DNA of 64,000 bases from Salinigranum halophilum (GTDB lineage Archaea; Halobacteriota; Halobacteria; Halobacteriales; Haloferacaceae): positions 310,001 to 374,000 of the forward strand of contig NZ_SSNL01000003.1 of NCBI RefSeq assembly GCF_007004735.1. Reading direction: 5' to 3'. The position numbers were made by a program, and so were the translations under genes. Below, one piece after another: positions 1-64,000 of this stretch. Positions within the stretch are counted from its first letter, which is position 1; each line of letters begins with the position of its first letter. The notes beneath the pieces were generated by a model that was given only the letters and a program-made list of their open reading frames with translations, ran no database searches and had not been told where the DNA came from.

Positions 1-161
1 AGGAGGAACACGCGGTTCCCGCCGACCACGTTCGTGACCCGCGAGAGGACGCTCAGATACGACAGCGTCAGGACGAGGACGCCGACGAGCGCCGGCGTCC
101 GAAAGCTGGTCCGGTCGCCGAGCCCCTCCACCGCCCCCAGCGACACCCGACGGGCGCTCAC
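1..161 (-). CDS. transglutaminase-like (TgpA-type) membrane protein, N-terminal fragment
   Basis: A GTG start at 161 overlaps the TGA of the DUF58 gene and the frame stays open to the window edge, giving about 53 residues. After a short polar N-terminus (MSARRVSLGAVEGLGD) comes a hydrophobic segment typical of a first membrane helix, then SRVTNVVGGN. In haloarchaea the third gene after MoxR and DUF58 is usually a multi-span membrane protein with an external transglutaminase domain; that identity is inferred from position and this N-terminus only. The catalytic part lies outside the window. Confidence 0.6.
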   Translation of the reverse strand, partial: MSARRVSLGAVEGLGDRTSFRTPALVGVLVLTLSYLSVLSRVTNVVGGNRVFL

Positions 162-1174
162 GCCGTCACCTCCCGCGATGTGGTCGACGTGTCGGCGGCG
201 TCGCGGAACCCGGAGTGGTCCGCGTCCGTCACCAGGTCGTCGAACGGGACGTCGCGGTCGCCGAGGCGGACGACCGTCCCGCGACGGGTCGCGCGCACCG
301 CGACGAGCGGGTCTTCCTCCGGAGTCGCCGTGCCGTGGCCGACCCGTGCGAGGTGGTCGAGCGCCTTCCGGCGGTCCCCGGGAGCCACCGCGAGGGTGCC
401 GGTAGGCGTCACGAGCGTCACGGGGACGCCCGCCCGCAGGAAGGCGAGGACGACAGTCGCCCCGGCTTCCGCCATCTCGTCGGCGCGGCCCTCGTCCGCC
501 GAGAGGGCGACGACGACCGTCCGCGAGCGGTTCTCGGCGCTGAACTCCTTGACGACGAGGTCGTCGCGTTTGGCCGACGACTTCCAGTGGACGTCGCGGA
601 GCGAGTCGCCGCGGACGTACTGCCGGAGACGGTCGAACTCGTCGCGGTCGTTGCTCTCGGCCGTGTCGTGCAGCGCGAGCAGGTCGCGCTTCGCGCGGTT
701 CGAGAGGTCGTGTACCCGGGGATAGACGAGCACGTCGTCGGTGTCCTGCACGGAAAAGCGCCTGGCGGCGAGACCGAGGACGTCGCGTGCGACGAACGAG
801 ACGGGGCCGAGGGTGTGTACGCCGCGGCGGCGGTACGTCACCTCGTACGAGACGGGGTCGCGCCCGACGGTCGTCTCCGCGTTCGCCTCACCCGAGACCC
901 CCGGCGGGAGCGCGTCGCTGACCGTCGCGGTGAACGGAGTGTCGGTCTCGAACCCCAGAGTGACGGTGCCCGCGTCGCCGGGGAAGCCGTTGTCGGGAAG
1001 CGCCCTGTCGATTCGCGGCTCCCCGGTCCGGCGAACCTGGACGACGGCGGCGACGAGCGCGACGAGGCAGGGGAACACCACGGCGTTGAGCGAACGTGCG
1101 CCGAACGCCGCCGCCATGAGGGTCCCCGAGAGGGCGACGACCACGACCGTCCACCCCCGTCGCGTCAGCCTCAT
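158..1174 (-). CDS. DUF58 domain protein
   Basis: 338 residues. Two hydrophobic segments lie at about residues 8-48, followed by an Ig-like beta region. The DUF58 signature follows in the middle of the protein (FDRLRQYVRGDSLRDVHWKS, then KRDDLVVKEF) and runs into a vWA-like fold. DUF58 proteins are partners of MoxR-type AAA ATPases and are thought to act in assembly or metal loading of envelope or enzyme complexes; the substrate here is unknown. Its ATG overlaps the MoxR stop (ATGA), and its own stop overlaps the next start, so the three genes form one translationally coupled operon. The family call is firm; the function is not. Confidence 0.9.
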   Translation of the reverse strand: MRLTRRGWTVVVVALSGTLMAAAFGARSLNAVVFPCLVALVAAVVQVRRTGEPRIDRALPDNGFPGDAGTVTLGFETDTPFTATVSDALPPGVSGEANAETTVGRDPVSYEVTYRRRGVHTLGPVSFVARDVLGLAARRFSVQDTDDVLVYPRVHDLSNRAKRDLLALHDTAESNDRDEFDRLRQYVRGDSLRDVHWKSSAKRDDLVVKEFSAENRSRTVVVALSADEGRADEMAEAGATVVLAFLRAGVPVTLVTPTGTLAVAPGDRRKALDHLARVGHGTATPEEDPLVAVRATRRGTVVRLGDRDVPFDDLVTDADHSGFRDAADTSTTSREVTA

Positions 1175-2151
1175 TCGACCGGGACGGTGTCGAGCGCTCG
1201 CTCGACGACCGCAGCGCCGTCGTCGTCACCCCCACCGGGGCGGATGCGGTGGCTCCACACCGTGCGGACCTCCGTCTGGACGTCGTCGGGGACGACGTAG
1301 TCGCGACCCTCCAGCACCGCCCGCGCCTGTGACGCGCGGACGAGCGCGATGCCGCCGCGCGGTGAGACGCCCAACTGGGCGTGGTCCCGCGTGAACGACG
1401 CCAGCCGCGTGACGTACGACCGGACCGGTTCGCGCACGTCGACGGTGGTCACCGTCCGCCGGGCGCGCTGGACCTCGGGGACCGAGGCGACGGCTTCGAG
1501 CGACTCGATGGGGTGGTCGCCGGCCACCCGACCGAGCAGTTCGGTCTCGTCCGCCTCGGAGGGGTAGCCCAGCCGGAGCTTCTTCATGAAGCGGTCGATT
1601 TCGGCCATCGGCAGTTCGTACGTCCGGTTCGGCTCGACGTCGTTCTGCGTCGCGATGACGGTGAACGGCGAGGGGAGTCGGTGGGTGTCGCCGTCGACCG
1701 TCACCTGGTCTTCCTCCATCGCCTCCAGGAGTGCGGCTTGCGTCTTCGGCGGGGCCCGGTTTATCTCGTCGCCGAGGACGACGTTGGCGAACACCGGGCC
1801 GGGCTGGAACTCGAACTCGCGGCTCTTCTGGTTGAACACGTTCACGCCCGTCACGTCGGAGGGGAGGAGGTCGGGGGTGAACTGGACGCGCTTGAACGTA
1901 CAGTCGATGGAGGTGGCGATCGAACGGGCGAGCATCGTCTTCCCCACGCCGGGGACGTCCTCTAAGAGGAGGTGCCCCCGAGCGAGGAGCGTGACGAGGA
2001 TGTGCTCGATTGCGCCGTGCTGACCGACGATGACGCGCTCGACGTTCTCGGTGATGCGGTCGGCGAGGCCGGCCGCGCCGTCGACCGAGAGCGGTTCGAA
2101 CTCGTCGGCGGTGGGTGTGACGTTCGCCTCGGACTGGCTCGCGTCGGTCAC
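1171..2151 (-). CDS. MoxR-family AAA ATPase
   Basis: 326 residues from a GTG at 2151 (MTDASQSEANVTP). An open frame continues upstream, but its sequence there is low-complexity and unlike the family, and a GGAGGGTG purine run lies just before 2151. Walker A is EDVPGVGKTMLARS, Walker B is VVLGDEINRAPPKTQAALLEAM in part (core LGDEINRAPPK), and sensor/arginine-finger segments follow (EIDRFMKKLRLGYP). MoxR ATPases act as cytoplasmic chaperones that remodel or activate a target complex, usually encoded with a DUF58/vWA partner as seen immediately downstream. First gene of the three-gene operon. The target is not evident from context. Confidence 0.9.
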   Translation of the reverse strand: MTDASQSEANVTPTADEFEPLSVDGAAGLADRITENVERVIVGQHGAIEHILVTLLARGHLLLEDVPGVGKTMLARSIATSIDCTFKRVQFTPDLLPSDVTGVNVFNQKSREFEFQPGPVFANVVLGDEINRAPPKTQAALLEAMEEDQVTVDGDTHRLPSPFTVIATQNDVEPNRTYELPMAEIDRFMKKLRLGYPSEADETELLGRVAGDHPIESLEAVASVPEVQRARRTVTTVDVREPVRSYVTRLASFTRDHAQLGVSPRGGIALVRASQARAVLEGRDYVVPDDVQTEVRTVWSHRIRPGGGDDDGAAVVERALDTVPVE

Positions 2152-2476
2152 GCCGCACCCTCCGCCACGTCGCTGGCTCGTCGGTGCCTCCGGGGTCGCT
2201 CTGCCGCGCCCGAACTGGCGGCGGCGCGAGCACGGGTGCCCGACCGAGGAGCCACATACGGAGACCGAGACAGCGGGCTGGGGAACAAGTGCCTGTTCGT
2301 CCTCACGGTTACCGTGTCTAGTTGCCCGAGTCACGTAACTTTGCTGGGTGTGTTCAGGTGCCACACCAGCGGACGGCGCGGCCGACCGTGATGGGGGCCT
2401 ATCGGTGACCAGCCAGCCGTCTTCGACCGCGCGCAGACCCGACGCTTTTTACCGCTCCATCGCCGGCTATCCCCAC
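2152..2476. other. divergent intergenic region moxR/mutS
   Basis: About 325 bases between two divergent operons. The mutS promoter box is at 2446-2451. On the minus strand an A/T-rich patch near 2335-2345 (complement AAAGTTACG) is the best candidate for the moxR promoter, which would leave a long leader before the GTG at 2151. The minus-strand frame is open across 2152-2364, so an N-terminally extended MoxR is not excluded. I see no RNA gene or repeat here. Confidence 0.5.
2446..2451 (+). promoter_or_regulatory. TATA-like box of mutS-mutL
   Basis: TTTTTA centred about 28 nt before the ATG at 2477, the spacing expected for a leaderless haloarchaeal transcript. It supports the ATG at 2477 over the longer upstream open frame. 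Confidence 0.6.
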
Positions 2477-5302
2477 ATGAACGGCAGCGGGGACACCGAC
2501 CCCGACGCAGACACGAGCGACGCCGAGCGGGCCGGAGCACACGGGTCGGCTGCGGGCGACGACGCGCCGGACCCCGCACTCGGCGCACCGCACGAGATGC
2601 TCGACGTGCGCGAGGACCTGACGCCGATGATGGCCCAGTACACCGACCTCTGTGAGGCCCACGACGACGCGCTCGTCCTCTTTCAGGTGGGCGACTTCTA
2701 CGAGGCGTTCTGTGCCGCGGCGGAGACCGTCGCGCGCGTCTGTGAGGTGACGCTCACGAAGCGGGAGGACTCCACCGGCCGCTATCCGATGGCCGGCGTC
2801 CCCATCGACAACGCGGCGTCGTACGTCGAACGGCTGCTCGACGCCGGCTATCGCGTCGCGCTCGCCGACCAGGTCCAGCCCGCCGAGGAGGCGTCGGGGC
2901 TGGTCGACCGCGCCGTCACCCAACTCGTCACGCCGGGTACGCTCGTCGACGACGCGTATCTGGAGGGGAGCACGGCGAACTATCTCGCGGCGCTCGTGCG
3001 GGAGGCGGCGGGGACGGAAGCGACGTACGGCCTCGCACTCGTCGACGTCTCCACCGGCGAATGCCTCGTCACGAGCGGGAGCCGCGAGACGGTCTCGGAG
3101 GAACTCGAACGGCGCTCCCCGGCGGAACTGCTCACCGGTCCCGAACTCGACGACGTCGGGGCGGACCTCGTCCCCGAGGCGATGCACACCTCGTACGACC
3201 CCTCCGTCTTCGAGCACGACACGGCCAGGGCACACCTGCGGCGCTACGCCCGCCCGGACGTGGTCCTCGCCAACGACGCCGAGGTCCGTGCGACGGGTGC
3301 GGTCCTCGCGTACGCCGAGTACACCCAGGGCGGCGACCATCTCGACTACGTCTCCCGAGTCACCCGGTTCGACGCCCGGGAGTCGATGCGGCTGGACGCG
3401 ACGGCGCTCGCGAGTCTCGAACTGTTCGAGTCGCGCTCGCGGTCGGGCCACACCCTGATGGGGACGCTCGACGAGACGGCGTGTGCGCTCGGTCGCCGCC
3501 GCCTCGAGGCGTGGCTCCGCCGGCCGACGGTCGACCGGCACGAGGCGGAGGCGCGACTCGACGCGGTCGAGGCACTTTCCAGGGAGGGCGTCGTCCGCGA
3601 GACGCTCCACGACCGGTTGCGGGAGGTGTACGACCTCGAACGGCTCGTCGGTCGGGTCTCTCGGGGGCGGGCGAACGCCCGGGACCTCCGCTCGTTGGCG
3701 ACGACACTGGCTGTCGTGCCCGACCTGCGCGAGGCGCTCGCCGCGCTCGACCACGACTCGGCGCGGCTCGCCGACCTGACCGACCGACTCGACGACTGCG
3801 GTGACGTCCGCTCGCTCGTCGAGGAGGCCATCGTGCCCGACCCGCCCCAGGAAGTGACCGACGGCGGTGTCGTCCGAGAGGGGTTCGACGCCGAACTCGA
3901 CGACATCCGGGCGACCGAGCGCGAGGGGCGTGCGTGGGTCTCGCAACTCGAAGCGACCGAGCGCGAGCGGACCGGCATCGACTCGCTGGAGGTGGGGTAC
4001 ACCCAGGTCCACGGCTACTACATCGAGGTGACGAACCCGAACCTCGAGCGGGTCCCCGAGGACTACACCCGCCGTCAGACGCTGAAGAACTCCGAGCGGT
4101 TCTACACCCCCGAACTCAAACGCCGCGAGGACGAGATCCTCTCGGCGTCCGAGCGGGCTGACGCGCTCGAGTACGAGGTCTTCTGTGAGGTACGCGCTTC
4201 GGTCGCCGACGAGGGCGAACGGCTCCAGGCGCTCGCGGACGTGTTGGCGGAACTGGACGTCCTCGTCGCGTTCGCGACCATCGCGGTCGACCGCGACTAC
4301 GTCCGCCCGACCTTCGGGGCCGAGGCCATCGAAATCGAGGCGGGACGTCACCCCGTCGTCGAACGGACGACCGAGTTCGTCCCGAACGGGATCGACTTCT
4401 CGCAGGGAGACGTCGCGCTCATCACCGGGCCGAACATGTCGGGCAAGTCGACGTACATGCGACAGGTCGCACTCACGTGCGTCATGGCCCAGGCAGGGAG
4501 TTTCGTCCCCGCCTCGCGCGCATCCCTGCGCGTCGTCGACCGGGTGTTCACCCGCGTCGGCGCTTCCGACGACATCGCGGGCGGACAGTCGACGTTCATG
4601 CGCGAGATGGCCGAACTGACCGACATCCTCCACGCCGCCACCGACCGGTCGCTCGTCCTCCTCGACGAGGTGGGACGGGGGACGGCGACGACCGACGGCC
4701 TCGCCATCGCCCGGGCGACGACGGAGTTCATCCACGACGAGGTCGGTGCGTCGACGCTCTTTGCCACCCACTACCACGAACTGACCGGCCTCGAAGCCGA
4801 GTACGACGGCGTGTTTACGCTGCACTTCACGGCCGACCGCGACGCCGACGGCGTGACGTTCCTCCACCGCGTCGCCGAGGGCCCCTCGTCGTCGTCGTAC
4901 GGCGTGGAGGTGGCTCGACTCGCCGGCGTGCCCGACCGGGTCGTCGAGCGGGCGCGCGCCCTGGTCGAGGCGGCCGACCGCCACGAGGCGGCCGAACGCG
5001 ACCCCGACACGGCCGACCCCTCGCGTCACGCCGCGACGAACGGCGAGCACGTGCGGACGTCCACCGACGCCGACTCGGCCGAAAAGGCCTTCTCGAAGCC
5101 CCGCCAAACCAGCGGTGGCCGCGCGAAGTCAGCGCCACTGCCCGACCCGTCGCGGGACTCTCACGGCGACCCGAACCACGTCGTCGGTGGGGTCCTCGCG
5201 GACATCGAACGCCTCGACGTCGCCCGCACGACGCCGATGGACGCCCTCAGCCTCCTCCACGAACTCCAGCGGAGACTCGATGACGCAGATCAGGAGACTT
5301 GA
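2477..5302 (+). CDS. mutS: DNA mismatch repair protein MutS
   Basis: 941 residues. After an acidic N-terminal tail of about 45 residues comes the mismatch-binding domain with the Phe-x-Glu motif (VGDFYEAF, Phe74/Glu76), then connector, lever and clamp, and the ABC-type ATPase with Walker [15 protein letters not shown] near residue 650 and Walker [17 protein letters not shown] near 725. The last ~110 residues are a low-complexity linker and a helical tail that ends in a MutS C-terminal-like dimerisation segment ([14 protein letters not shown]). This is MutS1 type, the mismatch-recognition factor, not MutS2. It overlaps mutL by 23 bases, so the two are co-translated. The first ~40 residues may be dispensable; a Met at residue 41 is an alternative start. 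Confidence 0.97.
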
Positions 5303-6923
5303 CCCCGAGACGAAGCGACGAATCGCCGCCGGCGAGGTCGTCACGCGACCCGTCGACGTCGTGAGAGAACTCGTCGAGAACAGCCTCGACGCCGGCGCGT
5401 CCCGTATCCAGGTGGCCGTCGGCGGCGACGGCACCGACCTGATTCGTGTCCGAGACGACGGCCACGGGATGCGCCGCGAGGACGCCGCCCTCGCGGTCGA
5501 GCGTCACACCACGTCGAAGCTCTCCGGCCCCGACGACGTCGAGCGAGTCTCGACGCTCGGGTTCCGCGGCGAGGCGCTCCCGAGCATCGCCCAGGTCGCC
5601 GACCTCACTGTGACGACGAACGACGGCGGACCGCGCGGGACACGCGTCCACGTGTCCGCGGGGCGTGTCGAGACGGAAGCCGCGGGCCGTGCCCGGGGGA
5701 CGACCGTCGAGGTGCGCGACCTCTTCTCGAATCGCCCGGCACGCCGGAAGCATCTCTCCTCGGCGAAGGCGGAGTTCGCCCGCGTCTCGAAGCTCCTCTC
5801 GCGCTACGCGCTCTGTCACGCGGACACTCGCGTGTCGCTCTCGCACGACGGCCGCGAGACGTTCTCGACACCCGGGTCGGGCGACACTGACGCCCTCCTG
5901 GGCGTGTACGACAGGACCGTCGCCGGGCAGTCGACGACGTTCTCCTTCGTCGGCGACGACGGCGACGGCGACGAGGCGCGCGTCGACGGCGTCCTCTGTT
6001 ACCCGTCGGTCACGCGCGCCACCCGCGACCACGTCCACGTCGCGGTCAACGGGCGTCCGCTCGCGGACGAATCACTCAGGCGGGCCGTCGTCGCGGGCTA
6101 CGGCTCGCTCCTCGCGGGTGACCGTGCGCCCATCGCCGTCGTCCGGGTGACGCTCCCGCCGGCGGCGGTAGACCACAACGTCCACCCCGCGAAGGCCGAG
6201 GTCTCCTTCCGCGACGACGCCGTCGACGAGTACGTCGAACAGGCGGTGAGCGAGGCGCTGTCGACGGCGGACCTCCGTCGGAGTGGCGAGGTGGCGATGG
6301 ACCTCGAGACGAGTCTGCAACCGCTCGACGGCGAGTCACGGCTCGGCGACGTCACGGTCATCGGCCAGTTCCGCGAGTTGTACCTGCTCTGTGCGGCCGG
6401 CGACGAACTCCTCGTCGTCGACCAGCACGCCGCTCACGAACGCATCAACTACGAACGGCTTCGCGCCGCCGTCGGTGACGTCCCCTCCGCCGAGGTGACG
6501 CCCCCTGTCACGCTCTCGGTGTCGGCTGCGGAGGCGTCACTCGTCGACGCACTCGCCGACGACCTCCGGGCGCTGGGCTACGAGGCGTCGACGTTCGGCG
6601 GGAGGGCCGTCCGCGTCTCTCGTGTCCCCGCCCCGCTCGGCCGGACCGCAGCCCCCGAGTCGTTGCGGACGGTGCTCGCCGCGCTCGACGGCGACGGAGA
6701 GACGCCGGCGGACGTCCGCGACGAGTTGCTGAAGGACCTCGCGTGTCACCCGTCGCTCAAAGCGGGGGAGACGCTCTCCACCGAGGTGGGAGAACGACTA
6801 CTGGACCGGCTGGGCTCCTGCGAACAGCCCTACGCCTGCCCGCACGGCCGACCGACGATTCTCGCGCTCGACGAGGAGACACTGGTCCGCGGCTTCGAGC
6901 GCGGGAACACCCGACTCGGGTGA
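5280..6923 (+). CDS. mutL: DNA mismatch repair protein MutL
   Basis: 547 residues. The GHKL ATPase N-terminus is intact: [20 protein letters not shown] with the catalytic Glu and Asn, DDGHGM, and [10 protein letters not shown]. The C-terminal domain carries the endonuclease motif [12 protein letters not shown] (residues about 381-392, pattern DQHA-x2-E-x4-E) plus the accessory zinc-site motifs [10 protein letters not shown]-like and CPHGRP. This MutL should therefore nick DNA itself, as in organisms without MutH, and no mutH is seen nearby. The ATG at 5280 lies inside mutS with a GGAG upstream. The product works with the MutS encoded just before it. Confidence 0.97.
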
Positions 6924-6954
6924 GCACCCCTCACCAGACTCGGGCGAGCCCCCT

Positions 6955-7293
6955 TCACCACTCCTTGCAGTCGGCGCAGACGAACTGGTCGCCGTCGAAC
7001 CACTGCGCGTTCGCGTGCGTCCCGCAGACGGGACAGTCGTCACCGTCGGGCGACCACCGGTACGTCGCCCGTGGGAGGCGCTCGTCGTCGCGGTCGGTCT
7101 CGTCTCCGCTGCCCGCGGCCTCGTCGGCCTCCCGTCCGTCCGTGGCCGCGGTCACGTCCTCGACAGCGGCCGACGCGTCCGGGTCGACCGCCGTCGGCTG
7201 ACTCGATTCGGCGTCGTCACGTCCGCTGCCCGCGGTCTCGTCTGCGCCGTTGCTCACCGAGACGAACTCGTCCAGCGACCGGTCCCGACCCAT
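6955..7293 (-). CDS. small zinc-ribbon protein
   Basis: 112 residues. The first ~75 are acidic, low-complexity and probably disordered. The C-terminus has one zinc-ribbon: CPVCGT then, 17 residues on, CADC close to the end (CADCKEW). The layout matches conserved haloarchaeal short zinc-ribbon proteins of unknown role. A TTAATTAA box 22-29 nt upstream of the ATG supports the start and a leaderless mRNA. Possible nucleic-acid or protein adaptor; no function can be assigned. Convergent with mutL. Confidence 0.8.
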   Translation of the reverse strand: MGRDRSLDEFVSVSNGADETAGSGRDDAESSQPTAVDPDASAAVEDVTAATDGREADEAAGSGDETDRDDERLPRATYRWSPDGDDCPVCGTHANAQWFDGDQFVCADCKEW

Positions 7294-7314
7294 ACGTCGG
7301 CTACGGGCGAGCAG

Positions 7315-7322
7315 TTAATTAA
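7315..7322 (-). promoter_or_regulatory. TATA box of the zinc-ribbon gene
   Basis: Perfect 8-base palindrome TTAATTAA centred about 25 nt upstream of the ATG at 7293; the strongest A/T run in the local sequence. Confidence 0.65.
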
Positions 7323-7331
7323 GCGCCACGC

Positions 7332-8417
7332 TCACGCCCACCACTCGCTCCGGCGTTCCTGGTAGGAGGCGTTTCGGAACACGGGCGGCTTATCGGCGTC
7401 CGCCTCCGCGCCGAACGCGATGGCGAGCCAGTAGCCAGTGTGCCACCCGACGGCGTCGGTGTCGATAGCCACCACGGTAACCGTGAACTGCGCGTAGCGC
7501 TCGCTGGCACCGTCGCCGTCGGGGTCGGGTCCGCGGCTCGACCCGCAGGAGCCGGACCCCGCGGTACACGGCGACGCCGAGGCGTAGCGAACGACGAGGT
7601 CGGCGTCGGAGTCGTCGACGACGCTGAAGGTGAGGTTGTCGGGCATCCCGGGTGCACCGCGTTCGTAGTAGTCGAGCGCGGCGCGAACCTGCGTTCGTGC
7701 CGCTGTGGGGTCCGGTGCCTCGTCGACGTCGACGTAGACCGTGAAGTCGCTGTCGGCCCACGGGAACCCCCGTTCGGTCGCGTTCGGCTGCGGGAGCGTG
7801 GTGAGCGTCACTCCGGTTCGCATCACTGCCTGGGGCTCGTCGTCGTGTCCCAGCCCGAGTGTGTGGCCGAGTTCGTGCGAGACCACCTGGACCGTCGACT
7901 CGTCGGAGAGTCCCCGCTTGACCTCGACGGTGACCGGGCGGTCGACCTGGGCCGCGCTCGTGATGTACGGCGCACAGCCGGCGGTGTGGTCCGACCGCTT
8001 ACAGCCGGTGACCTCGTCGACGAACCGCACGACGAGGTCTGGCTCGGCCGCGTTCGGGCGGACCTCGTAGTCGATGGGGTAGCCGGCGTACTGCGTCGCG
8101 TTCGCCTCCCAGAACGCCGCGGCGCGGCGGACGAGCGGGGCGACGTCGCGGTCCGGCGACCCCTCGATGGCGACGACGACAGGCGCTGTCCCCCAGGGAC
8201 TCTCCGTCGCCGGGGCGGTTCCGGCGCTCTCCTCGTCCGAGTCGGCCGCGTCGCTACTCGCCGTTGCCGCCGTCGCTGCGGGCTCGGATCCGGACCCGGC
8301 CGCCGGACGCTCGCCGTCCTGCGCGAGCGTGTCGGGGGCGACCCCACCCAGACAGCCCGCGAGGACGACGACGAGGACGAGTGCGAGCGAGCGTGCGTGG
8401 GTCGCGTGCCGGGACAT
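7332..8417 (-). CDS. secreted lipoprotein, matrixin-like zinc metalloprotease
   Basis: 361 residues. The N-terminal signal sequence ends in a lipobox (VVLAGC, Cys22), so it should be lipid-anchored outside the cell. A Ser/Ala/Glu-rich linker runs to about residue 75. The metzincin zinc site HELGHTLGLGH is at residues 181-191, followed by a Met-turn (AVM, Met199). After it lies a duplicated-looking region (residues 215-330) that repeats features of the first part (DFTVYVDVD, ALDYYERG, DADLVVRYA). Four Cys outside the lipobox may form disulphides. The zinc site and Met-turn make protease activity likely; the substrate is unknown. Confidence 0.85.
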   Translation of the reverse strand: MSRHATHARSLALVLVVVLAGCLGGVAPDTLAQDGERPAAGSGSEPAATAATASSDAADSDEESAGTAPATESPWGTAPVVVAIEGSPDRDVAPLVRRAAAFWEANATQYAGYPIDYEVRPNAAEPDLVVRFVDEVTGCKRSDHTAGCAPYITSAAQVDRPVTVEVKRGLSDESTVQVVSHELGHTLGLGHDDEPQAVMRTGVTLTTLPQPNATERGFPWADSDFTVYVDVDEAPDPTAARTQVRAALDYYERGAPGMPDNLTFSVVDDSDADLVVRYASASPCTAGSGSCGSSRGPDPDGDGASERYAQFTVTVVAIDTDAVGWHTGYWLAIAFGAEADADKPPVFRNASYQERRSEWWA

Positions 8418-8507
8418 CTAGGTGGCCTGTGGGACGTCGGTACACAAATCCCTTCTCCCGCCGGTCTCACGTTCGAACTTCGAGAGCGCTGGCGCTCTGC
8501 GGTGTGA

Positions 8508-8916
8508 GCGGCTGAGAGGAGTAAGCCCCCTTCTGTTCGTCCCGGCATTCAGCTGAGCGTCCGCGTCCTCCTCGGACGGGGTCCGAGGGCACGTCGAGGA
8601 CGTGCTCGTCCGGACTACCTGACGGCGCGGACTTGCACCGGTGAGGATTCGCCGTTCCATCCGTTCTCGGCCCGCGGCTCGCGGGCGATGCCCGCTCGCA
8701 GACGAGGGACGAAGTCCCTCGCGGCCCTCGGTGGGTTAACTCCCCTTCCTCGCGGTCGGGTTCGCGCACCTCATCGGTCGGACCGAGGGGTCTCGTTTCT
8801 GTTCCAGAGCCAGCCGTCTCCGACTCCGGGCTTGCGCCCGGTCACCTGTCCGGACGGTGGGGGGACTTTCCTCATGGCCGGCGGTGCGGCCACGGGAACC
8901 GGGCTCTCTCTGCCAC
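8508..8916 (-). ncRNA. rnpB: RNase P RNA
   Basis: Catalytic RNA of RNase P, which removes 5' leaders from pre-tRNAs. Read on the minus strand, the hallmark CR-I sequence GAGGAAAGUCC is at 8873-8863, and the CR-V sequence ACAGAAGGGGGCUUAC is at 8536-8521 near the 3' end. UGGAACGGCGAAUCC and GGUGCAAGUCC lie between. The ends are set by a terminal helix P1 in which GUGGCAGAGAG (8916-8906) pairs with CUCUCAGCCGC (8518-8508). Length about 409 nt, in the haloarchaeal range. The exact ends are inferred from this pairing and could shift by a few bases. Confidence 0.95.
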
Positions 8917-8939
8917 CGTATCGTACTCCGTGGCCGTGG

Positions 8940-8943
8940 TTAA
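8940..8943 (-). promoter_or_regulatory. TATA-like box of rnpB
   Basis: TTAA core (complement of GGTTAAGG) about 25 nt upstream of the predicted RNase P RNA 5' end at 8916; this agrees with the P1-based end. Confidence 0.55.
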
Positions 8944-9090
8944 GGGGTTCGGTGTCCACAGCGCCGCCGCCGACCACGGTGACCGACCGAGTACGACGCG
9001 TGCTATGCCCTCACGAGGGTGAAATAAACCCTCACGATTCTTCTTGTGTGAAAGGAAGGGTTCAAGTCGTCAGGCACCATCGTAAGGTGT

Positions 9091-9693
9091 ATGTCGGAGG
9101 CGCAGACCGTTCGCCTTACATACGAGGATGGGGCGCGTGCGGTCGAACTGGCCCGAGAATCCGTCGAATCGTACGTTCTGCACGGCCAACGAGAGCAACC
9201 GGGGAGTATGCGTGACGCCTTTTACGCCCGCACCGGTGCGTTCGTTCGACTCCAGTCCACACGTGGACGGGGGCGCCTGCGCGGCTGTGCGGGGGCGTAT
9301 CGAGGAAAAGACCAACTGGGCCACGCCATCGTCGACGCGGCTATCCAGGCCGCGTCGGGCGATTCCTGTGGCTCCGAAATCGAATCCCAGGAACTGCCCC
9401 ATCTGAACATCTCGGTCTGTATCGTCTGTAACCACCTTCTCACCAACGACCCACTCGCCGACCTCGAGCTGGGCCGCCACGGTGTCGCCGTCGACAGCGG
9501 CGGCAAGCACGGCTGGCTCTACCCCACGATTCCCGTCGAGAACGACTGGTCGAAAGAGGAGTACCTCACCCGCGTCTGCCGCAAGGCCAAGCTCTCACCG
9601 TTCGCCTGGCAGACCGACGACGCGATGGTCACCCTGTTCGAGGGACAGGTGTTCCGCGAGCGCAACGACGGCGGCAGCGTCGAAGAGCTGTAA
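9091..9693 (+). CDS. AMMECR1 domain protein (TIGR00296 family)
   Basis: 200 residues, full length for the family. It carries the invariant AMMECR1 motif as LRGCAGAY (residues about 68-75), plus LGHAIVDAAIQAA and the C-terminal segment ENDWSKEEYLTRVCRKA. Members occur throughout archaea and eukaryotes; the conserved LRGC segment with its Cys suggests an enzymatic or RNA-related role, but no reaction is established. Single gene between rnpB (divergent) and a GNAT enzyme (convergent). Confidence 0.92.
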   Translation: MSEAQTVRLTYEDGARAVELARESVESYVLHGQREQPGSMRDAFYARTGAFVRLQSTRGRGRLRGCAGAYRGKDQLGHAIVDAAIQAASGDSCGSEIESQELPHLNISVCIVCNHLLTNDPLADLELGRHGVAVDSGGKHGWLYPTIPVENDWSKEEYLTRVCRKAKLSPFAWQTDDAMVTLFEGQVFRERNDGGSVEEL

Positions 9694-9890
9694 CCCGCGA
9701 CCTTCTCCCCCGTGCTGAGAGACGGTGAAGCCGGCTCTACGTCCTGGAACCGGCCAGTTTCGAAGACGAGCGTCGGCCGCGTTTTCGTACGAGACCGTCT
9801 ACAGACAGTGTGCTGCACACTGCGAATCGGCCCGACTGCTGGTCGTTCTCCTTCACCACGTGCGCAGACCCGGCACACTGGGACCCCGAG

Positions 9891-10403
9891 CTACCGTTCG
9901 GTCTGTTCGAACTCGGGCTGATACCTGACGACCCCTTCGACGCCGTCTACCGCGCCGTCGTGCAACGGTTTGACCATGAACGCTTCGTCAACACCGTACT
10001 CGTTACCGAGCCCGTACTCGCTCGCCCGTTCGAAGCCGAAGCGAGCGTAGTACCCGGGGTCGCCCAACACGACCACCGCGTCGACACCGGCCTCGCGACA
10101 CGCTTCGAGACCGTGCTGAATCAGCAACGAGCCGACTCCCTCGTTCTGGTCTTCCGGGAGGACACCGACCGGTGCGAGCCCGACCAGTTCAACGGGCGCT
10201 CCGGACTCCTCGACGGTCGTTGGAGAGAACAGGACGTGGCCCACGATTCGGCCGTTCGCGACTGCCACGAGCGAGACCACGGCCTTGGTAGCGTCGTGTA
10301 GTCGCTGTACGATGTGTGCCTCCTCGGTCCGCCCGCCGAAGGCACGTCGATGCACCTCGAAGACGGCGTCGGCATCACTCGCCGTGAAGGGTCGTATCTC
10401 CAT
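9891..10403 (-). CDS. GNAT family N-acetyltransferase
   Basis: 170 residues from the ATG at 10403 (MEIRPFTASDADAVFEVHRR). The frame is open upstream, but the family starts here. The acetyl-CoA site is seen as VGLAPVGVLPEDQNEGVGSLL (core Q-N-E-G-V-G), followed by VVLGDPGYYARFGFE, which is typical of the YhbS-like subgroup. It transfers an acetyl group from acetyl-CoA to an unidentified amine. A separate gene 34 nt downstream of pncB in the same direction, so it may be co-transcribed with it. Confidence 0.9.
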   Translation of the reverse strand: MEIRPFTASDADAVFEVHRRAFGGRTEEAHIVQRLHDATKAVVSLVAVANGRIVGHVLFSPTTVEESGAPVELVGLAPVGVLPEDQNEGVGSLLIQHGLEACREAGVDAVVVLGDPGYYARFGFERASEYGLGNEYGVDEAFMVKPLHDGAVDGVEGVVRYQPEFEQTER

Positions 10404-10437
10404 TGAGTGGTCTTTGACGGGAGTTATGTTGTATGCT

Positions 10438-11592
10438 TCACTCCTCGCCGTACCCACACAGGGCAGCGTCGGCCTCGGCCCGTGCCGCCGCCGCGTCGAG
10501 GCTCAGGTCGATGCCGTCGACGAGTTCGCCGTCCCGGATGAGCGGTTCGAGCAGGGCGTCGCCGTCTTCGGGAGCGGGGTCGTCTCGTCGGCGGACCTCG
10601 TGTCGACCGTCACCCGTTCGGTACACCTCCTTCACCCCTCCGAGCTTCCCGCGCTTCGCGCCCGCGACGCCCTCGACTTCGACGATGTCGAGCGCGAAGT
10701 CGACCGGGTTCGCGTTCGAGACGTACCCGCCGACGCCGAAGCCGTCGGCGACGTCACGGAGTTCGCGCAGGTCGGCGGGCCCGAGGCCCCCGCTGGCGAA
10801 TATGTCGACGTCTTCGCGGCCGTCGCCGTCGAGCGCCCACCGGACCTCGCGGAGGATGTGTCGGAAGTCCCCGCGCCGCGAGGAGGTGGTGTCGAGACGG
10901 ACGCTGTCGAGGCGGTCCATCGCCTCGACGGCGCGGCGCACCTCGTCGACCTCGTCGCTGTAGGTGTCACACAGCGCGACTCTGGGGACCGAGTCGTCGA
11001 CGGTCTCGTCGAACGCCCGCCACGCGGCCTCCTGCTCGCCAGGGCCGAAACAAATCACGAGCGCGTGTGGCATCGTCCCCGACGCCTCCCTGCCCAGGAC
11101 GTCACCGGCGGCGACGTGCGAGAACCCGTCGAGGCCGGCGACGAGGGCCGACCGTTCGACCATCGCGGCGATGGAGGGGTGGACGTGTCGCGCCCCGAAC
11201 GAGAGCACGAGCGACTCGGGTGCGGCGGTCCGCACGTCGAGCGCGGCGGTGGCGACGCCGCTGGCGTGGCTCAGAAACCCCAGAAGAGCGGTCTCGTACC
11301 GGGCGAAGTCGAGGTAGTTCCCCGAGAGACGCATCACGGGGCCGCCGTCGAACAGTCGGCCCTCGGGGACGGTGTCGACGTCGACCGGCAGTCCGGTGAG
11401 GAGGTGCGCCGCGTCCTTCACGCCCGCGAGGAGTTCGAACCCCTCGCCCGAGAACTGGTCCGCCGTCACCTCCGCGACGACGTTGGGGTTCCGTCCGGCG
11501 GCTTCGAGCGTCTCCTCGGTCCGCTCGAAGTAGGCGTCGGTCGCCCGCCCGTCGGCGATGGCGTCGGGCGAGACGATGTCGAAGTCGGTCAT
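10438..11592 (-). CDS. pncB: nicotinate phosphoribosyltransferase
   Basis: 384 residues, the short archaeal form. It converts nicotinate and PRPP to nicotinate mononucleotide in NAD salvage. Visible features are TDAYFERTEETL near residue 20, the PRTase-type barrel segments SFGARHVHPSIAAM, VALCDTYSDEV and VRLDTTSSRRGDFRHI, and the glycine-rich phosphate site FASGGLG. A CTTTTC box about 28 nt upstream supports the ATG. A possible nicotinamidase, which would supply its substrate, lies 1.9 kb away on the other strand, with one unrelated lipoprotein gene between. Confidence 0.93.
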   Translation of the reverse strand: MTDFDIVSPDAIADGRATDAYFERTEETLEAAGRNPNVVAEVTADQFSGEGFELLAGVKDAAHLLTGLPVDVDTVPEGRLFDGGPVMRLSGNYLDFARYETALLGFLSHASGVATAALDVRTAAPESLVLSFGARHVHPSIAAMVERSALVAGLDGFSHVAAGDVLGREASGTMPHALVICFGPGEQEAAWRAFDETVDDSVPRVALCDTYSDEVDEVRRAVEAMDRLDSVRLDTTSSRRGDFRHILREVRWALDGDGREDVDIFASGGLGPADLRELRDVADGFGVGGYVSNANPVDFALDIVEVEGVAGAKRGKLGGVKEVYRTGDGRHEVRRRDDPAPEDGDALLEPLIRDGELVDGIDLSLDAAAARAEADAALCGYGEE

Positions 11593-11943
11593 ACGGCCCG
11601 ATTGCGAGGGTGACGTGAAAAGTTCACTCGTTCGTCCGGACCGTCCCGTGGGGACCGGACGAGGACCGGTCGCCTCTCAGCAGGCCGACCGCACGGGACA
11701 CGGGCGCGGTGAGACCGCCCCTCACCCTCCCCAGCCGACTCGCTCGTTCACGTCGCTCACTCACTCGCCCCTCGCGCGAGTCGCTCACTCGTGTTGTTCG
11801 TTCGCTCCCGCGCGCCGACTGCTCACCCGTGGGGGCGTCGCGACTGCTACGTGGCGAGCCCTCTCGCGACGGTTCGAAGCGGTGAGTGCTCCAGTGGAGA
11901 CGTGAGGACCGGGCGACGGCTCCGTCCGGCGTGGGCCGGGCGT
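11593..11943. repeat. intergenic low-complexity CGCTCACTC-rich region
   Basis: 351 bases without a credible gene. The pncB promoter box lies at 11618-11622. Between about 11740 and 11800 the sequence is dominated by imperfect copies of CGCTCACTCG/CGCTCGTTC, with a CGCGCGAG palindrome. On the minus strand it reads as repeated GAGTGAGCGA units followed by GGCTGGGGAGGGTGAGG. Similar degenerate tracts are common between haloarchaeal genes; no function is shown. Confidence 0.5.
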
Positions 11944-13392
11944 TCAGCCCCGCGAGCGCACGTCGTCGAGGTCGTCGACCGTCGGCGCGTTGACGATTAC
12001 GACGCGGGTCCCCTGTCGCGTCACGCGGAAGGCGTCGGCGTACGGCCCTTCGTCGATGACCCAGACGTTCGTCGCCTGCTGGCTGCCACCCTGTGCCCGG
12101 AGGATGGCGCGGTACGCCTCGAGGAACTCCCGGGCGTCTTCCTCGCTGTCCCACTCGGTCACCCAGACGTACCCGTACTCGGCGGTGGAGCCCGACCCCT
12201 TGTGGTAGGGGAAGACGCGGTCGTTGGCCCATCCCGTCGAGGGCGCTGCGGCGTAGTTGTACGTGTCGTAGGAACTCTCGGTCTCGAACAGGTCCTGTGG
12301 GTTGATGGTGTCGGCACCCGCCCGTGCTTGCGTCCAGAACATCGCGAAGATGGAGGCTTCGCCGACGGTGTCGGAGCCCTCGACGCCCTGTGATAGGTAC
12401 CGTTCCCACTCACCGGTCGACCGGTCGCGGAAGTCGATGGGGACCGGCTCCTCGTCGGTGACGTGGATGACCTGCTCCGTCGACGTCGGGGGCGACTCGA
12501 ACGCGTCGTTGACGGCGTCCCAGCCGCCCTCCTCGACGAGCGAGGCGACGTACACCGGACCGTCCGAGTACGGCTGGAACACCGTGAGGAGGATACCGAG
12601 ATTCGGCGACGGACCGTCCGAGCCACCGCGCTGTGAGGGCGTCGAGACGCACTCCCACTCGCCGCTCGCACACCGGCGGGCGTACTCGCTCTCGACGTAG
12701 TTCGCGTCGCCCTCGACGAGCCCGTCGATGGCGAGGTCGCCGTCCTGTGTCTCGCCGCGGAACCGCTCGTCCGTGAGGTCGAACTGCTGGTCCTGGATGG
12801 CGTGGACGAGTTCGTGGACGAGCGTCGAGTTGCGGAGGACCGGCTCGTCGGGGTTCTCGGTGATGATCTTTATCTCGTCGTCGCCGGGCGCGTAGAAGCC
12901 GACGACGGAACTCCCCTGGGTGTCGGTGAGCGCCTGCTGGACGTTCGTGTCCTCACCCGTGATGAACAGCGCCTCCCACACCTGGTTGTTCCACGCCGCG
13001 AACTCGCTGTCCGCGGGCGTTCCGACCTCACGCGACCCGTTGCGGTACTCCGAGCGGGCGATGACCTCGACGGGCACCTCCGACTCGAACTCCAGCCCGC
13101 GGATGTACTCGACGCGCGCCATCGACCGCGCGACGAACGCGTCTAGCTCCTCGTCGGAGAGCCCGTCGGACTGGTCGACGTCGATCGATTCGTTGTACCA
13201 GTAGCCGGCTTCCCAGCCGAGTCGGTCGGACGCCGGGTCGGCGAGGTCGGACGCGCCCGCGTCGCCACCGTCCGTCTGTCCGTCTCCCGCCGACTCGCCG
13301 ACCGGCGGCGGTCCCTCGGCGAAGGGTGCCGCACACCCCGCGAGAACCACGAGTGTGACGACGAGAAGCGACGAGAACTGCAACCGTCTCAT
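11944..13392 (-). CDS. Hvo_1808-type surface lipoprotein with HExxH motif
   Basis: 482 residues. The signal sequence ends with lipobox VLAGC (Cys20), then a Gly/Asp-rich linker. A gluzincin-like zinc site HELVHAIQDQ starts at His193 in this reading, with LVEGDANYVESEYA about 30 residues later supplying a plausible third ligand (Glu). Hydrophilic, acidic repeats extend to the C-terminus. The overall layout matches the haloarchaeal 'Hvo_1808 family surface protein'. It is likely exported and lipid-anchored; peptidase activity is possible but unproven. Divergent from the cysteine hydrolase gene. Confidence 0.8.
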   Translation of the reverse strand: MRRLQFSSLLVVTLVVLAGCAAPFAEGPPPVGESAGDGQTDGGDAGASDLADPASDRLGWEAGYWYNESIDVDQSDGLSDEELDAFVARSMARVEYIRGLEFESEVPVEVIARSEYRNGSREVGTPADSEFAAWNNQVWEALFITGEDTNVQQALTDTQGSSVVGFYAPGDDEIKIITENPDEPVLRNSTLVHELVHAIQDQQFDLTDERFRGETQDGDLAIDGLVEGDANYVESEYARRCASGEWECVSTPSQRGGSDGPSPNLGILLTVFQPYSDGPVYVASLVEEGGWDAVNDAFESPPTSTEQVIHVTDEEPVPIDFRDRSTGEWERYLSQGVEGSDTVGEASIFAMFWTQARAGADTINPQDLFETESSYDTYNYAAAPSTGWANDRVFPYHKGSGSTAEYGYVWVTEWDSEEDAREFLEAYRAILRAQGGSQQATNVWVIDEGPYADAFRVTRQGTRVVIVNAPTVDDLDDVRSRG

Positions 13393-13481
13393 ACCCGAAT
13401 CAAGAGGCGGACGCTGAAGAACCTTGTCAGGGTCGCCAGCCGTCGTCGCGCGACCCGCCGCCGTCAGTCCGCCGCCGGGCC

Positions 13482-13487
13482 TTTATC
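13482..13487 (+). promoter_or_regulatory. TATA-like box of the cysteine hydrolase gene
   Basis: TTTATC centred about 26 nt before the ATG at 13510. Confidence 0.6.
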
Positions 13488-13509
13488 ACCGACGGTCCTA
13501 CACTCGCCC

Positions 13510-14088
13510 ATGCCCGAGACGTTCGACCCATCACGAACGGCCGTCGTCGTGGTCGACATGCAACACGGCTTCTGTCATCCCGACGGGAGCCTCTACGCGC
13601 CGCCGAGTGGTGACGCCGTCGAACCGGTGACCGACCTCGTCGCCCGCGCCCGGGAGGCAGGTGCCCGCGTCGTCTACACCCGTGACGTCCACCCGCCCGA
13701 GCAGTTCGACGACGCCCACTACTACGACGAGTTCGACCGCTGGGGCGAACACGTCGTCGAGGGGACGTGGGACGCCGAACTCGTCGACGACCTCGACGTC
13801 GGCGAGGAGGACCTCGTCGTCGAGAAACACACCTACGACGCGTTCTACCAGACCCAACTGGAGGGGTGGCTCCGCGCGCGCGGCGTCGACGACCTGCTCG
13901 TCTGCGGCACCCTCGCGAACGTCTGCGTCCTCCACACCGCGGGCAGCGCCGGTCTCCGTGATTTCAAACCGGTCCTCGTGACCGACGCGCTCGGCTACCT
14001 CGAGGCCGAGCACAAGGCGTACGCGGTCGAGCACGCCGACTGGCTGTTCGGCGAGACGACGACGCTCGACGAAGTCGTCTTCGGGTGA
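13510..14088 (+). CDS. isochorismatase-fold cysteine hydrolase, possible nicotinamidase
   Basis: 192 residues, one domain. The catalytic triad of the family is complete: Asp16 (VVVVDMQHGF), Lys106 (VVEKHTYDAF) and Cys139 (GTLANVCVLHTA). An Asp/His cluster (TRDVHPPEQFDDAHYY) fits the metal site found in nicotinamidases. Nicotinamidase would make nicotinate for the PncB encoded nearby at 10438-11592. That role is inferred from the fold, the metal-site residues and the neighbourhood; another amide or isochorismate-type substrate is possible. Confidence 0.85.
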   Translation: MPETFDPSRTAVVVVDMQHGFCHPDGSLYAPPSGDAVEPVTDLVARAREAGARVVYTRDVHPPEQFDDAHYYDEFDRWGEHVVEGTWDAELVDDLDVGEEDLVVEKHTYDAFYQTQLEGWLRARGVDDLLVCGTLANVCVLHTAGSAGLRDFKPVLVTDALGYLEAEHKAYAVEHADWLFGETTTLDEVVFG

Positions 14089-14096
14089 GCCGCCGG

Positions 14097-14624
14097 TCAG
14101 TCGCCACCGACGCCGCCGTCTGCTTCACCCTCGCCGCCCGCCGACGCTCGGAAGAGGCGGTACGCCACCTGTCCCGTCGCGACCGGGTGGCTGTCGTCAC
14201 CGTCGGGTGTGGGCCCCTCGACAGTCACCGTCGAGACGCCGATGCTCCCGCCCGCGCGGACCACCTCCGCGGTCGCCGTCAGGTCGCCCGAGGCCGGCCG
14301 GAGGTAGTTCACGTTGAGGTTCACCGTCGCCAGGTTCCCCGCCAGTGGGTCGTCGAACAGGGTGCGCTGGGCGATGGCCCCGGCGGTGTCGATGAGTGTC
14401 GCCGCGACGCCCCCGTGGACCTGTGGGGCCTCCGTCACCGCCTCCCGTTCTGCGTCCGTGGGCACGTCGTTGGTCAGTTTCTCGTCGAACGGAATCGACA
14501 TCACCACGCGGCCGTACTCGACCGCATCGACCCGCGTCCCGAGCCACGAGAGGTAGCCGTGGCGGTCCTCGATGTACTCCTCGAACAGGCCGGTGACCGC
14601 CGGCGGAAACGCGTCCGTCGTCAC
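14097..14624 (-). CDS. PaaI-type hotdog thioesterase
   Basis: 175 residues from a GTG at 14624, with a TACAAG-like box about 27 nt upstream. Hotdog fold with the PaaI signature HGGVAATLIDTAGAIA (residues about 70-85) and NVNYLRPASGDLTATAEVV. It hydrolyses acyl-CoA thioesters; the acyl group is unknown. The C-terminal 15 residues are a Gly/Asp/Glu tail. Convergent with the cysteine hydrolase gene with only 8 bases between stops. Confidence 0.88.
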   Translation of the reverse strand: MTTDAFPPAVTGLFEEYIEDRHGYLSWLGTRVDAVEYGRVVMSIPFDEKLTNDVPTDAEREAVTEAPQVHGGVAATLIDTAGAIAQRTLFDDPLAGNLATVNLNVNYLRPASGDLTATAEVVRAGGSIGVSTVTVEGPTPDGDDSHPVATGQVAYRLFRASAGGEGEADGGVGGD

Positions 14625-14669
14625 GGGCGGTTCTCCGCCGTCACACGGCTTGTAGCCATCGGTGCCGCC

Positions 14670-15569
14670 TCAGCGAACGTGGACCTGTACCCGAACCCGC
14701 TCGCCGCGTTCGAACGCGTGGCCTGGGCAGACGACCTTCGCCCCGGCCGGTCCCGCACTGGCGAGAAACAGCGACAGGCCGTGGGCCCGCTCGCCACTGA
14801 CCTCGAGTTCGACGTCGCGCCAGGCGACGGTCCGCCCGGTGCGGTCGCCGACGACCGTCCCGAGCAACGAGACCGGTCCTTCGGTCTCCGGTGACGCACC
14901 GAGGACGCCGCCGCCGTCGTAGTGCGGGAGGCCCCCGTCGAGGACGCCCGCGTGTTCCCCGTCGCCCTCCGCGCCGATTCCACACCACCCCTGCCCCGGA
15001 TGCGTGGGCGCGTCGACGACGACGTACGTCTCGCCGGTCTCCCGCACGGTTCCCCGGCCGTCCCAGGCCAGTGGCCTCGGTACGACGGGGAGCGACACGG
15101 GCAGCGACCCCGAGGCGCGGTGGAGGTTCTGGCCCGTCGTCCGGAACCCGAGGTGGACGTGGTTGTCGACCCACGGGGCGAAGAAGCCCGACCGGACCAT
15201 CTCTCCCAGTGAGTCGCCGACTTCGACCCTGTCGCCCGGGTCGACGCCCGGGTCGACGTGGAGGACGCGTGCGACCACCTGCTCACCGAGGCCCGCCGCC
15301 TCGCACCACGCCGGGTCGCAGTCGACGAGGACGAGGTGGTCGTGCTCGACGGCGTAGGGTTTCTGCGGCGTTCGCACCGTCTTCGTCTCCCGGACGGTCC
15401 CGCTCACCGGCGAGATGCCGTCGTTCGAGTCGGGGTAGAGGTCGATGGCACACCCCGCGTCGTGGGCGGGGTACGGCGAGTTGTACAGCGAGAGCCGGCG
15501 GAACGGGGCGAGCGATTCGGTCGGGAGGGTCACGTCGCGGCTCTCGTCCGCCCTCGGCTCGGCTTCCAT
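14670..15569 (-). CDS. M23/LytM-like conserved haloarchaeal protein
   Basis: 299 residues, no signal peptide. The N-terminal half has the order of a duplicated-hybrid-motif peptidase M23 domain: YPAHDAGCAIDLYPD, SPVSGTVRE, VVARVLHVDPGVDPGDRVEVGDSLG and VDNHVHLGFR, where His...Asp and His-x-His could bind zinc. The C-terminal half is a beta-rich domain (YVVVDAPTHPGQG, HYDGGGVLG). A cytoplasmic protein with this fold in a cell that lacks murein may be a non-peptidase or act on another polymer. Family known mainly as conserved haloarchaeal hypothetical; function unassigned. Confidence 0.7.
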   Translation of the reverse strand: MEAEPRADESRDVTLPTESLAPFRRLSLYNSPYPAHDAGCAIDLYPDSNDGISPVSGTVRETKTVRTPQKPYAVEHDHLVLVDCDPAWCEAAGLGEQVVARVLHVDPGVDPGDRVEVGDSLGEMVRSGFFAPWVDNHVHLGFRTTGQNLHRASGSLPVSLPVVPRPLAWDGRGTVRETGETYVVVDAPTHPGQGWCGIGAEGDGEHAGVLDGGLPHYDGGGVLGASPETEGPVSLLGTVVGDRTGRTVAWRDVELEVSGERAHGLSLFLASAGPAGAKVVCPGHAFERGERVRVQVHVR

Positions 15570-15664
15570 ACCCCCACCAGGGAGGAGACTCGTATGAGTG
15601 CGTCGGCCTCCCGCTCCGAAGCGCGGCAGACACCGTTAGGTAGCTCCGCTCCCTCCTCGCGTTC

Positions 15665-16381
15665 ATGCGACTCGTCCGTGGCCGCGCCGACACGCCTTCG
15701 GAAGACCGTGCCGCGACAGCGACGATGCTGGCCCGTGCGGGTGCGACCGGCGAAGAGGCGTTCCGCGCGTGGACCCCGCACCGACAGGTCGCGTTCGGAC
15801 GACGCGACACGCACGCGACCGGCTACGACCGAGCGTGTCGGGCCGCCCGCGAGCGGGGCTACGCCGTCCTCGAACGCAGCGTCGGCGGCCGCGCCGTCGC
15901 CTACACCGGGTCGACGGCCGCCTTCGCCCACGCGCTCCCGCTCGAAGACGCCCGCCGAGGGCTCACCGAACGGTACGAAGCGGGGGTCGACGGTGTCCTC
16001 GTCGCCCTCCACGACCTCGGGGTCGACGCGGCCCGCGGTGAACCCGAGAACGCGTTCTGTCCGGGCGACCACTCGGTTCGCCTCGCCGCGGGCGGGAAAA
16101 TCGCCGGCATCGCCCAGCGTGTCCAGTCGGGGGCGGCGCTCGTCGCGGGGTGTGTCCTCGTCGACGGTCGCGAGGACCTCGTCGACGTGCTCACTCCGGT
16201 GTACGCGGCGCTCGACGTCCCGTTCGCCCCCGACTCCGTCGGCACGCTCGCGGACGCGGGCGGGCCGACCGACCCCGATTCGGTGTGTCGCGCGCTCGAA
16301 CGCGCCTTCCTCGGCGACGAAGACGACCCCGACGTTCGGGTGGCGGCGGTCGCCGACCTCGTCCGCGCCGACGAGGCGTGA
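15665..16381 (+). CDS. lipoate-protein ligase A family protein
   Basis: 238 residues. The LplA/BPL catalytic core is recognisable: ERSVGGRAVAYTGSTAAFAHAL stands where ligases have RRxSGGGAVYHD, and GGKIAGIAQR carries the conserved Lys. Such enzymes attach lipoyl or octanoyl groups to E2/GcvH proteins. The Gly-rich loop departs from the canonical form (GGRAVAYTG), so the acyl substrate or activity could differ. A GTTAGG box about 27 nt upstream supports the ATG. Tandem with pyrC, 48 nt upstream of it, but pyrC appears to have its own promoter. Confidence 0.8.
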   Translation: MRLVRGRADTPSEDRAATATMLARAGATGEEAFRAWTPHRQVAFGRRDTHATGYDRACRAARERGYAVLERSVGGRAVAYTGSTAAFAHALPLEDARRGLTERYEAGVDGVLVALHDLGVDAARGEPENAFCPGDHSVRLAAGGKIAGIAQRVQSGAALVAGCVLVDGREDLVDVLTPVYAALDVPFAPDSVGTLADAGGPTDPDSVCRALERAFLGDEDDPDVRVAAVADLVRADEA

Positions 16382-16429
16382 GCGGCCGAGACCACGGGGT
16401 TTACGAGCGCACGCAGGCGACCAGTTCTC

Positions 16430-17794
<1,365 letters not shown>

Positions 17795-17812
17795 GAGGGA
17801 CGACCCGCGCGC

Positions 17813-18208
17813 TCAGGCGTATCCGAGCGCCGTTCCGACGACCACCGCCGCGAGCATCACGCCCGCGCCGAACGCGCCGATTCGCGCCATCGCTCTCCGT
17901 GAATCGGTCTCGGTCCAGCCGCTGGCAGCGTCGAGGTGTGCCTGCATCGCTTCGAGGCTGGGGCCGGCGACCACGGACCCGGCCCAGCCGAGGAGGCCGA
18001 AGCCGAACGCGACGGTGCCGAGGAGAAAGCCCGTGTCCGCGGCGACGGCGACGCCCTCGACGAACGCGCCGCCCCCGACGCCGACAGCGCCGACGCCCCC
18101 ACCGGCGAGCAGTGCGCTTCCGACGAGACGAACCCGCGCCCCGAGTGATGGCGTCGGCTCCCGGTGTGAGTCGTCACCGACCGACGACGCGGAGGGGGAC
18201 GAAGCCAT
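17813..18208 (-). CDS. small membrane protein, unknown function
   Basis: 131 residues. A polar N-terminus of ~22 residues is followed by three likely membrane segments (residues about 25-45, 55-80, 108-130) separated by a polar loop (SLEAMQAHLDAASGWTETD). It starts 12 nt after the DppC stop on the same strand and is probably the last gene of the dpp operon. Homologues appear to be restricted to haloarchaea. Whether it has any role in the transporter is not shown. Confidence 0.75.
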   Translation of the reverse strand: MASSPSASSVGDDSHREPTPSLGARVRLVGSALLAGGGVGAVGVGGGAFVEGVAVAADTGFLLGTVAFGFGLLGWAGSVVAGPSLEAMQAHLDAASGWTETDSRRAMARIGAFGAGVMLAAVVVGTALGYA

Positions 18209-18220
18209 CGGGACGCTCCG

Positions 18221-19159
18221 TCAGTCGACCGCTTCGCGCATCCGTGGGTCGAGCGCGTCGCGCATTCCGTCGCCGAGCAGGTTGAATCCGAGCACCGTGA
18301 TGGCGAGGAACAGCCCCGGGAAGAACGACATCCACCACTTCCCGGTGAGGAGGCCGTTCTCCACCCCGCGCGAGAGCATCAGCCCCCACGAGGGCGCGCC
18401 GGCCTGTGCGCCGAAGCCCAGGAACGAGAGCGCCGCGAGGTCGATGATGGCGAGACCGAAGTTCAGCGTCGACTGGACGGTGATGGGCGCGATGCAGTTC
18501 GGCAGCACGTGTCGGACCAGCACCCGGGGGTCCTTCGCGCCGAGTGCGACCGTCGCGTCGATGTACTCGTCCTCCATGACCTTGAGCGCGGCCCCCCGGA
18601 CGACGCGGGCGAACCGGGGCGTGTAGACGAGTGTCAGCGCGAGCACGGCCTTCCACAGTCCCGCCCCGAAGATGGCCACGAGCGCCAGTGCGAGGAGGAG
18701 CGAGGGGAACGCGAGCAGCATGTCCATCGTCCGCATGATGACGTTGTCCGTCACGTCGCCGTAGTACGCGGCGATGATGCCGAGGCCGACCCCGAGCGCC
18801 GTCGACGCGCCGACGGTGATGGTCCCGAACTTCATCGCGAGCCACGCGCCGTACATCGTCCGCTGGAAGATGTCGCGGGCGGCGACGTCGGTCCCGAAGA
18901 GGTACTGGTTCCACGCGGCGGGGCCAGCCCACCCCGGCGGGTGGCGGTCGGGGATGCCCGTGCCGAGTTGGGAGGTGCCGAGCGCGTTCACGTCGAGGGT
19001 CACCCGGGCGACCACGGCGACGAGCAGCATCCCGAAGATGAGGCTGAGGCCGACGACGGCCAGTCGGTTCGACAGCAGGTTCGAGACGAACGGCGACGCC
19101 AGCAACCGGTCGAGGAAGCCGCGCGTGTCGTCCGTGGGTTGTGAGGTTTCGGTTGCCAT
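18221..19159 (-). CDS. dppC: dipeptide/oligopeptide-type ABC transporter permease, DppC family
   Basis: 312 residues, six predicted membrane spans. N-terminal OppC-N segment (NRLAVVGLSLIFGMLL), extracytoplasmic loop with LFGTDVAARDIFQRTMYGA, and the EAA loop near DEYIDATVALGAKDPRVLVRHVLPN, which contacts the ATPase. It forms the translocation channel with DppB, encoded one base upstream. The operon order is ATPase, binding protein, DppB, DppC. Substrate probably peptides or a nickel/sugar-type ligand of this superfamily; the sequence does not decide. Confidence 0.93.
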   Translation of the reverse strand: MATETSQPTDDTRGFLDRLLASPFVSNLLSNRLAVVGLSLIFGMLLVAVVARVTLDVNALGTSQLGTGIPDRHPPGWAGPAAWNQYLFGTDVAARDIFQRTMYGAWLAMKFGTITVGASTALGVGLGIIAAYYGDVTDNVIMRTMDMLLAFPSLLLALALVAIFGAGLWKAVLALTLVYTPRFARVVRGAALKVMEDEYIDATVALGAKDPRVLVRHVLPNCIAPITVQSTLNFGLAIIDLAALSFLGFGAQAGAPSWGLMLSRGVENGLLTGKWWMSFFPGLFLAITVLGFNLLGDGMRDALDPRMREAVD

Positions 19160-19160
19160 G

Positions 19161-20204
19161 CTATTGGTCGATTCGCGGGTCGAGGTAGCTGTACGTGAGG
19201 TCGACGCCGAAGTTCACGAGCGTGAACAACAGCGCGAACGTGAGGACCGTTCCCTGCACCAGGGGGTAGTCGGAGGCCCCGATGGCGCTGACGAGCATGG
19301 TCCCGATGCCGCCGATGCCGAAGATGGTCTCCGTGAGCACCGCGCCACCGAGGAGGGTGCCGAACTGGATGCCGATGACGGTCACGACCGGGATCAAGGC
19401 GTTCTGGAAGCCGTGTTTCATCACGGTAATCTTCGCGCCCTGGCCCTTCGCGCGGGCCGTCCGCATGTAGTCCTGTCTGACCACCTCCAGCATCGACGAG
19501 CGCATCATCCGCGAGATGAGCGCCATCGAGTAGACGCCGAGGACCGCCACCGGCAACAGGAGGTGTCTGACGGCGGAGACGAACGCGTCGACGTTCCCCA
19601 GCAGGATGGTGTCGATGGTGACCATCCCTGTGAGCGGGAGTTCGGTGCCGAACAGCGTCCACGAGTCGGCGAGGAAGATGGTCGAGCCGATGCGACCGCT
19701 CGTCGGCAGGATGCCCAGGTAGGTCGAAAACAGCAGGATGAGAAGCGGGCCCGACCAGAAGATGGGGACCGAGATGCCGGTCAGTGCGCCGATACGAGTG
19801 AGGTGGTCGGTCAGCGAGTCCTGCTTCACGGCGGAGAGCACACCCAGCGGGATGCCGAACAGTGCGCCGGCGATCTGCCCGTAAATCGCGAGTTCGATGG
19901 TGACCGGCAGGCGGTCTGTGAGCACGTCGCGGACGGGCGTCCCCTGTGAAATCTTGTACGACTGGCCGAAGTCGAACGTCGCGGCGTCGCCGAGGAACCG
20001 GACGTACTGAATCCACAGCGGGTCGTTGAGCCCGAGTTCGGCACGGACCTGCATCACCTGTTCCGCCGAGGCCCGCTGGCCGACGATGACCCGCGCGGGG
20101 TCGCCCGGTGCGAGCTGTAAGATGGCGAACACGAGAGACGCCACGCCGAACAGCACCGGCACCAAGAGCAGCAGGCGTTTGATGAGAAACCGTTTGGAGA
20201 CCAT
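19161..20204 (-). CDS. dppB: dipeptide/oligopeptide-type ABC transporter permease, DppB family
   Basis: 347 residues. The typical DppB N-terminus is present (FLIKRLLLLVPVLFGV, then LAPGDPARVIVGQRAS and LGLNDPLWIQYVRFLGD). Six spans follow, with the EAA loop VVRQDYMRTARAKGQGAKI near residue 245. It pairs with DppC. A large loop at residues about 170-215 (SGRIGSTIFLADSW, LPLTGMVTIDTI) is typical of haloarchaeal members. It lies 41 bases downstream of the binding-protein gene. Confidence 0.93.
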   Translation of the reverse strand: MVSKRFLIKRLLLLVPVLFGVASLVFAILQLAPGDPARVIVGQRASAEQVMQVRAELGLNDPLWIQYVRFLGDAATFDFGQSYKISQGTPVRDVLTDRLPVTIELAIYGQIAGALFGIPLGVLSAVKQDSLTDHLTRIGALTGISVPIFWSGPLLILLFSTYLGILPTSGRIGSTIFLADSWTLFGTELPLTGMVTIDTILLGNVDAFVSAVRHLLLPVAVLGVYSMALISRMMRSSMLEVVRQDYMRTARAKGQGAKITVMKHGFQNALIPVVTVIGIQFGTLLGGAVLTETIFGIGGIGTMLVSAIGASDYPLVQGTVLTFALLFTLVNFGVDLTYSYLDPRIDQ

Positions 20205-20245
20205 ACGACGAGTGGTGTGGAAGGGGCCCTGTTAAGCGTTCTTGT

Positions 20246-21997
20246 CTACTGGAGTCGGACCGTGTTCAGGAACGGGCCGCCGACGGAGCTGACCACGTAG
20301 CTGTCCTCGACGACGGCCTGGTTGACGCCGCGGAGCGTCTGTGCGTAGTCGATGAACACCCACGGGGCCTCGTCGTGTGCGATCTGGTTCGCCTCGACGT
20401 AGAGCTGTTCGCGGGTGGCCTCGTCGTAGCTGCGCTGGGCCTCTCGGACGCGGGACATGAACTCGGCGTTGGCCCACGCGGAGACGTTCAGCACGTTGTA
20501 CCCCTCGGTGTCGAAGCTGACCCAGTCTTGCCCCTCGGGCACGGCGTCCATGGGGACCTGCGGGTCGAGCAGGACGTACAGGAAGTTGTCGGGGTCGGCG
20601 TTGTCGGTGTACCAGCCGAGGAAACACGCGTCGTGTCTGCCCTGGTCGGTGTAGCTGAGGTACGACGAGAACGTCGAGAACTGGTTGATGTTGACGCTGA
20701 GGCCGATCTCCTCGAGGTCGGATTTGACCTGGTTCGCCGTCTCGACCGGGCTGGGGTTGTAACCGCGGGGGTTCGAGAACGTCGCCAGTTCGAACTCGAA
20801 GCCGTCGCCGTAGCCGGCCTCCTCGAGGAGGCTCTGTGCCTCCTCCTTGTCGGTCGGGTACGGGTCGAGGTCTTCGTTGTAGCCGAGGACGTCCGGGGGG
20901 AGCGGCTGGTCGGCCTGCGTCGCGAAGCCCTGGTAGATGCTGTTGACGATGGCCTCCGTGTTGATCGCGTAGGAGATTGCCTGGCGGACCTGCCTGTTGC
21001 GGAACTCCTCTTTCCGCTCTTGGTTCATCGCCATGTAGCCGACGTTGATGCCGTTCTTCGACGCGAGCCGCGCCGAACCGGCGCTGTCGACCTGCTGAGA
21101 GGACTGCGAGTCGAGGTTGTCCGTGATGTGGGAGTTGCCGTTGATGACGTCCTGGACGCGCGTGGAGTTCTGACCGATGGTCTTGAACACGACCTGCTCG
21201 ACGTTCGGGCCGTCGCCCCAGTAGTCGCCGTTACCCGAGAGGAGCACGCGCTGGTTCCCGTTGTCGAGTTGCTCGAAGGCGAACGCGCCGGTCCCCTGCG
21301 GGTTCGTCCCGAGCGCGACCTGGTCGTCGAGTGACTCGATCTGCTGTTGTGAGAGGATGGCCGCCGCGAACATCGCCAGGTTCCGCAGGAAGGGGGCGTA
21401 CTGCTGGGTGAGTTCGATCTCCACCTCGTAATCGCCCGTCACGTTGACGCTGTCGACCCAGTTGCCGAAGGTGAAGGGGCCGTAGCCCGACCGGTTCGAG
21501 TCGCCGAGGTAGTACTCGTATTCGGAGTCGGTGAACCGCCGGATGGTCGCGCGGACGTCCTCGCCGGTGAACTCGGCACCGTTGTGGAACGTCACGCCCT
21601 CTCGGAGCGTCAGCGTCGCCGTCGTCTCCTCGAGGGAGTACTCCGTCGCCAGCCCCTGACGGAGCTGTCCGCCGCTGCCGGGCGTGAAGCCGACGAGCTG
21701 GTCGAACACCTGGTTCGTGACCTTCGCGACCTCACCGCTCGTGGTCTGCTGTGGGTCGTAGTTCTCGGGGTGGTCGCCGCGAGCGTACACGAGCGTCCCG
21801 CTCATGCTGCTGCCACTCCCGGACTCGGTGTCCTCGCTGCCGCCGTCGCCGCCGGAACCGCTGTCGGTTCCGGTGCTGTCGCCGCCGGTGCCGCCCTCGC
21901 CACCGTCGCCACCGCCGGAACAGCCCGCGAGCGTCGCGGCGAGCCCGGCACTGCCGGCAGTCTTGAGGAAAGTACGTCGATCTACATTGCGGGGCAT
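20246..21997 (-). CDS. ABC transporter substrate-binding lipoprotein (SBP_bac_5 family)
   Basis: 583 residues from the ATG at 21997, preceded at 7 nt by GGGAGT; a GTG six bases upstream has poorer spacing. Tat motif DRRTFLKTAGSAG, then a lipobox LAGC and a Gly/Ser/Asp/Glu-rich linker of about 50 residues. The family 5 fold follows (DHPENYDPQQTTSGEV, LREGVTFHNGAEFTGEDV, VRQAISYAINTEAIV, LEEAGYGDGFEFE). It captures the ligand outside the cell and delivers it to DppBC. Substrate unknown; peptides are the family default. Confidence 0.93.
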   Translation of the reverse strand: MPRNVDRRTFLKTAGSAGLAATLAGCSGGGDGGEGGTGGDSTGTDSGSGGDGGSEDTESGSGSSMSGTLVYARGDHPENYDPQQTTSGEVAKVTNQVFDQLVGFTPGSGGQLRQGLATEYSLEETTATLTLREGVTFHNGAEFTGEDVRATIRRFTDSEYEYYLGDSNRSGYGPFTFGNWVDSVNVTGDYEVEIELTQQYAPFLRNLAMFAAAILSQQQIESLDDQVALGTNPQGTGAFAFEQLDNGNQRVLLSGNGDYWGDGPNVEQVVFKTIGQNSTRVQDVINGNSHITDNLDSQSSQQVDSAGSARLASKNGINVGYMAMNQERKEEFRNRQVRQAISYAINTEAIVNSIYQGFATQADQPLPPDVLGYNEDLDPYPTDKEEAQSLLEEAGYGDGFEFELATFSNPRGYNPSPVETANQVKSDLEEIGLSVNINQFSTFSSYLSYTDQGRHDACFLGWYTDNADPDNFLYVLLDPQVPMDAVPEGQDWVSFDTEGYNVLNVSAWANAEFMSRVREAQRSYDEATREQLYVEANQIAHDEAPWVFIDYAQTLRGVNQAVVEDSYVVSSVGGPFLNTVRLQ

Positions 21998-22004
21998 AGA
22001 CACA

Positions 22005-22016
22005 ACTCCCGGGAGT
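22005..22016. promoter_or_regulatory. 12-base palindrome overlapping the ribosome-binding site of the binding-protein gene
   Basis: ACTCCCGGGAGT is a perfect palindrome. Its half nearest the gene is, on the minus strand, the Shine-Dalgarno-like GGGAGT 7 nt before the ATG at 21997. It could be an operator or a small hairpin that hides the ribosome site. Chance occurrence is possible in such GC-rich DNA. Confidence 0.35.
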
Positions 22017-22153
22017 CCACAGTAAAGTCTTGTGCTTACGGGTACAGCGTACTCCCGACTGATACGGAGCCGGACACGGGACCGCCGGCTCGACCCCGGC
22101 TCGACGTCGTCATCGCCGTCGTCGCCACGCCGCTTCCCGCCGCTTCCGCCCCG

Positions 22154-24574
22154 CTACAGGTGGCAGGCCGAGGGGTGTTTCTCGTCCGCCAGCGTCGGTG
22201 ACTCCCGCTCGCAGACGCTCTCGAAGCGGTCGCGGAGCCGGTCCTCGGCGGTGTCGAAGTCGCCCGTGACGACTGCCTCGAGCGCGCTGTCGACGACCTC
22301 GCGGTTCGCGCCGGTGAGCCCGCCGTCCACGAACCGCTCGCGGAGGGTGTCGACGACGCGACCCTCCGCGCCGTTCGACGCTGCGACCTCTTCCCGCACG
22401 GCGTCGACGTCGATGGCCTCGTCGGCGACGCGCTCGCGGAGCGTCATGACGTCGCGATAGACCCCCTGGTCGATGTCGATATCCTCGGGCGGGATGACCT
22501 GTGGGCATCTGGTGCGGAAGTGACAGCCGGAGGGTGGGTCGATGGGCGAGGGGACGTCGCCCTCGAGGATGACCCGGTCCGTCTCGGCCGTGGGGTCCGG
22601 GACGGGAATCGCCGAGAGGAGCGCCTTCGTGTACGGGTGTCGCGGCTCAGCGAACAGTTCGTCCGTCGGTGCCGTCTCGACCACCTCGCCGAGGTACATC
22701 ACGGCGATGCGGTCGCAGATGTGGCGGACGACGCTCAGGTCGTGGGCGATGAACAGGAACGTGAGGCCGAACTCCTCCTGGAGGTCCTCGAGGAGGTTGA
22801 GAATCTGTGCCTGCACGCTCACGTCCAGCGCCGAGACGGGTTCGTCACAGACGATGAAGTCGGGGTCGACCGCGAGCGCACGGGCGATGCCGACGCGCTG
22901 ACGCTGTCCCCCTGACATCTCGTGGGGGTAGCGGTCGCGCTGGTCGGGGTCGAGACCGACCGCCTCCAGCAGTTCGGTCACCCGACGCTTCCGCTGGTTC
23001 CGCCGCGAGCCCTCCGCGGGCGCGTCCTCCGGAAGGTCGTGGATGGCGAGCGGTTCGGCGACGATCTGTTCGACGCTCATCCGGGGGTCGAGCGACGACA
23101 TCGGGTCCTGGAATATCATCTGGAGGTCCCGCCGTCGCTCGCGGAGCTGCGCTTTCGAGAGCGTGGTCAGGTCCTCGCCCGCGAACAGCACTCGGCCCTC
23201 GGTGGCGTCCAGCAGTCGGAGGATGGTCCGGCCCGTCGTCGACTTGCCACAGCCGGACTCGCCCACCAGCCCCAGCGTCTCGCCCTCGTAGACGGTGAGG
23301 TCGACGCCGTCGACCGCCTTGACGCTCTCGCCGTCGAGACCGAGCCACTCGTCGAGGAGGCCCTCCGCCCGCGAGAAGTGCTTCTTCAGCCCTTCGACCT
23401 CGAGCATGGGCTCGCCCACCTGTCGGGTCCGCCCGGAGCTGAGGTCGCTCCCAGCGCCGTACTCGCTCTCGTCGAACGCGTCCAGCACGCACTTCGCCCG
23501 GTGGTCGACGTCGTCCCCGCCGTGTTGGAGATACGGGATGTCGCCCTCACGACACTCCGCCGTCGCCCACGGGCAGCGCGGCGCGAAGTGACATCCGGAA
23601 GGCATGTCGATGAGGTCTGGCACGTTCCCCTCGATGGGCGTGAGCCGGTCGCGGTCCTCGGTCGGGATGGACTCCAAAAGGGCGTAGGTGTACGGGTGTG
23701 ACGGGTTGGCGAATATCTCCTCGACGGGGCCCTCCTCGACGATTTCGCCGGCGTACATCACGGCCACCCTGTCGCACGTCTCGGCGACGACGCCGAGGTC
23801 GTGGGTGATGAAGAGGACCGACATCCCCAGTTCGTCCTGGAGGTCGTTGATGAGGTCGAGGATCTGCGCCTGGATGGTGACGTCGAGCGCCGTCGTCGGC
23901 TCGTCGGCGACCAGGATGTTCGGGCGGCACGCGAGCGCGATGGCGATGAGGACCCGCTGGCGCATCCCACCGGAGAACTCGTGGGGGTACTCGTCGACCC
24001 GCGACGTCGGCTCCGGGATGCCGACCTCCGAGAGGACGTCGACGGTGCGGTCGACGACCTCCTGGTCGATGTCGGAGCCGAGTTTGGGGAGTATCTCGCG
24101 GACGGCATTGAGCCAGGTGTCCTTCTTGCGGCCGCCGTACTGGTGGAGTCGGAGGGACTCCGCGACCTGCTCGCCGACGGTGAGCGCCGGGTTCAGCGAG
24201 GTCATCGGGTCCTGGAAGATCATGCTCATCTCGCCACCCCGGACGGCACGGAGCGCCTCCTCGGGGGCGGCTGTGAGGTCGATGCGGTCGCCGTCGACGA
24301 AGCCGGGGTTCGTGTACCGCGTCCGGAACGTCTCGGCCAGCGACGACGACCGCAGCGTCACCTCACCCCCGACGACGCGACCGGGGTCGTCGACGAGGCC
24401 CATCGCGGACAGGGCGGTCACGCTCTTCCCGCTCCCGGACTCGCCGACGAGGCCGACGGTCTCGCCCTCGTCGATATCCAGGGAGACGCCGTCGACCGCT
24501 TTGACCTGGCCCCGCTCCGTCGAGAACTGCGTCCTGAGGTCGGACAGTGAGAGTACGGGGGACATACCTCTCAT
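22154..24574 (-). CDS. fused DppD-DppF ABC transporter ATPase
   Basis: 806 residues with two complete ABC domains. The first has GESGSGKSV (Walker A), FSGGMRQRV (signature) and [13 protein letters not shown] (Walker B), and ends in an oligopeptide-family C-terminal segment with a CxxC-like cluster ([15 protein letters not shown]). The second has [18 protein letters not shown] and [12 protein letters not shown], with [11 protein letters not shown]. After it come about 110 residues of an acidic helical extension ([16 protein letters not shown] to the end). The start is the ATG at 24574 with GGAGGT six nt upstream; the ATG at 24565 is an alternative. It powers DppBC. Confidence 0.93.
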
Positions 24575-24662
24575 GTCCAGACCTCCACCCGAAATAGCTT
24601 TTGACTCTCGCTCACCGACAGAAACGAACGCCCTTTTGCCGCGGACGCTCGAACCGCCACGC

Positions 24663-25187
24663 ATGGACGACCCTGGCCCGACAGACGTGGGCGGCGGCGA
24701 GGACCACCCGCTCGCCGGCGTCGTCGACCGCTGGGAGGCGGTCATCGACGACATGGAAGCGACGGCGACCGAGTACCGAGACGCGGGGTGGACTGTCGTC
24801 GAACTCCACCCCGGCGACGTCACGCCGCTGCCGCCCGTGCGGGGCGGCGACGCGCTCGACGACGACCGGGTCGGCCTCGACATCCTCGTCCCCGACGACG
24901 AGTTCGAGGCGGTCGAGGCGGAGGCCGAAGCGGTGTCGTTCGACAGCTACGAGGTCTACCGCGCACAGGCCGGGAGCATCGTCTTCGCCGTCACTGCCAT
25001 CGAGGCCACCGCGGCGGAACTGGCGGTCCTCGTCCCCCTGTACTACCGCGCGGCGGACGCGGGAGAGATGGCCGCCCGCGCCACGGAACGCGGACGGCTC
25101 GACCTCTTCGTCCGGCCGCTCGCCGACGACCGGCGGGTCGTGTTCTCGCAGGAAGAGCCCGCGTTGTTGTTGCCGGCGACGGAGTGA
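24663..25187 (+). CDS. conserved haloarchaeal protein, unknown function
   Basis: 174 residues, soluble and acidic. Regular alpha/beta pattern: a helical start ([20 protein letters not shown]), strands [12 protein letters not shown] and [16 protein letters not shown], then [23 protein letters not shown] and a C-terminal segment [20 protein letters not shown] recognise it only as a conserved haloarchaeal family without known function. A CTTTTG box about 28 nt upstream supports the ATG. It diverges from the dpp operon and converges on the FNT gene. Confidence 0.8.
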
Positions 25188-25229
25188 GGTGACGGGGCGG
25201 CCGCTGCCGCCCGCAGCAGGCCGGACTCG

Positions 25230-27044
25230 CTACCCGAACAGGCGACGCAGAATACCGTAGCCGGTCGACCGCTCCGCGATGAGGACCGAACAGTCGACCT
25301 CCTCGACCACGCCGAGGTGGAGCGACCCGGTGACGAGCCGTGTGAACAGCCCGCGTTCCGTCGCCCCGATGACGAGCAGACTCTGGTCTCGCGCCTCGCG
25401 GGCGATGGCGGCCTCGACGTCCCCCGAGTCGTCGACGACCAGGTCGGCGTCGCCGAGTCCTCGCTCGGCCGCCCACTCGGCCAGGAACGTCTCGCCCGCT
25501 TCGCGCTCGTCGGCACCGTCGACGACGTGCAGGAGTGTCACCGCGGAGCCGACCGTCTGCTGGAGGCTCGCGACCACCTCGGCGCTCAGGTCGGCGTGTG
25601 GGCTTCGCGCGACGGGGAGCAGGACCCGTGACTCGTCGAGCGCCCGCTCCCGCAGGACGAGGAAGTCCGAGGGGAGCCGACTGGTCAGTTCGGTCAGGGG
25701 ACGCTCCGTTCGGATGGCGCTCCACGGCTGGTTCTCGCCCCACCCGATGACCGTGAGGTCGGCGTCCTTCCGCCGGGCGATGTCGAACAGTTCGTCGAAG
25801 GAGCGGTGAGAGACGACAGTCGACGTCTCACAGCCCACGTCGTAGTCCCCGACGTGGTCGCGGACGCCCTGGAGGAGTTCGTTCGACTCGTCGACGATTC
25901 GACGCCGCTGGGTCCTGTCGTAGGCGCTCGCCCGTCGTTTGGGGACCTGAACGACGTGAACCACGTGGACGGTGGCGTCCTCGCGGGCGCTGGCAATCTG
26001 ACAGGCCAGGTCGATGAGCGGCGACTCGGTCCGCGGGTTCGAGATGGGGACGAGCACTCGGTAGTCGCTCGACCGCTGGACCTCTGCCGAGGTGTCCACG
26101 AGCGGGACGTACGAGCGGCCGGCGAACCCGCCGAGCACCCACTCACGGAGCGACAGCTGCCGGGTCGACCCCTCGAACCGGGCCGATTCGAGCCGTGACT
26201 CCGTCGTCTGGAAGTAGTTGACGACGGTCACCAGTACGACCCCACCGACGGTGTTACCGAGAAGGACGGGGAGGACGAACTCCCTGAGCCCGACGAGAAG
26301 CGAGAGGTCGTTCTGGAAGACGAGATAGAGCATCTCGGTGAACGAGACGACGACGTGGAACAGCCCGCCGATAGGGATGGCGAGGAAGGCCAGGTAGACC
26401 ACGACGATGCGCGACATGGTGTCTCTGGCGGCGTACCCAACCCAGACGACGCCGGCCACGATGAGCCCGGCGAAGGCGGCCTTCACGAAGAGGGTCCCCG
26501 GACTCGTCTCGATGCCTTTCTGGGCGAGGCTCAGCGCCGCTTCCGACCCCTCCGGTGAGAGGACGCCGCCGTAGGCGAGCGCCGCCGCGCCCAGCCCGCC
26601 GCCGGTGAAGTTCCCCGCGAGGACGACCAGCCAGTTTCGGAGCAGCGCGGGGATGCTCGCGAGCCGCTCCAGGGTCAGTGCCACCGGCGGGAGCGTGTTC
26701 TCGGTGTAGAGCTGGTAGCCGCCGATGATGATGTAGATGAAGCCGAGCGGATACAGCATCGCGCTCACGATCGTGTCCCCGCCGGTCGTCGCGGTCAGCG
26801 ACGCGTACAGCAGGAAGGTGATGGTGATGGCGAAGCCGGCCGCGAGGGCGCTGAAGAACAGCTCGCGGCTGCCGGAGGTGATCTCTTCGTCCGCCGCCGC
26901 GACGATACGCTGGAATATCTCGTCGGACGTGAACCGGTCTCTGACCACGGAGCCCACGGCCGGCGCACCGCTCCGCGACTGTTCGACCGCCTCGCGGACG
27001 GTCTCGACGCCGTTCGCACCGTTCGAATCGTCCTGTGGGGGCAA
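25230..27044 (-). CDS. FNT-family channel fused to two universal-stress domains
   Basis: 604 residues. Residues about 45-280 are a formate/nitrite-transporter fold with six spans; the pore-region His is in GLFHVVVSFTEML (His230) and the broken helix near YTENTLPP. Then two UspA-like domains, about 328-466 and 472-591; the second ends with GATERG then VTGSLHLG, close to the nucleotide-binding pattern, while the first lacks it. The channel would move a small monovalent anion, with the cytoplasmic Usp pair as sensor or regulator; that coupling is inference. The start is TTG at 27044, about 30 nt after a GTTTTAT box; no in-frame ATG lies nearby. Confidence 0.88.
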   Translation of the reverse strand: MPPQDDSNGANGVETVREAVEQSRSGAPAVGSVVRDRFTSDEIFQRIVAAADEEITSGSRELFFSALAAGFAITITFLLYASLTATTGGDTIVSAMLYPLGFIYIIIGGYQLYTENTLPPVALTLERLASIPALLRNWLVVLAGNFTGGGLGAAALAYGGVLSPEGSEAALSLAQKGIETSPGTLFVKAAFAGLIVAGVVWVGYAARDTMSRIVVVYLAFLAIPIGGLFHVVVSFTEMLYLVFQNDLSLLVGLREFVLPVLLGNTVGGVVLVTVVNYFQTTESRLESARFEGSTRQLSLREWVLGGFAGRSYVPLVDTSAEVQRSSDYRVLVPISNPRTESPLIDLACQIASAREDATVHVVHVVQVPKRRASAYDRTQRRRIVDESNELLQGVRDHVGDYDVGCETSTVVSHRSFDELFDIARRKDADLTVIGWGENQPWSAIRTERPLTELTSRLPSDFLVLRERALDESRVLLPVARSPHADLSAEVVASLQQTVGSAVTLLHVVDGADEREAGETFLAEWAAERGLGDADLVVDDSGDVEAAIAREARDQSLLVIGATERGLFTRLVTGSLHLGVVEEVDCSVLIAERSTGYGILRRLFG

Positions 27045-27128
27045 GGATGTGTCTGTTCTGCATCGACCGAATAAAACACTTGGATTCCGGTCGACCCTCC
27101 GCCGCCGACTGCCATCCTCGACAGGTGC

Positions 27129-27134
27129 TTATTT
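27129..27134 (+). promoter_or_regulatory. TATA-like box of the small membrane protein gene
   Basis: TTATTT centred about 28 nt before the ATG at 27160. Together with the GTTTTAT at 27071-27077 on the other strand it makes a compact divergent promoter region. Confidence 0.55.
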
Positions 27135-27159
27135 CAGTCGCCTGAGCGTGACAGCTAGC

Positions 27160-27525
27160 ATGGCTCGGACGAACCTCCGTGAGCGGCTCCCGCTGATACT
27201 CGTCGGGCTGCTGATCGTCCTCATGCCCGCGCTCGTGCTGGTCGCCACGCTCGAGGTGTTGTTCCTGTTCGGCGACGTCGACCTCGCGGACCTCTCCCTG
27301 CTCGAACTCGCCGAACTGTATCTCGTCGAGGTCGTCTTGCTGACGCTGTTCGCCGCCATCGTCTACCGGCTGACGCTCCGAACCGCGACCAGTCGGCTCC
27401 CCGACGCGCTCGACCGGCTCGACGACGAGACCGACGACCGCGAGGCACGCGACGGTGACGACGCGACTGGTGCTGGGGACGACGGCACAGAGCGTGCGGC
27501 GACCCGCGGCGACGACTCCGCGTAG
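27160..27525 (+). CDS. small two-span membrane protein
   Basis: 121 residues. Two hydrophobic helices (residues about 9-37 and 52-70), then an Arg-rich turn and a long acidic tail (DRLDDETDDREARDGDD onward), probably cytoplasmic and disordered. Divergent from the FNT-Usp gene with a shared promoter region of 115 bases, so the two could be co-regulated. Not recognised beyond being a haloarchaeal small membrane protein. Confidence 0.7.
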   Translation: MARTNLRERLPLILVGLLIVLMPALVLVATLEVLFLFGDVDLADLSLLELAELYLVEVVLLTLFAAIVYRLTLRTATSRLPDALDRLDDETDDREARDGDDATGAGDDGTERAATRGDDSA

Positions 27526-27580
27526 CCGGGTTCGCTCGGCGGCCGTCGCGGACGGCTTCCGTGCGCTTCGTCGGGGCGGA

Positions 27581-28357
27581 CTACTCGGGGACCGACTCCG
27601 CGAGGTCCTCCGCGCGGAGCTCCGAACTCGCCTCGCGCACCTCGCGCATGACGCTGGAGATGCGCTCTTCGGCCTCTAGCTCCTCGGCGACGGCGAGGTC
27701 GACTCCCTCGACCTCCAGGAGGAACTTCGCGATTTCGGACACCTCGTACATCAGTTCGTCGAGTTCCTCGGCGGTGAAGAAGCCGCACATCGCGCCGTAC
27801 AGGAACGTCGCCCCCGACTTTCGGACCTTGTCGCGGAAGGCGTGTCGCGCCTGGTTGACCGCCTGCGGACTGTAGGTGTCTGTCATGAACGGGACCAGTT
27901 CGGGCAGGTTGTTCCCGATTTTCGTCATCTCGACCCCCGTCTCGGTGCGGAAGTCCGCACAGAGCCGTGCGATGGCCCACTCGCGGGCGGTGATGTACGT
28001 CCGCTCCCGGAGGAAGTCGTTGACGCGGTCGTACTGCGCACCGTCGACCTTCTTGAACCGCTCGTACTTGCGGACGTCGGCGGGCGGGCGCTCGTCCCCG
28101 TCGGCATCGCCGCCGTCTCCCGTGTTCGCGTCCCGCTCGGCGTCTCCCGCCGCGGCCTGCTGTGGGTCTTCTCCGTTCGTGTCCGCCGCGGCGACCCCCT
28201 CGTCCGTCTCGGCTCCCCCGGTCGCCGGACGTCCCCCGGCGGTCGCCGCTTCGTGGCCGTCTGCCGTGTCGTTCGCGTCGCTCTCGTCGGTGCCGACCGT
28301 CTCGGCTCCGTCGTCGCCCGTCCGCGACCGTGGTCCGTCGGCGGGGTCGTCGTTCAT
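27581..28357 (-). CDS. DUF5806 family protein
   Basis: 258 residues. The first ~95 are acidic, Ala/Gly/Asp-rich and probably disordered. The conserved C-terminal domain (from KYERFKKVDGAQYDRVNDFL) is all-helical: EWAIARLCADFRTETGVEMTK, ELVPFMTDTYSPQAVNQARH and TAEELDELMYEVSEIAKFL. It is widely conserved in haloarchaea as DUF5806 with no known role. Helical, charged and soluble. Convergent with the small membrane protein gene. Confidence 0.85.
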   Translation of the reverse strand: MNDDPADGPRSRTGDDGAETVGTDESDANDTADGHEAATAGGRPATGGAETDEGVAAADTNGEDPQQAAAGDAERDANTGDGGDADGDERPPADVRKYERFKKVDGAQYDRVNDFLRERTYITAREWAIARLCADFRTETGVEMTKIGNNLPELVPFMTDTYSPQAVNQARHAFRDKVRKSGATFLYGAMCGFFTAEELDELMYEVSEIAKFLLEVEGVDLAVAEELEAEERISSVMREVREASSELRAEDLAESVPE

Positions 28358-28515
28358 ACCCCGCCGTACCCGTGGCCGGGCGAAAAGCGTGTCGGGGGCG
28401 TCAGACGCTCGTCCGCCGCGAAGCGGACACGTTCGTTGGCCAGTGGGAGGGACTCAGCACCCGACGCGGTCTTCCCGCCCGAGAGGATTATCACCCCGGC
28501 CTCCCAGTGCCGACC

Positions 28516-29835
28516 ATGACGCCGAACCTCCCCGACCGGGTGGCCGCGGCCCTCGGCCGCGCCTGGGTCGACGACGAGGCCTGGGCCGTCGTGACCGAAC
28601 TCAGCCGTCTCGACTCGCGACTGGGCGGGTCGGCGGGAGAGCGTGCGGCCGCGTCGGTCGTCGCCCGCGCCTTCGAGCGCAGCGGCGTCCACGACGTCTC
28701 GCTCGACTCGTTCCCGACGCAGACGTGGACCCGCGGCGAGAGCCGACTCGAACGTCTCGACTCCGGCCGGGCGTTCGACTGTCTCGCTCTCCCGTACTCC
28801 CCCACGGGTGACGTCGAGGCGGACCTCGTCGACGTCGGCCACGGGACCCCCCGTGAAATCAGGGCGGCCGGCGTCTCCGGTCGGGTCGCTGTCGCCTCGA
28901 CCACCACCCCCGAGGGCGGGCGCTTCATCCACCGCATGGAGAAGTACGGCTGTGCCGTCGACGAGGGGGCGGTGGGGTTCGTCTTCGCCAACCACGTCCC
29001 GGGGCAACTCCCGCCGACGGGGAGCCTCCGGTTCGACCGTGAGGCCGAGATTCCCGCTGTCGGCGTCTCCCAAGAGACGGGCGCGTGGCTGACCGACCCG
29101 GTCGAGGCGGCCTCCGCCCGCGTTCGGCTCGCCGTCGAGGCGACGACCGAAGCCGGCGAGAGCCAGAACGTCGTCGGGACGCTCGGGCCGGCGAGCGAGG
29201 ACGAACTCCTCCTGCTCGCCCACTACGACGCCCACGACGTCGGCGAGGGGGCGCTCGACAACGCCTGTGGGGTCGCCGTCGTCGTCGCCGCCTGCCGAAT
29301 CCTCGCCGAGATGGACCTCTCACGACGCGTGCGCGTCGCGGCTGTCGGCTGTGAGGAGACGGGGCTCGTCGGCTCCGAACACCTCGCGTCGACACTCGAC
29401 CCCGCGGCCGTCGTCAACGTCGACGGTGCCGGGCGGTTCCGCGACCTCGTGGCCATGACGCACACGTCGGACGCGACGCAGGCAGTCGCCGAGACGGTGA
29501 GCGACCGGTCGGGCCACCCCAGCCGCGTGAAGCCCCGACCACACCCGTTCAGCGACCAGTGGCCGTTCGTCCGCCGCGGCGTTCCGGCGCTCCAACTCCA
29601 CTCCGACAGCGGCGAGCGCGGGCGTGGCTGGGGACACACGGCGGCGGACACCCGCGACAAGGTCGACCCACGGGTCCTCCGCGACCACGCGATGCTGACG
29701 GCGCTGCTCGTGCACGAACTCGCCGGGCGCGACCCGCCGCGGCTGGACGTCGACACGCTCCAGCGCCGCTTCCGTACCGCCGATTTCGAACCGGGGATGC
29801 GCGCGGCCGGGCTGTGGCCCGACGAGTGGGACTAG
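28516..29835 (+). CDS. M28 family metallopeptidase
   Basis: 439 residues, no signal peptide. A PA-like insert (VASTTTPEGGRFI, GFVFANHVPGQLPP) precedes the catalytic domain. The co-catalytic zinc ligands are visible: HYDAHDVGEGALDNACG, CEETGLVGSEH, NVDGAG, and a C-terminal His in a WGHTAADTRDKVD context. It would act as an aminopeptidase or carboxypeptidase in the cytoplasm. Its stop codon shares a CTAG with the stop of truA on the other strand. Confidence 0.92.
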   Translation: MTPNLPDRVAAALGRAWVDDEAWAVVTELSRLDSRLGGSAGERAAASVVARAFERSGVHDVSLDSFPTQTWTRGESRLERLDSGRAFDCLALPYSPTGDVEADLVDVGHGTPREIRAAGVSGRVAVASTTTPEGGRFIHRMEKYGCAVDEGAVGFVFANHVPGQLPPTGSLRFDREAEIPAVGVSQETGAWLTDPVEAASARVRLAVEATTEAGESQNVVGTLGPASEDELLLLAHYDAHDVGEGALDNACGVAVVVAACRILAEMDLSRRVRVAAVGCEETGLVGSEHLASTLDPAAVVNVDGAGRFRDLVAMTHTSDATQAVAETVSDRSGHPSRVKPRPHPFSDQWPFVRRGVPALQLHSDSGERGRGWGHTAADTRDKVDPRVLRDHAMLTALLVHELAGRDPPRLDVDTLQRRFRTADFEPGMRAAGLWPDEWD

Positions 29836-30668
29836 TCCGCCGAGCGCAGGCCGTCGCGAATCCGGCCGGCGACGCGTGCCCGTATCCGCCCGTCGAGCGC
29901 TCGCTCTTCGAACAGCGTTCGCGAGCGTTCGGCGGCCTCGCGGTCGACGGTGAACGCGAGGTCCGCGTACGCCACGTCGGTCAGGACGAGCACTTCGGCC
30001 GCGGCCGGGGGGACTCCCTCTTCACCCGGGACCGTCCCCGGGACGAGGATGCGCTCGACGGCCGACAGCGGCGCGCCCTCTCCGACGGCGTGGACGAGCG
30101 AGACGACCCGCCGAACCTGCTGGCGGACGAAGCCCGACGACGAGAGCGTGAAGACGAGGAAGTCGCCGTCACGGGTGAGCGACCCCTCGAGCGTCCGGAC
30201 CGTCCCCTCCTCGTCCGGCGTCAGGTTGTGGAAGTCGTGCTCGCCGCAGAGGCGTGCGAGTGCGGCCGCGGCCCGGCCGTCGTCGACGGCGGGCGCGTAC
30301 AGGTCGTACGTGTACTCGCGTCTGACGGCGTCGTGCGTCGCGTGGAAGTCCTCGGGCGCGTCGGCGCGTGCCCACGCTCGCACGTCGGCGGGGAGTCGGC
30401 TGTTCAGCGCCGCGGGCGAGCACCACTCCGGGCACCGGAAGCCGACGGTCTGCGCCAGCGCCGACACGCCCGCGTCGGTCCGACCGGCGGCCGCATATCC
30501 CGGCGGGAGCGCTCCCTCGTCGGCCAGCCCGAGCGCCCGAACCGCGTCGAGGAGGGCGTCCTCGACGGTCGGAACCGTCGGCTGCCGCTGGAACCCGTAG
30601 TAGGGACGACCGTCGTAGGCGACGCGGAACGCACGTCGTCGCTCGCCCCGCTCGGTGGCCCCGCTCAT
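29832..30668 (-). CDS. truA: tRNA pseudouridine synthase A
   Basis: 278 residues from the ATG at 30668; the open frame extends 28 codons upstream but the family begins about here (FRVAYDGRPYYGFQRQP). The catalytic Asp is in AAAGRTDAGVSALAQ. Other motifs are RREYTYDLYAP and DFHNLTPDEEGTVRT, plus FVRQQVRRVV near the C-terminus. It makes pseudouridine at tRNA positions 38-40. The archaeal version is about this length. Confidence 0.95.
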   Translation of the reverse strand: MSGATERGERRRAFRVAYDGRPYYGFQRQPTVPTVEDALLDAVRALGLADEGALPPGYAAAGRTDAGVSALAQTVGFRCPEWCSPAALNSRLPADVRAWARADAPEDFHATHDAVRREYTYDLYAPAVDDGRAAAALARLCGEHDFHNLTPDEEGTVRTLEGSLTRDGDFLVFTLSSSGFVRQQVRRVVSLVHAVGEGAPLSAVERILVPGTVPGEEGVPPAAAEVLVLTDVAYADLAFTVDREAAERSRTLFEERALDGRIRARVAGRIRDGLRSAD

Positions 30669-30904
30669 CGCCGACGTCTCTCCTGCGGTGCGGTGTCCGC
30701 TCCGTCCTCGGCCATCGGTGCCTGGTGGCTGTTCACTCAGCCGGCACTTCAAACCGCATCTCCGGCCTCGACCGCGTCACCGGACGGCGAGGTGGTGTGT
30801 CGACCCGTCCCGGTCGTCAGCGGCCGGGTCGACACTCTCCGGCGTGTCACGGTCGAGTCACGCCCGACGACGGGCTTCTCATCTCTTGTACTCACGTCCG
30901 CAGA

Positions 30905-30910
30905 TTTATC
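30905..30910 (+). promoter_or_regulatory. TATA-like box of the AI-2E family transporter gene
   Basis: TTTATC centred about 27 nt before the ATG at 30935, in the 266-base divergent region between truA and this gene. It selects this ATG from a much longer open frame. Confidence 0.65.
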
Positions 30911-30934
30911 CCCTGCACAGGTCTGTGGGCGCGT

Positions 30935-32032
30935 ATGGACGAGAAACGACTCGTCGTCGCCCTGTTCGGTCTCCTCGTCGCCGTCGTCGTCGGCGCCCTC
31001 GCCTTCCAGTTCATCGCACCGCTGACCGTGTCGGTGTTCCTCTACTACTCGACGCGGCGGTTCTACACGTCGCTTCGTCGGCTCCGCGTTCCCGCCCGCG
31101 TCCGCGCCGTCGTCGTCATGTCGGCGCTCGCGGTCCCGCTGCTCCTCGTCGTGAGTTACGCCACGGTTCTGCTCGCCGTCGAGGCTCGGCAGTTCGTCAT
31201 GGAGTACGCGCTGCTCGACGTCGCCGCGACGCACGTCGACTGGTTCGGAGAGATGGAGTCTCTCCCCGACCTGACGGTCTCGGGCCTCTACGAGGCGTAC
31301 CAGGCCGGACAGCTCTCGCCGATGGTCGACTTCCTCGGAAACCACGCGGCCCTGCTGACCACGGTCATCTCGAACTTCTTCCTCAACCTCTTCATCACCA
31401 TCATCGTCACCTACTACCTCCTCCTGGACGGCTACCGTATCCGCGAGTGGCTGCTGCGGTTCGACGACGATGCCATCATCCGCGAGTATCTCGAAGCCGT
31501 CGACCGCGAACTCGAGGCGGTGCTGTTCGGGAACCTGCTGAACGTGCTCGCCATCTCGCTCATCGCCATCGCCGCGTTCTCGGGGTACAACGCCGTCGCC
31601 CCCGCGGGCGCGGAGGTCCCGTATCCGGCGTTGGCCGGCGTGTTGACCGGGGCTGCGAGCCTGATTCCCGTCGTCGGCATGAAGGTGGTGTACCTCCCGT
31701 TGACGGGCATCACCGCGCTCCCGCTCGTCCTCGGCGGGGACTCGTCGCTCCTGGTGTACGTCCTCGGCTTCCTCGTCGTCGCGGTGGTCGTGGTCGACAC
31801 CATCCCCGACCTGGTGCTCCGTCCCATCCTGAGCGGGAAGAACACACACGTCGGACTCCTCATGCTCGCGTACACGCTCGGCCCGGTCGTGCTCGGCTTC
31901 TACGGGCTCTTCTTCGCACCGATCGTGCTGGTCGTCGGGTTGACGTTCGCCCACACGGCGCTGCCACGACTCCTCGGCGCGGCGGAACCCGACGGGCTCT
32001 CGCCGAACCAGATGCGCCTCGACGACTTCTGA
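30935..32032 (+). CDS. AI-2E family transporter (PerM-like)
   Basis: 365 residues, about eight membrane spans. Paired N-terminal helices, a soluble helical loop (residues about 90-135, WFGEMESLPDLTVSGLYEAY), then FLNLFITIIVTYYLLLDGYRIREWL and VVVVDTIPDLVLRPILSGKNTHVG, which are the conserved family segments. The family includes a sodium/proton antiporter group and putative quorum-signal exporters; the substrate here is open. In a halophile an ion role is plausible. Confidence 0.9.
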   Translation: MDEKRLVVALFGLLVAVVVGALAFQFIAPLTVSVFLYYSTRRFYTSLRRLRVPARVRAVVVMSALAVPLLLVVSYATVLLAVEARQFVMEYALLDVAATHVDWFGEMESLPDLTVSGLYEAYQAGQLSPMVDFLGNHAALLTTVISNFFLNLFITIIVTYYLLLDGYRIREWLLRFDDDAIIREYLEAVDRELEAVLFGNLLNVLAISLIAIAAFSGYNAVAPAGAEVPYPALAGVLTGAASLIPVVGMKVVYLPLTGITALPLVLGGDSSLLVYVLGFLVVAVVVVDTIPDLVLRPILSGKNTHVGLLMLAYTLGPVVLGFYGLFFAPIVLVVGLTFAHTALPRLLGAAEPDGLSPNQMRLDDF

Positions 32033-32067
32033 ACGACGGCGCTCGTGTGTCGCTTCGGGGCCCGTCG

Positions 32068-32547
32068 TCAGGCGGCGTCGTCTTCGCTCTCGCTCTCGCC
32101 CTCGTCGGCGTCGATGTCGGCGTCCTCGCTCCGAACCGTGAGGACGGGGACGTCGCTGGTCCTGACGACGCGCTCGGTGACGCTCCCCAGGAGGAACCGC
32201 GAGACACCGTGGCGGCCGTGGGTCCCCATCACGATGAGGTCGACGCCGTGTTCCGTGGCGTACTCGAGGATGACCTCGTGGGGGTGCCCGTGGGCCACCG
32301 CCGTCTCGCAGTCGACGCCGGCTTCCGCGGCCATGGTCGCGACCTCCGAGACGAGCGTCTCGCCCTCCGTCTCGAACCCCTCGACGACCACGTCGGAGTC
32401 GATGCGGGCCGCACGGAGCGCCTCGTCGTCGACGACGTAGACGACGTGGAGGGTCGCGTCGTACGCGGACGCGAGACCGACCGCGTGGTCCCGGGCGGCC
32501 TCGCTCGGGCCGCTCCCGTCCGTCGGAAGGAGTATGGTGTCGTACAT
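32068..32547 (-). CDS. universal stress protein UspA family
   Basis: 159 residues, one domain. Start MYDTILLPTDGS with the ATP-type site: Asp in PTDGS and the loop VMGTHGRHGVSRFLLGSVTERV, which fits G-2x-G-9x-G(S/T). The acidic C-terminal tail (DADIDADEGE) is extra. Stress-linked nucleotide-binding protein of unknown target. A GTTTAA box about 28 nt upstream indicates a leaderless mRNA. Convergent with the AI-2E family gene. Confidence 0.93.
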   Translation of the reverse strand: MYDTILLPTDGSGPSEAARDHAVGLASAYDATLHVVYVVDDEALRAARIDSDVVVEGFETEGETLVSEVATMAAEAGVDCETAVAHGHPHEVILEYATEHGVDLIVMGTHGRHGVSRFLLGSVTERVVRTSDVPVLTVRSEDADIDADEGESESEDDAA

Positions 32548-32572
32548 GTGAGCGAAGACGCCGGGAGGGATG

Positions 32573-32578
32573 TTAAAC
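32573..32578 (-). promoter_or_regulatory. TATA-like box of the uspA-type gene
   Basis: GTTTAA (complement TTAAAC) about 28 nt upstream of the ATG at 32547. Confidence 0.6.
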
Positions 32579-32632
32579 GCCCCGGCGGTTCTCTCACCGT
32601 GAGGTGAACGCCGCCTCGGAGGCCCGGCCGAG

Positions 32633-33931
32633 TCAGGCGAAGTCGTCGTACGTCGGCGCGTCGCGTTCGCCGGGGAACTCGTCGACGGGCGCGGTCGTCT
32701 GCTCGCCCGACTCCATCTCCTTCAGCGTCACCTCGTCGTTCTCGAGGTCCTGCTCGCCGACGATGACGACCGTCCGCGCGTTGATGCCGTCGGCGTACGA
32801 CAGCTGCGACCCGAACCCTCTGTCGGAGAGGTCGGTCTCGACGACGTGGCCGCGCGAACGGAGGTCACGCGCGATGCGGGCGGCGACTTCTCGCGTGTCG
32901 CCGACGGTGAGGACGTAGTAGTCCGTCGAGAGCTCCTCGGCGGGCCACACGCCGGCACGCTCACAGAGCAACTGCAGGGTCGCGTCGCCGAGCGCCACCC
33001 CGACGGCGGGCGTCGGCTGGCCGCCGAACGACTCGATGAGGTCGTCGTAGCGGCCGCCGCCGAAGACGGCACGGGACACCTCGCCGGTGGTGTCGAAACA
33101 CTCGAAGACGACGCCGGTGTAGTAGTCCAGCCCCCGCGCCGTCTCCAGCGAGAGGGTGCAGTGTTCGCGCACGCCGAAGTCCTCCGTCGCGGCGAGGACG
33201 GCCCGGAGGTTCTCGACCGCCGCTTCGACCCGCTCGGTCCCGGCGAAGTCGACGAGGGCGTCGAGGTCGCCGCTCGAGAGGAGGTCGTCGAACTCGCGGG
33301 CCTGGTCGTACGAGAGGCCGGCGTCGTGCAGGAGGTCGTAGTACTCGTTCCGTTCGACCTTCGCGGACTTGTCGACCGCCCGGATGGCGTCGCGGACGTC
33401 GACGCCTTCTCCCATCGACTCGAGGAGGCCACCGAGGATGTCGCGGTGGGAGACGCGGAACTCGAACTCGCCCGCCGAGAGACCGAGGTTCGTGAGCGCG
33501 TCGGCCGCGAACGCGAGCACCTCGGCGTCGGCGTCCGGCTCGGACGAGCCGAAGACGTCGACGTTCGTCTGATAGAACTCGCGGAACCGGCCCTGCTGGA
33601 CCTGCTCGTAGCGCCAGAAGGGGCGCGTCGACACCCACTTGATGGGTTTCGACAGCTCCTGACCCCTCGCGACGACCATCCGGGCGACGGTCGGCGTGAG
33701 CTCGGGCGTCAGCGCGACGTCCCGTCCGCCCTTGTCCTCGAAGGTGTACAGCTCGTCGACGATCTCCTCGCCGCTCTTGTCGACGTACATCTGCACGCGC
33801 TCCAGCGCCGGCGTCCCCACCTCGCGGAAGCCGTAGCGCGCCGCGGTGTCCTCGACGGCGTCGAGCACCTCCCGCCGGGCGGTCATCTCCTCGGGGTAGA
33901 AGTCACGAAACCCCTTCAGTCGGTCGTACAT
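32633..33931 (-). CDS. hisS: histidyl-tRNA synthetase
   Basis: 432 residues, full length. Class II core with GTPALERVQMYVDKSGEEIV, motif 2 around RYEQVQQGRFREFYQTNVD, the histidine-specific LETARGLDYYTGVVFE, and motif 3 in PAVGVALG. The C-terminal anticodon-binding domain (YYVLTVGDTREVAARIARDL, VIVGEQDLENDEVTLKEM) is complete. Charges tRNA-His in the cytoplasm. A TTCAAG box about 27 nt upstream. Upstream on the same strand after 61 bases is an unrelated Tat-exported protein. Confidence 0.97.
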   Translation of the reverse strand: MYDRLKGFRDFYPEEMTARREVLDAVEDTAARYGFREVGTPALERVQMYVDKSGEEIVDELYTFEDKGGRDVALTPELTPTVARMVVARGQELSKPIKWVSTRPFWRYEQVQQGRFREFYQTNVDVFGSSEPDADAEVLAFAADALTNLGLSAGEFEFRVSHRDILGGLLESMGEGVDVRDAIRAVDKSAKVERNEYYDLLHDAGLSYDQAREFDDLLSSGDLDALVDFAGTERVEAAVENLRAVLAATEDFGVREHCTLSLETARGLDYYTGVVFECFDTTGEVSRAVFGGGRYDDLIESFGGQPTPAVGVALGDATLQLLCERAGVWPAEELSTDYYVLTVGDTREVAARIARDLRSRGHVVETDLSDRGFGSQLSYADGINARTVVIVGEQDLENDEVTLKEMESGEQTTAPVDEFPGERDAPTYDDFA

Positions 33932-33992
33932 GCGCGTCGGTTCTTCGCTCGCGCGCTTGAAGCTGTTGAAGCCGGTCTTCCCCGCTCCCGTG

Positions 33993-35195
33993 TCACGCCC
34001 CGTCGGTATCGACAGCCCGGACCCACCACTCGCTGGAGACGAACAGCGTCCCCCGCGAGCGGACGGCCCCGGTCACGAGGTGGTGGTCGGGCACCCAGCC
34101 ACACTGGTTCTCGTACTGCGGGTCGACTACCCTGACGCGCCCCGCTCTCCGCCCGTCGTCGGTCAGCCGATGCAGGTGACCGGACTGGTCGACGACGGAC
34201 ACGCCCGACCCGTCGATTTCCCCGGCCGCCACGCCGCCGACGCGGACGCCGGCGTCGTACGTCCAGCGGGCCGGCCACGTCGTCAGGTCAGAGAGGGGCG
34301 TCACCGGCAGCGCGACCACCCGCCCCGACTCACCGCCGACGTAGAGGGTGTCATCGCCACACGTGACGGTGCTCACCTCCCGGACGACCTCCTTCGTCCG
34401 CCGCATCGTCCCGTCCGGAACGTCGACGTGCACGGCGGTCCCGTCGTCGGTGACGAGTGTCAGAGATTCGGCGCTGGTGACTACCGGCCGGTAGCTGAGC
34501 CCGCCTGAGAGACTGAACTCCCAGCGCACGTCGCCGGTCTCCGGGTCGAACCCGCGGAGGATGCCGTCTTCGGACCCGGCGACGACGGTGTCTGCGACCC
34601 GGACCGGGCCTGCGGACACGGGGGTCGTCACCTCGGTCGCCCACTGCTCTATCCCCTCTCGCGCGTCCAGCGCGACCAGCCGGTGGGTGAACTCATCGGG
34701 GTCTCCCGGGTCCGCGTTCGGACTCTCCGAGTGCGAGATTCCCACGTACACGCGTCCGTCGGCGACCAGCGGCCGACCCCACGCCCCGCCGCCGTACTCC
34801 TCGACGCCGCCGGCGTCGTAGGTCCACTCGACCCGTCCGGTCTGCAGATCGAGTGATAACACCGTGTCACGGCCCGTCCCGACGTAGACAGCGCCGCCGC
34901 CGACGGTGGGGTGTCCGAACCCGCCGCCCTCGACGACTGTCGCCCACCGGGCCTGGCCGCCGCCGGGTGTCAGCAGGCCGATGCGGAACCGTGACGCTCC
35001 GGTGACGGTGTGGCCCTCGGCGACGAGGACGCCCTCGTCCGTCGGAACGACGGGGGCCCAGTGGTGTCCGCGGAACGTCCAGTACGGGTCGAACACGGGC
35101 CGGCAGTGGGGCCGTTCCGCGACGTACCACCCGGCGCCGAGCACGCCGGTGAGCGCGCCGGTGCGGAGGAGCGTTCTGCGGGACCACTCGGGCAT
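33993..35195 (-). CDS. Tat-exported PQQ-like beta-propeller protein
   Basis: 400 residues. The N-terminus has a Tat motif (SRRTLLRTGALTG) with a hydrophobic stretch and no clear lipobox. The rest is a series of PQQ/pyrrolo-quinoline-type blade repeats: GGGAVYVGTGRDTVLSLDLQ, DGRVYVGIS, VVAGSEDGILRGFDPETG, DTLYVGGESGRVVALPV and GTLFVSSEWWVRAVD. No dehydrogenase active-site residues are obvious, so it is probably a binding or scaffold propeller on the cell surface. Function unknown. Confidence 0.88.
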   Translation of the reverse strand: MPEWSRRTLLRTGALTGVLGAGWYVAERPHCRPVFDPYWTFRGHHWAPVVPTDEGVLVAEGHTVTGASRFRIGLLTPGGGQARWATVVEGGGFGHPTVGGGAVYVGTGRDTVLSLDLQTGRVEWTYDAGGVEEYGGGAWGRPLVADGRVYVGISHSESPNADPGDPDEFTHRLVALDAREGIEQWATEVTTPVSAGPVRVADTVVAGSEDGILRGFDPETGDVRWEFSLSGGLSYRPVVTSAESLTLVTDDGTAVHVDVPDGTMRRTKEVVREVSTVTCGDDTLYVGGESGRVVALPVTPLSDLTTWPARWTYDAGVRVGGVAAGEIDGSGVSVVDQSGHLHRLTDDGRRAGRVRVVDPQYENQCGWVPDHHLVTGAVRSRGTLFVSSEWWVRAVDTDGA

Positions 35196-35251
35196 CGTCT
35201 CGACCCCGTCACAGGAGCGACATCAGTCTTGTGACCGCGGACCGAAGCGTT

Positions 35252-36151
35252 CTACACCGCGATGAGGCCGACGCCGCAGACCGCGAGTCCGGCGGCGACC
35301 AGCCTGGTGGCGAAGGCCCGCTCGCGGAGGACGATTCCGCCCAGCACCACCGCGACGATGGCCTGGGTGTTGATGATGGGCGAGGCGATGCTCGCGGGCG
35401 CCTGCTGGAAGGCGAGCGAGGTGACGTGTTCGCCGACCGCCACGCCCGCCCCCGCGACGGCGAACTTGAGCAGGTCGCCCCGGACGGGGGTCCACTCGCG
35501 AAACGCGAGCGGGAGCACGACCACGAGCACTCCGAGGAGGACGGTGGGGACCCACAGTTCGGGCTGGATGCGCAGCTCCTGCAACGCGAGCCGTTTACCG
35601 ACGTCGCTGACGGCGTAACACACGGCACTCACGAGGGCGAGTTGGGCGGGCCGAGCCGTCGCGGCCTTGCGGAGCGGGTCCAGCAGGCTCCCGCGCCGGT
35701 AGTTGGCGACGTACACCGCGAGCGTGGCGACGACGACGCCGACGACCTGCAGCGGGGTCAGCCGCTGGCTCAACACCAGCACCTCGATGGGCAGGACGAA
35801 GACGGGGACGACTTTGTTGATGGGGGCGACGTACGACACCTCGCCCACGTCGAGCGCGCGGAGGAACAACAAGAAGGCGGCCGCCGTCGTCAGGACCGTG
35901 CCGACGACGATGCCGACCTCGACCGCGCCGAACGACGACGCCACCGGCAGTCCAGCCGCTCGGACCCGCGGCACCGCGACCGGCAGGTACCACGCGACGG
36001 CGGCGGCGTTGACGACGACGGTCAAAACCGTCCCAGGGTAGTCCGAGAAGTACCGCTTCAGGACGAAGATGTACGTCCCCCAGACGAACGCGGCGGCGAG
36101 GGCGTAGCCGACGCCGGGCGAGAGCGAGAGGGAGTGGGGACCGAGGACCAT
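35252..36151 (-). CDS. EamA/DMT family transporter
   Basis: 299 residues, ten predicted spans in two EamA repeats. Start MVLGPHSLSLSPGVGYALAAA, then VWGTYIFVLKRYFSDYPG; the second repeat is about residues 155-298 and ends with SIASPIINTQAIVAVVLGGIVLRE. Drug/metabolite exporters of this type move small organic molecules; the cargo is unknown. The start is set by a CTTTTTCG box 27 nt upstream; the open frame continues further without family similarity. Confidence 0.92.
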   Translation of the reverse strand: MVLGPHSLSLSPGVGYALAAAFVWGTYIFVLKRYFSDYPGTVLTVVVNAAAVAWYLPVAVPRVRAAGLPVASSFGAVEVGIVVGTVLTTAAAFLLFLRALDVGEVSYVAPINKVVPVFVLPIEVLVLSQRLTPLQVVGVVVATLAVYVANYRRGSLLDPLRKAATARPAQLALVSAVCYAVSDVGKRLALQELRIQPELWVPTVLLGVLVVVLPLAFREWTPVRGDLLKFAVAGAGVAVGEHVTSLAFQQAPASIASPIINTQAIVAVVLGGIVLRERAFATRLVAAGLAVCGVGLIAV

Positions 36152-36174
36152 CGAACGGTGCCTCACCCGGGAAC

Positions 36175-36182
36175 GAAAAAGC
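36175..36182 (-). promoter_or_regulatory. TATA-like box of the EamA gene
   Basis: CTTTTTCG on the minus strand, centred 27 nt before the ATG at 36151. It sits in the short gap after the PP-loop gene, so this transporter probably has its own transcript. Confidence 0.6.
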
Positions 36183-36212
36183 CGTTCGGATTCGCGCCGT
36201 CGTGTGCCCTCG

Positions 36213-36806
36213 CTACTCCCGCAGGCCACGGACGCGCGTCTGGGTGTGTTCGGGGAACACCGCGCCGACGGCACCGGGACCGTGTCGCTCGGCGAGGAGC
36301 ACGCGCAGTTCCGACTCGTAGTCCGCCTTCTTCACCTCGTCGCTCGGCCCGGACTCGACCTCGAGGCGGCGCTCGACGAGGCGGTCGATGGCCCGACGAC
36401 CGAAGCCCGACAGGGGCGAGAGGTAGTCGACGTCGTGGCGGTCCTCGAGCGACTGCGCCTGTGCCCGCGAGACCGTCGGCACGCGGTCGTCCCGGCGGGT
36501 CCCGTCGGCGATGGCGGTCACGTCGAGTTCCGCAACCCGTTCGAGCGCGTGCGCGTGAACCTGCTGGATGCCGTGTCGCGGGAAGCCGTCGCTGTGCATC
36601 CGGTCGACCGCCTCCCCCGCGACCGCCCTGTCGAGTTCGACGCGCTCGAAGCCGTACCCGAGCGTCTCCGCGGCGTCTCGGGCGTGACACCAGTCGTCGG
36701 TCACGCCGAACCAGCCGGTCACGAGCGTCACGTCGTAGAACGAATCGAGCAGTAGCGCCGCCAGCGTCGAGTCTTTTCCCCCGCTGTACAACAGCGCCAG
36801 GTCCAT
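36213..36806 (-). CDS. PP-loop (N-type ATP pyrophosphatase) family protein
   Basis: 197 residues. The P-loop SGGKDST is at residues 8-14, with WFGVTDDWCHARDAAETLG and IADGTRRDDRVPTVSRAQAQSLE following, as in adenylating ATP pyrophosphatases of the Dph6/TilS/asparagine synthase superfamily. It activates a carbonyl or RNA base with ATP; the actual substrate is unknown (diphthamide or tRNA modification are options). Its ATG overlaps the stop of the PDCD5 gene (TGATG), so it is translationally coupled to a translation-linked gene, in line with a tRNA or EF-2 role. Confidence 0.85.
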   Translation of the reverse strand: MDLALLYSGGKDSTLAALLLDSFYDVTLVTGWFGVTDDWCHARDAAETLGYGFERVELDRAVAGEAVDRMHSDGFPRHGIQQVHAHALERVAELDVTAIADGTRRDDRVPTVSRAQAQSLEDRHDVDYLSPLSGFGRRAIDRLVERRLEVESGPSDEVKKADYESELRVLLAERHGPGAVGAVFPEHTQTRVRGLRE

Positions 36807-37174
36807 CACCGGCGGCGGATGTTGAAGCTCTTGGAGTCGGGCTGCATCTCCTTCAGGAGGCTCTTCATCTGCTCTTCGTCGATGCGGTTCTGGAGGCGGC
36901 CGCTCTGGGCGAGCGCCACCAGCTGTCGTTCGACCTGCTCGGCGAAGTCGGGTTTGGACATCTGCACCGCGTTGAGTCGCTGGCGGGCCCCGTCGGTGAG
37001 GTGTTTCTGGAGCATCGCCTTCTTCTGGGCTTCCGCACGCTCCTGTGCAGCCTGCTGTGCCTCCTCGTTGGCGGCACCGCCCGCTCCCCCCTGCTGCTGC
37101 TGTTGCTCTCGGAGTTCCTGCATCTTCTTCTCGCGGAGCTCTTCGAGCCTGTCGTCGTCCGGAGTGCCACTCAT
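36806..37174 (-). CDS. PDCD5-like DNA-binding protein
   Basis: 122 residues from the ATG at 37174. The triple-helix core of the PDCD5/TFAR19 family is clear: [47 protein letters not shown] and a C-terminal [16 protein letters not shown]. Archaeal members are small basic/helical proteins said to bind DNA and found beside S19e and other ribosomal genes, as here. A run of six T about 26 nt upstream supports a leaderless start at this ATG, not the one two codons earlier. Confidence 0.93.
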
Positions 37175-37197
37175 ACGCACGTCTTCGCGGTTACGAC

Positions 37198-37203
37198 AAA
37201 AAA
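37198..37203 (-). promoter_or_regulatory. TATA-like box of the PDCD5 / PP-loop operon
   Basis: TTTTTT (complement of AAAAAA) about 26 nt before the ATG at 37174, in the 86-base gap after rps19e. Confidence 0.55.
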
Positions 37204-37260
37204 CGGTTACGGACCCTCACGAGAGGGATTCCGTCGGTGGGTCGGCGACACCAGACCGTC

Positions 37261-37716
37261 TCAGGCGTAGCGCTCGAGTTCGGGGCGGTCGAGCGATTCG
37301 AGGACCTCGCCCGCGATGGAGTCGAGGAAGCTCTGTCCCTCGGGGGTGATGCGGCGTCCCTCGCCCTTGACCGTCGTCACCAGCTCCTCCTCTTCGAGCT
37401 GCTGGAGGATGGTGCGGATGATCTTCTTCGAGCCGTTCGACTTGCCGGCCTTCGCGACCTTGTAGCGGGTGGAGCCACGCTTCTTCCCGCCGTACTCCGT
37501 CGAGAGTCGGTCGATGCCCTTCGGGCCGTCCATGGCCAGCTTTCGCAGGAGCGACGCGGCACGCACGTACCAGAAGTCGTCCTGCTGTGGGGGCAGTTCC
37601 CGGCCCGAGCCGGTCTTCGTGAAGTTCGCCCAGGCGGGCTGCTCGATTCGCTCTTCGAGCGCGTCGGCGACCGCCTCGATGAGGTCGTCCGCCGGGACGT
37701 CATAGAGGGTTACCAT
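37261..37716 (-). CDS. rps19e: 30S ribosomal protein S19e
   Basis: 151 residues, full length. Start MVTLYDVPADDLIEAVADAL and the conserved S19e segments AWANFTKTGSGRELPPQ, DFWYVRAASLLRKLA, GPKGIDRLSTEYGGKKRG and LQQLEEEELVTT. A eukaryote/archaea-specific small-subunit protein needed for 18S/16S maturation in eukaryotes. A TTTAAA box 27-28 nt upstream marks a strong leaderless promoter. First of a run with PDCD5 and the PP-loop protein. Confidence 0.98.
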   Translation of the reverse strand: MVTLYDVPADDLIEAVADALEERIEQPAWANFTKTGSGRELPPQQDDFWYVRAASLLRKLAMDGPKGIDRLSTEYGGKKRGSTRYKVAKAGKSNGSKKIIRTILQQLEEEELVTTVKGEGRRITPEGQSFLDSIAGEVLESLDRPELERYA

Positions 37717-37740
37717 GCGCGGTACTTCCCGAGGATGGCG

Positions 37741-37746
37741 TTTAAA
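37741..37746 (-). promoter_or_regulatory. TATA box of rps19e
   Basis: Palindromic TTTAAA centred about 27 nt before the ATG at 37716. Confidence 0.7.
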
Positions 37747-37796
37747 CCCATCGTATCACACCGACTGCGTGCGGGCTTCTCACACGTGCTCCGTCC

Positions 37797-38822
37797 TCAG
37801 AAGCGGCTCCCGACGCCCGTCGTCCCGAGGACCGTTCCACCGAGCACGACCGGCGTCCAGTAGACGAACCCGCGGAAGAGGATGACCCCGGCCGTCGCGA
37901 TTTTGAATCCGACGGCGGGCGAGGCCGCGGCGATGAGGACGGCGAGTGTCCACTCGATGCCCCCGGCCCCACCGGGGAGCGGCGTCACGCCCGCGATCGC
38001 GCCGATGGGCACGACGAACAGCGCGATGGAGAGGGCGATGGGCTCCCCGATGGCGACGAAGGCGAACCAGAGTGCGACCATCTGGAGCCCCCACCCGAGC
38101 GAGGAGAGCGCGAGTGCCACGGCCAACTTCCGGGGGTTGGCGGCGACCCGCTCGATGGCGCGGAAGAAGCCCGTGATGCGGCGTTCGAGCCCCTCGGCCG
38201 TCGGTACGGGAACGCGCGGGACGACGCGGGCGATGGCGCGGATGAACGGGACGAGCGCCTCGACCACGCGGTGTTCGAGGCTGTACCGGCGGGTCCAGCC
38301 CACGTAGACGAGCGACGGGACGACGATGGCGAGCAGGCCGACGGCACCGATGGCGACCTCGACCCGGCGGCCGAGGGTCACCTCCGTCGCGTAGTAACCC
38401 GCCCCGATGAGCGCGATGGTGATGGAGGGGACGAAGTTGAGCGTGTCGACGCTCGCGATGGCGGCCAGTCCCGTCTCGTACTCGGCGTCCGTCGAGCGGT
38501 TGATGAGGAGGGCCGTCACCGGCTCCCCCCCGGCCTGTCCGAACGGTGTGATGTTGTTCGAGAACATCGCGCCGCTGAACACGAGGAACGACCGCGTCCG
38601 CGAGAGCTCCACGCCGAGGACGCCGAGCACCGTCCGGAGCGCGCCAGACCACGCGGCGAGCCACCCGAGCGTCGCGAGGAGCACGAGGCCGACGTAGCGG
38701 AGGTCGGCGCTCGTCACCTGTGCGACGAGGTCGTCGACGCCCGCGGTGTAGAACAGCACGGCGAAGATGGCGAGGGTCGCCGCGAATCCGACGAGTGTCG
38801 CGCGGAGGTTCTCGCGGGCCAT
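37797..38822 (-). CDS. YbhN/lysylphosphatidylglycerol-synthase-like membrane protein
   Basis: 341 residues, about eight spans. Family segments are SGAMFSNNITPFGQAGGEPV (the GG-containing loop), ITIALIGAGYY, and TPLPGGAGGIEWTLAVLI near the C-terminus. The fold is that of the flippase half of MprF; archaeal members lack the synthase domain and are thought to move lipid-linked molecules. Which lipid is unknown. A GGTTAATG box about 26 nt upstream supports the ATG. Divergent from thiL. Confidence 0.9.
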   Translation of the reverse strand: MARENLRATLVGFAATLAIFAVLFYTAGVDDLVAQVTSADLRYVGLVLLATLGWLAAWSGALRTVLGVLGVELSRTRSFLVFSGAMFSNNITPFGQAGGEPVTALLINRSTDAEYETGLAAIASVDTLNFVPSITIALIGAGYYATEVTLGRRVEVAIGAVGLLAIVVPSLVYVGWTRRYSLEHRVVEALVPFIRAIARVVPRVPVPTAEGLERRITGFFRAIERVAANPRKLAVALALSSLGWGLQMVALWFAFVAIGEPIALSIALFVVPIGAIAGVTPLPGGAGGIEWTLAVLIAAASPAVGFKIATAGVILFRGFVYWTPVVLGGTVLGTTGVGSRF

Positions 38823-38910
38823 ATCGGCGGGTGGCAGAGCGAGTGCATTAACCCACCGGAACGGGATTTTCTCCGCGCACTGCGGCGGGACGCGTCGGAA
38901 GAAGGGAACC

Positions 38911-38916
38911 TTTTCA
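38911..38916 (+). promoter_or_regulatory. TATA-like box of thiL
   Basis: CCTTTTCACC with TTTTCA centred about 28 nt before the ATG at 38942. Confidence 0.55.
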
Positions 38917-38941
38917 CCGGCGGCCGACGACCGAATCGAGC

Positions 38942-39838
38942 ATGGACGAGCGGACCGCCCTCCGGGTACTCGCCGACGCGCTTCCCGCCGCCGGGGACGA
39001 CGCCGCCGTGGTCGACGACCTCGTCGTCACCACGGATATGCTCCACGAGACGACGGACTTCCCCGCGGGGACGACGCGCTACACCGCCGGCTGGCGCGCC
39101 GTCGGCGCGTCCCTCTCGGACGTGGCAGCGATGGGCGTGCCGGCGCTCGCGGCCGTCGCCGCTTACGCCGCACCGCGATTCGACGAGGCCGAACTGGCCG
39201 ACTTCCTCCGCGGTGCGCGCGACGTCTCCGCGCTCGTCGGTGCCGAGTACGTCGGCGGCGACCTCGACCACCACGAGGAGTTCACCCTCGCCACGACGGC
39301 TATCGGTCGTCAGGGCGACCACGCCCCCGTCCGCCGCTCGGGCGCGACACCGGGGGACGTCGTCTGCGTGACCGGCACGCTGGGTCGGACCGCCGCGGCC
39401 ATCCACGCGTTCGAGGCTGGCGACGTCGACTCCGGGAACGACCTCTTCCAGTTCACGCCGCGGGTCCGCGCGGGTGAACGTCTCGCCGCGCACGCGACCG
39501 CGATGATGGACTCCAGCGACGGCCTCGCTCGGTCGCTCCACCAGCTCGCAGAGGCCTCCGACTGCGGGTTCGCCGTCGAGGCGGACCGCGTTCCGCTCGC
39601 GACCGAGCTGACGTCGCTGGTAGACCCCTCGTCGGCGTGGGACCGTGGTGTCCACTTCGGCGAGGACTTCGAACTCGTCTGTACCCTCCCCGCGTCGGCC
39701 GTCGCCGACGCAACCGCGGCGCTGGCCGACTGCGACACCACCCTCTCGCAGGTCGGCCGCGTCGTCGACGCCGACTCGGGCATTACCGTCGACGGCGAAC
39801 CGCTTTCGGACCGCGGATACACTCACGGTAGCGAGTAG
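38942..39838 (+). CDS. thiL: thiamine-phosphate kinase
   Basis: 298 residues, AIR-synthase fold. It phosphorylates thiamine monophosphate to thiamine diphosphate. Visible motifs are GDDAAVVDDLVVTTDML (metal/phosphate loop), LSDVAAMGVPA, MMDSSDGLARSL (DxSDGL type) and HFGEDFELVCT (GEDYEL type). Length is normal. No other thiamine gene is in the window. Confidence 0.96.
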   Translation: MDERTALRVLADALPAAGDDAAVVDDLVVTTDMLHETTDFPAGTTRYTAGWRAVGASLSDVAAMGVPALAAVAAYAAPRFDEAELADFLRGARDVSALVGAEYVGGDLDHHEEFTLATTAIGRQGDHAPVRRSGATPGDVVCVTGTLGRTAAAIHAFEAGDVDSGNDLFQFTPRVRAGERLAAHATAMMDSSDGLARSLHQLAEASDCGFAVEADRVPLATELTSLVDPSSAWDRGVHFGEDFELVCTLPASAVADATAALADCDTTLSQVGRVVDADSGITVDGEPLSDRGYTHGSE

Positions 39839-39936
39839 GGCAAACCGAACGGCTGCGCGCGGTTAACGAGCGATTATCCCCGTCGGCCGGGCCGATTCAG
39901 TGTCGAGTCACGCGGCGGGTCATCGCGCCCCGCGGG

Positions 39937-41070
39937 TCAGACGCCGATTATCTGAATCGGAACGAGGAGGAAACAGAGCGCGCCGAGCGCGAACGTGACG
40001 ACGCCGACGAGCTGTCGACGGCGGTCGAGTGGGGTCTCGTCGATCGGGTCCGCCGGTCCGTTGTAGGCGATGAAGGTCGCGAACAGCCCCCAGAACGCCC
40101 AGAGCCCGACGGACTCGTTGAGGCCGAGGCCGCGTCCGTAGTGGAGGTATCCGGCGAGTCCGAACAGTGCGAGCGGCACCACGGCGGCGACGGTCTCCTG
40201 TCGCTCGCCGAGCATCGCGCGGAGCATGTGGCCCCCGTCTAACTGCCCCACGGGCAGGAGGTTGAGGACGGTGAAGAACATCCCGACCCAGCCACCGATG
40301 ATGACCGGGTGGACGGTCTTCGCCGGGTCGGTGTAGCTCGTGGGTTGGCCGATAGCGGTGGCGATGAGGTCCAGGAGCGGGGGGTTGTTGAACACGATGA
40401 CCTCGCCGCTCTGTTCGAGCACCCTCGGCGGGACGGTCAGGGGGTTCAGCGAGAGGCCGACGGCCGTGACGACGACCGTCGCGGCGAGGCCGGCGAGCGG
40501 GCCGGCGACGCCGATGTCGAACAGCGTCCGGCGGTCGGGCATCTGCCCGCGCATCCGGATGATAGCCCCCAGGGTCCCGAACGGGAAGATGAACGGGATG
40601 AGATACGGCAAGGAGACGTCGACGCCGTGGTAGCGGCCGAGGACGTAGTGGCCGAGTTCGTGTGCCGAGAGCACGCCGAGGACGGCGACGGTGAAGGGCC
40701 ACGCCTGCAGTACGGCGAGGGGGTTCTGCTGAATCTGCGCCAGCGGCACGTAGTACCAGGTGACGCTCCCGACGAACAGCGTCGAGAGCACCGTGGCGAC
40801 GAACAGCCCGAGGTTCTTCCACGGGACGCCCTCCGGCCCGTTCGAGACCGGTTCGGCGACGACCACGTCCTCGTGCCCGGAACGCGTCGTCGTGAGGTGG
40901 GCCTCGTACCCCGCTTCGCGGAAGGCGGGCCACACCTCCTCGATGAGGGCCTCCTGCGGGACGAGCGCCTCGCCATAAAAGAGGAGCCGCTCCCCGTCGC
41001 GGTACGTCTCGCGGAGGTGAAAGACGGACTGGAGGGCCTCTCGTGGCGCGTCCGACTCGACCGAATCCAT
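39937..41070 (-). CDS. site-2 protease family membrane metallopeptidase (M50)
   Basis: 377 residues. A soluble N-terminal domain of about 85 residues precedes about seven spans. The zinc motif HELGH is at residues 137-141 in a membrane helix, and the third ligand is in LLPVGQLDGGH. FPFGTLGAIIRMRGQMPDR between them is family-typical. It cleaves membrane-bound substrates inside the bilayer, releasing regulators or processing proteins; the target is unknown. Start ATG at 41070 with a TTTATA box 27 nt upstream; the GTG one codon earlier is less likely. Confidence 0.93.
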   Translation of the reverse strand: MDSVESDAPREALQSVFHLRETYRDGERLLFYGEALVPQEALIEEVWPAFREAGYEAHLTTTRSGHEDVVVAEPVSNGPEGVPWKNLGLFVATVLSTLFVGSVTWYYVPLAQIQQNPLAVLQAWPFTVAVLGVLSAHELGHYVLGRYHGVDVSLPYLIPFIFPFGTLGAIIRMRGQMPDRRTLFDIGVAGPLAGLAATVVVTAVGLSLNPLTVPPRVLEQSGEVIVFNNPPLLDLIATAIGQPTSYTDPAKTVHPVIIGGWVGMFFTVLNLLPVGQLDGGHMLRAMLGERQETVAAVVPLALFGLAGYLHYGRGLGLNESVGLWAFWGLFATFIAYNGPADPIDETPLDRRRQLVGVVTFALGALCFLLVPIQIIGV

Positions 41071-41094
41071 CACTCGCGGTAGGGGGGACGGAGC

Positions 41095-41100
41095 TATAAA
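41095..41100 (-). promoter_or_regulatory. TATA box of the M50 gene
   Basis: TTTATA (complement TATAAA) centred 27 nt before the ATG at 41070. Confidence 0.65.
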
Positions 41101-41201
41101 TCCTGTCCGACACCGGTGTGACTGTTCGGTCGAAAAACAACCGCAAAAGCGGGGGACCGCGGGGATTCGTCAGGGGTTCGGGGAACTCGGGGTCGCTCGT
41201 C

Positions 41202-41462
41202 TCAGGCCGTGAGCGCCTCGCGGCGCTCGATGCGCCACGTGGTCGCGGACGTGTACGACCACTTCTCGATCTCGAGCTCCGACGCGGAGTCACGGAGCTT
41301 GACCATCAGGGCGCCGATTTCCTTGGGCGACAGCCCGACGTCGTCCGCGATGAACTTGCTCTTGAAGTACATCTCGCCGTCCTGTGCCTTCTCGACGAGG
41401 TACTGCTTCAGGCGTTCTTCTTTCGAGCTGCCGTCGGTGGAGGGGGATACGGTTGCGCTCAT
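41202..41462 (-). CDS. small winged-helix protein (DUF7123-like)
   Basis: 86 residues. After a Ser/Thr-rich start it reads as a compact wHTH: RLKQYLVEKAQDGEMYFKSK, IADDVGLSPKEIGALMVKLRD (recognition helix) and TWRIERREALTA. One of the very conserved short haloarchaeal proteins; likely DNA-binding but no target known. Unlike its neighbours it has a short leader: a TTTATATA box centred about 40 nt upstream and GAGGT seven nt before the ATG. The upstream DNA is AT-rich and contains repeated elements, so it appears regulated. Confidence 0.85.
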   Translation of the reverse strand: MSATVSPSTDGSSKEERLKQYLVEKAQDGEMYFKSKFIADDVGLSPKEIGALMVKLRDSASELEIEKWSYTSATTWRIERREALTA

Positions 41463-41498
41463 TGTGTTGACCTCGCTTCTCCGATGGCCCTGGGACAG

Positions 41499-41506
41499 TA
41501 TATAAA
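41499..41506 (-). promoter_or_regulatory. TATA box of the winged-helix gene
   Basis: TTTATATA (complement TATATAAA), the clearest TATA box in the window; predicted transcript start near 41477 gives a leader of about 15 nt with GAGGT at 41474-41470. Confidence 0.75.
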
Positions 41507-41515
41507 CGGAGGAAC

Positions 41516-41551
41516 GTTCGGAGCAGTTCGGATGGTTTCAGTCCGTTCGGA
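41516..41551. repeat. three GTTCGGA direct repeats upstream of the TATA box
   Basis: GTTCGGA at 41516-41522, 41526-41532 and 41545-41551, spaced 10 and 19 bases, i.e. about one and two helical turns. The last lies in an inverted repeat GTCCGTTCGGAC. They sit just upstream of the TATA box relative to the minus-strand gene and look like a regulator-binding array. Confidence 0.5.
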
Positions 41552-41777
41552 CGTTTCACGGACGATTCAGAACGGTTCGAGAAATCTTTAGACCTTTCAC
41601 AACGGTTTCTGAGGATTTCAATCGCAAACTATTTTTGTGAATGTAAAACGCGCCGAAACCGGCGAACTGAGCCGGCTGTTGGTGCTTTCTCGGCAACATT
41701 TGCTCTCTCGGCGGGGCGATGAGCGGTCGCACGCGCCCCCGGTGAGCGCGTCACTGTCGGCGACGAGGGGTGGTGAC

Positions 41778-42566
41778 CTACCGCGTGTGCCGCCAGAAGG
41801 TATCCTCCACCGTCACCTCCTTCTTGAACAGCGGCACCTCGTCTTTGAGTCGGTTGATGCCGTCCTCGACGGTTCGGAATCCCTCCTCGCGGTGGCCGGC
41901 GAGGACGACGACGAAGACGATGTCGTCGCCGTCGGGGATGAGCCCCGTCCGGTGGTGCATCTCCACGTCGAGGACACCCTCGCGTTCTTCGAGTTCGCGG
42001 CAGATGGTCGCCATCCGTTCCTCGGCGACCCCTTCGTACTTCTCGAACTCCAGCGCCGTCGTCCGGGGGTCGTCCGCGCCGTCCTTCGCACGGACACGCC
42101 CGGTGAACGTGGCAATGGCGCCAGCCCGGTCGGCACGTGGCGACGATTTGACCCGGTCGACCAGCGTCTCGAGGGTCACGTGCGGTTCGACGTCCGCGAG
42201 CGCGTCGAGGACCGTCTCGACGGCCGCCGTTTCGGCGTCAGGGGCTTCGTAGAGCACGTTACGATGCTCGTCCGTGTCCGCCTCGTCGCCCAGGACGACG
42301 GTCGGGAGAGCCGCGTCCGCACCGACGCCGAGGCAGACGGCGTACGTGTACCGTGGTGCGATGTCGTCGATGACCGCATCGAGCGACCGACCGGTTCCCC
42401 GCGCCGCCCACGACCCGTCAGCACCGACCCGGTACGTATCGCTCACCCCGCCGCCGTCACCGACTGTCCCGCTCGCTTCGACCGTCACGACCGGCCCGTC
42501 GAGACGAGGGAGGAGTCGCGCCCGCAGGTCGTCCGACCCGGGGCCGACGATGGCAAATACTCGCAT
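41778..42566 (-). CDS. moaE: MobB-MoaE fusion, molybdopterin synthase catalytic subunit
   Basis: 262 residues from the ATG at 42566. Residues about 1-115 are MobB-like (MRVFAIVGPGSDDLRARLLP), but the P-loop GxxxxGK(S/T) is lost. The MoaE domain follows (AGAIATFTGRVR, LEFEKYEGVAEERMATICREL, MHHRTGLIPDGDDIVFVVV) and retains the catalytic Lys region VPLFKKEVTVEDTFWRH. It transfers sulphur from MoaD to precursor Z to make molybdopterin. No other molybdenum-cofactor gene lies in the window. The MobB part is probably structural or binds the cofactor without GTP. Confidence 0.9.
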   Translation of the reverse strand: MRVFAIVGPGSDDLRARLLPRLDGPVVTVEASGTVGDGGGVSDTYRVGADGSWAARGTGRSLDAVIDDIAPRYTYAVCLGVGADAALPTVVLGDEADTDEHRNVLYEAPDAETAAVETVLDALADVEPHVTLETLVDRVKSSPRADRAGAIATFTGRVRAKDGADDPRTTALEFEKYEGVAEERMATICRELEEREGVLDVEMHHRTGLIPDGDDIVFVVVLAGHREEGFRTVEDGINRLKDEVPLFKKEVTVEDTFWRHTR

Positions 42567-42672
42567 ACTCTCCCCGCAGAGACGGACCGGCTTTAGGGTG
42601 TCGCCTCTCGGAGTTCTCCGCCAGGCACGCGAGTGGTGAACACACCGCCGAGCCCCACCGACTTGATAACCC

Positions 42673-42677
42673 TTAAG
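42673..42677 (+). promoter_or_regulatory. TATA-like box of pyrH-lysS
   Basis: CCTTAAGCC with TTAAG centred about 28 nt before the ATG at 42703. Confidence 0.6.
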
Positions 42678-42702
42678 CCCCGCTCTCGGCAATCCCGAGC
42701 CA

Positions 42703-43422
42703 ATGAGAGTCGTGATTTCTATCGGTGGGAGCGTCCTCGCGCCACAGCTCGACCCCCAGCGGGTCGAGCGACACGCCGCGGTCATCGAATCCCTCGCGAC
42801 CGAGGGGTGCGAACTCGGCGTCGTCGTCGGCGGTGGCGGTGTCGCGCGCGACTACATCAGAGCTGCACGCGACCTCGGGGCGAACGAGGTCCAACTCGAC
42901 CAACTCGGCATCGACGTGACCCGCATCAACGCCCGACTCCTCATCGCGGCGCTCGGGCCACGCGTCGACCCGAAGCCGGCACACACCTACGAGGACGCCG
43001 GCGATTCGATTCGACGGGGTGACGTCTCCGTCATGGGTGGCGTCTCTCCCGGACAGACCACCGACGCGGTGGCCGCGGCGCTCGCGGAGTACGTCAACGC
43101 CGACCTGCTCATCTACGCCACGAGCGTCGACGGCGTCTACAGCACCGACCCGAACAAGGAGTCGACCGCGGAGAAGTACGAGAGCCTCTCCGCGAGCGAA
43201 CTGGTCGACGTCATCGGCGACATCGAGATGAACGCCGGCGCGTCCGCCCCCGTCGACCTCCTCGCCGCCAAACTCATCGAACGCTCGAAGATGCGGACGA
43301 TCGTTCTTGACGGCACCGACCCCGACCGAATCGAGGCCGCGGCGCTCCGCGGTGACCACTCGGGCACCGACATCGTCCCCGAGGGGACGAACGAGGACCC
43401 GAGCTACTGGGCCCAGCGATGA
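42703..43422 (+). CDS. pyrH: UMP kinase (archaeal type)
   Basis: 239 residues, amino-acid-kinase fold. It phosphorylates UMP to UDP. Motifs are MRVVISIGGSVLAP, VVVGGGGVARDYIRAA, VMGGVSPGQTTDAVAA and IYATSVDGVYSTDPNK. Length and motifs fit the archaeal form. Its stop overlaps the start of lysS (ATGA), so the two are co-translated; pyrC, another pyrimidine gene, is 25 kb away. Confidence 0.96.
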   Translation: MRVVISIGGSVLAPQLDPQRVERHAAVIESLATEGCELGVVVGGGGVARDYIRAARDLGANEVQLDQLGIDVTRINARLLIAALGPRVDPKPAHTYEDAGDSIRRGDVSVMGGVSPGQTTDAVAAALAEYVNADLLIYATSVDGVYSTDPNKESTAEKYESLSASELVDVIGDIEMNAGASAPVDLLAAKLIERSKMRTIVLDGTDPDRIEAAALRGDHSGTDIVPEGTNEDPSYWAQR

Positions 43423-45074
43423 GCGACGCCGACACTGACGCGGGGGCCCCCGACGGTGGGGGCGAGACCGACCACCACGCGTTCTGGGCGGACGACGTGG
43501 CCGACGAGGTCGAAGCGCGGGACCCGACCGAACCCATCGTGGTCAAGGGTGGCGTCTCGCCCTCCGGCATCCCCCACCTCGGGCACTTCAACGAGATCAT
43601 GCGCGGCTACTACGTCGCCGCGGTACTCCGCGAACGCGGCCACGAGGTCCGACAGGTGTTCACCTCGGACGACCGCGACGCCCTCCGGAAGGTCCCGCGC
43701 ACGCTCGCCGACGCCGACTGGAACCTCGTCGGGTTGGGCGAGGTCGACGCCGGGGCGCTCGGACGCAACCTCGGCGTCCCGTACACCGACATCCCCGACC
43801 CCTTCGACGAGTGTGACCACCACTCCTACGGCGAGCACTTCACGGCCCTCCTGGCCGAGAGCGCCGACCGCATTGGCGTCCCGGTCGAGATGCTGTCGAA
43901 CACCGCCATGTACGAGGCGGGCGAGTTCGACGACGTCGTCCATCACGTCCTCTCGGATGCCGACCACGCACGCGAGGTGCTGAGCGCGTACCAGGACGGC
44001 GTCGACGACTCGTACGTCCCGTTCATGGCCCAGTGTTCGGCGTGTCACAAACTCACGACCGACGTCCGCGCGGTCGACCTCGACGCCCGTACTGTCGACT
44101 ACGTCTGCTCCGGGCTGGAGGCCGGCGGCCAACAGATCGAGGGCTGTGGGCACGAGGGGACGGCCACGTTCCGCGAGGGGAAACTCCCCTGGCGGTTCGA
44201 GTGGCCGGCGCAGTGGCAGGTGCTCGGCGTCGACTTCGAGCCGTTCGGCAAGGACCACGCCGAGGGTTCGTGGCCCTCCGGAAGGGACATCGCCGAGAAC
44301 GTCCTCGGTATCGAGCCGCCGGTCCCGATGACGTACGAGTGGTTCACGCTGAACGGCGAGCCGCTCTCGTCGTCGTCGGGGAACGTCGTCACCGTCGACG
44401 AGGTGCTCGAACTGCTCGAGCCCGAGGTGCTCCGCTACTTCTTCGTCCGTAACCCGAAGAAGGCGAAGGACTTCGACGTCTCCCGACTAGACCAGCTCGT
44501 CGACGAGTTCGACCGCTTCGAGCGCGTCTACTTCGGTGAGGTCGACGACGACACCATCGACGCGTTCGCCGAGCGGGCCTACCCGTTCGTCGTCGACGAC
44601 GTCCGGGCGGAGCGGGTTCGCATCCCCTACACGTTCGCTGCCGTCCTCGGGATGACGGACGACCCCGAACTCCGCGAGCAGATGGCACGCAACGAGGGTC
44701 ACCTCACCGACGACACCCCCGAGTGGGCGGTCGACGCGGCGCTGGCCCGCGTCGAGAAGGCCCGCGCGTGGGCCGAGCGGATGGACAACGAGTACAACTA
44801 CCGGCTGCAGGCCGACCTGCCCGAGACGGATTTCGAGGCCGGGATGGCCGACGCACTCGACGCCCTCGCAGACTTCGTCGAAGCGGGGCACGCCGGCGAG
44901 GAGATACAGGGGCAGATGTACGAACTCCCCGAGGCGTACGGCGTCGAGACGGGCGACTTCTTCAACGCCGGTTACCGGCTCTTCTTCGACGCCGACTCCG
45001 GCCCCCGGCTGGGCGAGTTCCTCGGCGAACTCGACCAGGAGTTCGTGGTCCGGCGGCTCCGCCGCGACGGATAG
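43419..45074 (+). CDS. lysS: lysyl-tRNA synthetase, class I
   Basis: 551 residues. A class I LysRS, the form typical of archaea. The HIGH-like motif is in GGVSPSGIPHLGHFNEIMRG and the KMSKS-like motif is in LSSSSGNVVTVDEVL. A zinc-type Cys cluster is present (CSACHK, then CSGLEAGGQQIEGCG). The C-terminal helical anticodon-binding region is complete. Charges tRNA-Lys. Translationally coupled to pyrH by a 4-base overlap. Confidence 0.97.
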   Translation: MSDADTDAGAPDGGGETDHHAFWADDVADEVEARDPTEPIVVKGGVSPSGIPHLGHFNEIMRGYYVAAVLRERGHEVRQVFTSDDRDALRKVPRTLADADWNLVGLGEVDAGALGRNLGVPYTDIPDPFDECDHHSYGEHFTALLAESADRIGVPVEMLSNTAMYEAGEFDDVVHHVLSDADHAREVLSAYQDGVDDSYVPFMAQCSACHKLTTDVRAVDLDARTVDYVCSGLEAGGQQIEGCGHEGTATFREGKLPWRFEWPAQWQVLGVDFEPFGKDHAEGSWPSGRDIAENVLGIEPPVPMTYEWFTLNGEPLSSSSGNVVTVDEVLELLEPEVLRYFFVRNPKKAKDFDVSRLDQLVDEFDRFERVYFGEVDDDTIDAFAERAYPFVVDDVRAERVRIPYTFAAVLGMTDDPELREQMARNEGHLTDDTPEWAVDAALARVEKARAWAERMDNEYNYRLQADLPETDFEAGMADALDALADFVEAGHAGEEIQGQMYELPEAYGVETGDFFNAGYRLFFDADSGPRLGEFLGELDQEFVVRRLRRDG

Positions 45075-45092
45075 CTCCCGAGCGCGTGTCGC

Positions 45093-45632
45093 TCAGTTCC
45101 CCTCGATGGCGTCGACGACCACCGTCCCGACGACGGCGAGCCGCGGGTCGAGGTCGCCGGTGAGGTCGATGGTGTAGCGGTCGCGGAACGAGAACTGCTC
45201 GTCGACGCTCCCGAGTGAGGTGCCGTCGGGGGCGACGATGTCGTACGAGAAGGGGATGAGCGTCGTCACCAGCCTCCTGAGCGCGGCCATCAGGTGGTTG
45301 TCCTCGCGGAGGACGGCGACGCGGGTCCCGTTCGCGTCCACGAGCGTGTACTCGTGTTTGAAGAACGAGGCCACCTCGCGCTGTAGGCTCCCGACGCGTT
45401 CCCCGGTTCGAGAGTCGACGATGTCGTACGCGGCGGCGATGTCGAGAACGCTGTCGGCCCGTACCCGAAAGGCCTCCTCGCCGTCGGGCGTGGTGAAACG
45501 GAAGTCCTCTTTCAGTTTGAGCTTCTTCTTCTTGGCGGTGAGAATCGGTGCGTCGGAGTCGCCCTCGTAGACGTTGTACCGCGTCCTGATTCCGAGCTTC
45601 TGTCGGACCTCGTAGTGGGTGGCGTCGAACAT
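45093..45632 (-). CDS. LURP-one-related (tubby-like) family protein
   Basis: 179 residues from the ATG at 45632 (MFDATHYEVRQKLGIRTRYN); a GTG three codons earlier also fits the TATA-like TTCATATA at 45661-45668. The LOR/scramblase-type beta-barrel pattern is visible: YNVYEGDSDAPILTAKKKKL, DIAAAYDIVDSRTGERVGSL and SYDIVAPDGTSLGSVDEQ. Family members are cytoplasmic or membrane-associated; the archaeal role is unknown. Convergent with lysS. Confidence 0.85.
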   Translation of the reverse strand: MFDATHYEVRQKLGIRTRYNVYEGDSDAPILTAKKKKLKLKEDFRFTTPDGEEAFRVRADSVLDIAAAYDIVDSRTGERVGSLQREVASFFKHEYTLVDANGTRVAVLREDNHLMAALRRLVTTLIPFSYDIVAPDGTSLGSVDEQFSFRDRYTIDLTGDLDPRLAVVGTVVVDAIEGN

Positions 45633-45834
45633 CTGATACACGTCGTGGGTGTCGGCACGCTATATGAATCTCCGCCTTCGCGAGCGTCGGGCGTGGTGAG
45701 GACGGGGGCTTCCCGCCGGACCGGGTGACGGGGGTCCACGCGAAACGGGACGGACCGCCCACGCTGTCGAACAGCCAGCGTCGGCCGAGGGGACACGCTC
45801 AAGAGGGTTGCCGCCCTTCGACCAGAAGAACAGT

Positions 45835-46095
45835 ATGGGTTTCCTCGATATCACACGTGGACGCGAGGCGGACGACGAGCAGACAGACAGCGACGCCGAC
45901 CTCGACGCGGAGACGGACACCGAGGAGGCCGCCGGCAGCCGACGGTGGCTGGTCGTCCTCGGCCTCGTCGCCGTCGTGGCGGTCGCGTACCTCGTCGCTC
46001 GGAAGCGGACCGGTCGGGAGGCCGAGTTCACCGAGATCGAACTCGAGTCGACGGCCGAGTCAGAGTCCGAATCGGAGTCCGCCTCGACGGAGTGA
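45835..46095 (+). CDS. small single-span membrane protein
   Basis: 86 residues from the ATG at 45835. An acidic N-terminus (residues 1-40), one hydrophobic helix (WLVVLGLVAVVAVAYLVA), a short basic patch (RKRTGR), then a Glu/Ser tail (TAESESESES). The positive-inside rule puts the tail in the cytoplasm. Not recognised; conserved elsewhere cannot be judged. It precedes the PDZ site-2 protease gene by 116 bases on the same strand and might be co-regulated. Confidence 0.65.
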   Translation: MGFLDITRGREADDEQTDSDADLDAETDTEEAAGSRRWLVVLGLVAVVAVAYLVARKRTGREAEFTEIELESTAESESESESASTE

Positions 46096-46211
46096 GGTGA
46101 CCGTCGAACCCCGTCTACACGCCGCGTGCGGCCGTCTCTGTCGGGAGCGTTAGCACCGCGGGACGGCCACAATCCGAACGTCTTTCAGCGTCGCTCCCTT
46201 CTCCTCCCCTG

Positions 46212-47999
46212 ATGAACACGCTGGTCTGGGTGCTCGTCGGCGTCTTCGCGTACTCGTTCGTCGCGTTCTTCTTGAAGTCACGCGGCATCCTTCCCTCCTC
46301 CGTTCGCGTTCAGGGACCGCTCACCACCCTCCACACGAAGCGTGGGCGGGACTTCCTCGACTGGCTGGCCCGCCCCAAGCGGTTCTGGCGAGCGTGGAGC
46401 AACATCGGCGTCGGTATCACGCTCGTCGTGATGGTCGGCACCTTCGCCCTCCTCCTCTTTCAGGGCCTCAGTATCCTCCAGAACCCGCCTGCGCCCACGC
46501 AGGTGAACCAGCCGCAGAACTTCCTCGTCATCCCCGGCGTCAACGACTTCCTGCCTCTCTCGGTCGCCCCGGAAATCGTCTTCGGCCTGCTCGTGGGACT
46601 GGTCGTCCACGAGGGTGGCCACGGCCTCCTCTGTCGCGTCGAGAACATCGATATCGAGTCGATGGGACTGGTCTTCCTCACGCTCATCCCCGTCGGGGCC
46701 TTCGTCGAACCCGAAGAGGAGAGCCAGCGCGCGGCCGACCGCGGTGGGCGGACCCGAATGTTCGCCGCCGGCGTGACCAACAACTTCGCCATCACGATCG
46801 TCGCGTTCGCCCTCCTCTTCGGACCCGTCGTCGGTGCCATCGGCGTCGCCCCGGGGATGGCCGTCCAGGGCACCTACGACGGGTCGCCCGCAGGCGACGC
46901 CGGCATCGGGAGCGGCGACCGCATCCTCGCCGTGGCGGGGCAGAACGTCTCCTCCGAGGGCGAACTCGACGCGGCCCTGTCGGCGACGGACGCCCGCACC
47001 GTCGAGACGACGGTCGACAGCGGCGACGGGACGACGACCGTCCCCGTCGACCGTCGCCTCGTCGTCGTCGGGACCGTCGGCGGCAACCCGGCGAACCTGA
47101 CCGTCGCGAGCGACGACGAACCAATCACCGTCTCCGCCGTCAACGGGACGCCGGTGTTCACGCGGGCGGGGCTTCAGGCCGCCACCGAGGGGTCGACGAC
47201 GGCCCGCCTGTCGACCAGCCGCGGTGACGTGACGATTCCCGTCGGGGCCTACATCACACGAGTCGCCGAGGACGGCCCGCTCGGCCAGGAAGCACCGACG
47301 AACGGGTCGCTCATCATCACTGACTTCGACGGCGAGCGCGTCACCTCCTCGGCGGACCTCAACGCCCTTCTCGACGAGACCGACCCCGGACAGGAGGTCG
47401 AGATACGGGCTCGGGTGGACGGGGCGGACGAGACGTACCTCGTCACGCTCGGTGAGAACCCCCGCGACGGGAACGGCTTCCTCGGCGTGAACATCTTCCC
47501 CGGCACGTCGGGGCTGGTCCTCACCGACTTCGGGGCACAGTCGTACCCCGCGGGGACCTACCTGACGCTCCTCGGCGGTGAGGGCGGGAGCGCCCCCGTG
47601 AACGTCGTCGACTCGCCGCTCGGCCTCGTCTACGTCGCTCTCATCCTCCCGCTCGCCTCGGTCATCCTCGGCATCCCCAACTTCCCGGGATTCACCCCCG
47701 CGGTGACGAACTTCTACGTCGTTCAGGGGCCGCTGTCGGCCCTCGGCGACGGCGTGTTCATCCTCGCGAACCTCCTCTTCTGGACGGCGTGGATCAACCT
47801 CCAGCTTGGGCTGTTCAACTGCATCCCGGGGTATCCACTCGACGGGGGTCGTATCCTCCGCACCGGGACCGAGGCCATCGTCTCACGGCTCCCGGTCGAG
47901 AGCCCGCACGCGCTCGTCCGCACCGTGACGACGAGCGTCGGCCTCGTGATGCTCGCGTCGCTCGTGCTGCTCATCTTCGGGCCGACGCTGCTGACCTGA
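46212..47999 (+). CDS. PDZ-containing site-2 protease (M50)
   Basis: 595 residues. The zinc motif HEGGH (residues 133-137) replaces HExxH in the usual HELGH form but keeps both His and Glu. The third ligand is in NCIPGYPLDGGRI near residue 540. Two PDZ-like regions fill residues about 205-430 (SPAGDAGIGSGDRILAVAGQ and the GSLIITDFDGERVTSSADLN segment), placed outside the membrane. Long S2P proteins of this type are common in haloarchaea. Substrate unknown; a role in regulated intramembrane cleavage is inferred from the family. Confidence 0.93.
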   Translation: MNTLVWVLVGVFAYSFVAFFLKSRGILPSSVRVQGPLTTLHTKRGRDFLDWLARPKRFWRAWSNIGVGITLVVMVGTFALLLFQGLSILQNPPAPTQVNQPQNFLVIPGVNDFLPLSVAPEIVFGLLVGLVVHEGGHGLLCRVENIDIESMGLVFLTLIPVGAFVEPEEESQRAADRGGRTRMFAAGVTNNFAITIVAFALLFGPVVGAIGVAPGMAVQGTYDGSPAGDAGIGSGDRILAVAGQNVSSEGELDAALSATDARTVETTVDSGDGTTTVPVDRRLVVVGTVGGNPANLTVASDDEPITVSAVNGTPVFTRAGLQAATEGSTTARLSTSRGDVTIPVGAYITRVAEDGPLGQEAPTNGSLIITDFDGERVTSSADLNALLDETDPGQEVEIRARVDGADETYLVTLGENPRDGNGFLGVNIFPGTSGLVLTDFGAQSYPAGTYLTLLGGEGGSAPVNVVDSPLGLVYVALILPLASVILGIPNFPGFTPAVTNFYVVQGPLSALGDGVFILANLLFWTAWINLQLGLFNCIPGYPLDGGRILRTGTEAIVSRLPVESPHALVRTVTTSVGLVMLASLVLLIFGPTLLT

Positions 48000-48005
48000 C
48001 CCGGG

Positions 48006-48395
48006 TCAGTCGCCGTCGAGGACGACTCCGTCGTCTTTGACGTTCGGCGCGCCGACGATGAACAACTCGCCGTCTTCGAGCGCCGTCAGCTGCCTGGCCG
48101 TCTCCGGTTCGACCACGAGCACGTCGCGCGGGCCGAGTTCGAACGTCTCCTCCTCGTCCCCACCGCCGCCGGTTCGAACCCTGAACCGACCGGCGAGGAC
48201 GAGATACAACTCCTCCTGTTCGCGCTGGCGGTGGTACGGCGTCGACTCACCGGCGGGAAGCGCCCAGACGGCCGGGCGCATCTCCTCGGGACGGAGTTCG
48301 TAGCCGACCGGCAGGACGGACGCGTCCGTCCCCGGCCTGTCGACCGGGACGGCCTCGAGGTCGTCGAGTGAACAGTGTGTGGGCACACCTCCCAC
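48006..48395 (-). CDS. cupin domain protein
   Basis: 129 residues. Cupin beta-barrel with the first metal motif as STPYHRQREQEELYLVLAGR (HxxxxxxEE) and the second as GPRDVLVVEPETARQL, where the usual His is replaced. It starts at a GTG at 48395 with an A/T-rich box about 25 nt upstream. Metal-binding or small-molecule-binding; no pathway indicated. Convergent with the site-2 protease gene and divergent from pitA; the 171-base gap between cupin and pitA likely holds both promoters. Confidence 0.85.
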   Translation of the reverse strand: MGGVPTHCSLDDLEAVPVDRPGTDASVLPVGYELRPEEMRPAVWALPAGESTPYHRQREQEELYLVLAGRFRVRTGGGGDEEETFELGPRDVLVVEPETARQLTALEDGELFIVGAPNVKDDGVVLDGD

Positions 48396-48566
48396 TCTCT
48401 CGGTGGGCGGATGAATCTATGGCTCCGCACGGTCCGACCCGACCACGTACGCGACGCTGGTCGCCGCTTCGGTCGGGGTCGGGGCCGCGGTGGGTGCCCG
48501 CCGTCCGTCGGGTGTGTGGCGCGGGAACACGCAAACCCCATACCGCTGCCCTCCTAACCGCAGCGT

Positions 48567-50117
48567 ATGCCAGAAGCTCCACCGACAGACGAGGGCTGGT
48601 TCGTGCTTCACGACTTCAGAACCGTCGACTGGGACGCCTGGCGCGACGCCCCCGACAGGGAGCGGAGTCGCGCCGTCGAGGAGGGCGTCAGCTACCTCTC
48701 CGCACACGAGTCCGTCGCGGACGCGGACGAGGGAGCGACGGCCGTCTTCAGCGTCCTCGGCCACAAGGCGGACCTGCTCGTCTTGCACCTCCGCCCCTCG
48801 CTGGACCACCTCTCCCGCGCCGAACGCCAGTTCGAGACGACGGCGCTCGCCGGCTTCACCGACCAGGCCACCTCGTACGTCTCCGTCACCGAGGTGTCGG
48901 GGTACGTCTCGGACGCGTACTTCACCGGGAACGAGGAGGACGTCGACGAGGGACTGCGCCGGTACATCGAGGGGAAGATGAAGCCCGACCTCCCCGACGA
49001 CGAGTACGTCTCCTTCTACCCGATGTCGAAGCGCCGGTCGGGCGAGGACAACTGGTACATGCTCCCCTTCGAGGAGCGCCGCGACCTGATGTCCACCCAC
49101 GGCGACACCGGCCGGGAGTACGCCGGGCGTATCAAACAGATCATCTCCTCCTCGGTGGGATTCGAGGAGTACGAGTGGGGCGTCACGCTCTTCGGAGCGG
49201 ACCCGACGGACATCAAGGACATCGTCTACGAGATGCGCTTCGACGAGGTGTCGGCCAGATACGGCGAGTTCGGCCAGTTCTACGTGGGCCGCCGGTTCCC
49301 GCCGGAGGACCTCGGCGCGTACCTCGCGGGCGAGTCAGTGCCGACGGCCGAGGGGAGCGACGACGGACATCCCCACGCCCACGCGGCCGCCGGTGACCAC
49401 CCCCACGGCTCCGACCACCCCCACGGCGACAGCGACCACGGACACGGGGACGAGCACCACGGTCACGGACATGGCCACGACCACGGTGACGACGAATCGA
49501 GCGACGACGCTCACGACGCCGACGACGCCGACGGCGCAGACATCCGCGGCGAACTCGACGACCTGAACATCTACGCCGGCAAGCCACACGGCGAAGACGT
49601 CTACGCGACCGTTCTCTACTCCGAGGCCGACCCCGACGACCTGTTCGAGGAGGTCGACGGCCTGCGGAAGAACTTCGACCACTACGGCACGCACGTCAAG
49701 ACCGCGGTCTACGAGGCCGACTCGGTCGACAAGACCGCCGTGGTGAGCATCTGGGAGACCGGCTCCGCGGCGGAGACGGCCGCGGGCTTCCTCTCCGAAC
49801 TGCCCGGTGTCGTCTCCCGCGCCGGTGAGGAGAGCGGCTTCGGGACGATGGGGATGTTCTACACCGTCAAGCCCGACTACCAGGAGGAGTTCGTCGAGAA
49901 GTTCGGCGTCGTCGAGGGGCTCCTCGACGAGATGGCGGGCCACCACGAGACCGCGCTGATGGTCAACCGCGAGGACGAGAACGACATGTTCATCTCCAGC
50001 CAGTGGCGCTCGAAGGAGGACGCGATGGGCTTCTTCCGCTCCGACGACTTCCGCGAGACGGTCCAGTGGGGTCGCGACGTCCTCGCCGACCGCCCGCGAC
50101 ACGTCTTCCTCGCCTGA
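48567..50117 (+). CDS. pitA: PitA: chlorite-dismutase-like haem protein fused to an ABM domain
   Basis: 516 residues. Residues 1-260 are a Cld/HemQ domain with the predicted haem-binding His178 in LMSTHGDTGREYAGRIKQ and VGFEEYEWGVTLFG. A His-rich linker (about 262-324, 16 His mostly in Gly/Asp-His steps) leads to an antibiotic-biosynthesis-monooxygenase-like domain (residues 325-516, containing VYATVLYSEADPDDLFEEVD). This matches PitA of Haloferax. HemQ/ChdC proteins make haem from coprohaem; that activity is inferred. The His run may bind metal ions. Confidence 0.93.
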   Translation: MPEAPPTDEGWFVLHDFRTVDWDAWRDAPDRERSRAVEEGVSYLSAHESVADADEGATAVFSVLGHKADLLVLHLRPSLDHLSRAERQFETTALAGFTDQATSYVSVTEVSGYVSDAYFTGNEEDVDEGLRRYIEGKMKPDLPDDEYVSFYPMSKRRSGEDNWYMLPFEERRDLMSTHGDTGREYAGRIKQIISSSVGFEEYEWGVTLFGADPTDIKDIVYEMRFDEVSARYGEFGQFYVGRRFPPEDLGAYLAGESVPTAEGSDDGHPHAHAAAGDHPHGSDHPHGDSDHGHGDEHHGHGHGHDHGDDESSDDAHDADDADGADIRGELDDLNIYAGKPHGEDVYATVLYSEADPDDLFEEVDGLRKNFDHYGTHVKTAVYEADSVDKTAVVSIWETGSAAETAAGFLSELPGVVSRAGEESGFGTMGMFYTVKPDYQEEFVEKFGVVEGLLDEMAGHHETALMVNREDENDMFISSQWRSKEDAMGFFRSDDFRETVQWGRDVLADRPRHVFLA

Positions 50118-50181
50118 GCGACCGCACCGTCTCGCTGGAGGCGTCGTGACGTCCCCGTGATATCTGCCGCCCGACGCCGGG

Positions 50182-50187
50182 TTTTTG
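50182..50187 (+). promoter_or_regulatory. TATA-like box of the histidine kinase gene
   Basis: TTTTTG about 27 nt before the ATG at 50212; supports that start over the earlier TTG. Confidence 0.55.
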
Positions 50188-50211
50188 TTCATCGCTGCCA
50201 AGATTCCAATA

Positions 50212-52134
50212 ATGCCGGACTACCGTGCGCTCGCCGAGCAGGACGTCGTCGGCCGGTGTGTCGTCCGCGACGGCGCGCTCGTCTACGCCAACGCGCGACT
50301 CGCTGCGCTCGCCGGCGTCGACGCGGCGGCCCTCGTCGGCCGCGACCCGTCCGAGGTGTTCGCCTTCGACACGGTGGGCGGCGGTGACGACGACGATGAC
50401 GACATCCCCGACGTTCGCGCCCTCCTCGACGGCCAGCGTCCGGTTCCCGACGGGGGGCTCAGCGGACGGGTGCGCATCCGCCGGCCGGACCGGTCACCGG
50501 TCGAGGCGATGGTCCGCGTCACCGACATCGAGTACGAGGGGGCACCGGCGACGCTGGCGGTCGTCGTCCCGCCCGCGCCGGCCCGGACCGACACCGGGTC
50601 CGTCCTGGAGCGGGCGACGGCGGACCTGGTTCGGGCGGCCGACCGCCGCGACGTGTGCGCTGTCGCCATCGACACCGCGACCGAGGTGCTCGGCTTCGAG
50701 GCCGTGAGCGTCTACACGCTCTCGACCGTCGACACCCTCACTGCCGTGGCGTCGACCGAATCCGACGTGACGCTCCCGGAGACCGTCCCCACCGACGGGC
50801 CGGTCTGGGGGGCGTTCCTCACCGGCGACACCCACGTCGTGTCGGGCGACGCCTGTGGCCTCGACCCGTCGATGGACCTCATCGTCGTCCCGCTGGGCGA
50901 TACCGAACTCCTCGTCGCCGTCTCCGAGCGCGAGCACCGCTTCGACACGGCCGTCGAGCTCATGGACCTCCTGGCGACGAACGTCGAGGCGGCGCTCGAC
51001 CGGGTTCACCGCGAGCAGCGGCTCGAACGGCTTCACGAGGCGACGCGGGACCTGATGGTGGCCGAGACGGAGTCCGAGATCGCCGAGGTCGCCATCGGCA
51101 CCGCCCGCGACGTCCTCCACCACGACATGTGCGGCGTCCACCTGTACGACGCCGACGCCGATGCGCTCGTCCCCGTGGCCGTCAGCGAGCGGACGCGCGA
51201 GTTCCTCGGGACGGACGGAGCGATTCCGACGTTAGAACCCGGCGAGAGCCTCGCGTTCGACGCCTTCGAGGCCGGCGAGACGCGCGTGTACGACCACGTC
51301 CACGAGGCATCCGGGGTGATGGACCCGACGACGAACCTCCGGAGCGAGCTCATCGTCCCGCTCGGCGAGCGCGGCGTCTTCCTCGCGGCGTCGACGCTCC
51401 CCGACTACTTCGACGAGACCGACGTCTCGCTGGCGAAGGTGCTCTGTGCGAACGTCGAGGCGGCGCTCGAACGGGCCGAGCGCGAGGCGGCCTTCCGCGA
51501 GCAGCGAGCGGAACTCGAAGAGCGCAACGGCCGACTCGACGAGTTCGCCTCCGTGGTCTCACACGACCTCCGCAACCCGCTGAACGTCGCCCAGGGGCGG
51601 CTCGAACTCGCCCGCGAGGAGTGCAACAGCGAGCACCTCGCCGCCGTGGCCGAGAGCCACGACCGGATGGCGGAACTCATCGACGACCTGCTCACTCTCG
51701 CCCGGCAGGGGCGCGGCCTCGGCGACACCGAACCCGTGGACCTCGAGACGCTCGCGCGGACCTGCTGGCAGGCGTTCGACACGGGTGACCTCGTCGTCGT
51801 CGACGGCCTGACGGTCGAAGCCGACCGGAGCCGACTGCGCGAACTCCTCGAGAACCTGCTTCGGAACGCCGTCGAACACGCCGGCCCCGACCCGACCGTG
51901 CGCATCGGTGCACTCGGCTCGCCCGAGGACCCGACGGGCTTCTACGTCGCCGACGACGGCCCTGGTATCCCGCCCGACGACCGCGAACAGGTGTTCGAAC
52001 ACGGCTACTCGACGGACGAGGAGGGAACGGGCTTCGGATTGGCTATCGTTCGGTCGGTCGCCGATGCCCACGGCTGGGAGGTGCGGGTGACCGACGGCGA
52101 AGACGGCGGCGCGCGGTTCGAGTGCTTACTCTAA
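50212..52134 (+). CDS. PAS/GAF-domain sensor histidine kinase
   Basis: 640 residues, no membrane spans, so a cytoplasmic sensor. An N-terminal PAS domain (VVRDGALVYANARLAALAGV) is followed by two GAF domains (residues about 120-260 and 275-415). The HisKA phosphoacceptor helix is SVVSHDLRNPLNVAQGR, and the ATPase has N-box ENLLRNAVEHAG, G1 DDGPGIP and G2 GTGFGLAIVRS. No response regulator is encoded adjacent. Typical of haloarchaeal orphan kinases that sense redox, light or small ligands. Ends 8 bases into the convergent small membrane gene. Confidence 0.95.
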   Translation: MPDYRALAEQDVVGRCVVRDGALVYANARLAALAGVDAAALVGRDPSEVFAFDTVGGGDDDDDDIPDVRALLDGQRPVPDGGLSGRVRIRRPDRSPVEAMVRVTDIEYEGAPATLAVVVPPAPARTDTGSVLERATADLVRAADRRDVCAVAIDTATEVLGFEAVSVYTLSTVDTLTAVASTESDVTLPETVPTDGPVWGAFLTGDTHVVSGDACGLDPSMDLIVVPLGDTELLVAVSEREHRFDTAVELMDLLATNVEAALDRVHREQRLERLHEATRDLMVAETESEIAEVAIGTARDVLHHDMCGVHLYDADADALVPVAVSERTREFLGTDGAIPTLEPGESLAFDAFEAGETRVYDHVHEASGVMDPTTNLRSELIVPLGERGVFLAASTLPDYFDETDVSLAKVLCANVEAALERAEREAAFREQRAELEERNGRLDEFASVVSHDLRNPLNVAQGRLELAREECNSEHLAAVAESHDRMAELIDDLLTLARQGRGLGDTEPVDLETLARTCWQAFDTGDLVVVDGLTVEADRSRLRELLENLLRNAVEHAGPDPTVRIGALGSPEDPTGFYVADDGPGIPPDDREQVFEHGYSTDEEGTGFGLAIVRSVADAHGWEVRVTDGEDGGARFECLL

Positions 52135-52341
52135 CTCGACCTGGTCGACGAGTTCGTCCAGCGGGACCGCGTCGTCGCCACCCGAGCGCGCGTAGACGAG
52201 CACACCCACCAGTCCGGTCAGCAGGGTCACCGCCACCCACTTGCCGACACAGCGACCCTGTCGGCGCGCGTCGATGGCGACGAGCGTCGCGAGGACGGCG
52301 TGGACCGCGAGCGTGGCCTTCAGCAGTTTCTTCTTCGACAT
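52126..52341 (-). CDS. small two-span membrane protein
   Basis: 71 residues. Start MSKKKLLKATLAVHAVLATL, a basic cluster, then two hydrophobic helices separated by RRQGRCVGKW, and an acidic C-terminus. Its ATG lies three bases after the aldo/keto reductase stop, so it is the second gene of that operon. Its last codons overlap the histidine kinase on the other strand. Not recognised; resembles short haloarchaeal PLDc_N/SdpI-like membrane proteins only in size. Confidence 0.75.
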   Translation of the reverse strand: MSKKKLLKATLAVHAVLATLVAIDARRQGRCVGKWVAVTLLTGLVGVLVYARSGGDDAVPLDELVDQVELE

Positions 52342-52343
52342 GG

Positions 52344-53396
52344 TCAGTCACCCGCCGCCTGCTTGTCGACGCCTTCGAGGTCCGCCCCACCCACCGAGGA
52401 GCGCAGCGAGTCCATCCCGTCGAAACGGTCGACGCCGAAGTTCGTCCGGTACAGTTCCTCGACCCGCTCGAACTCCTCGTCGGAGAGCGGCGGCGTCTCG
52501 GGTGCGTGCGCCCACGCCGTCACGTCCGCTTCGGTGCGGAACGTGGGCGTCACCGCCGCGACCTCGTCGTGCGCGAGGAGCCACTGGATGGACGCCTGCG
52601 CCATCGTCCGCTCACCGTCCCGCTCGAGGAACCGGAGCGACTCGAGTTTCTCCCACCCGGTCTCGTACCACTCGGAGGGGCGGTGCGCGCGGTGGTCGCC
52701 CTTCCCCAGTTCGGTGTCGGGCGTCACCTGCTCGTTCAACAGGCCCGACGAGTGTGGGACGCGCGCGACGACCGATGTGTCGGCGTCGTGTTCGCGGATG
52801 GTCTCGATGAAGTGTCGTCCGGGTGTCTGCTCGAAGACGTTGAACACCGTCTGGACCGCGTCGAAGTCCAGTTCCACCGCTCTGTCGCCCTCGGCGAGCC
52901 ACCCGATGGAGGGGCCGAGCGCCCAGCCGAGCGCCTCTACGGTACCTTCTTCGCGGAGCTCTTCGAGGGTCTCTACCACCTCGGGTGTCACCTCGTCGAC
53001 GTTCGCGTTGTGGAGCTGGAGGAAGTCGACGTAGTCGGTGTCGAGCCGCTCGAGCGAGCGGTCGACGGCGGTCCGGATCCACTCGGGAGTCACCTTCTTC
53101 GGGAGTTCGCCGTGGCCCGCCTGCGGGTTGTTGTAGAAGTCGTAGCCGATCTTCGTCGAGAGCGTCACCTCGTCGCGTCTGTCCGCGAGGGCCTGGCCGA
53201 TGAGGCGCTCGGAGTCACCGTGGCCGTACACGTCGCCCGTGTCGATGTAGGTGATGCCGTTGTCGATGGCGTGGTGGACCAACTCGACCGCCTGTTCCTC
53301 CGTGCGGTCGCCCCACCAGTCCGTCCCAACGACCCACGCGCCGAAGCCGACCTCGGACACCTCGACGCCCGAGTCACCGAGTTCGCGATGCTTCAT
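52344..53396 (-). CDS. aldo/keto reductase
   Basis: 350 residues from the ATG at 53396 (MKHRELGDSGVEVSEVGFGA), 29 nt after a GTATAAG box; an ATG two codons earlier is an alternative. The catalytic tetrad is present: Asp in YIDTGDVYGHGDSE, the Tyr in the same loop, Lys in STKIGY and His in LQLHN. The C-terminal NADP-binding segment SIQWLLAHDEVAAVTPTFRT is standard. It reduces or oxidises a carbonyl/hydroxyl compound with NADP(H); substrate unknown. Forms an operon with the small membrane gene. Confidence 0.95.
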   Translation of the reverse strand: MKHRELGDSGVEVSEVGFGAWVVGTDWWGDRTEEQAVELVHHAIDNGITYIDTGDVYGHGDSERLIGQALADRRDEVTLSTKIGYDFYNNPQAGHGELPKKVTPEWIRTAVDRSLERLDTDYVDFLQLHNANVDEVTPEVVETLEELREEGTVEALGWALGPSIGWLAEGDRAVELDFDAVQTVFNVFEQTPGRHFIETIREHDADTSVVARVPHSSGLLNEQVTPDTELGKGDHRAHRPSEWYETGWEKLESLRFLERDGERTMAQASIQWLLAHDEVAAVTPTFRTEADVTAWAHAPETPPLSDEEFERVEELYRTNFGVDRFDGMDSLRSSVGGADLEGVDKQAAGD

Positions 53397-53456
53397 ATCC
53401 ATCCGTCGGGGTTGCGGCGACTTATACTGTCTGCTGTCTCTCGCCGAGTGGCGACG

Positions 53457-53705
53457 CTACTCCAGTCGCGTCCCGTCGCGCGGGCAGTAGTCGTACGCGT
53501 CGTTCGTCGTCTCGAATCCACAGGCCGGACACGCGCGGACTCCCTCTCTGTCTCCCGTCCTCCCGCCCGTTCCCCGCAACAGGAACGGGACGAACGGGAC
53601 GAAGAGGAAAAACGCGAGCGTGTCGAACTGCCACCAGACGAGTGCGCCCAGGAGGAGGCTGGCGAAGAGGCCGGCGAGCGCCGTGACCGTTCTCGAACTG
53701 ACCAC
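53457..53705 (-). CDS. small membrane protein with zinc ribbon
   Basis: 82 residues from a GTG at 53705, placed by an AGGGTTTTTC box 28 nt upstream; a 121-residue frame open further upstream has no family character before this point. Two hydrophobic helices (residues about 6-45) with FVPFVPFLLRG between them, then a zinc ribbon: CPACGF and YCPRDG. This helix-plus-ribbon layout is frequent in haloarchaea; function unknown. Divergent from the GH32 gene. Confidence 0.7.
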   Translation of the reverse strand: MVSSRTVTALAGLFASLLLGALVWWQFDTLAFFLFVPFVPFLLRGTGGRTGDREGVRACPACGFETTNDAYDYCPRDGTRLE

Positions 53706-53730
53706 GGCTATCCTGGGGACGGTGACGCAG

Positions 53731-53735
53731 AAAAA
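53731..53735 (-). promoter_or_regulatory. TATA-like box of the zinc-ribbon membrane protein gene
   Basis: TTTTT (complement AAAAA) about 28 nt before the GTG at 53705. Confidence 0.5.
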
Positions 53736-53809
53736 CCCTCGAAAGAGCGAGCACCGACCCTCCCGTCGGCCTTCCCACTGTGTGGCTCCAACCTGCACCG
53801 AAGCAAGCG

Positions 53810-53814
53810 TTTTT
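53810..53814 (+). promoter_or_regulatory. TATA-like box of the GH32 gene
   Basis: GCGTTTTTCC centred about 28 nt before the ATG at 53840; selects this ATG from the longer open frame. Confidence 0.6.
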
Positions 53815-53839
53815 CCACCCACCCGACGGAGTCGGCGGT

Positions 53840-56038
53840 ATGAATCTGTCCGGGCTTCGCGTCGCGACCCTCTCGCTGGGGGAGCGCACGCCGGAGCAGG
53901 TGGCGGCGTACGACTCGCTCGAGGGTACCCCCGTCGACCACATCGACCTCACGACCGTCGCTGCCGGCGACGCGCGGCTCTCCGACTACGACGTCTGCTG
54001 GTGGCACCGCGACCGCCCGCTCGAGTGGGCCGACGACGGCGACTCGACACTCGCCGCCTGCGCCGACCCGCTCGCAGACGCACTCGACGGTGGGGTCGGA
54101 CTCCTCCTGACGCTGCACGCGCTGTCGGCCGTCGCGCCGCTGGGCATCGACCCGGTCGCCCCCGACGCGACGGGTCACGAGACCGCCCCGGCGCAGGTTG
54201 GCTACCTCGCGAAGGCCGTCCACCGCGACCACCCCGCGTTCGAGACGTTCCACTCGCTCCGAATCCACACCCGCGCGGCCGACGCCGACACCGCGTTCGC
54301 CCGCTACGAGCGCGTCCTCCCCGAACGAGGGACCGTTCTCGCCGCCGGGCTGCGGGGCGAGGACCTCCTCGTCGACCAGAAGCCGCTCGTCGAGTGGCAG
54401 GACGGACCGGGGCGAGTCATCGGGGCCGGCGTCGGCCTCTCGTTCGCCCACGCCCGCGACTTCGAGTGTGCGGCCGCGCAGGAACGACTCGTCGAGAACC
54501 TCCTCGTCTCGCTCGGAAGCGGGCGCTGTCCCGACTTCACCGACCGCCCCGCGACGACCGAGGGCTTCCAGCGCCTCCGCGCGGCGCTCGCGGACGACCA
54601 CCACCGCCCCGACTACCACTTCGCGCCGCCGGCGAACTGGCTGAACGACCCGAACGGGCTCATCCACCACGACGGGACCTACCACCTCTACTACCAGTAC
54701 AACCCCGGCGGCCCCAATCACGGCACCATCCACTGGGGCCATGCCACCAGCGAGGACCTCGTCCACTGGGAGGACCAGCCGGTCGCGCTGGCACCCGACC
54801 CCGACGGCCCCGACCGCGACGGCTGCTGGTCGGGGTGTGCCATCGACGACGACGGGACGCCCACGCTCCTGTACACGGGGGGCCGCGACCGGAGACAGCT
54901 CCCGTGTCTGGCGACGGCCGCGGCCGACGACCTCACCGCGTGGCGGAAACACGACGGCAACCCCGTCATCGAGACGGTCCCCGACGACCTCGAAATCCTG
55001 GGAACCGAACACTGGGAGGCGGAGTTCCGCGACCACTGCGTCTGGCGGGAGGGAGAGACGTGGTACCACCTCATCGGCTCCGGCGTGACCGACGTCGGCG
55101 GGACCGCGCTCCTCTACCGGGGCGACAGCCTCGACGACTGGGAGTACGTCGGCCCGCTCCTCACCGGCGACTGGGAGGGTGCTGGCACGGTGTGGGAGTG
55201 TCCCGAACTCCTCGACTTCGGCGAGAAACAGCTCCTGCACGTCTCGAACTACGCGGAGGTCCAGTACTTCGTCGGCGAGGCGGACCTCTCGACGCCACGC
55301 TTCGAGGTCGAGTCGCAGGCGCGACTCGACTACGGCGACTTCTACGCGCCCCAGAGCATGACCGACGACACGGGGCGACAGCTGATGTGGGCGTGGGTGC
55401 CCGAGGCACGCGGCGTCGACCCACAGTGGCAGGCCGGCTGGTCGGGGCTCATGACGCTCCCTCGCGTCGTCGACCTCGACGACGAGGGAACCCTCAGACA
55501 GCGACCCGCCCCCGAACTCGAGTCGCTCCGCGGCGAACCGGTCTCCGAGACGCGTGAACTCCACTCGGGTGACCGGCGGACCCTCCCCCTCTCGGGCAAC
55601 GCGTACGAACTCGACCTCACCCTCGAACGGGACGCCGGGGCGACGTTCGAACTCGTCCTGTTCGAGTCGCCGGCGCGTACCGAGCGCACCGTGGTTCGGT
55701 GGGTCGGCGACGAACTCGTCGTCGACCGCTCGCGGAGCAGCCACGGGCACGGCGCAGAGGAGGGCGAACAGCGCCTCCCACTCGCCCCCACCGAGGGCGA
55801 ACCCATCGACGGACACGCACACGTCGCCGACGGCGGACACCCCGGCCGTGACGAGCTCTCGCTGCGTGCCTTCGTCGACGGCTCCGTCGTCGAGCTGTTC
55901 GCGAACGACTCGCGGTGTCTCACCTCACGGGTCTACCCGACCCGGCAGGACGCCGAGGGTGTCTCGTTCGTCGCGCACGGGGGGACCGTCTCGATCGACG
56001 TCGACGCGTGGGCACTCGACGCCGCGTTCCCGCGGTGA
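53840..56038 (+). CDS. glycoside hydrolase family 32 (fructan/sucrose hydrolase) with extra N-terminal domain
   Basis: 732 residues. From residue about 255 it is GH32: the nucleophile Asp270 in [14 protein letters not shown], the transition-state Asp398 in EFRDHCVW (usually FRDP) and acid/base Glu453 in [11 protein letters not shown]-terminal beta-sandwich (residues about 590-732) ends in [21 protein letters not shown]. Residues 1-230 are an alpha/beta domain ([32 protein letters not shown]) like a glutamine-amidotransferase/ThuA fold. It cleaves beta-fructosyl linkages. No signal peptide is seen. Convergent with the GH68 gene. Confidence 0.93.
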
Positions 56039-56131
56039 GTCGGGGCTGTCGCGCTCGCCCGCCGTCGCGTCGGGGCTGTCGCGCTTGCCCATCGTCGCGT
56101 CGGTCGGTCCGTGCTGGTCCCGCGGCCGCCC

Positions 56132-57442
56132 TCAGCGCCCGTAGCCGTCGCGGCCGTCTCGTTCGCCTCGGAGCCGTGCGAGCCGCTCGGTTTCCGTCTC
56201 GGGCAGCGGCTCGTCCTTCGTCGGCAGGTGGCCGTGGGCGAGCGTCCCGCGGATCCACGTCTCCAGACCGTCGACGCCGAGTCTGAGCGTCGGCGCGAGC
56301 GTCCCGCCGAAGCGGCGGAACTGCTCCGCTGCCGGGAGAAGGCCGACGTCGTCGAGGCTCGGCCGGTCGTAGTCGTAGTAGTTGAAAAAGGAGGTGACGA
56401 GTATCTCGCCGCGGTGGCCGTACGCGAGCCACGAGTACGCCTGGAACGGCGCGTTGGCGGGGTTGGTCGCGACGAGCCCCGTCCCGTTCAGCGGCTCGTA
56501 CTCTCCGAAGAGGGCGTCGGCGGCGAAGCCGTACAGCGCGTCGTAGCCGTCGAGCCCGGGCGCGAACGTGTGCTTGTGGCTGGCGATGAAGAGGTAGTAG
56601 GTGCCGTCCCGGTAGACGACGTGCGGCCGTTCGAGCTCCTGGTTGACGCAGACGCCGTCGACGAGCGGCGGGAGGAGTTCGCACGCGGTCGGGTCGTCAC
56701 GGTCGGCCCGGGCGATACCGACAGAGCCGTTGAACGCCTGTTGTTCGGCGTCGCCGCCGCAGGCGTCGGTCCCCTCGGGAACGGGCGTGTTCCCCTCGAA
56801 GAGGATGTACGCCTCGCCCGTCTCGGGGTCCTCGAAGTACCACGGGTCGCGGAAGGTGTAGATCATCCCCCGCGACTGCTCCTCGCGCTCGTACCACTCA
56901 CCGTCGGGGCGGGCGAGCGAGTCGTGCTCCCACGGCCCGTCGAAGTGGACGCCGTCGTCGACGCGAATCGAGCCGCCGTGGGCGACTGCGAGGTGCTGTG
57001 TGTACGACAGGTCCGACTCGTCTCTGTGTCCGGCCGCGGTGTAGTACAGCGACACGGCCCCCGTCTCGGGGTCGTAGATGGCCGACCCGGCCCACTGGCG
57101 CGACCCCAGTGGGTCGGAGTCGCCGAAGAGTGTCCCGCCGGGCGTCCACGTCCTCCCGTCCGCGGAGTAGTAAAAACGGTGGGTCGCGACGTCGTGACGC
57201 TTCCCCGGGAGGAGGTCGTTCGGTGCCGAGAGGGCGACGATGACGCGGTAGCCGCCGACGTCGGCGATTTCGCCGTCGGGAGTACGCAACAGCCACGTGT
57301 CCCAGATGTGGTTGTCCGGGTCCGTCGGCTCGTCGGGTGGGTAGATGACCGGTGCGGTGTTCTCGGCCGTCCGCTCGAGACCGCTGGCGTGTTCGCGGGT
57401 CCAGGTCGAGGGTCGTCGGTCCCCTCCGGCGTCGTTGTTCAT
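56132..57442 (-). CDS. glycoside hydrolase family 68 (levansucrase/inulosucrase-type fructosyltransferase)
   Basis: 436 residues. GH68 signatures are complete: nucleophile Asp48 in NHIWDTWLLR, SRQWAGSAIYD, the transition-state Asp199 in FRDPWYFED, and acid/base Glu271 in QELERPHVVYRDG. It uses sucrose to build beta-fructans (levan or inulin) or hydrolyses it; product type cannot be read from sequence. There is no signal peptide, membrane segment or Tat motif, although GH68 enzymes usually work outside the cell. A TATTTTTG box 28 nt upstream supports the ATG. Confidence 0.93.
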   Translation of the reverse strand: MNNDAGGDRRPSTWTREHASGLERTAENTAPVIYPPDEPTDPDNHIWDTWLLRTPDGEIADVGGYRVIVALSAPNDLLPGKRHDVATHRFYYSADGRTWTPGGTLFGDSDPLGSRQWAGSAIYDPETGAVSLYYTAAGHRDESDLSYTQHLAVAHGGSIRVDDGVHFDGPWEHDSLARPDGEWYEREEQSRGMIYTFRDPWYFEDPETGEAYILFEGNTPVPEGTDACGGDAEQQAFNGSVGIARADRDDPTACELLPPLVDGVCVNQELERPHVVYRDGTYYLFIASHKHTFAPGLDGYDALYGFAADALFGEYEPLNGTGLVATNPANAPFQAYSWLAYGHRGEILVTSFFNYYDYDRPSLDDVGLLPAAEQFRRFGGTLAPTLRLGVDGLETWIRGTLAHGHLPTKDEPLPETETERLARLRGERDGRDGYGR

Positions 57443-57466
57443 CGAAGCATCGTCGACGACGCGGAC

Positions 57467-57473
57467 AAAAATA
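57467..57473 (-). promoter_or_regulatory. TATA-like box of the GH68 gene
   Basis: TATTTTTG on the minus strand, centred about 28 nt before the ATG at 57442. Confidence 0.6.
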
Positions 57474-57558
57474 GGCCACTACTTCGGACGCGGGTCGCCG
57501 AACCGGTTCGACGGGGTGTTCGCACATCCAAATCCATTTGATGACTGACGGCCAAGCG

Positions 57559-58497
57559 ATGTCAATGACAAAGCGCCACGTGTCTCTCCCCCCCGAAGCC
57601 GAAGAGGGAGTCGACGCTTTCATCACCGAAGTCGACCAGCGACTCTCGTCCGACGAGGACGTCTGCGGCGTGGTTCAGGACGTCCTCGTCGACCTCTTCG
57701 GTGACCGCGAGGCGTACGAGCGGTGGCAGTCGGGCAAGCCGGTGTCGGCGGCGACTCGGGTCCGACTCCAGGGGTACGACCCGTGTAACGCGACCATCGA
57801 GTCGGAGTACTACGCCGAGAAGGACGAGACGGCGTTCAAGAAGTCCAAGTACCTCCAGTGGCTCTGGCGCCAGTTCGACGCCACCCCGATGGCCGACAAC
57901 GTCGAGTTCGCGCTCCGGTTCCGGCAGATGCTCGCCGAACACCTCTTCGAGCGCGTCGGCGACAACTGCCGCTTCTTCAAGGGCATCTCCTTCACCTACG
58001 GGCACAACATCACGGTCGGTGACAACACCGTCATCCACGACGACGTCCACCTCGACGACCGCGGGAAGCTGACCATCGGCGACCGTGTCTCCCTCTCCGA
58101 CAGCGCCCACCTCTACAGCCACGACCACGACATCGTCGACCAGACGGCCGTCGAGAACTATCACACCATCGTCGACGACGACGCGCGGGTCACCTACGAT
58201 GCGATGGTCACTGCCGGCTCTCGCGTCGGCAAGAACAGCGTCGTCGGTGCCAAGGCGATCGTCCGCGGCGACGTCCCGGACCACCACATCGCCGTCGGCT
58301 CGCCGGCCAAGAGCGTGAAGGTCAAACCGGGCTGGGAGGACGTCGCCGAACCGCTGGAGGCGGGCGGCGAGAACCGGAAGGAAGAGCGCCGAATCGAGTA
58401 CGAACTCCCCGCGGACCTCGAGGTCTTCGACGAGTTCGGACGTGACTTCACGCCGCCATCGACGTCGACGTCGTCGTCGCGGACCAACTCGCAGTGA
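57559..58497 (+). CDS. hexapeptide-repeat (left-handed beta-helix) acyltransferase
   Basis: 312 residues from the ATG at 57559; ATG 57541 is possible. An N-terminal helical part (about 120 residues) precedes the beta-helix: GDNCRFFKGISFTYGHNITV, GDNTVIHDDVHLDD, LTIGDRVSLSDSAHLYSHDHD and GSRVGKNSVVGAKAIVRGDV, ending in the typical IAVGSPAKSVK. The His in YSHDHD is the usual catalytic position. It acetylates or acylates a sugar or similar acceptor. Next to the fructan genes, but on its own promoter; a link is speculative. Confidence 0.9.
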   Translation: MSMTKRHVSLPPEAEEGVDAFITEVDQRLSSDEDVCGVVQDVLVDLFGDREAYERWQSGKPVSAATRVRLQGYDPCNATIESEYYAEKDETAFKKSKYLQWLWRQFDATPMADNVEFALRFRQMLAEHLFERVGDNCRFFKGISFTYGHNITVGDNTVIHDDVHLDDRGKLTIGDRVSLSDSAHLYSHDHDIVDQTAVENYHTIVDDDARVTYDAMVTAGSRVGKNSVVGAKAIVRGDVPDHHIAVGSPAKSVKVKPGWEDVAEPLEAGGENRKEERRIEYELPADLEVFDEFGRDFTPPSTSTSSSRTNSQ

Positions 58498-58649
58498 GAG
58501 CCCTCCGCTCGTCGCCGGTAGGTCCGGCCCGGTCACCGCGCGCTCGGTGTCGTCGGCCGGGCGAACGAGCGGCCGCGTCGCGTTCCCTCCGCCATCTCAC
58601 TGCCCAGTCGTCCGAAGAATCAAATGGCTTGATACCGTATACCACACTG

Positions 58650-59072
58650 ATGGACGTCTGGGGATGGATTGCCGTCTACGCGGTCGGGCTGACGCTCCTC
58701 CAGCTACTCGTCTACCGCTACCTGCTCAACAGTGGCGGGTCGCTGACGCGGCGCGTGGGGACGCCGTTCGGCGACCGTGAGGGGGAGCGCGATTCCTCCT
58801 CCCCGTGGGTGGAGGGGTCGTCCGGCCCGGCGGGCGATTCGGGCTCGTCGCCCCCCTCGAGTCACGGCGACGGTACCGCCGGTCGCGACACCCCGTCCCC
58901 GCGGGGAATCGACGCCTGGCCACAGGAGTCCGCCGGTGTCCGCCGCGCGTCCGAGACCCGGCCCACGTCCGAGGCGGCACCGACCGACGGGCGACCCTGC
59001 CGACACTGCGGTGCCGTGAACGAGACGGACACGACCTTCTCCCGCTGTTGGAACTGCGCGCGCGAGCTGTGA
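58650..59072 (+). CDS. membrane-anchored zinc-ribbon protein
   Basis: 140 residues. One N-terminal span (WGWIAVYAVGLTLLQLLVYRYLL), a long Ser/Gly/Pro-rich linker, and a C-terminal zinc ribbon CRHCGAVNETDTTF then CWNCAREL. This is a common haloarchaeal layout (DUF7577-like) of unknown function. Its last codon overlaps the GTG start of the next gene, so the two are coupled. The 152 bases upstream (58498-58649) hold an AATCAAATGG/CTTGATA stretch at the expected promoter distance. Confidence 0.8.
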   Translation: MDVWGWIAVYAVGLTLLQLLVYRYLLNSGGSLTRRVGTPFGDREGERDSSSPWVEGSSGPAGDSGSSPPSSHGDGTAGRDTPSPRGIDAWPQESAGVRRASETRPTSEAAPTDGRPCRHCGAVNETDTTFSRCWNCAREL

Positions 59073-59809
59073 GCGTGCGTGACAGTCGCGGCCCCCGCGC
59101 CATCGCGCTCAACGTCGGCGCGAATAGCAACCTCCCGGGCGTCCGTGGACCCATCTACCCCGACGGTCGCTTCGAGTACCTCCCGATTCCCGAGCGCCAG
59201 CCGACGAGCGAGGCGGTCCCGACGTACGCCGACCTCGACGCACACCTCTCGTTCGAGATTCCGGAGCGGTTCCACGACCTCCCGGTGCATCTCGACCCCG
59301 CCTTCGCCGAGTATCCGTTCTGCTCGTCGTACACCTACGGCGACGAACACGGCGTGAAAGCCGGGCCGCTGTCGCGACTCGAACCCGGTGACGTCCTCTA
59401 CTTCTACGCGACGCTCGACCGCCACGGTGACGGTGAGACGGCGGCCGACTGGGTAGTCCCGGACTGGGGGGCGTACCTCATCGGCGAGTTCCGGGTCGAC
59501 CGGGTGGTGACGGGCGAGGCGTACGAGTCGCTCGGTCCCGAAGCGCGCGAGCGCTTTGCGACCAACGCCCACGTCCGTCGCGACCCCTTCGACGCGAAGG
59601 TGCTCGTCGCGGGCGACGACGACTCGACGCTCTACGACCGCGCGGTTCCGCTGTCGGAACCCACCGGCGGCACGGACGCGAACGAACTCGTGACCGACCT
59701 CTCGAACGACTCCGGCCGGGGGCCGTGGTGGCGCCGTCGACTGTGGTTCGACGCCGACGCGACCGATCTGCTCCGTGCGCACGTCGAAAGCCACCACATG
59801 GACCGGTGA
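59069..59809 (+). CDS. Nmad3-like protein (putative nucleotide-modification-associated domain)
   Basis: 246 residues from the GTG at 59069 that overlaps the preceding stop; a GTG two codons on is equally possible. The N-terminus IALNVGANSNLPGVRGPIYP with DGRFEYLPIPE, then PVHLDPAF, GPLSRLEPGDVLYFYATL and GAYLIGEFRVDRVVTG matches the arrangement of Nmad3 domain proteins, which are associated with base hypermodification in phages and prokaryotes. Here there is no restriction, glycosylase or phage gene nearby, so a housekeeping nucleotide or tRNA role is equally likely. Activity unknown. Confidence 0.7.
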   Translation: MSVRDSRGPRAIALNVGANSNLPGVRGPIYPDGRFEYLPIPERQPTSEAVPTYADLDAHLSFEIPERFHDLPVHLDPAFAEYPFCSSYTYGDEHGVKAGPLSRLEPGDVLYFYATLDRHGDGETAADWVVPDWGAYLIGEFRVDRVVTGEAYESLGPEARERFATNAHVRRDPFDAKVLVAGDDDSTLYDRAVPLSEPTGGTDANELVTDLSNDSGRGPWWRRRLWFDADATDLLRAHVESHHMDR

Positions 59810-59850
59810 ACTCACGCCCGTGAGACTGTCAGGCGTCCGTGCGCGAAGCG

Positions 59851-59855
59851 TTAAG
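59851..59855 (+). promoter_or_regulatory. TATA-like box of the gene at 59879
   Basis: GCGTTAAGCT with TTAAG about 26 nt before the ATG at 59879; favours this ATG over the GTG at 59864. Confidence 0.55.
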
Positions 59856-59878
59856 CTATCGGCGTGCCTGTCTCTCGC

Positions 59879-60526
59879 ATGGTACCAGCGACGAGCGATA
59901 CGCCCGGAGACGACCGCCGCCGACCGGTCGAAGACGACGAGTTCAGCGTCGAACGCCGGACGATTCAGGGTCACGAGGCGCTCGTCACCCGGTATCCCGA
60001 CCGCGTCTCCGTCGAGTGGCGGCCGACCCATCCCGTCTACTTCGGAATCCACGTCGGCGACCGGCTGAAAGACGCCGACGCCGACGTCTCTTCGCCACGC
60101 ATCGACGAGTGGACCGTCACGGTGGTCACACCCGAACTGCTCGTCGGCGAGCACGTGAAGACCGGCGAGCGTCGCGAGTTCGACCGGGCACGAGTCGAGC
60201 AGGGGCTCGTCGTCGGTAACTACGCGACGAACCTCTCGGGCTTCGAGCGGGTCGTCGTCCACCCCGTCGGGAGCTGGGAGACCTACGACCCCGACGCCGA
60301 TACCGACGTGGTCTACCGCGGGAGCCCCTACGTGACGGTGGTCGCGTACGGCAACAACGGTGAGACGTACGGCGTGCGGTATCGCTACACCGAAGCCGGG
60401 AACCCCGAGCCGGTGACCCTGTGGGAGGAGGACGTCTCCGTCGGGCGACTCGACGACGACCTCCGCGACGCACTCACCGCGGCCGTCGAGACGGCACTGA
60501 CGGCCGAGGGGTACACGGTCGCGTGA
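59879..60526 (+). CDS. conserved haloarchaeal protein, unknown function
   Basis: 215 residues, soluble, acidic, with a regular beta-rich pattern: FSVERRTIQGHEALVTRYPD, RPTHPVYFGIHVGDRLKDAD, DEWTVTVVTPELLVGEHVKT and PYVTVVAYGNNGETYGVRYR, and a C-terminal helix DDDLRDALTAAVETALTAEG. No signal or membrane segment. Not recognised beyond being conserved in haloarchaea. Single-gene transcript between the Nmad3-like and the Tat-lipoprotein genes. Confidence 0.75.
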   Translation: MVPATSDTPGDDRRRPVEDDEFSVERRTIQGHEALVTRYPDRVSVEWRPTHPVYFGIHVGDRLKDADADVSSPRIDEWTVTVVTPELLVGEHVKTGERREFDRARVEQGLVVGNYATNLSGFERVVVHPVGSWETYDPDADTDVVYRGSPYVTVVAYGNNGETYGVRYRYTEAGNPEPVTLWEEDVSVGRLDDDLRDALTAAVETALTAEGYTVA

Positions 60527-60638
60527 GCACCGGCTCGCCTCCGCTCGCCCGCGTGCTGCTGGTGTCCGGCCCGTTCTCGTCGTGTGTCCTCCGGGGCGTT
60601 CGGAAGTCACAACGAGCCTGAATTTGTCTGACGTAGAC

Positions 60639-60643
60639 TTATC
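60639..60643 (+). promoter_or_regulatory. TATA-like box of the Tat lipoprotein gene
   Basis: ACTTATCTC with TTATC about 26 nt before the ATG at 60667. Confidence 0.55.
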
Positions 60644-60666
60644 TCGGCGCACTCTGAGGTGAGCGT

Positions 60667-61116
60667 ATGCACGAGCGAGTGAGCCGTCGCCGCTTGCTCG
60701 CGGGGCTGGGGACTGCGGGCGTCGCCGCGCTCGCGGGCTGTTCGACTGCCGCCGGGTCGTCGACCTCGCGTCTCGCGTACGTCCGAGTGGCGAACTGGCA
60801 CGGCCAAGCGCACACGGTCCACGTTCTCGTCGAACGGGACGGCGACCTCGTCCACTGGTCGTCACACGAACTCGCGGCCCGTGCCGGCGACATCACGACA
60901 CAACCCATCGAGCAGACGTGGGCCGACGAACAGGCCGAGTTCGTCGTCCGCGTCCGCGTCGACGACCAGCGACAGTGGAAGGTGTTCGACCTCGCGGGGC
61001 GCGAGGGCGACTGTTACGGCGTCGAAGCCCGCGTGAACGAACAGGGCGGTATCGGGGTCTGGTACGAACAGTCACCCCGACAGTGTCGCACGTCGACGCC
61101 GCAGTCGACCGACTGA
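60667..61116 (+). CDS. small Tat-exported lipoprotein
   Basis: 149 residues. Tat motif VSRRRLLAGLG and lipobox ALAGC (Cys25) mark a lipid-anchored external protein. The rest is one beta-sandwich-like domain (LAYVRVANWHGQAHTVHVLV, AEFVVRVRVDDQRQWKVFDL) with Cys in GDCYGVEARVN and RQCRTSTP that may form a disulphide. Not recognised as an enzyme; likely a structural or binding lipoprotein of the cell surface. Confidence 0.8.
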   Translation: MHERVSRRRLLAGLGTAGVAALAGCSTAAGSSTSRLAYVRVANWHGQAHTVHVLVERDGDLVHWSSHELAARAGDITTQPIEQTWADEQAEFVVRVRVDDQRQWKVFDLAGREGDCYGVEARVNEQGGIGVWYEQSPRQCRTSTPQSTD

Positions 61117-61186
61117 CGTGCCGCTTCTCACCGACCGAATCCACCCCACCGACAGCTTCCTGTGTGCAGTGAGCGTAGCGTGAACC

Positions 61187-61537
61187 ATGACCGGACGACG
61201 CACCGATTCGTCGCGCGACCTGAGTGACGTCGAGCGACCGCTCGACGACCTCGTCGCCGACCTCGCGTCGACACTCCGAGCGACGGAAGAACTCCCCGTG
61301 GCACCGTCGGCGAGCACCTGGCTCGGGGAGGCACAGGCGGTCGCCGAGGACCTCGCCCGTGGCGGGCTGGACGACGCAGTGGTCCGCGAGCGCGTCGGCC
61401 ACGTCCACCGACTGCTGACGAGCGCGGGTGACCCCGACAACGACGCGGCCGCGGCCCACGTCGACGACGCCGTGACGCTCGCGGAGACGATTCTCGCCCA
61501 CCTCGACGCCGACGGGGACGACGAGGCACCCGAGTGA
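61187..61537 (+). CDS. small helical protein, unknown function
   Basis: 116 residues, soluble and acidic. Predominantly helical: VERPLDDLVADLASTLRATE, TWLGEAQAVAEDLARGGLDD, VVRERVGHVHRLLTSAG and HVDDAVTLAETILAHLD. Conserved haloarchaeal type without known function. Its stop overlaps the GTG of the next gene, so the pair is translationally coupled. Confidence 0.7.
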   Translation: MTGRRTDSSRDLSDVERPLDDLVADLASTLRATEELPVAPSASTWLGEAQAVAEDLARGGLDDAVVRERVGHVHRLLTSAGDPDNDAAAAHVDDAVTLAETILAHLDADGDDEAPE

Positions 61538-61749
61538 CCGGGGGGCCGGCGGCCGGTGTCGGCGTCGCCCTCGGGGCTCTCCTCGCCGTCGCCGGGCTCG
61601 TGGCTATCGCGATGGGGCTCGTGGTCGCGGCCCTCGCGTTCGGTGGCCGTGGGCTCTCGTCGCTCGGTCCCGGTGTCGCCGTCGCCGCCGTCCTCGTCGG
61701 GGTCACGCTGCTCGCGATGGGTGGAACGCTGACGTTCGGGTTGCAGTGA
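61534..61749 (+). CDS. small two-span membrane protein
   Basis: 71 residues from a GTG at 61534 (GTGA overlap with the upstream stop). Two long hydrophobic helices (residues about 8-37 and 45-68) around a short RGLSSLGPG turn; almost no polar residues. Probably an accessory membrane peptide of the upstream helical protein. Not recognised. Confidence 0.65.
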   Translation: MTGGPAAGVGVALGALLAVAGLVAIAMGLVVAALAFGGRGLSSLGPGVAVAAVLVGVTLLAMGGTLTFGLQ

Positions 61750-61767
61750 GCGGGCGAACCGACAGCC

Positions 61768-61775
61768 ATTAGATA
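61768..61775 (+). promoter_or_regulatory. TATA-like box of tRNA-Ser
   Basis: CATTAGATA centred about 29 nt before the tRNA 5' end at 61801. Confidence 0.5.
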
Positions 61776-61800
61776 CTCCCTCGACAAGGCTCGGGCACAG

Positions 61801-61884
61801 GGTGGGATGGCGGAGTGGACTAACGCGCCTGCCTTGAAAGCAGGTGGCCCTACGGCCTCCTGGGTTCAAATCCCAGTCCCACCG
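61801..61884 (+). tRNA. tRNA-Ser(UGA)
   Basis: 84 nt, class II tRNA with a long variable arm. Acceptor GGTGGGA pairs with TCCCACC, anticodon stem CCTGC/GCAGG holds loop CTTGAAA with anticodon TGA at 61835-61837, T-arm CTGGG-TTCAAAT-CCCAG, discriminator G. CCA is not encoded. It reads UCA and possibly other UCN codons. Confidence 0.97.
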
Positions 61885-62264
61885 CATTCTGACGCGAACC
61901 AGCGTGCGCAGAGCCCCGTCTCTGCGTACCCGTGAGCATCTGTTGCCGGGGATGGCTGGATTCGAACCCTCCGAGGTGTGCGCAGCCGCGTGGACCTGAC
62001 CGAGTACGTCTCAGTCAGGTCGAACGTCGCTCCCCGTTCCCCGGTCTCCGGGCAGATCACAGAACGGACCTCACTCTCCGCTCTCGTACGGTTCGTCGAC
62101 GGGCACTGTAGTCCGGGTGTCCCCGACCAGCGGCCGACGTGACGGCCGGCGAACGCTGTTCGACGCGCCGACCGAACGGGAGGACGTCGAGACTAACAGA
62201 GTCGGAAGCTCCGATTCAGCGCGCTCGGACGTGACTGCCGCTCGGTGAGTGAGTTCGCGAGAAG
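61885..62264. other. intergenic region between tRNA-Ser and tRNA-Thr
   Basis: 380 bases with no credible protein gene; the short open frames here run into the tRNA. It contains the structured stretch 61946-62044. The part 62050-62264 shows nothing that I can name apart from ordinary GC-rich sequence. Confidence 0.6.
61946..62044 (-). ncRNA. candidate structured RNA (unassigned)
   Basis: On the minus strand a 99-nt segment is closed by a perfect 7-bp helix, CCGGGGA (62044-62038) with TCCCCGG (61952-61946). Inside is a 12-bp hairpin, GACCTGACTGAG / CTCGGTCAGGTC with loop ACGTA (62021-61993, one U-G pair). A third helix GGCTG/CAGCC (61986-61982 with 61958-61954) encloses a T-loop-like GGGTTCGAATCC. 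An ACA triplet follows the closing helix by two bases. It is not a tRNA: the T-stem does not pair and there is no anticodon arm. Guide RNA or degenerate tRNA relic are options. Confidence 0.35.
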
Positions 62265-62336
62265 AGCCTAGGCCGGGATTTGAACCCGGGCTCTCGTCCT
62301 TACCAAGGACGCGCTTTACCGCTAAGCTACCCAGGC
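62265..62336 (-). tRNA. tRNA-Thr(GGU)
   Basis: 72 nt. Acceptor GCCTGGG pairs with CCTAGGC (one G-U), D-arm with GTAGCTTAGCGGTAAAGC, anticodon stem CGTCC/GGACG with loop TTGGTAA and anticodon GGT, T-arm CCGGG-TTCAAAT-CCCGG, discriminator U. CCA is not encoded. A CTAAAG box lies about 28 nt upstream (62362-62367). Confidence 0.96.
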
Positions 62337-62406
62337 GCATTACCGCGTAAGCCGGATTCGTCTTTAGGCGTTTCGATACGTCGGCGCCGTGTCTCGGTGT
62401 CGCACT

Positions 62407-63099
62407 CTACGGGTCGGTCGCCGACGACGGGACGCGGTCGCACCCGTCCTCCGGCGCCACGAGTGCGGCGAGTCTGTCGACGGTGGTCTCGTCGAGCACG
62501 GCCGCCGCCGGGGGGAGTCGGCCGTCGCCGTCGACCCGTCGCGCGAGCCCCTCCGCGTGGTCGACGAGCGCGGGCGAGGCCTCGGCGTCGACGGCTGTCG
62601 CGCCGGCGATGCACGCGAGGACGAACACCGACTCCTCGAGCGTGCGGTCGAGCGCTGCGGTGTCGGCGCCGGCCTGTCGCCGGCGCGTCTGGTTCCGGCC
62701 GAACACCCGGACCGTCTCGACGGCGTGGTCGGCGGCGTCGGTGCGGGCGAGCAGGTAGAAGCCGCGCGAGACCAGGACGGATGCGGCGAGCATGTCGAGG
62801 TCGGCGTCGATGTCTCCCTCCTCGTCGGCGGTCTTCCACGGTTCGTCGTGCGCGAGCGTGCGCGTCAGGCGAAGGCCCTCGTAGATGAGTTGCACTCCAG
62901 CGACCCGTTCCGAGAGGGCGTCAGTCTCGACGTCGACTCCGACCCGTCGGCCGAGCGCCCGGGCGCAGAGCAGCGAGAACACGGCCGGAGCCATCGACGC
63001 GTCGTCCAGTCTGTCGTAGAGTGCGTCGCGGAGACGTGGCGGTTCGATATCGGCCAGTGCCTCACGCGCGGCATCGCGGGCCCGCGCGGCATCGTCCAT
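62407..63099 (-). CDS. conserved haloarchaeal helical protein (DUF7114-like)
   Basis: 230 residues, mainly helical, no membrane span. PRLRDALYDRLDDASMAPAV, CARALGRRVGVDVETDALSE, VAGVQLIYEGLRLTRTLAHD and LDMLAASVLVSRGFYLLART recall the helix pattern of polyprenyl synthases, but the DDxxD metal motifs are absent (one DIDADLDML stretch only). Conserved in haloarchaea without a known role. Divergent from the enoyl-CoA hydratase gene with 60 bases between starts. Confidence 0.78.
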   Translation of the reverse strand: MDDAARARDAAREALADIEPPRLRDALYDRLDDASMAPAVFSLLCARALGRRVGVDVETDALSERVAGVQLIYEGLRLTRTLAHDEPWKTADEEGDIDADLDMLAASVLVSRGFYLLARTDAADHAVETVRVFGRNQTRRRQAGADTAALDRTLEESVFVLACIAGATAVDAEASPALVDHAEGLARRVDGDGRLPPAAAVLDETTVDRLAALVAPEDGCDRVPSSATDP

Positions 63100-63159
63100 C
63101 GTGGCGAACTAGCGACGGCAGAGCCAAAGACCTTTGGAAAGTGGGCGACACCGGAGGAC

Positions 63160-63855
63160 ATGATTCGAACGACGACCGAAGACGACGTCCGAATCGTCAC
63201 GCTCGACCGCCCCGCCCGTCGGAACGCGCTTCGCCCTCCCGACCTCGACGCGCTCGAGTCGGCTGTCGTCGACGCCGACGAACCGGTCGTCTACCTCCAC
63301 GGCGCCGGCTCGAGTTTCTGTGCGGGGGCGGACTTCGACGCCGTCGCTGCACTCGACGACCCCGAAGCGTTCGCCCGCCAGGGTCAGCGCGTCGCGCGCG
63401 TCCTTGAGGAGAGCGATTCGGTCGTCGTCGCCGGTATCGACGGGCCGGCCCGCGGCGGAGGCGTCGAACTCGCACTCGCCTGTGACCTCCGAGTGGCGAC
63501 CCCCGAGGCCACTCTCGGCGAACCCGGCGTCCGCTTCGGCCTGTTCGGTGCGTGGGGTGGGACCGTCCGACTCCCTCGCATCGTCGGAGAGGGGGCAGCC
63601 CTCGACTTCTCGCTCTCCGGACGCGTTGTCGACGCCGACGAAGCCCTCCGAATGGGACTCGTCTCCCGCGTCGTCGCCGACCCTCGCGTCGTCGCGACCG
63701 ACCTCGCCGATGGGGCACACGACGCACTCGCCGTCGTCAAGCGTCGGGTCCGTGCCCGGGAGGACCGGTCGACACAGGAGCGAGCCGAGGCCGCGGCGTT
63801 CGCGAGGCTCCACCGCGCACACGCCGACGACATCGCCGCGTCGCGAGCGGAGTGA
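63160..63855 (+). CDS. enoyl-CoA hydratase/isomerase family protein
   Basis: 231 residues from the ATG at 63160, with GGAGG just upstream. Crotonase fold: oxyanion-hole segments GAGSSFCAGADFDAVAAL and GIDGPARGGGVELALACDLR, then LGEPGVRFGLFGAWGGTVRL carrying a Glu at the first catalytic position, and DADEALRMGLVSRVV. Shorter than classical members (about 260). It hydrates or isomerises an acyl-CoA; no beta-oxidation partner is adjacent. Confidence 0.92.
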   Translation: MIRTTTEDDVRIVTLDRPARRNALRPPDLDALESAVVDADEPVVYLHGAGSSFCAGADFDAVAALDDPEAFARQGQRVARVLEESDSVVVAGIDGPARGGGVELALACDLRVATPEATLGEPGVRFGLFGAWGGTVRLPRIVGEGAALDFSLSGRVVDADEALRMGLVSRVVADPRVVATDLADGAHDALAVVKRRVRAREDRSTQERAEAAAFARLHRAHADDIAASRAE

Positions 63856-64000
63856 CACGCCGAGCCGCCGTTAGCCGCTGCGCCGACTGACTCGGTCTGC
63901 ACGACTGCCCGCACTGCTCGGCGGGTCGCCAGCAGGGGACGGTGTCGCGGCCACATCGCCTCCCACGGGCCTCGGGGCGGTCCACACCCGCGGGACGATG
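63856..64000. other. 3' end of the window
   Basis: 145 bases after the hydratase stop. I see no supported start or end of a further gene. Confidence 0.5.

Follow-up and report, generated by a model that had tools for sequence, protein, structure and literature searches.

Within the window (the whole 64,000-nucleotide stretch of Salinigranum halophilum DNA analyzed here), a GH32 gene and a GH68 gene lie tail to tail and converge (Table 1); they are the only members of their families in the 4.2 Mb genome. This order, the family assignments and the intact motifs of the original prediction were all recovered: Pfam profiles recognize both catalytic modules of the GH32 protein (GH32N, E 1.1e-78; GH32C, E 1.5e-24), which has the motifs NDPNG at residue 269, FRDH at 396 and WECPE at 452, as well as the GH68 protein (PF02435, E 2e-78), whose catalytic triad of D48 (IWDTW), D199 (FRDP) and E271 (ELERPH) is complete. 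The top PDB matches of the modeled GH32 propeller are GH32 enzymes. The GH68 protein (48.3 kDa, pI 4.58) has its closest named relative in Salinigranum salinum (86% identity). Between the two stop codons, a GC-rich repeat of 30 bp occurs in two tandem copies that are 90% alike (56039-56098). A hexapeptide-repeat acyltransferase-like gene (57541-58497, + strand) diverges from the GH68 gene and has a homolog at the equivalent place in approximately 15 of 81 loci; its product may be a sugar O-acetyltransferase that belongs with the ancestral site, or the shared position may simply reflect synteny. The gene at 48567-50117 (+ strand) has a homolog in Salinigranum salinum (L033:18061-19740) that matches chlorite-dismutase and antibiotic-biosynthesis-monooxygenase domains, a heme-handling fusion.

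Table 1. Positions of the convergent gene pair and its parts in the window.
Feature	Position	Strand	Basis
GH32 beta-fructosidase / fructanase, 732 aa, no export signal	53840..56038	+	Pfam GH32N and GH32C, motifs, N-terminus
DUF4960 domain at GH32 N-terminus, residues 1-250, fructan-binding type, flavodoxin/GATase-like fold	53840..54589	+	Pfam matches of orthologs, profile, Foldseek
GH32 catalytic five-bladed propeller, residues 260-556	54617..55507	+	PF00251; AlphaFold model, pLDDT 90
GH32 C-terminal beta-sandwich, residues 559-724	55514..56011	+	PF08244
Intergenic gap between convergent stops, 93 bp	56039..56131	.	Direct reading
GH68 inulosucrase-type fructosyltransferase, 436 aa, pI 4.58, no export signal, HXHT	56132..57442	-	PF02435, residues, N-terminus, clade with PDB 7BJ4

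Export signals and distribution of the pair

Both proteins had been predicted to lack export signals, and direct reading of their N-termini for Sec, Tat or lipoprotein signals found none; no uncharged run of 12 residues occurs within the first 60 residues of either. A missed upstream start that would add a signal was ruled out: a stop codon interrupts the GH68 frame 12 codons before the ATG, and extending the GH32 frame upstream yields charged, proline-rich residues only. A rule-based scan for Tat leaders (RR and then a hydrophobic stretch free of charged residues, with every ATG tried over a wide upstream range, and with matched positives) found no leader in 80 GH68 and 55 GH32 homologs; it flagged 11 of 11 GH68 proteins that were examined in a sister clade, which shows that the scan recognizes leaders of haloarchaea. 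Next to some of the leaderless GH68 genes lie genes for solute-binding proteins with Tat-lipobox leaders, so that these clusters do use such signals. The leaderless state, originally regarded as an exception among GH68 enzymes, was upheld as such, but not as an exception: among haloarchaea it is the usual state, and the Tat-signaled form is the minority clade.

In a sample of 392 Halobacteriales genomes, a GH68 of the leaderless clade was present in 127 (here the label denotes clade membership; leaders were read directly in the fetched loci only), and 121 of these also encode a GH32 with the additional N-terminal domain. The GH32 gene is convergent and adjacent in 83 of the 127 genomes, and convergent within approximately 6 kb in 107; the GH32 occurs without a leaderless-clade GH68 in only 7 of the 392. 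The co-presence table (121/6/7/258) yields a Fisher p of ~6e-84, which ignores shared ancestry and is descriptive only. Tat-clade GH68 genes were found in 17 genomes, none of which (0/17) pairs them with a convergent GH32; the two clades co-occur in 5 genomes. Among 76 named loci with sufficient flanking sequence, the convergent GH32 is present in 61, within 300 bp in 55, and the median of the gap is 21 bp. The families common to 81 loci are GH68 (75 loci) and GH32 (62), the next family being found in only 15, and the genes flanking the pair differ between families. Pairs in Haloferacaceae, Haloarculaceae, Natrialbaceae, Halalkalicoccaceae and others rule out a chance adjacency or a feature of one lineage; the expectation that these genes belong together is borne out across the order.

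Two haloarchaeal GH68 clades

In a maximum-likelihood tree that included two bacterial sequences as outgroup, all 82 leaderless GH68 rows, including the characterized inulosucrase PDB 7BJ4 and the window enzyme, formed one clade (support 100/98), and all 12 Tat-signaled rows (10 different sequences) formed a separate clade (96/83). The acceptor-site motif follows this split, with HXHT in 80 of 81 leaderless rows and HXFT in 11 of 12 Tat rows. The window GH68, which matches 7BJ4 at 558 bits, retains the HXHT inulosucrase residues H289, H291 and T292, and its D364 aligns with the acceptor-groove residue D365. A second characterized enzyme, HmcIsc of Halomicrobium sp. IBSBa (48.2 kDa, pI 4.58), produces inulin, with beta-2,1 linkages, from sucrose (PMC8066391). 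The residue comparison with HmcIsc was made through the Halomicrobium katesii ortholog as a stand-in, which has the stated residue at 21 of 21 published positions checked, with the same numbering, and starts without a leader; since it matches HmcIsc in this way, HmcIsc itself is very probably leaderless. The window GH68 also carries 21 of the 21 checked residues. Tree and residues thus place the window enzyme with the characterized haloarchaeal inulosucrases HmcIsc and 7BJ4, in agreement with the fructan synthesis first proposed for it; by clade and motif it is an enzyme of inulosucrase type (the HmcIsc group), inulin synthesis having been demonstrated for HmcIsc only.

In the window GH68, C228 and C265 correspond to the two cysteines for which a disulfide was proposed in HmcIsc. 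Some leaderless GH68 proteins lack the pair (L005 and L024 have lost the second cysteine), and it is missing from most members of the Tat clade; this patchy occurrence would be odd if the disulfide stabilized an extracellular enzyme.

The N-terminal domain of the GH32 protein

Residues 1-250 of the GH32 protein constitute a separate domain, absent from the original prediction, in its modeled fold (pLDDT 93.7). With a permissive threshold, Pfam recognized DUF4960 in 32 of 35 orthologous N-domains (best E 1.3e-13); 2 of 10 full orthologs lie above the curated cut-off of 29.2 bits for this family, PF16324 (L043, 33.8 bits; L070, 32.6 bits), and the window copy alone scores 10.9 bits against the same cut-off. 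A profile of the N-domain matches the DUF4960 protein of the levan utilisome (PDB 8A9Y, 8AA0, 8AA2) at 6.5e-14, and a Foldseek search with the predicted fold returned chain G of 8AA2 as its best match (1.7e-13; next match, 2.3e-6); the best match in sequence and in fold therefore lies in the Bacteroides levan utilisome. The motif DxxWWH (residues 51-56) is invariant. A reading of the domain as GATase/ThuA was replaced by DUF4960 on the basis of Pfam, profile and Foldseek results; the folds are related. DUF4960 and GH32 occur together in 5 of 103 Pfam sequences. A DUF4960 domain bound immobilized levan with an apparent affinity of 10-20 nM, and inulin approximately tenfold more weakly (PMC10076258). 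Since a domain of this type has been shown to bind fructan, its presence suggests, by analogy, that the GH32 acts on a polymer and not on sucrose alone, and strengthens the role in fructan breakdown that had been assigned from the catalytic motifs.

Cellular location, role, and comparison with known systems

Genomic context differs among relatives. In Halorubrum, Halobellus, Halohasta and further relatives, genes for a CUT1 ABC importer and the regulator TrmB lie near the GH68 gene, with or without the GH32; at the locus of Halobellus sp. Atlit-31R, a PfkB kinase and a GH13 enzyme are found as well. The window has none of these neighbors, and an adjoining importer was rejected as part of the window pair: the nearest binding-protein homolog is encoded on another contig, within its own CUT1 cluster. 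Two loci with Tat-signaled enzymes show other arrangements. At L156 (G239:C27, 15127-18096), two Tat-signaled GH68 genes stand in tandem close to a CUT1 importer, and the contig also carries leaderless DUF4960-GH32 genes. At L154 (G240:C2, 1298-12556), one strand holds genes for a GH68 with a Tat signal, a binding protein with a Tat-lipobox leader and a DUF4960-GH32 without a leader, along with, as judged by sequence, putative genes of an oligopeptide/oligosaccharide-type ABC transporter; to judge from its predicted genes, this arrangement looks like synthesis outside, import, and digestion inside the cell.

Microbial fructans are normally treated as extracellular polymers (exopolysaccharides). 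As neither of the paired proteins has an export signal, fructans may instead be made and recycled inside the cell. We regard the chances as evenly balanced that the pair constitutes a module for fructan turnover, conserved among haloarchaea and supplied with imported sucrose, whose enzymes are most likely cytoplasmic; the location, the in vivo substrates and the reserve role are what we infer. Sucrose would be imported, and the leaderless GH68 would transfer its fructosyl units in the cytoplasm to an inulin-type fructan, with release of free glucose; the leaderless GH32 would grip the chain with its N-terminal DUF4960 domain and trim inulin to fructose, which sugar kinases would pass on; the polymer could serve as carbon reserve, protectant, or both. 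More tentatively, with a probability that falls somewhat short of even, many haloarchaea may run a true intracellular fructan cycle in which sucrose is imported, polymerized to inulin and remobilized by DUF4960-GH32.

In favor of a cytoplasmic site, there is no leader in the window pair, and no Tat leader in the 80 GH68 and 55 GH32 homologs, against 11 of 11 in the sister clade; the importer neighbors in relatives, the leaderless partner enzyme and the existence of a Tat-signaled alternative clade argue in the same direction. Furthermore, HmcIsc activity is lost at 5 mM Ca2+, and the source lake contains 0.32 g/L, or approximately 8 mM (PMC8066391). The module as a whole is favored by the conserved convergent pairing, the complete set of HXHT inulosucrase residues, the DUF4960 domain, and the inulin-growing strain AArc-St2, which has this GH32 and this GH68 as its only enzymes of the two families. 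Against the module, no importer adjoins the window pair, and the importers of relatives are at most candidates for sucrose uptake; in the literature searched, no demonstration of intracellular fructan in any archaeon was found.

The published data on location point both ways. HmcIsc was described as extracellular, the medium in which its host had grown yielded inulin, a PRED-TAT signal call was reported, and the recombinant enzyme preferred Na+ in vitro and was strongly inhibited by K+ salts (PMC8066391). These observations speak against a cytoplasmic site. The haloarchaeal cytosol is rich in KCl. As a caveat, the HmcIsc tested came from expression in E. coli and its turnover was very slow (PMC8066391), so that its ion profile may not be native. 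Inulin in the medium and inhibition by K+ salts argue for a route by which the GH68, and perhaps the GH32, leave the cell without an N-terminal signal, the inulin being made and then digested outside. Some bacterial levansucrases, of Gram-negative species, reportedly exit the cell without a classical signal; judged from sequence alone, such a route may therefore exist here too. Natronocalculus amylovorans AArc-St2 grows on inulin (PMC9726719), and its genome encodes one GH32 and one GH68, a leaderless convergent pair (L049); as the sole GH32 in an inulin-growing strain, the leaderless DUF4960-GH32 is the main candidate for inulin hydrolysis. This growth could fit either site, with inulin imported as oligosaccharides or with an enzyme that leaves the cell. 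Leaderless export is nevertheless rather doubtful, since the 80 GH68 homologs lack a hydrophobic stretch of any signal class, there is a Tat-signaled sister clade, which 5 genomes have beside the leaderless one, importers are encoded nearby in relatives, and 5 mM Ca2+ abolishes HmcIsc activity.

Alternatively, both enzymes could be cytoplasmic sucrases and fructanases for imported sucrose and fructo-oligosaccharides, with a GH68 that mostly hydrolyzes and a polymer that is a by-product without a reserve role. The clusters with CUT1 importer, TrmB, PfkB and GH13 do resemble sugar-utilization loci, AArc-St2 grows on inulin, and GH68 enzymes hydrolyze sucrose too. Purely catabolic function is unlikely, however: a GH32 would suffice for sucrose cleavage, which would make a conserved GH68 partner redundant; DUF4960 suggests that a polymer is bound; and the inulin-synthesis residues of the HmcIsc and 7BJ4 clade are all kept. 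That the pairing is mere inherited chromosomal order is most improbable; acyltransferase, aldo/keto reductase and chlorite-dismutase-like flanking genes are also common to 13-15 loci, yet GH68 and GH32 far exceed them (75 and 62 of 81, against 15 for the next family), the flanks vary between families, and the presence of the two genes is linked.

The GH68 inulosucrase and GH32 families and the characterized haloarchaeal GH68 enzymes are already known. A search of open-access literature turned up no account of the order-wide convergent pairing of GH68 and DUF4960-GH32, of the leaderless GH68 as the norm in contrast to a Tat clade, or of the haloarchaeal GH32 N-domain as a DUF4960 domain. Approximately one third of the sampled Halobacteriales genomes thus encode a GH68 without export signal, nearly always together with a signal-less GH32 that bears a domain of fructan-binding type. 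If both enzymes work inside the cell, they would represent an archaeal polymer-reserve pathway of which the searched literature gives no description, and a true intracellular cycle would amount to a cytoplasmic fructan reserve in a prokaryote; if both work outside, they would imply an archaeal leaderless export route. The Tat-signaled sister clade, present alongside in some genomes, provides a ready control.

Among known systems, HmcIsc shares the clade of the window GH68, a nearly equal size and an equal pI; it differs in its description as extracellular, and the paper's discussion includes neither a partner GH32 nor the gene neighborhood (PMC8066391). The enzyme of PDB 7BJ4/7BJ5/7BJC, which forms a clade with the window GH68, is identical in sequence to the Halalkalicoccus locus L014 where aligned. 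The Tat-signaled haloarchaeal GH68 clade has the GH68 fold and triad in common with the window enzyme at approximately 50% identity, and is set apart by its twin-arginine leader, by HXFT in place of HXHT, and by the lack of a convergent DUF4960-GH32. The GH32 beta-fructosidases and invertases of Thermotoga (1UYP) and Frischella (7VCO) share propeller, beta-sandwich and the NDPNG, RD and EC motifs with the window GH32, but are without the 250-residue DUF4960 domain, and their matches start at residue 245-256. That domain finds its counterparts, by profile (6.5e-14) and fold (1.7e-13), in the fructan-binding DUF4960 of Lev-Lev5 (PMC10076258) and of the levan utilisome (8A9Y/8AA2); in gut bacteria DUF4960 is part of surface proteins, whereas the window copy forms the N-terminal part of an archaeal GH32 that has no leader, and its binding of fructan is predicted only.
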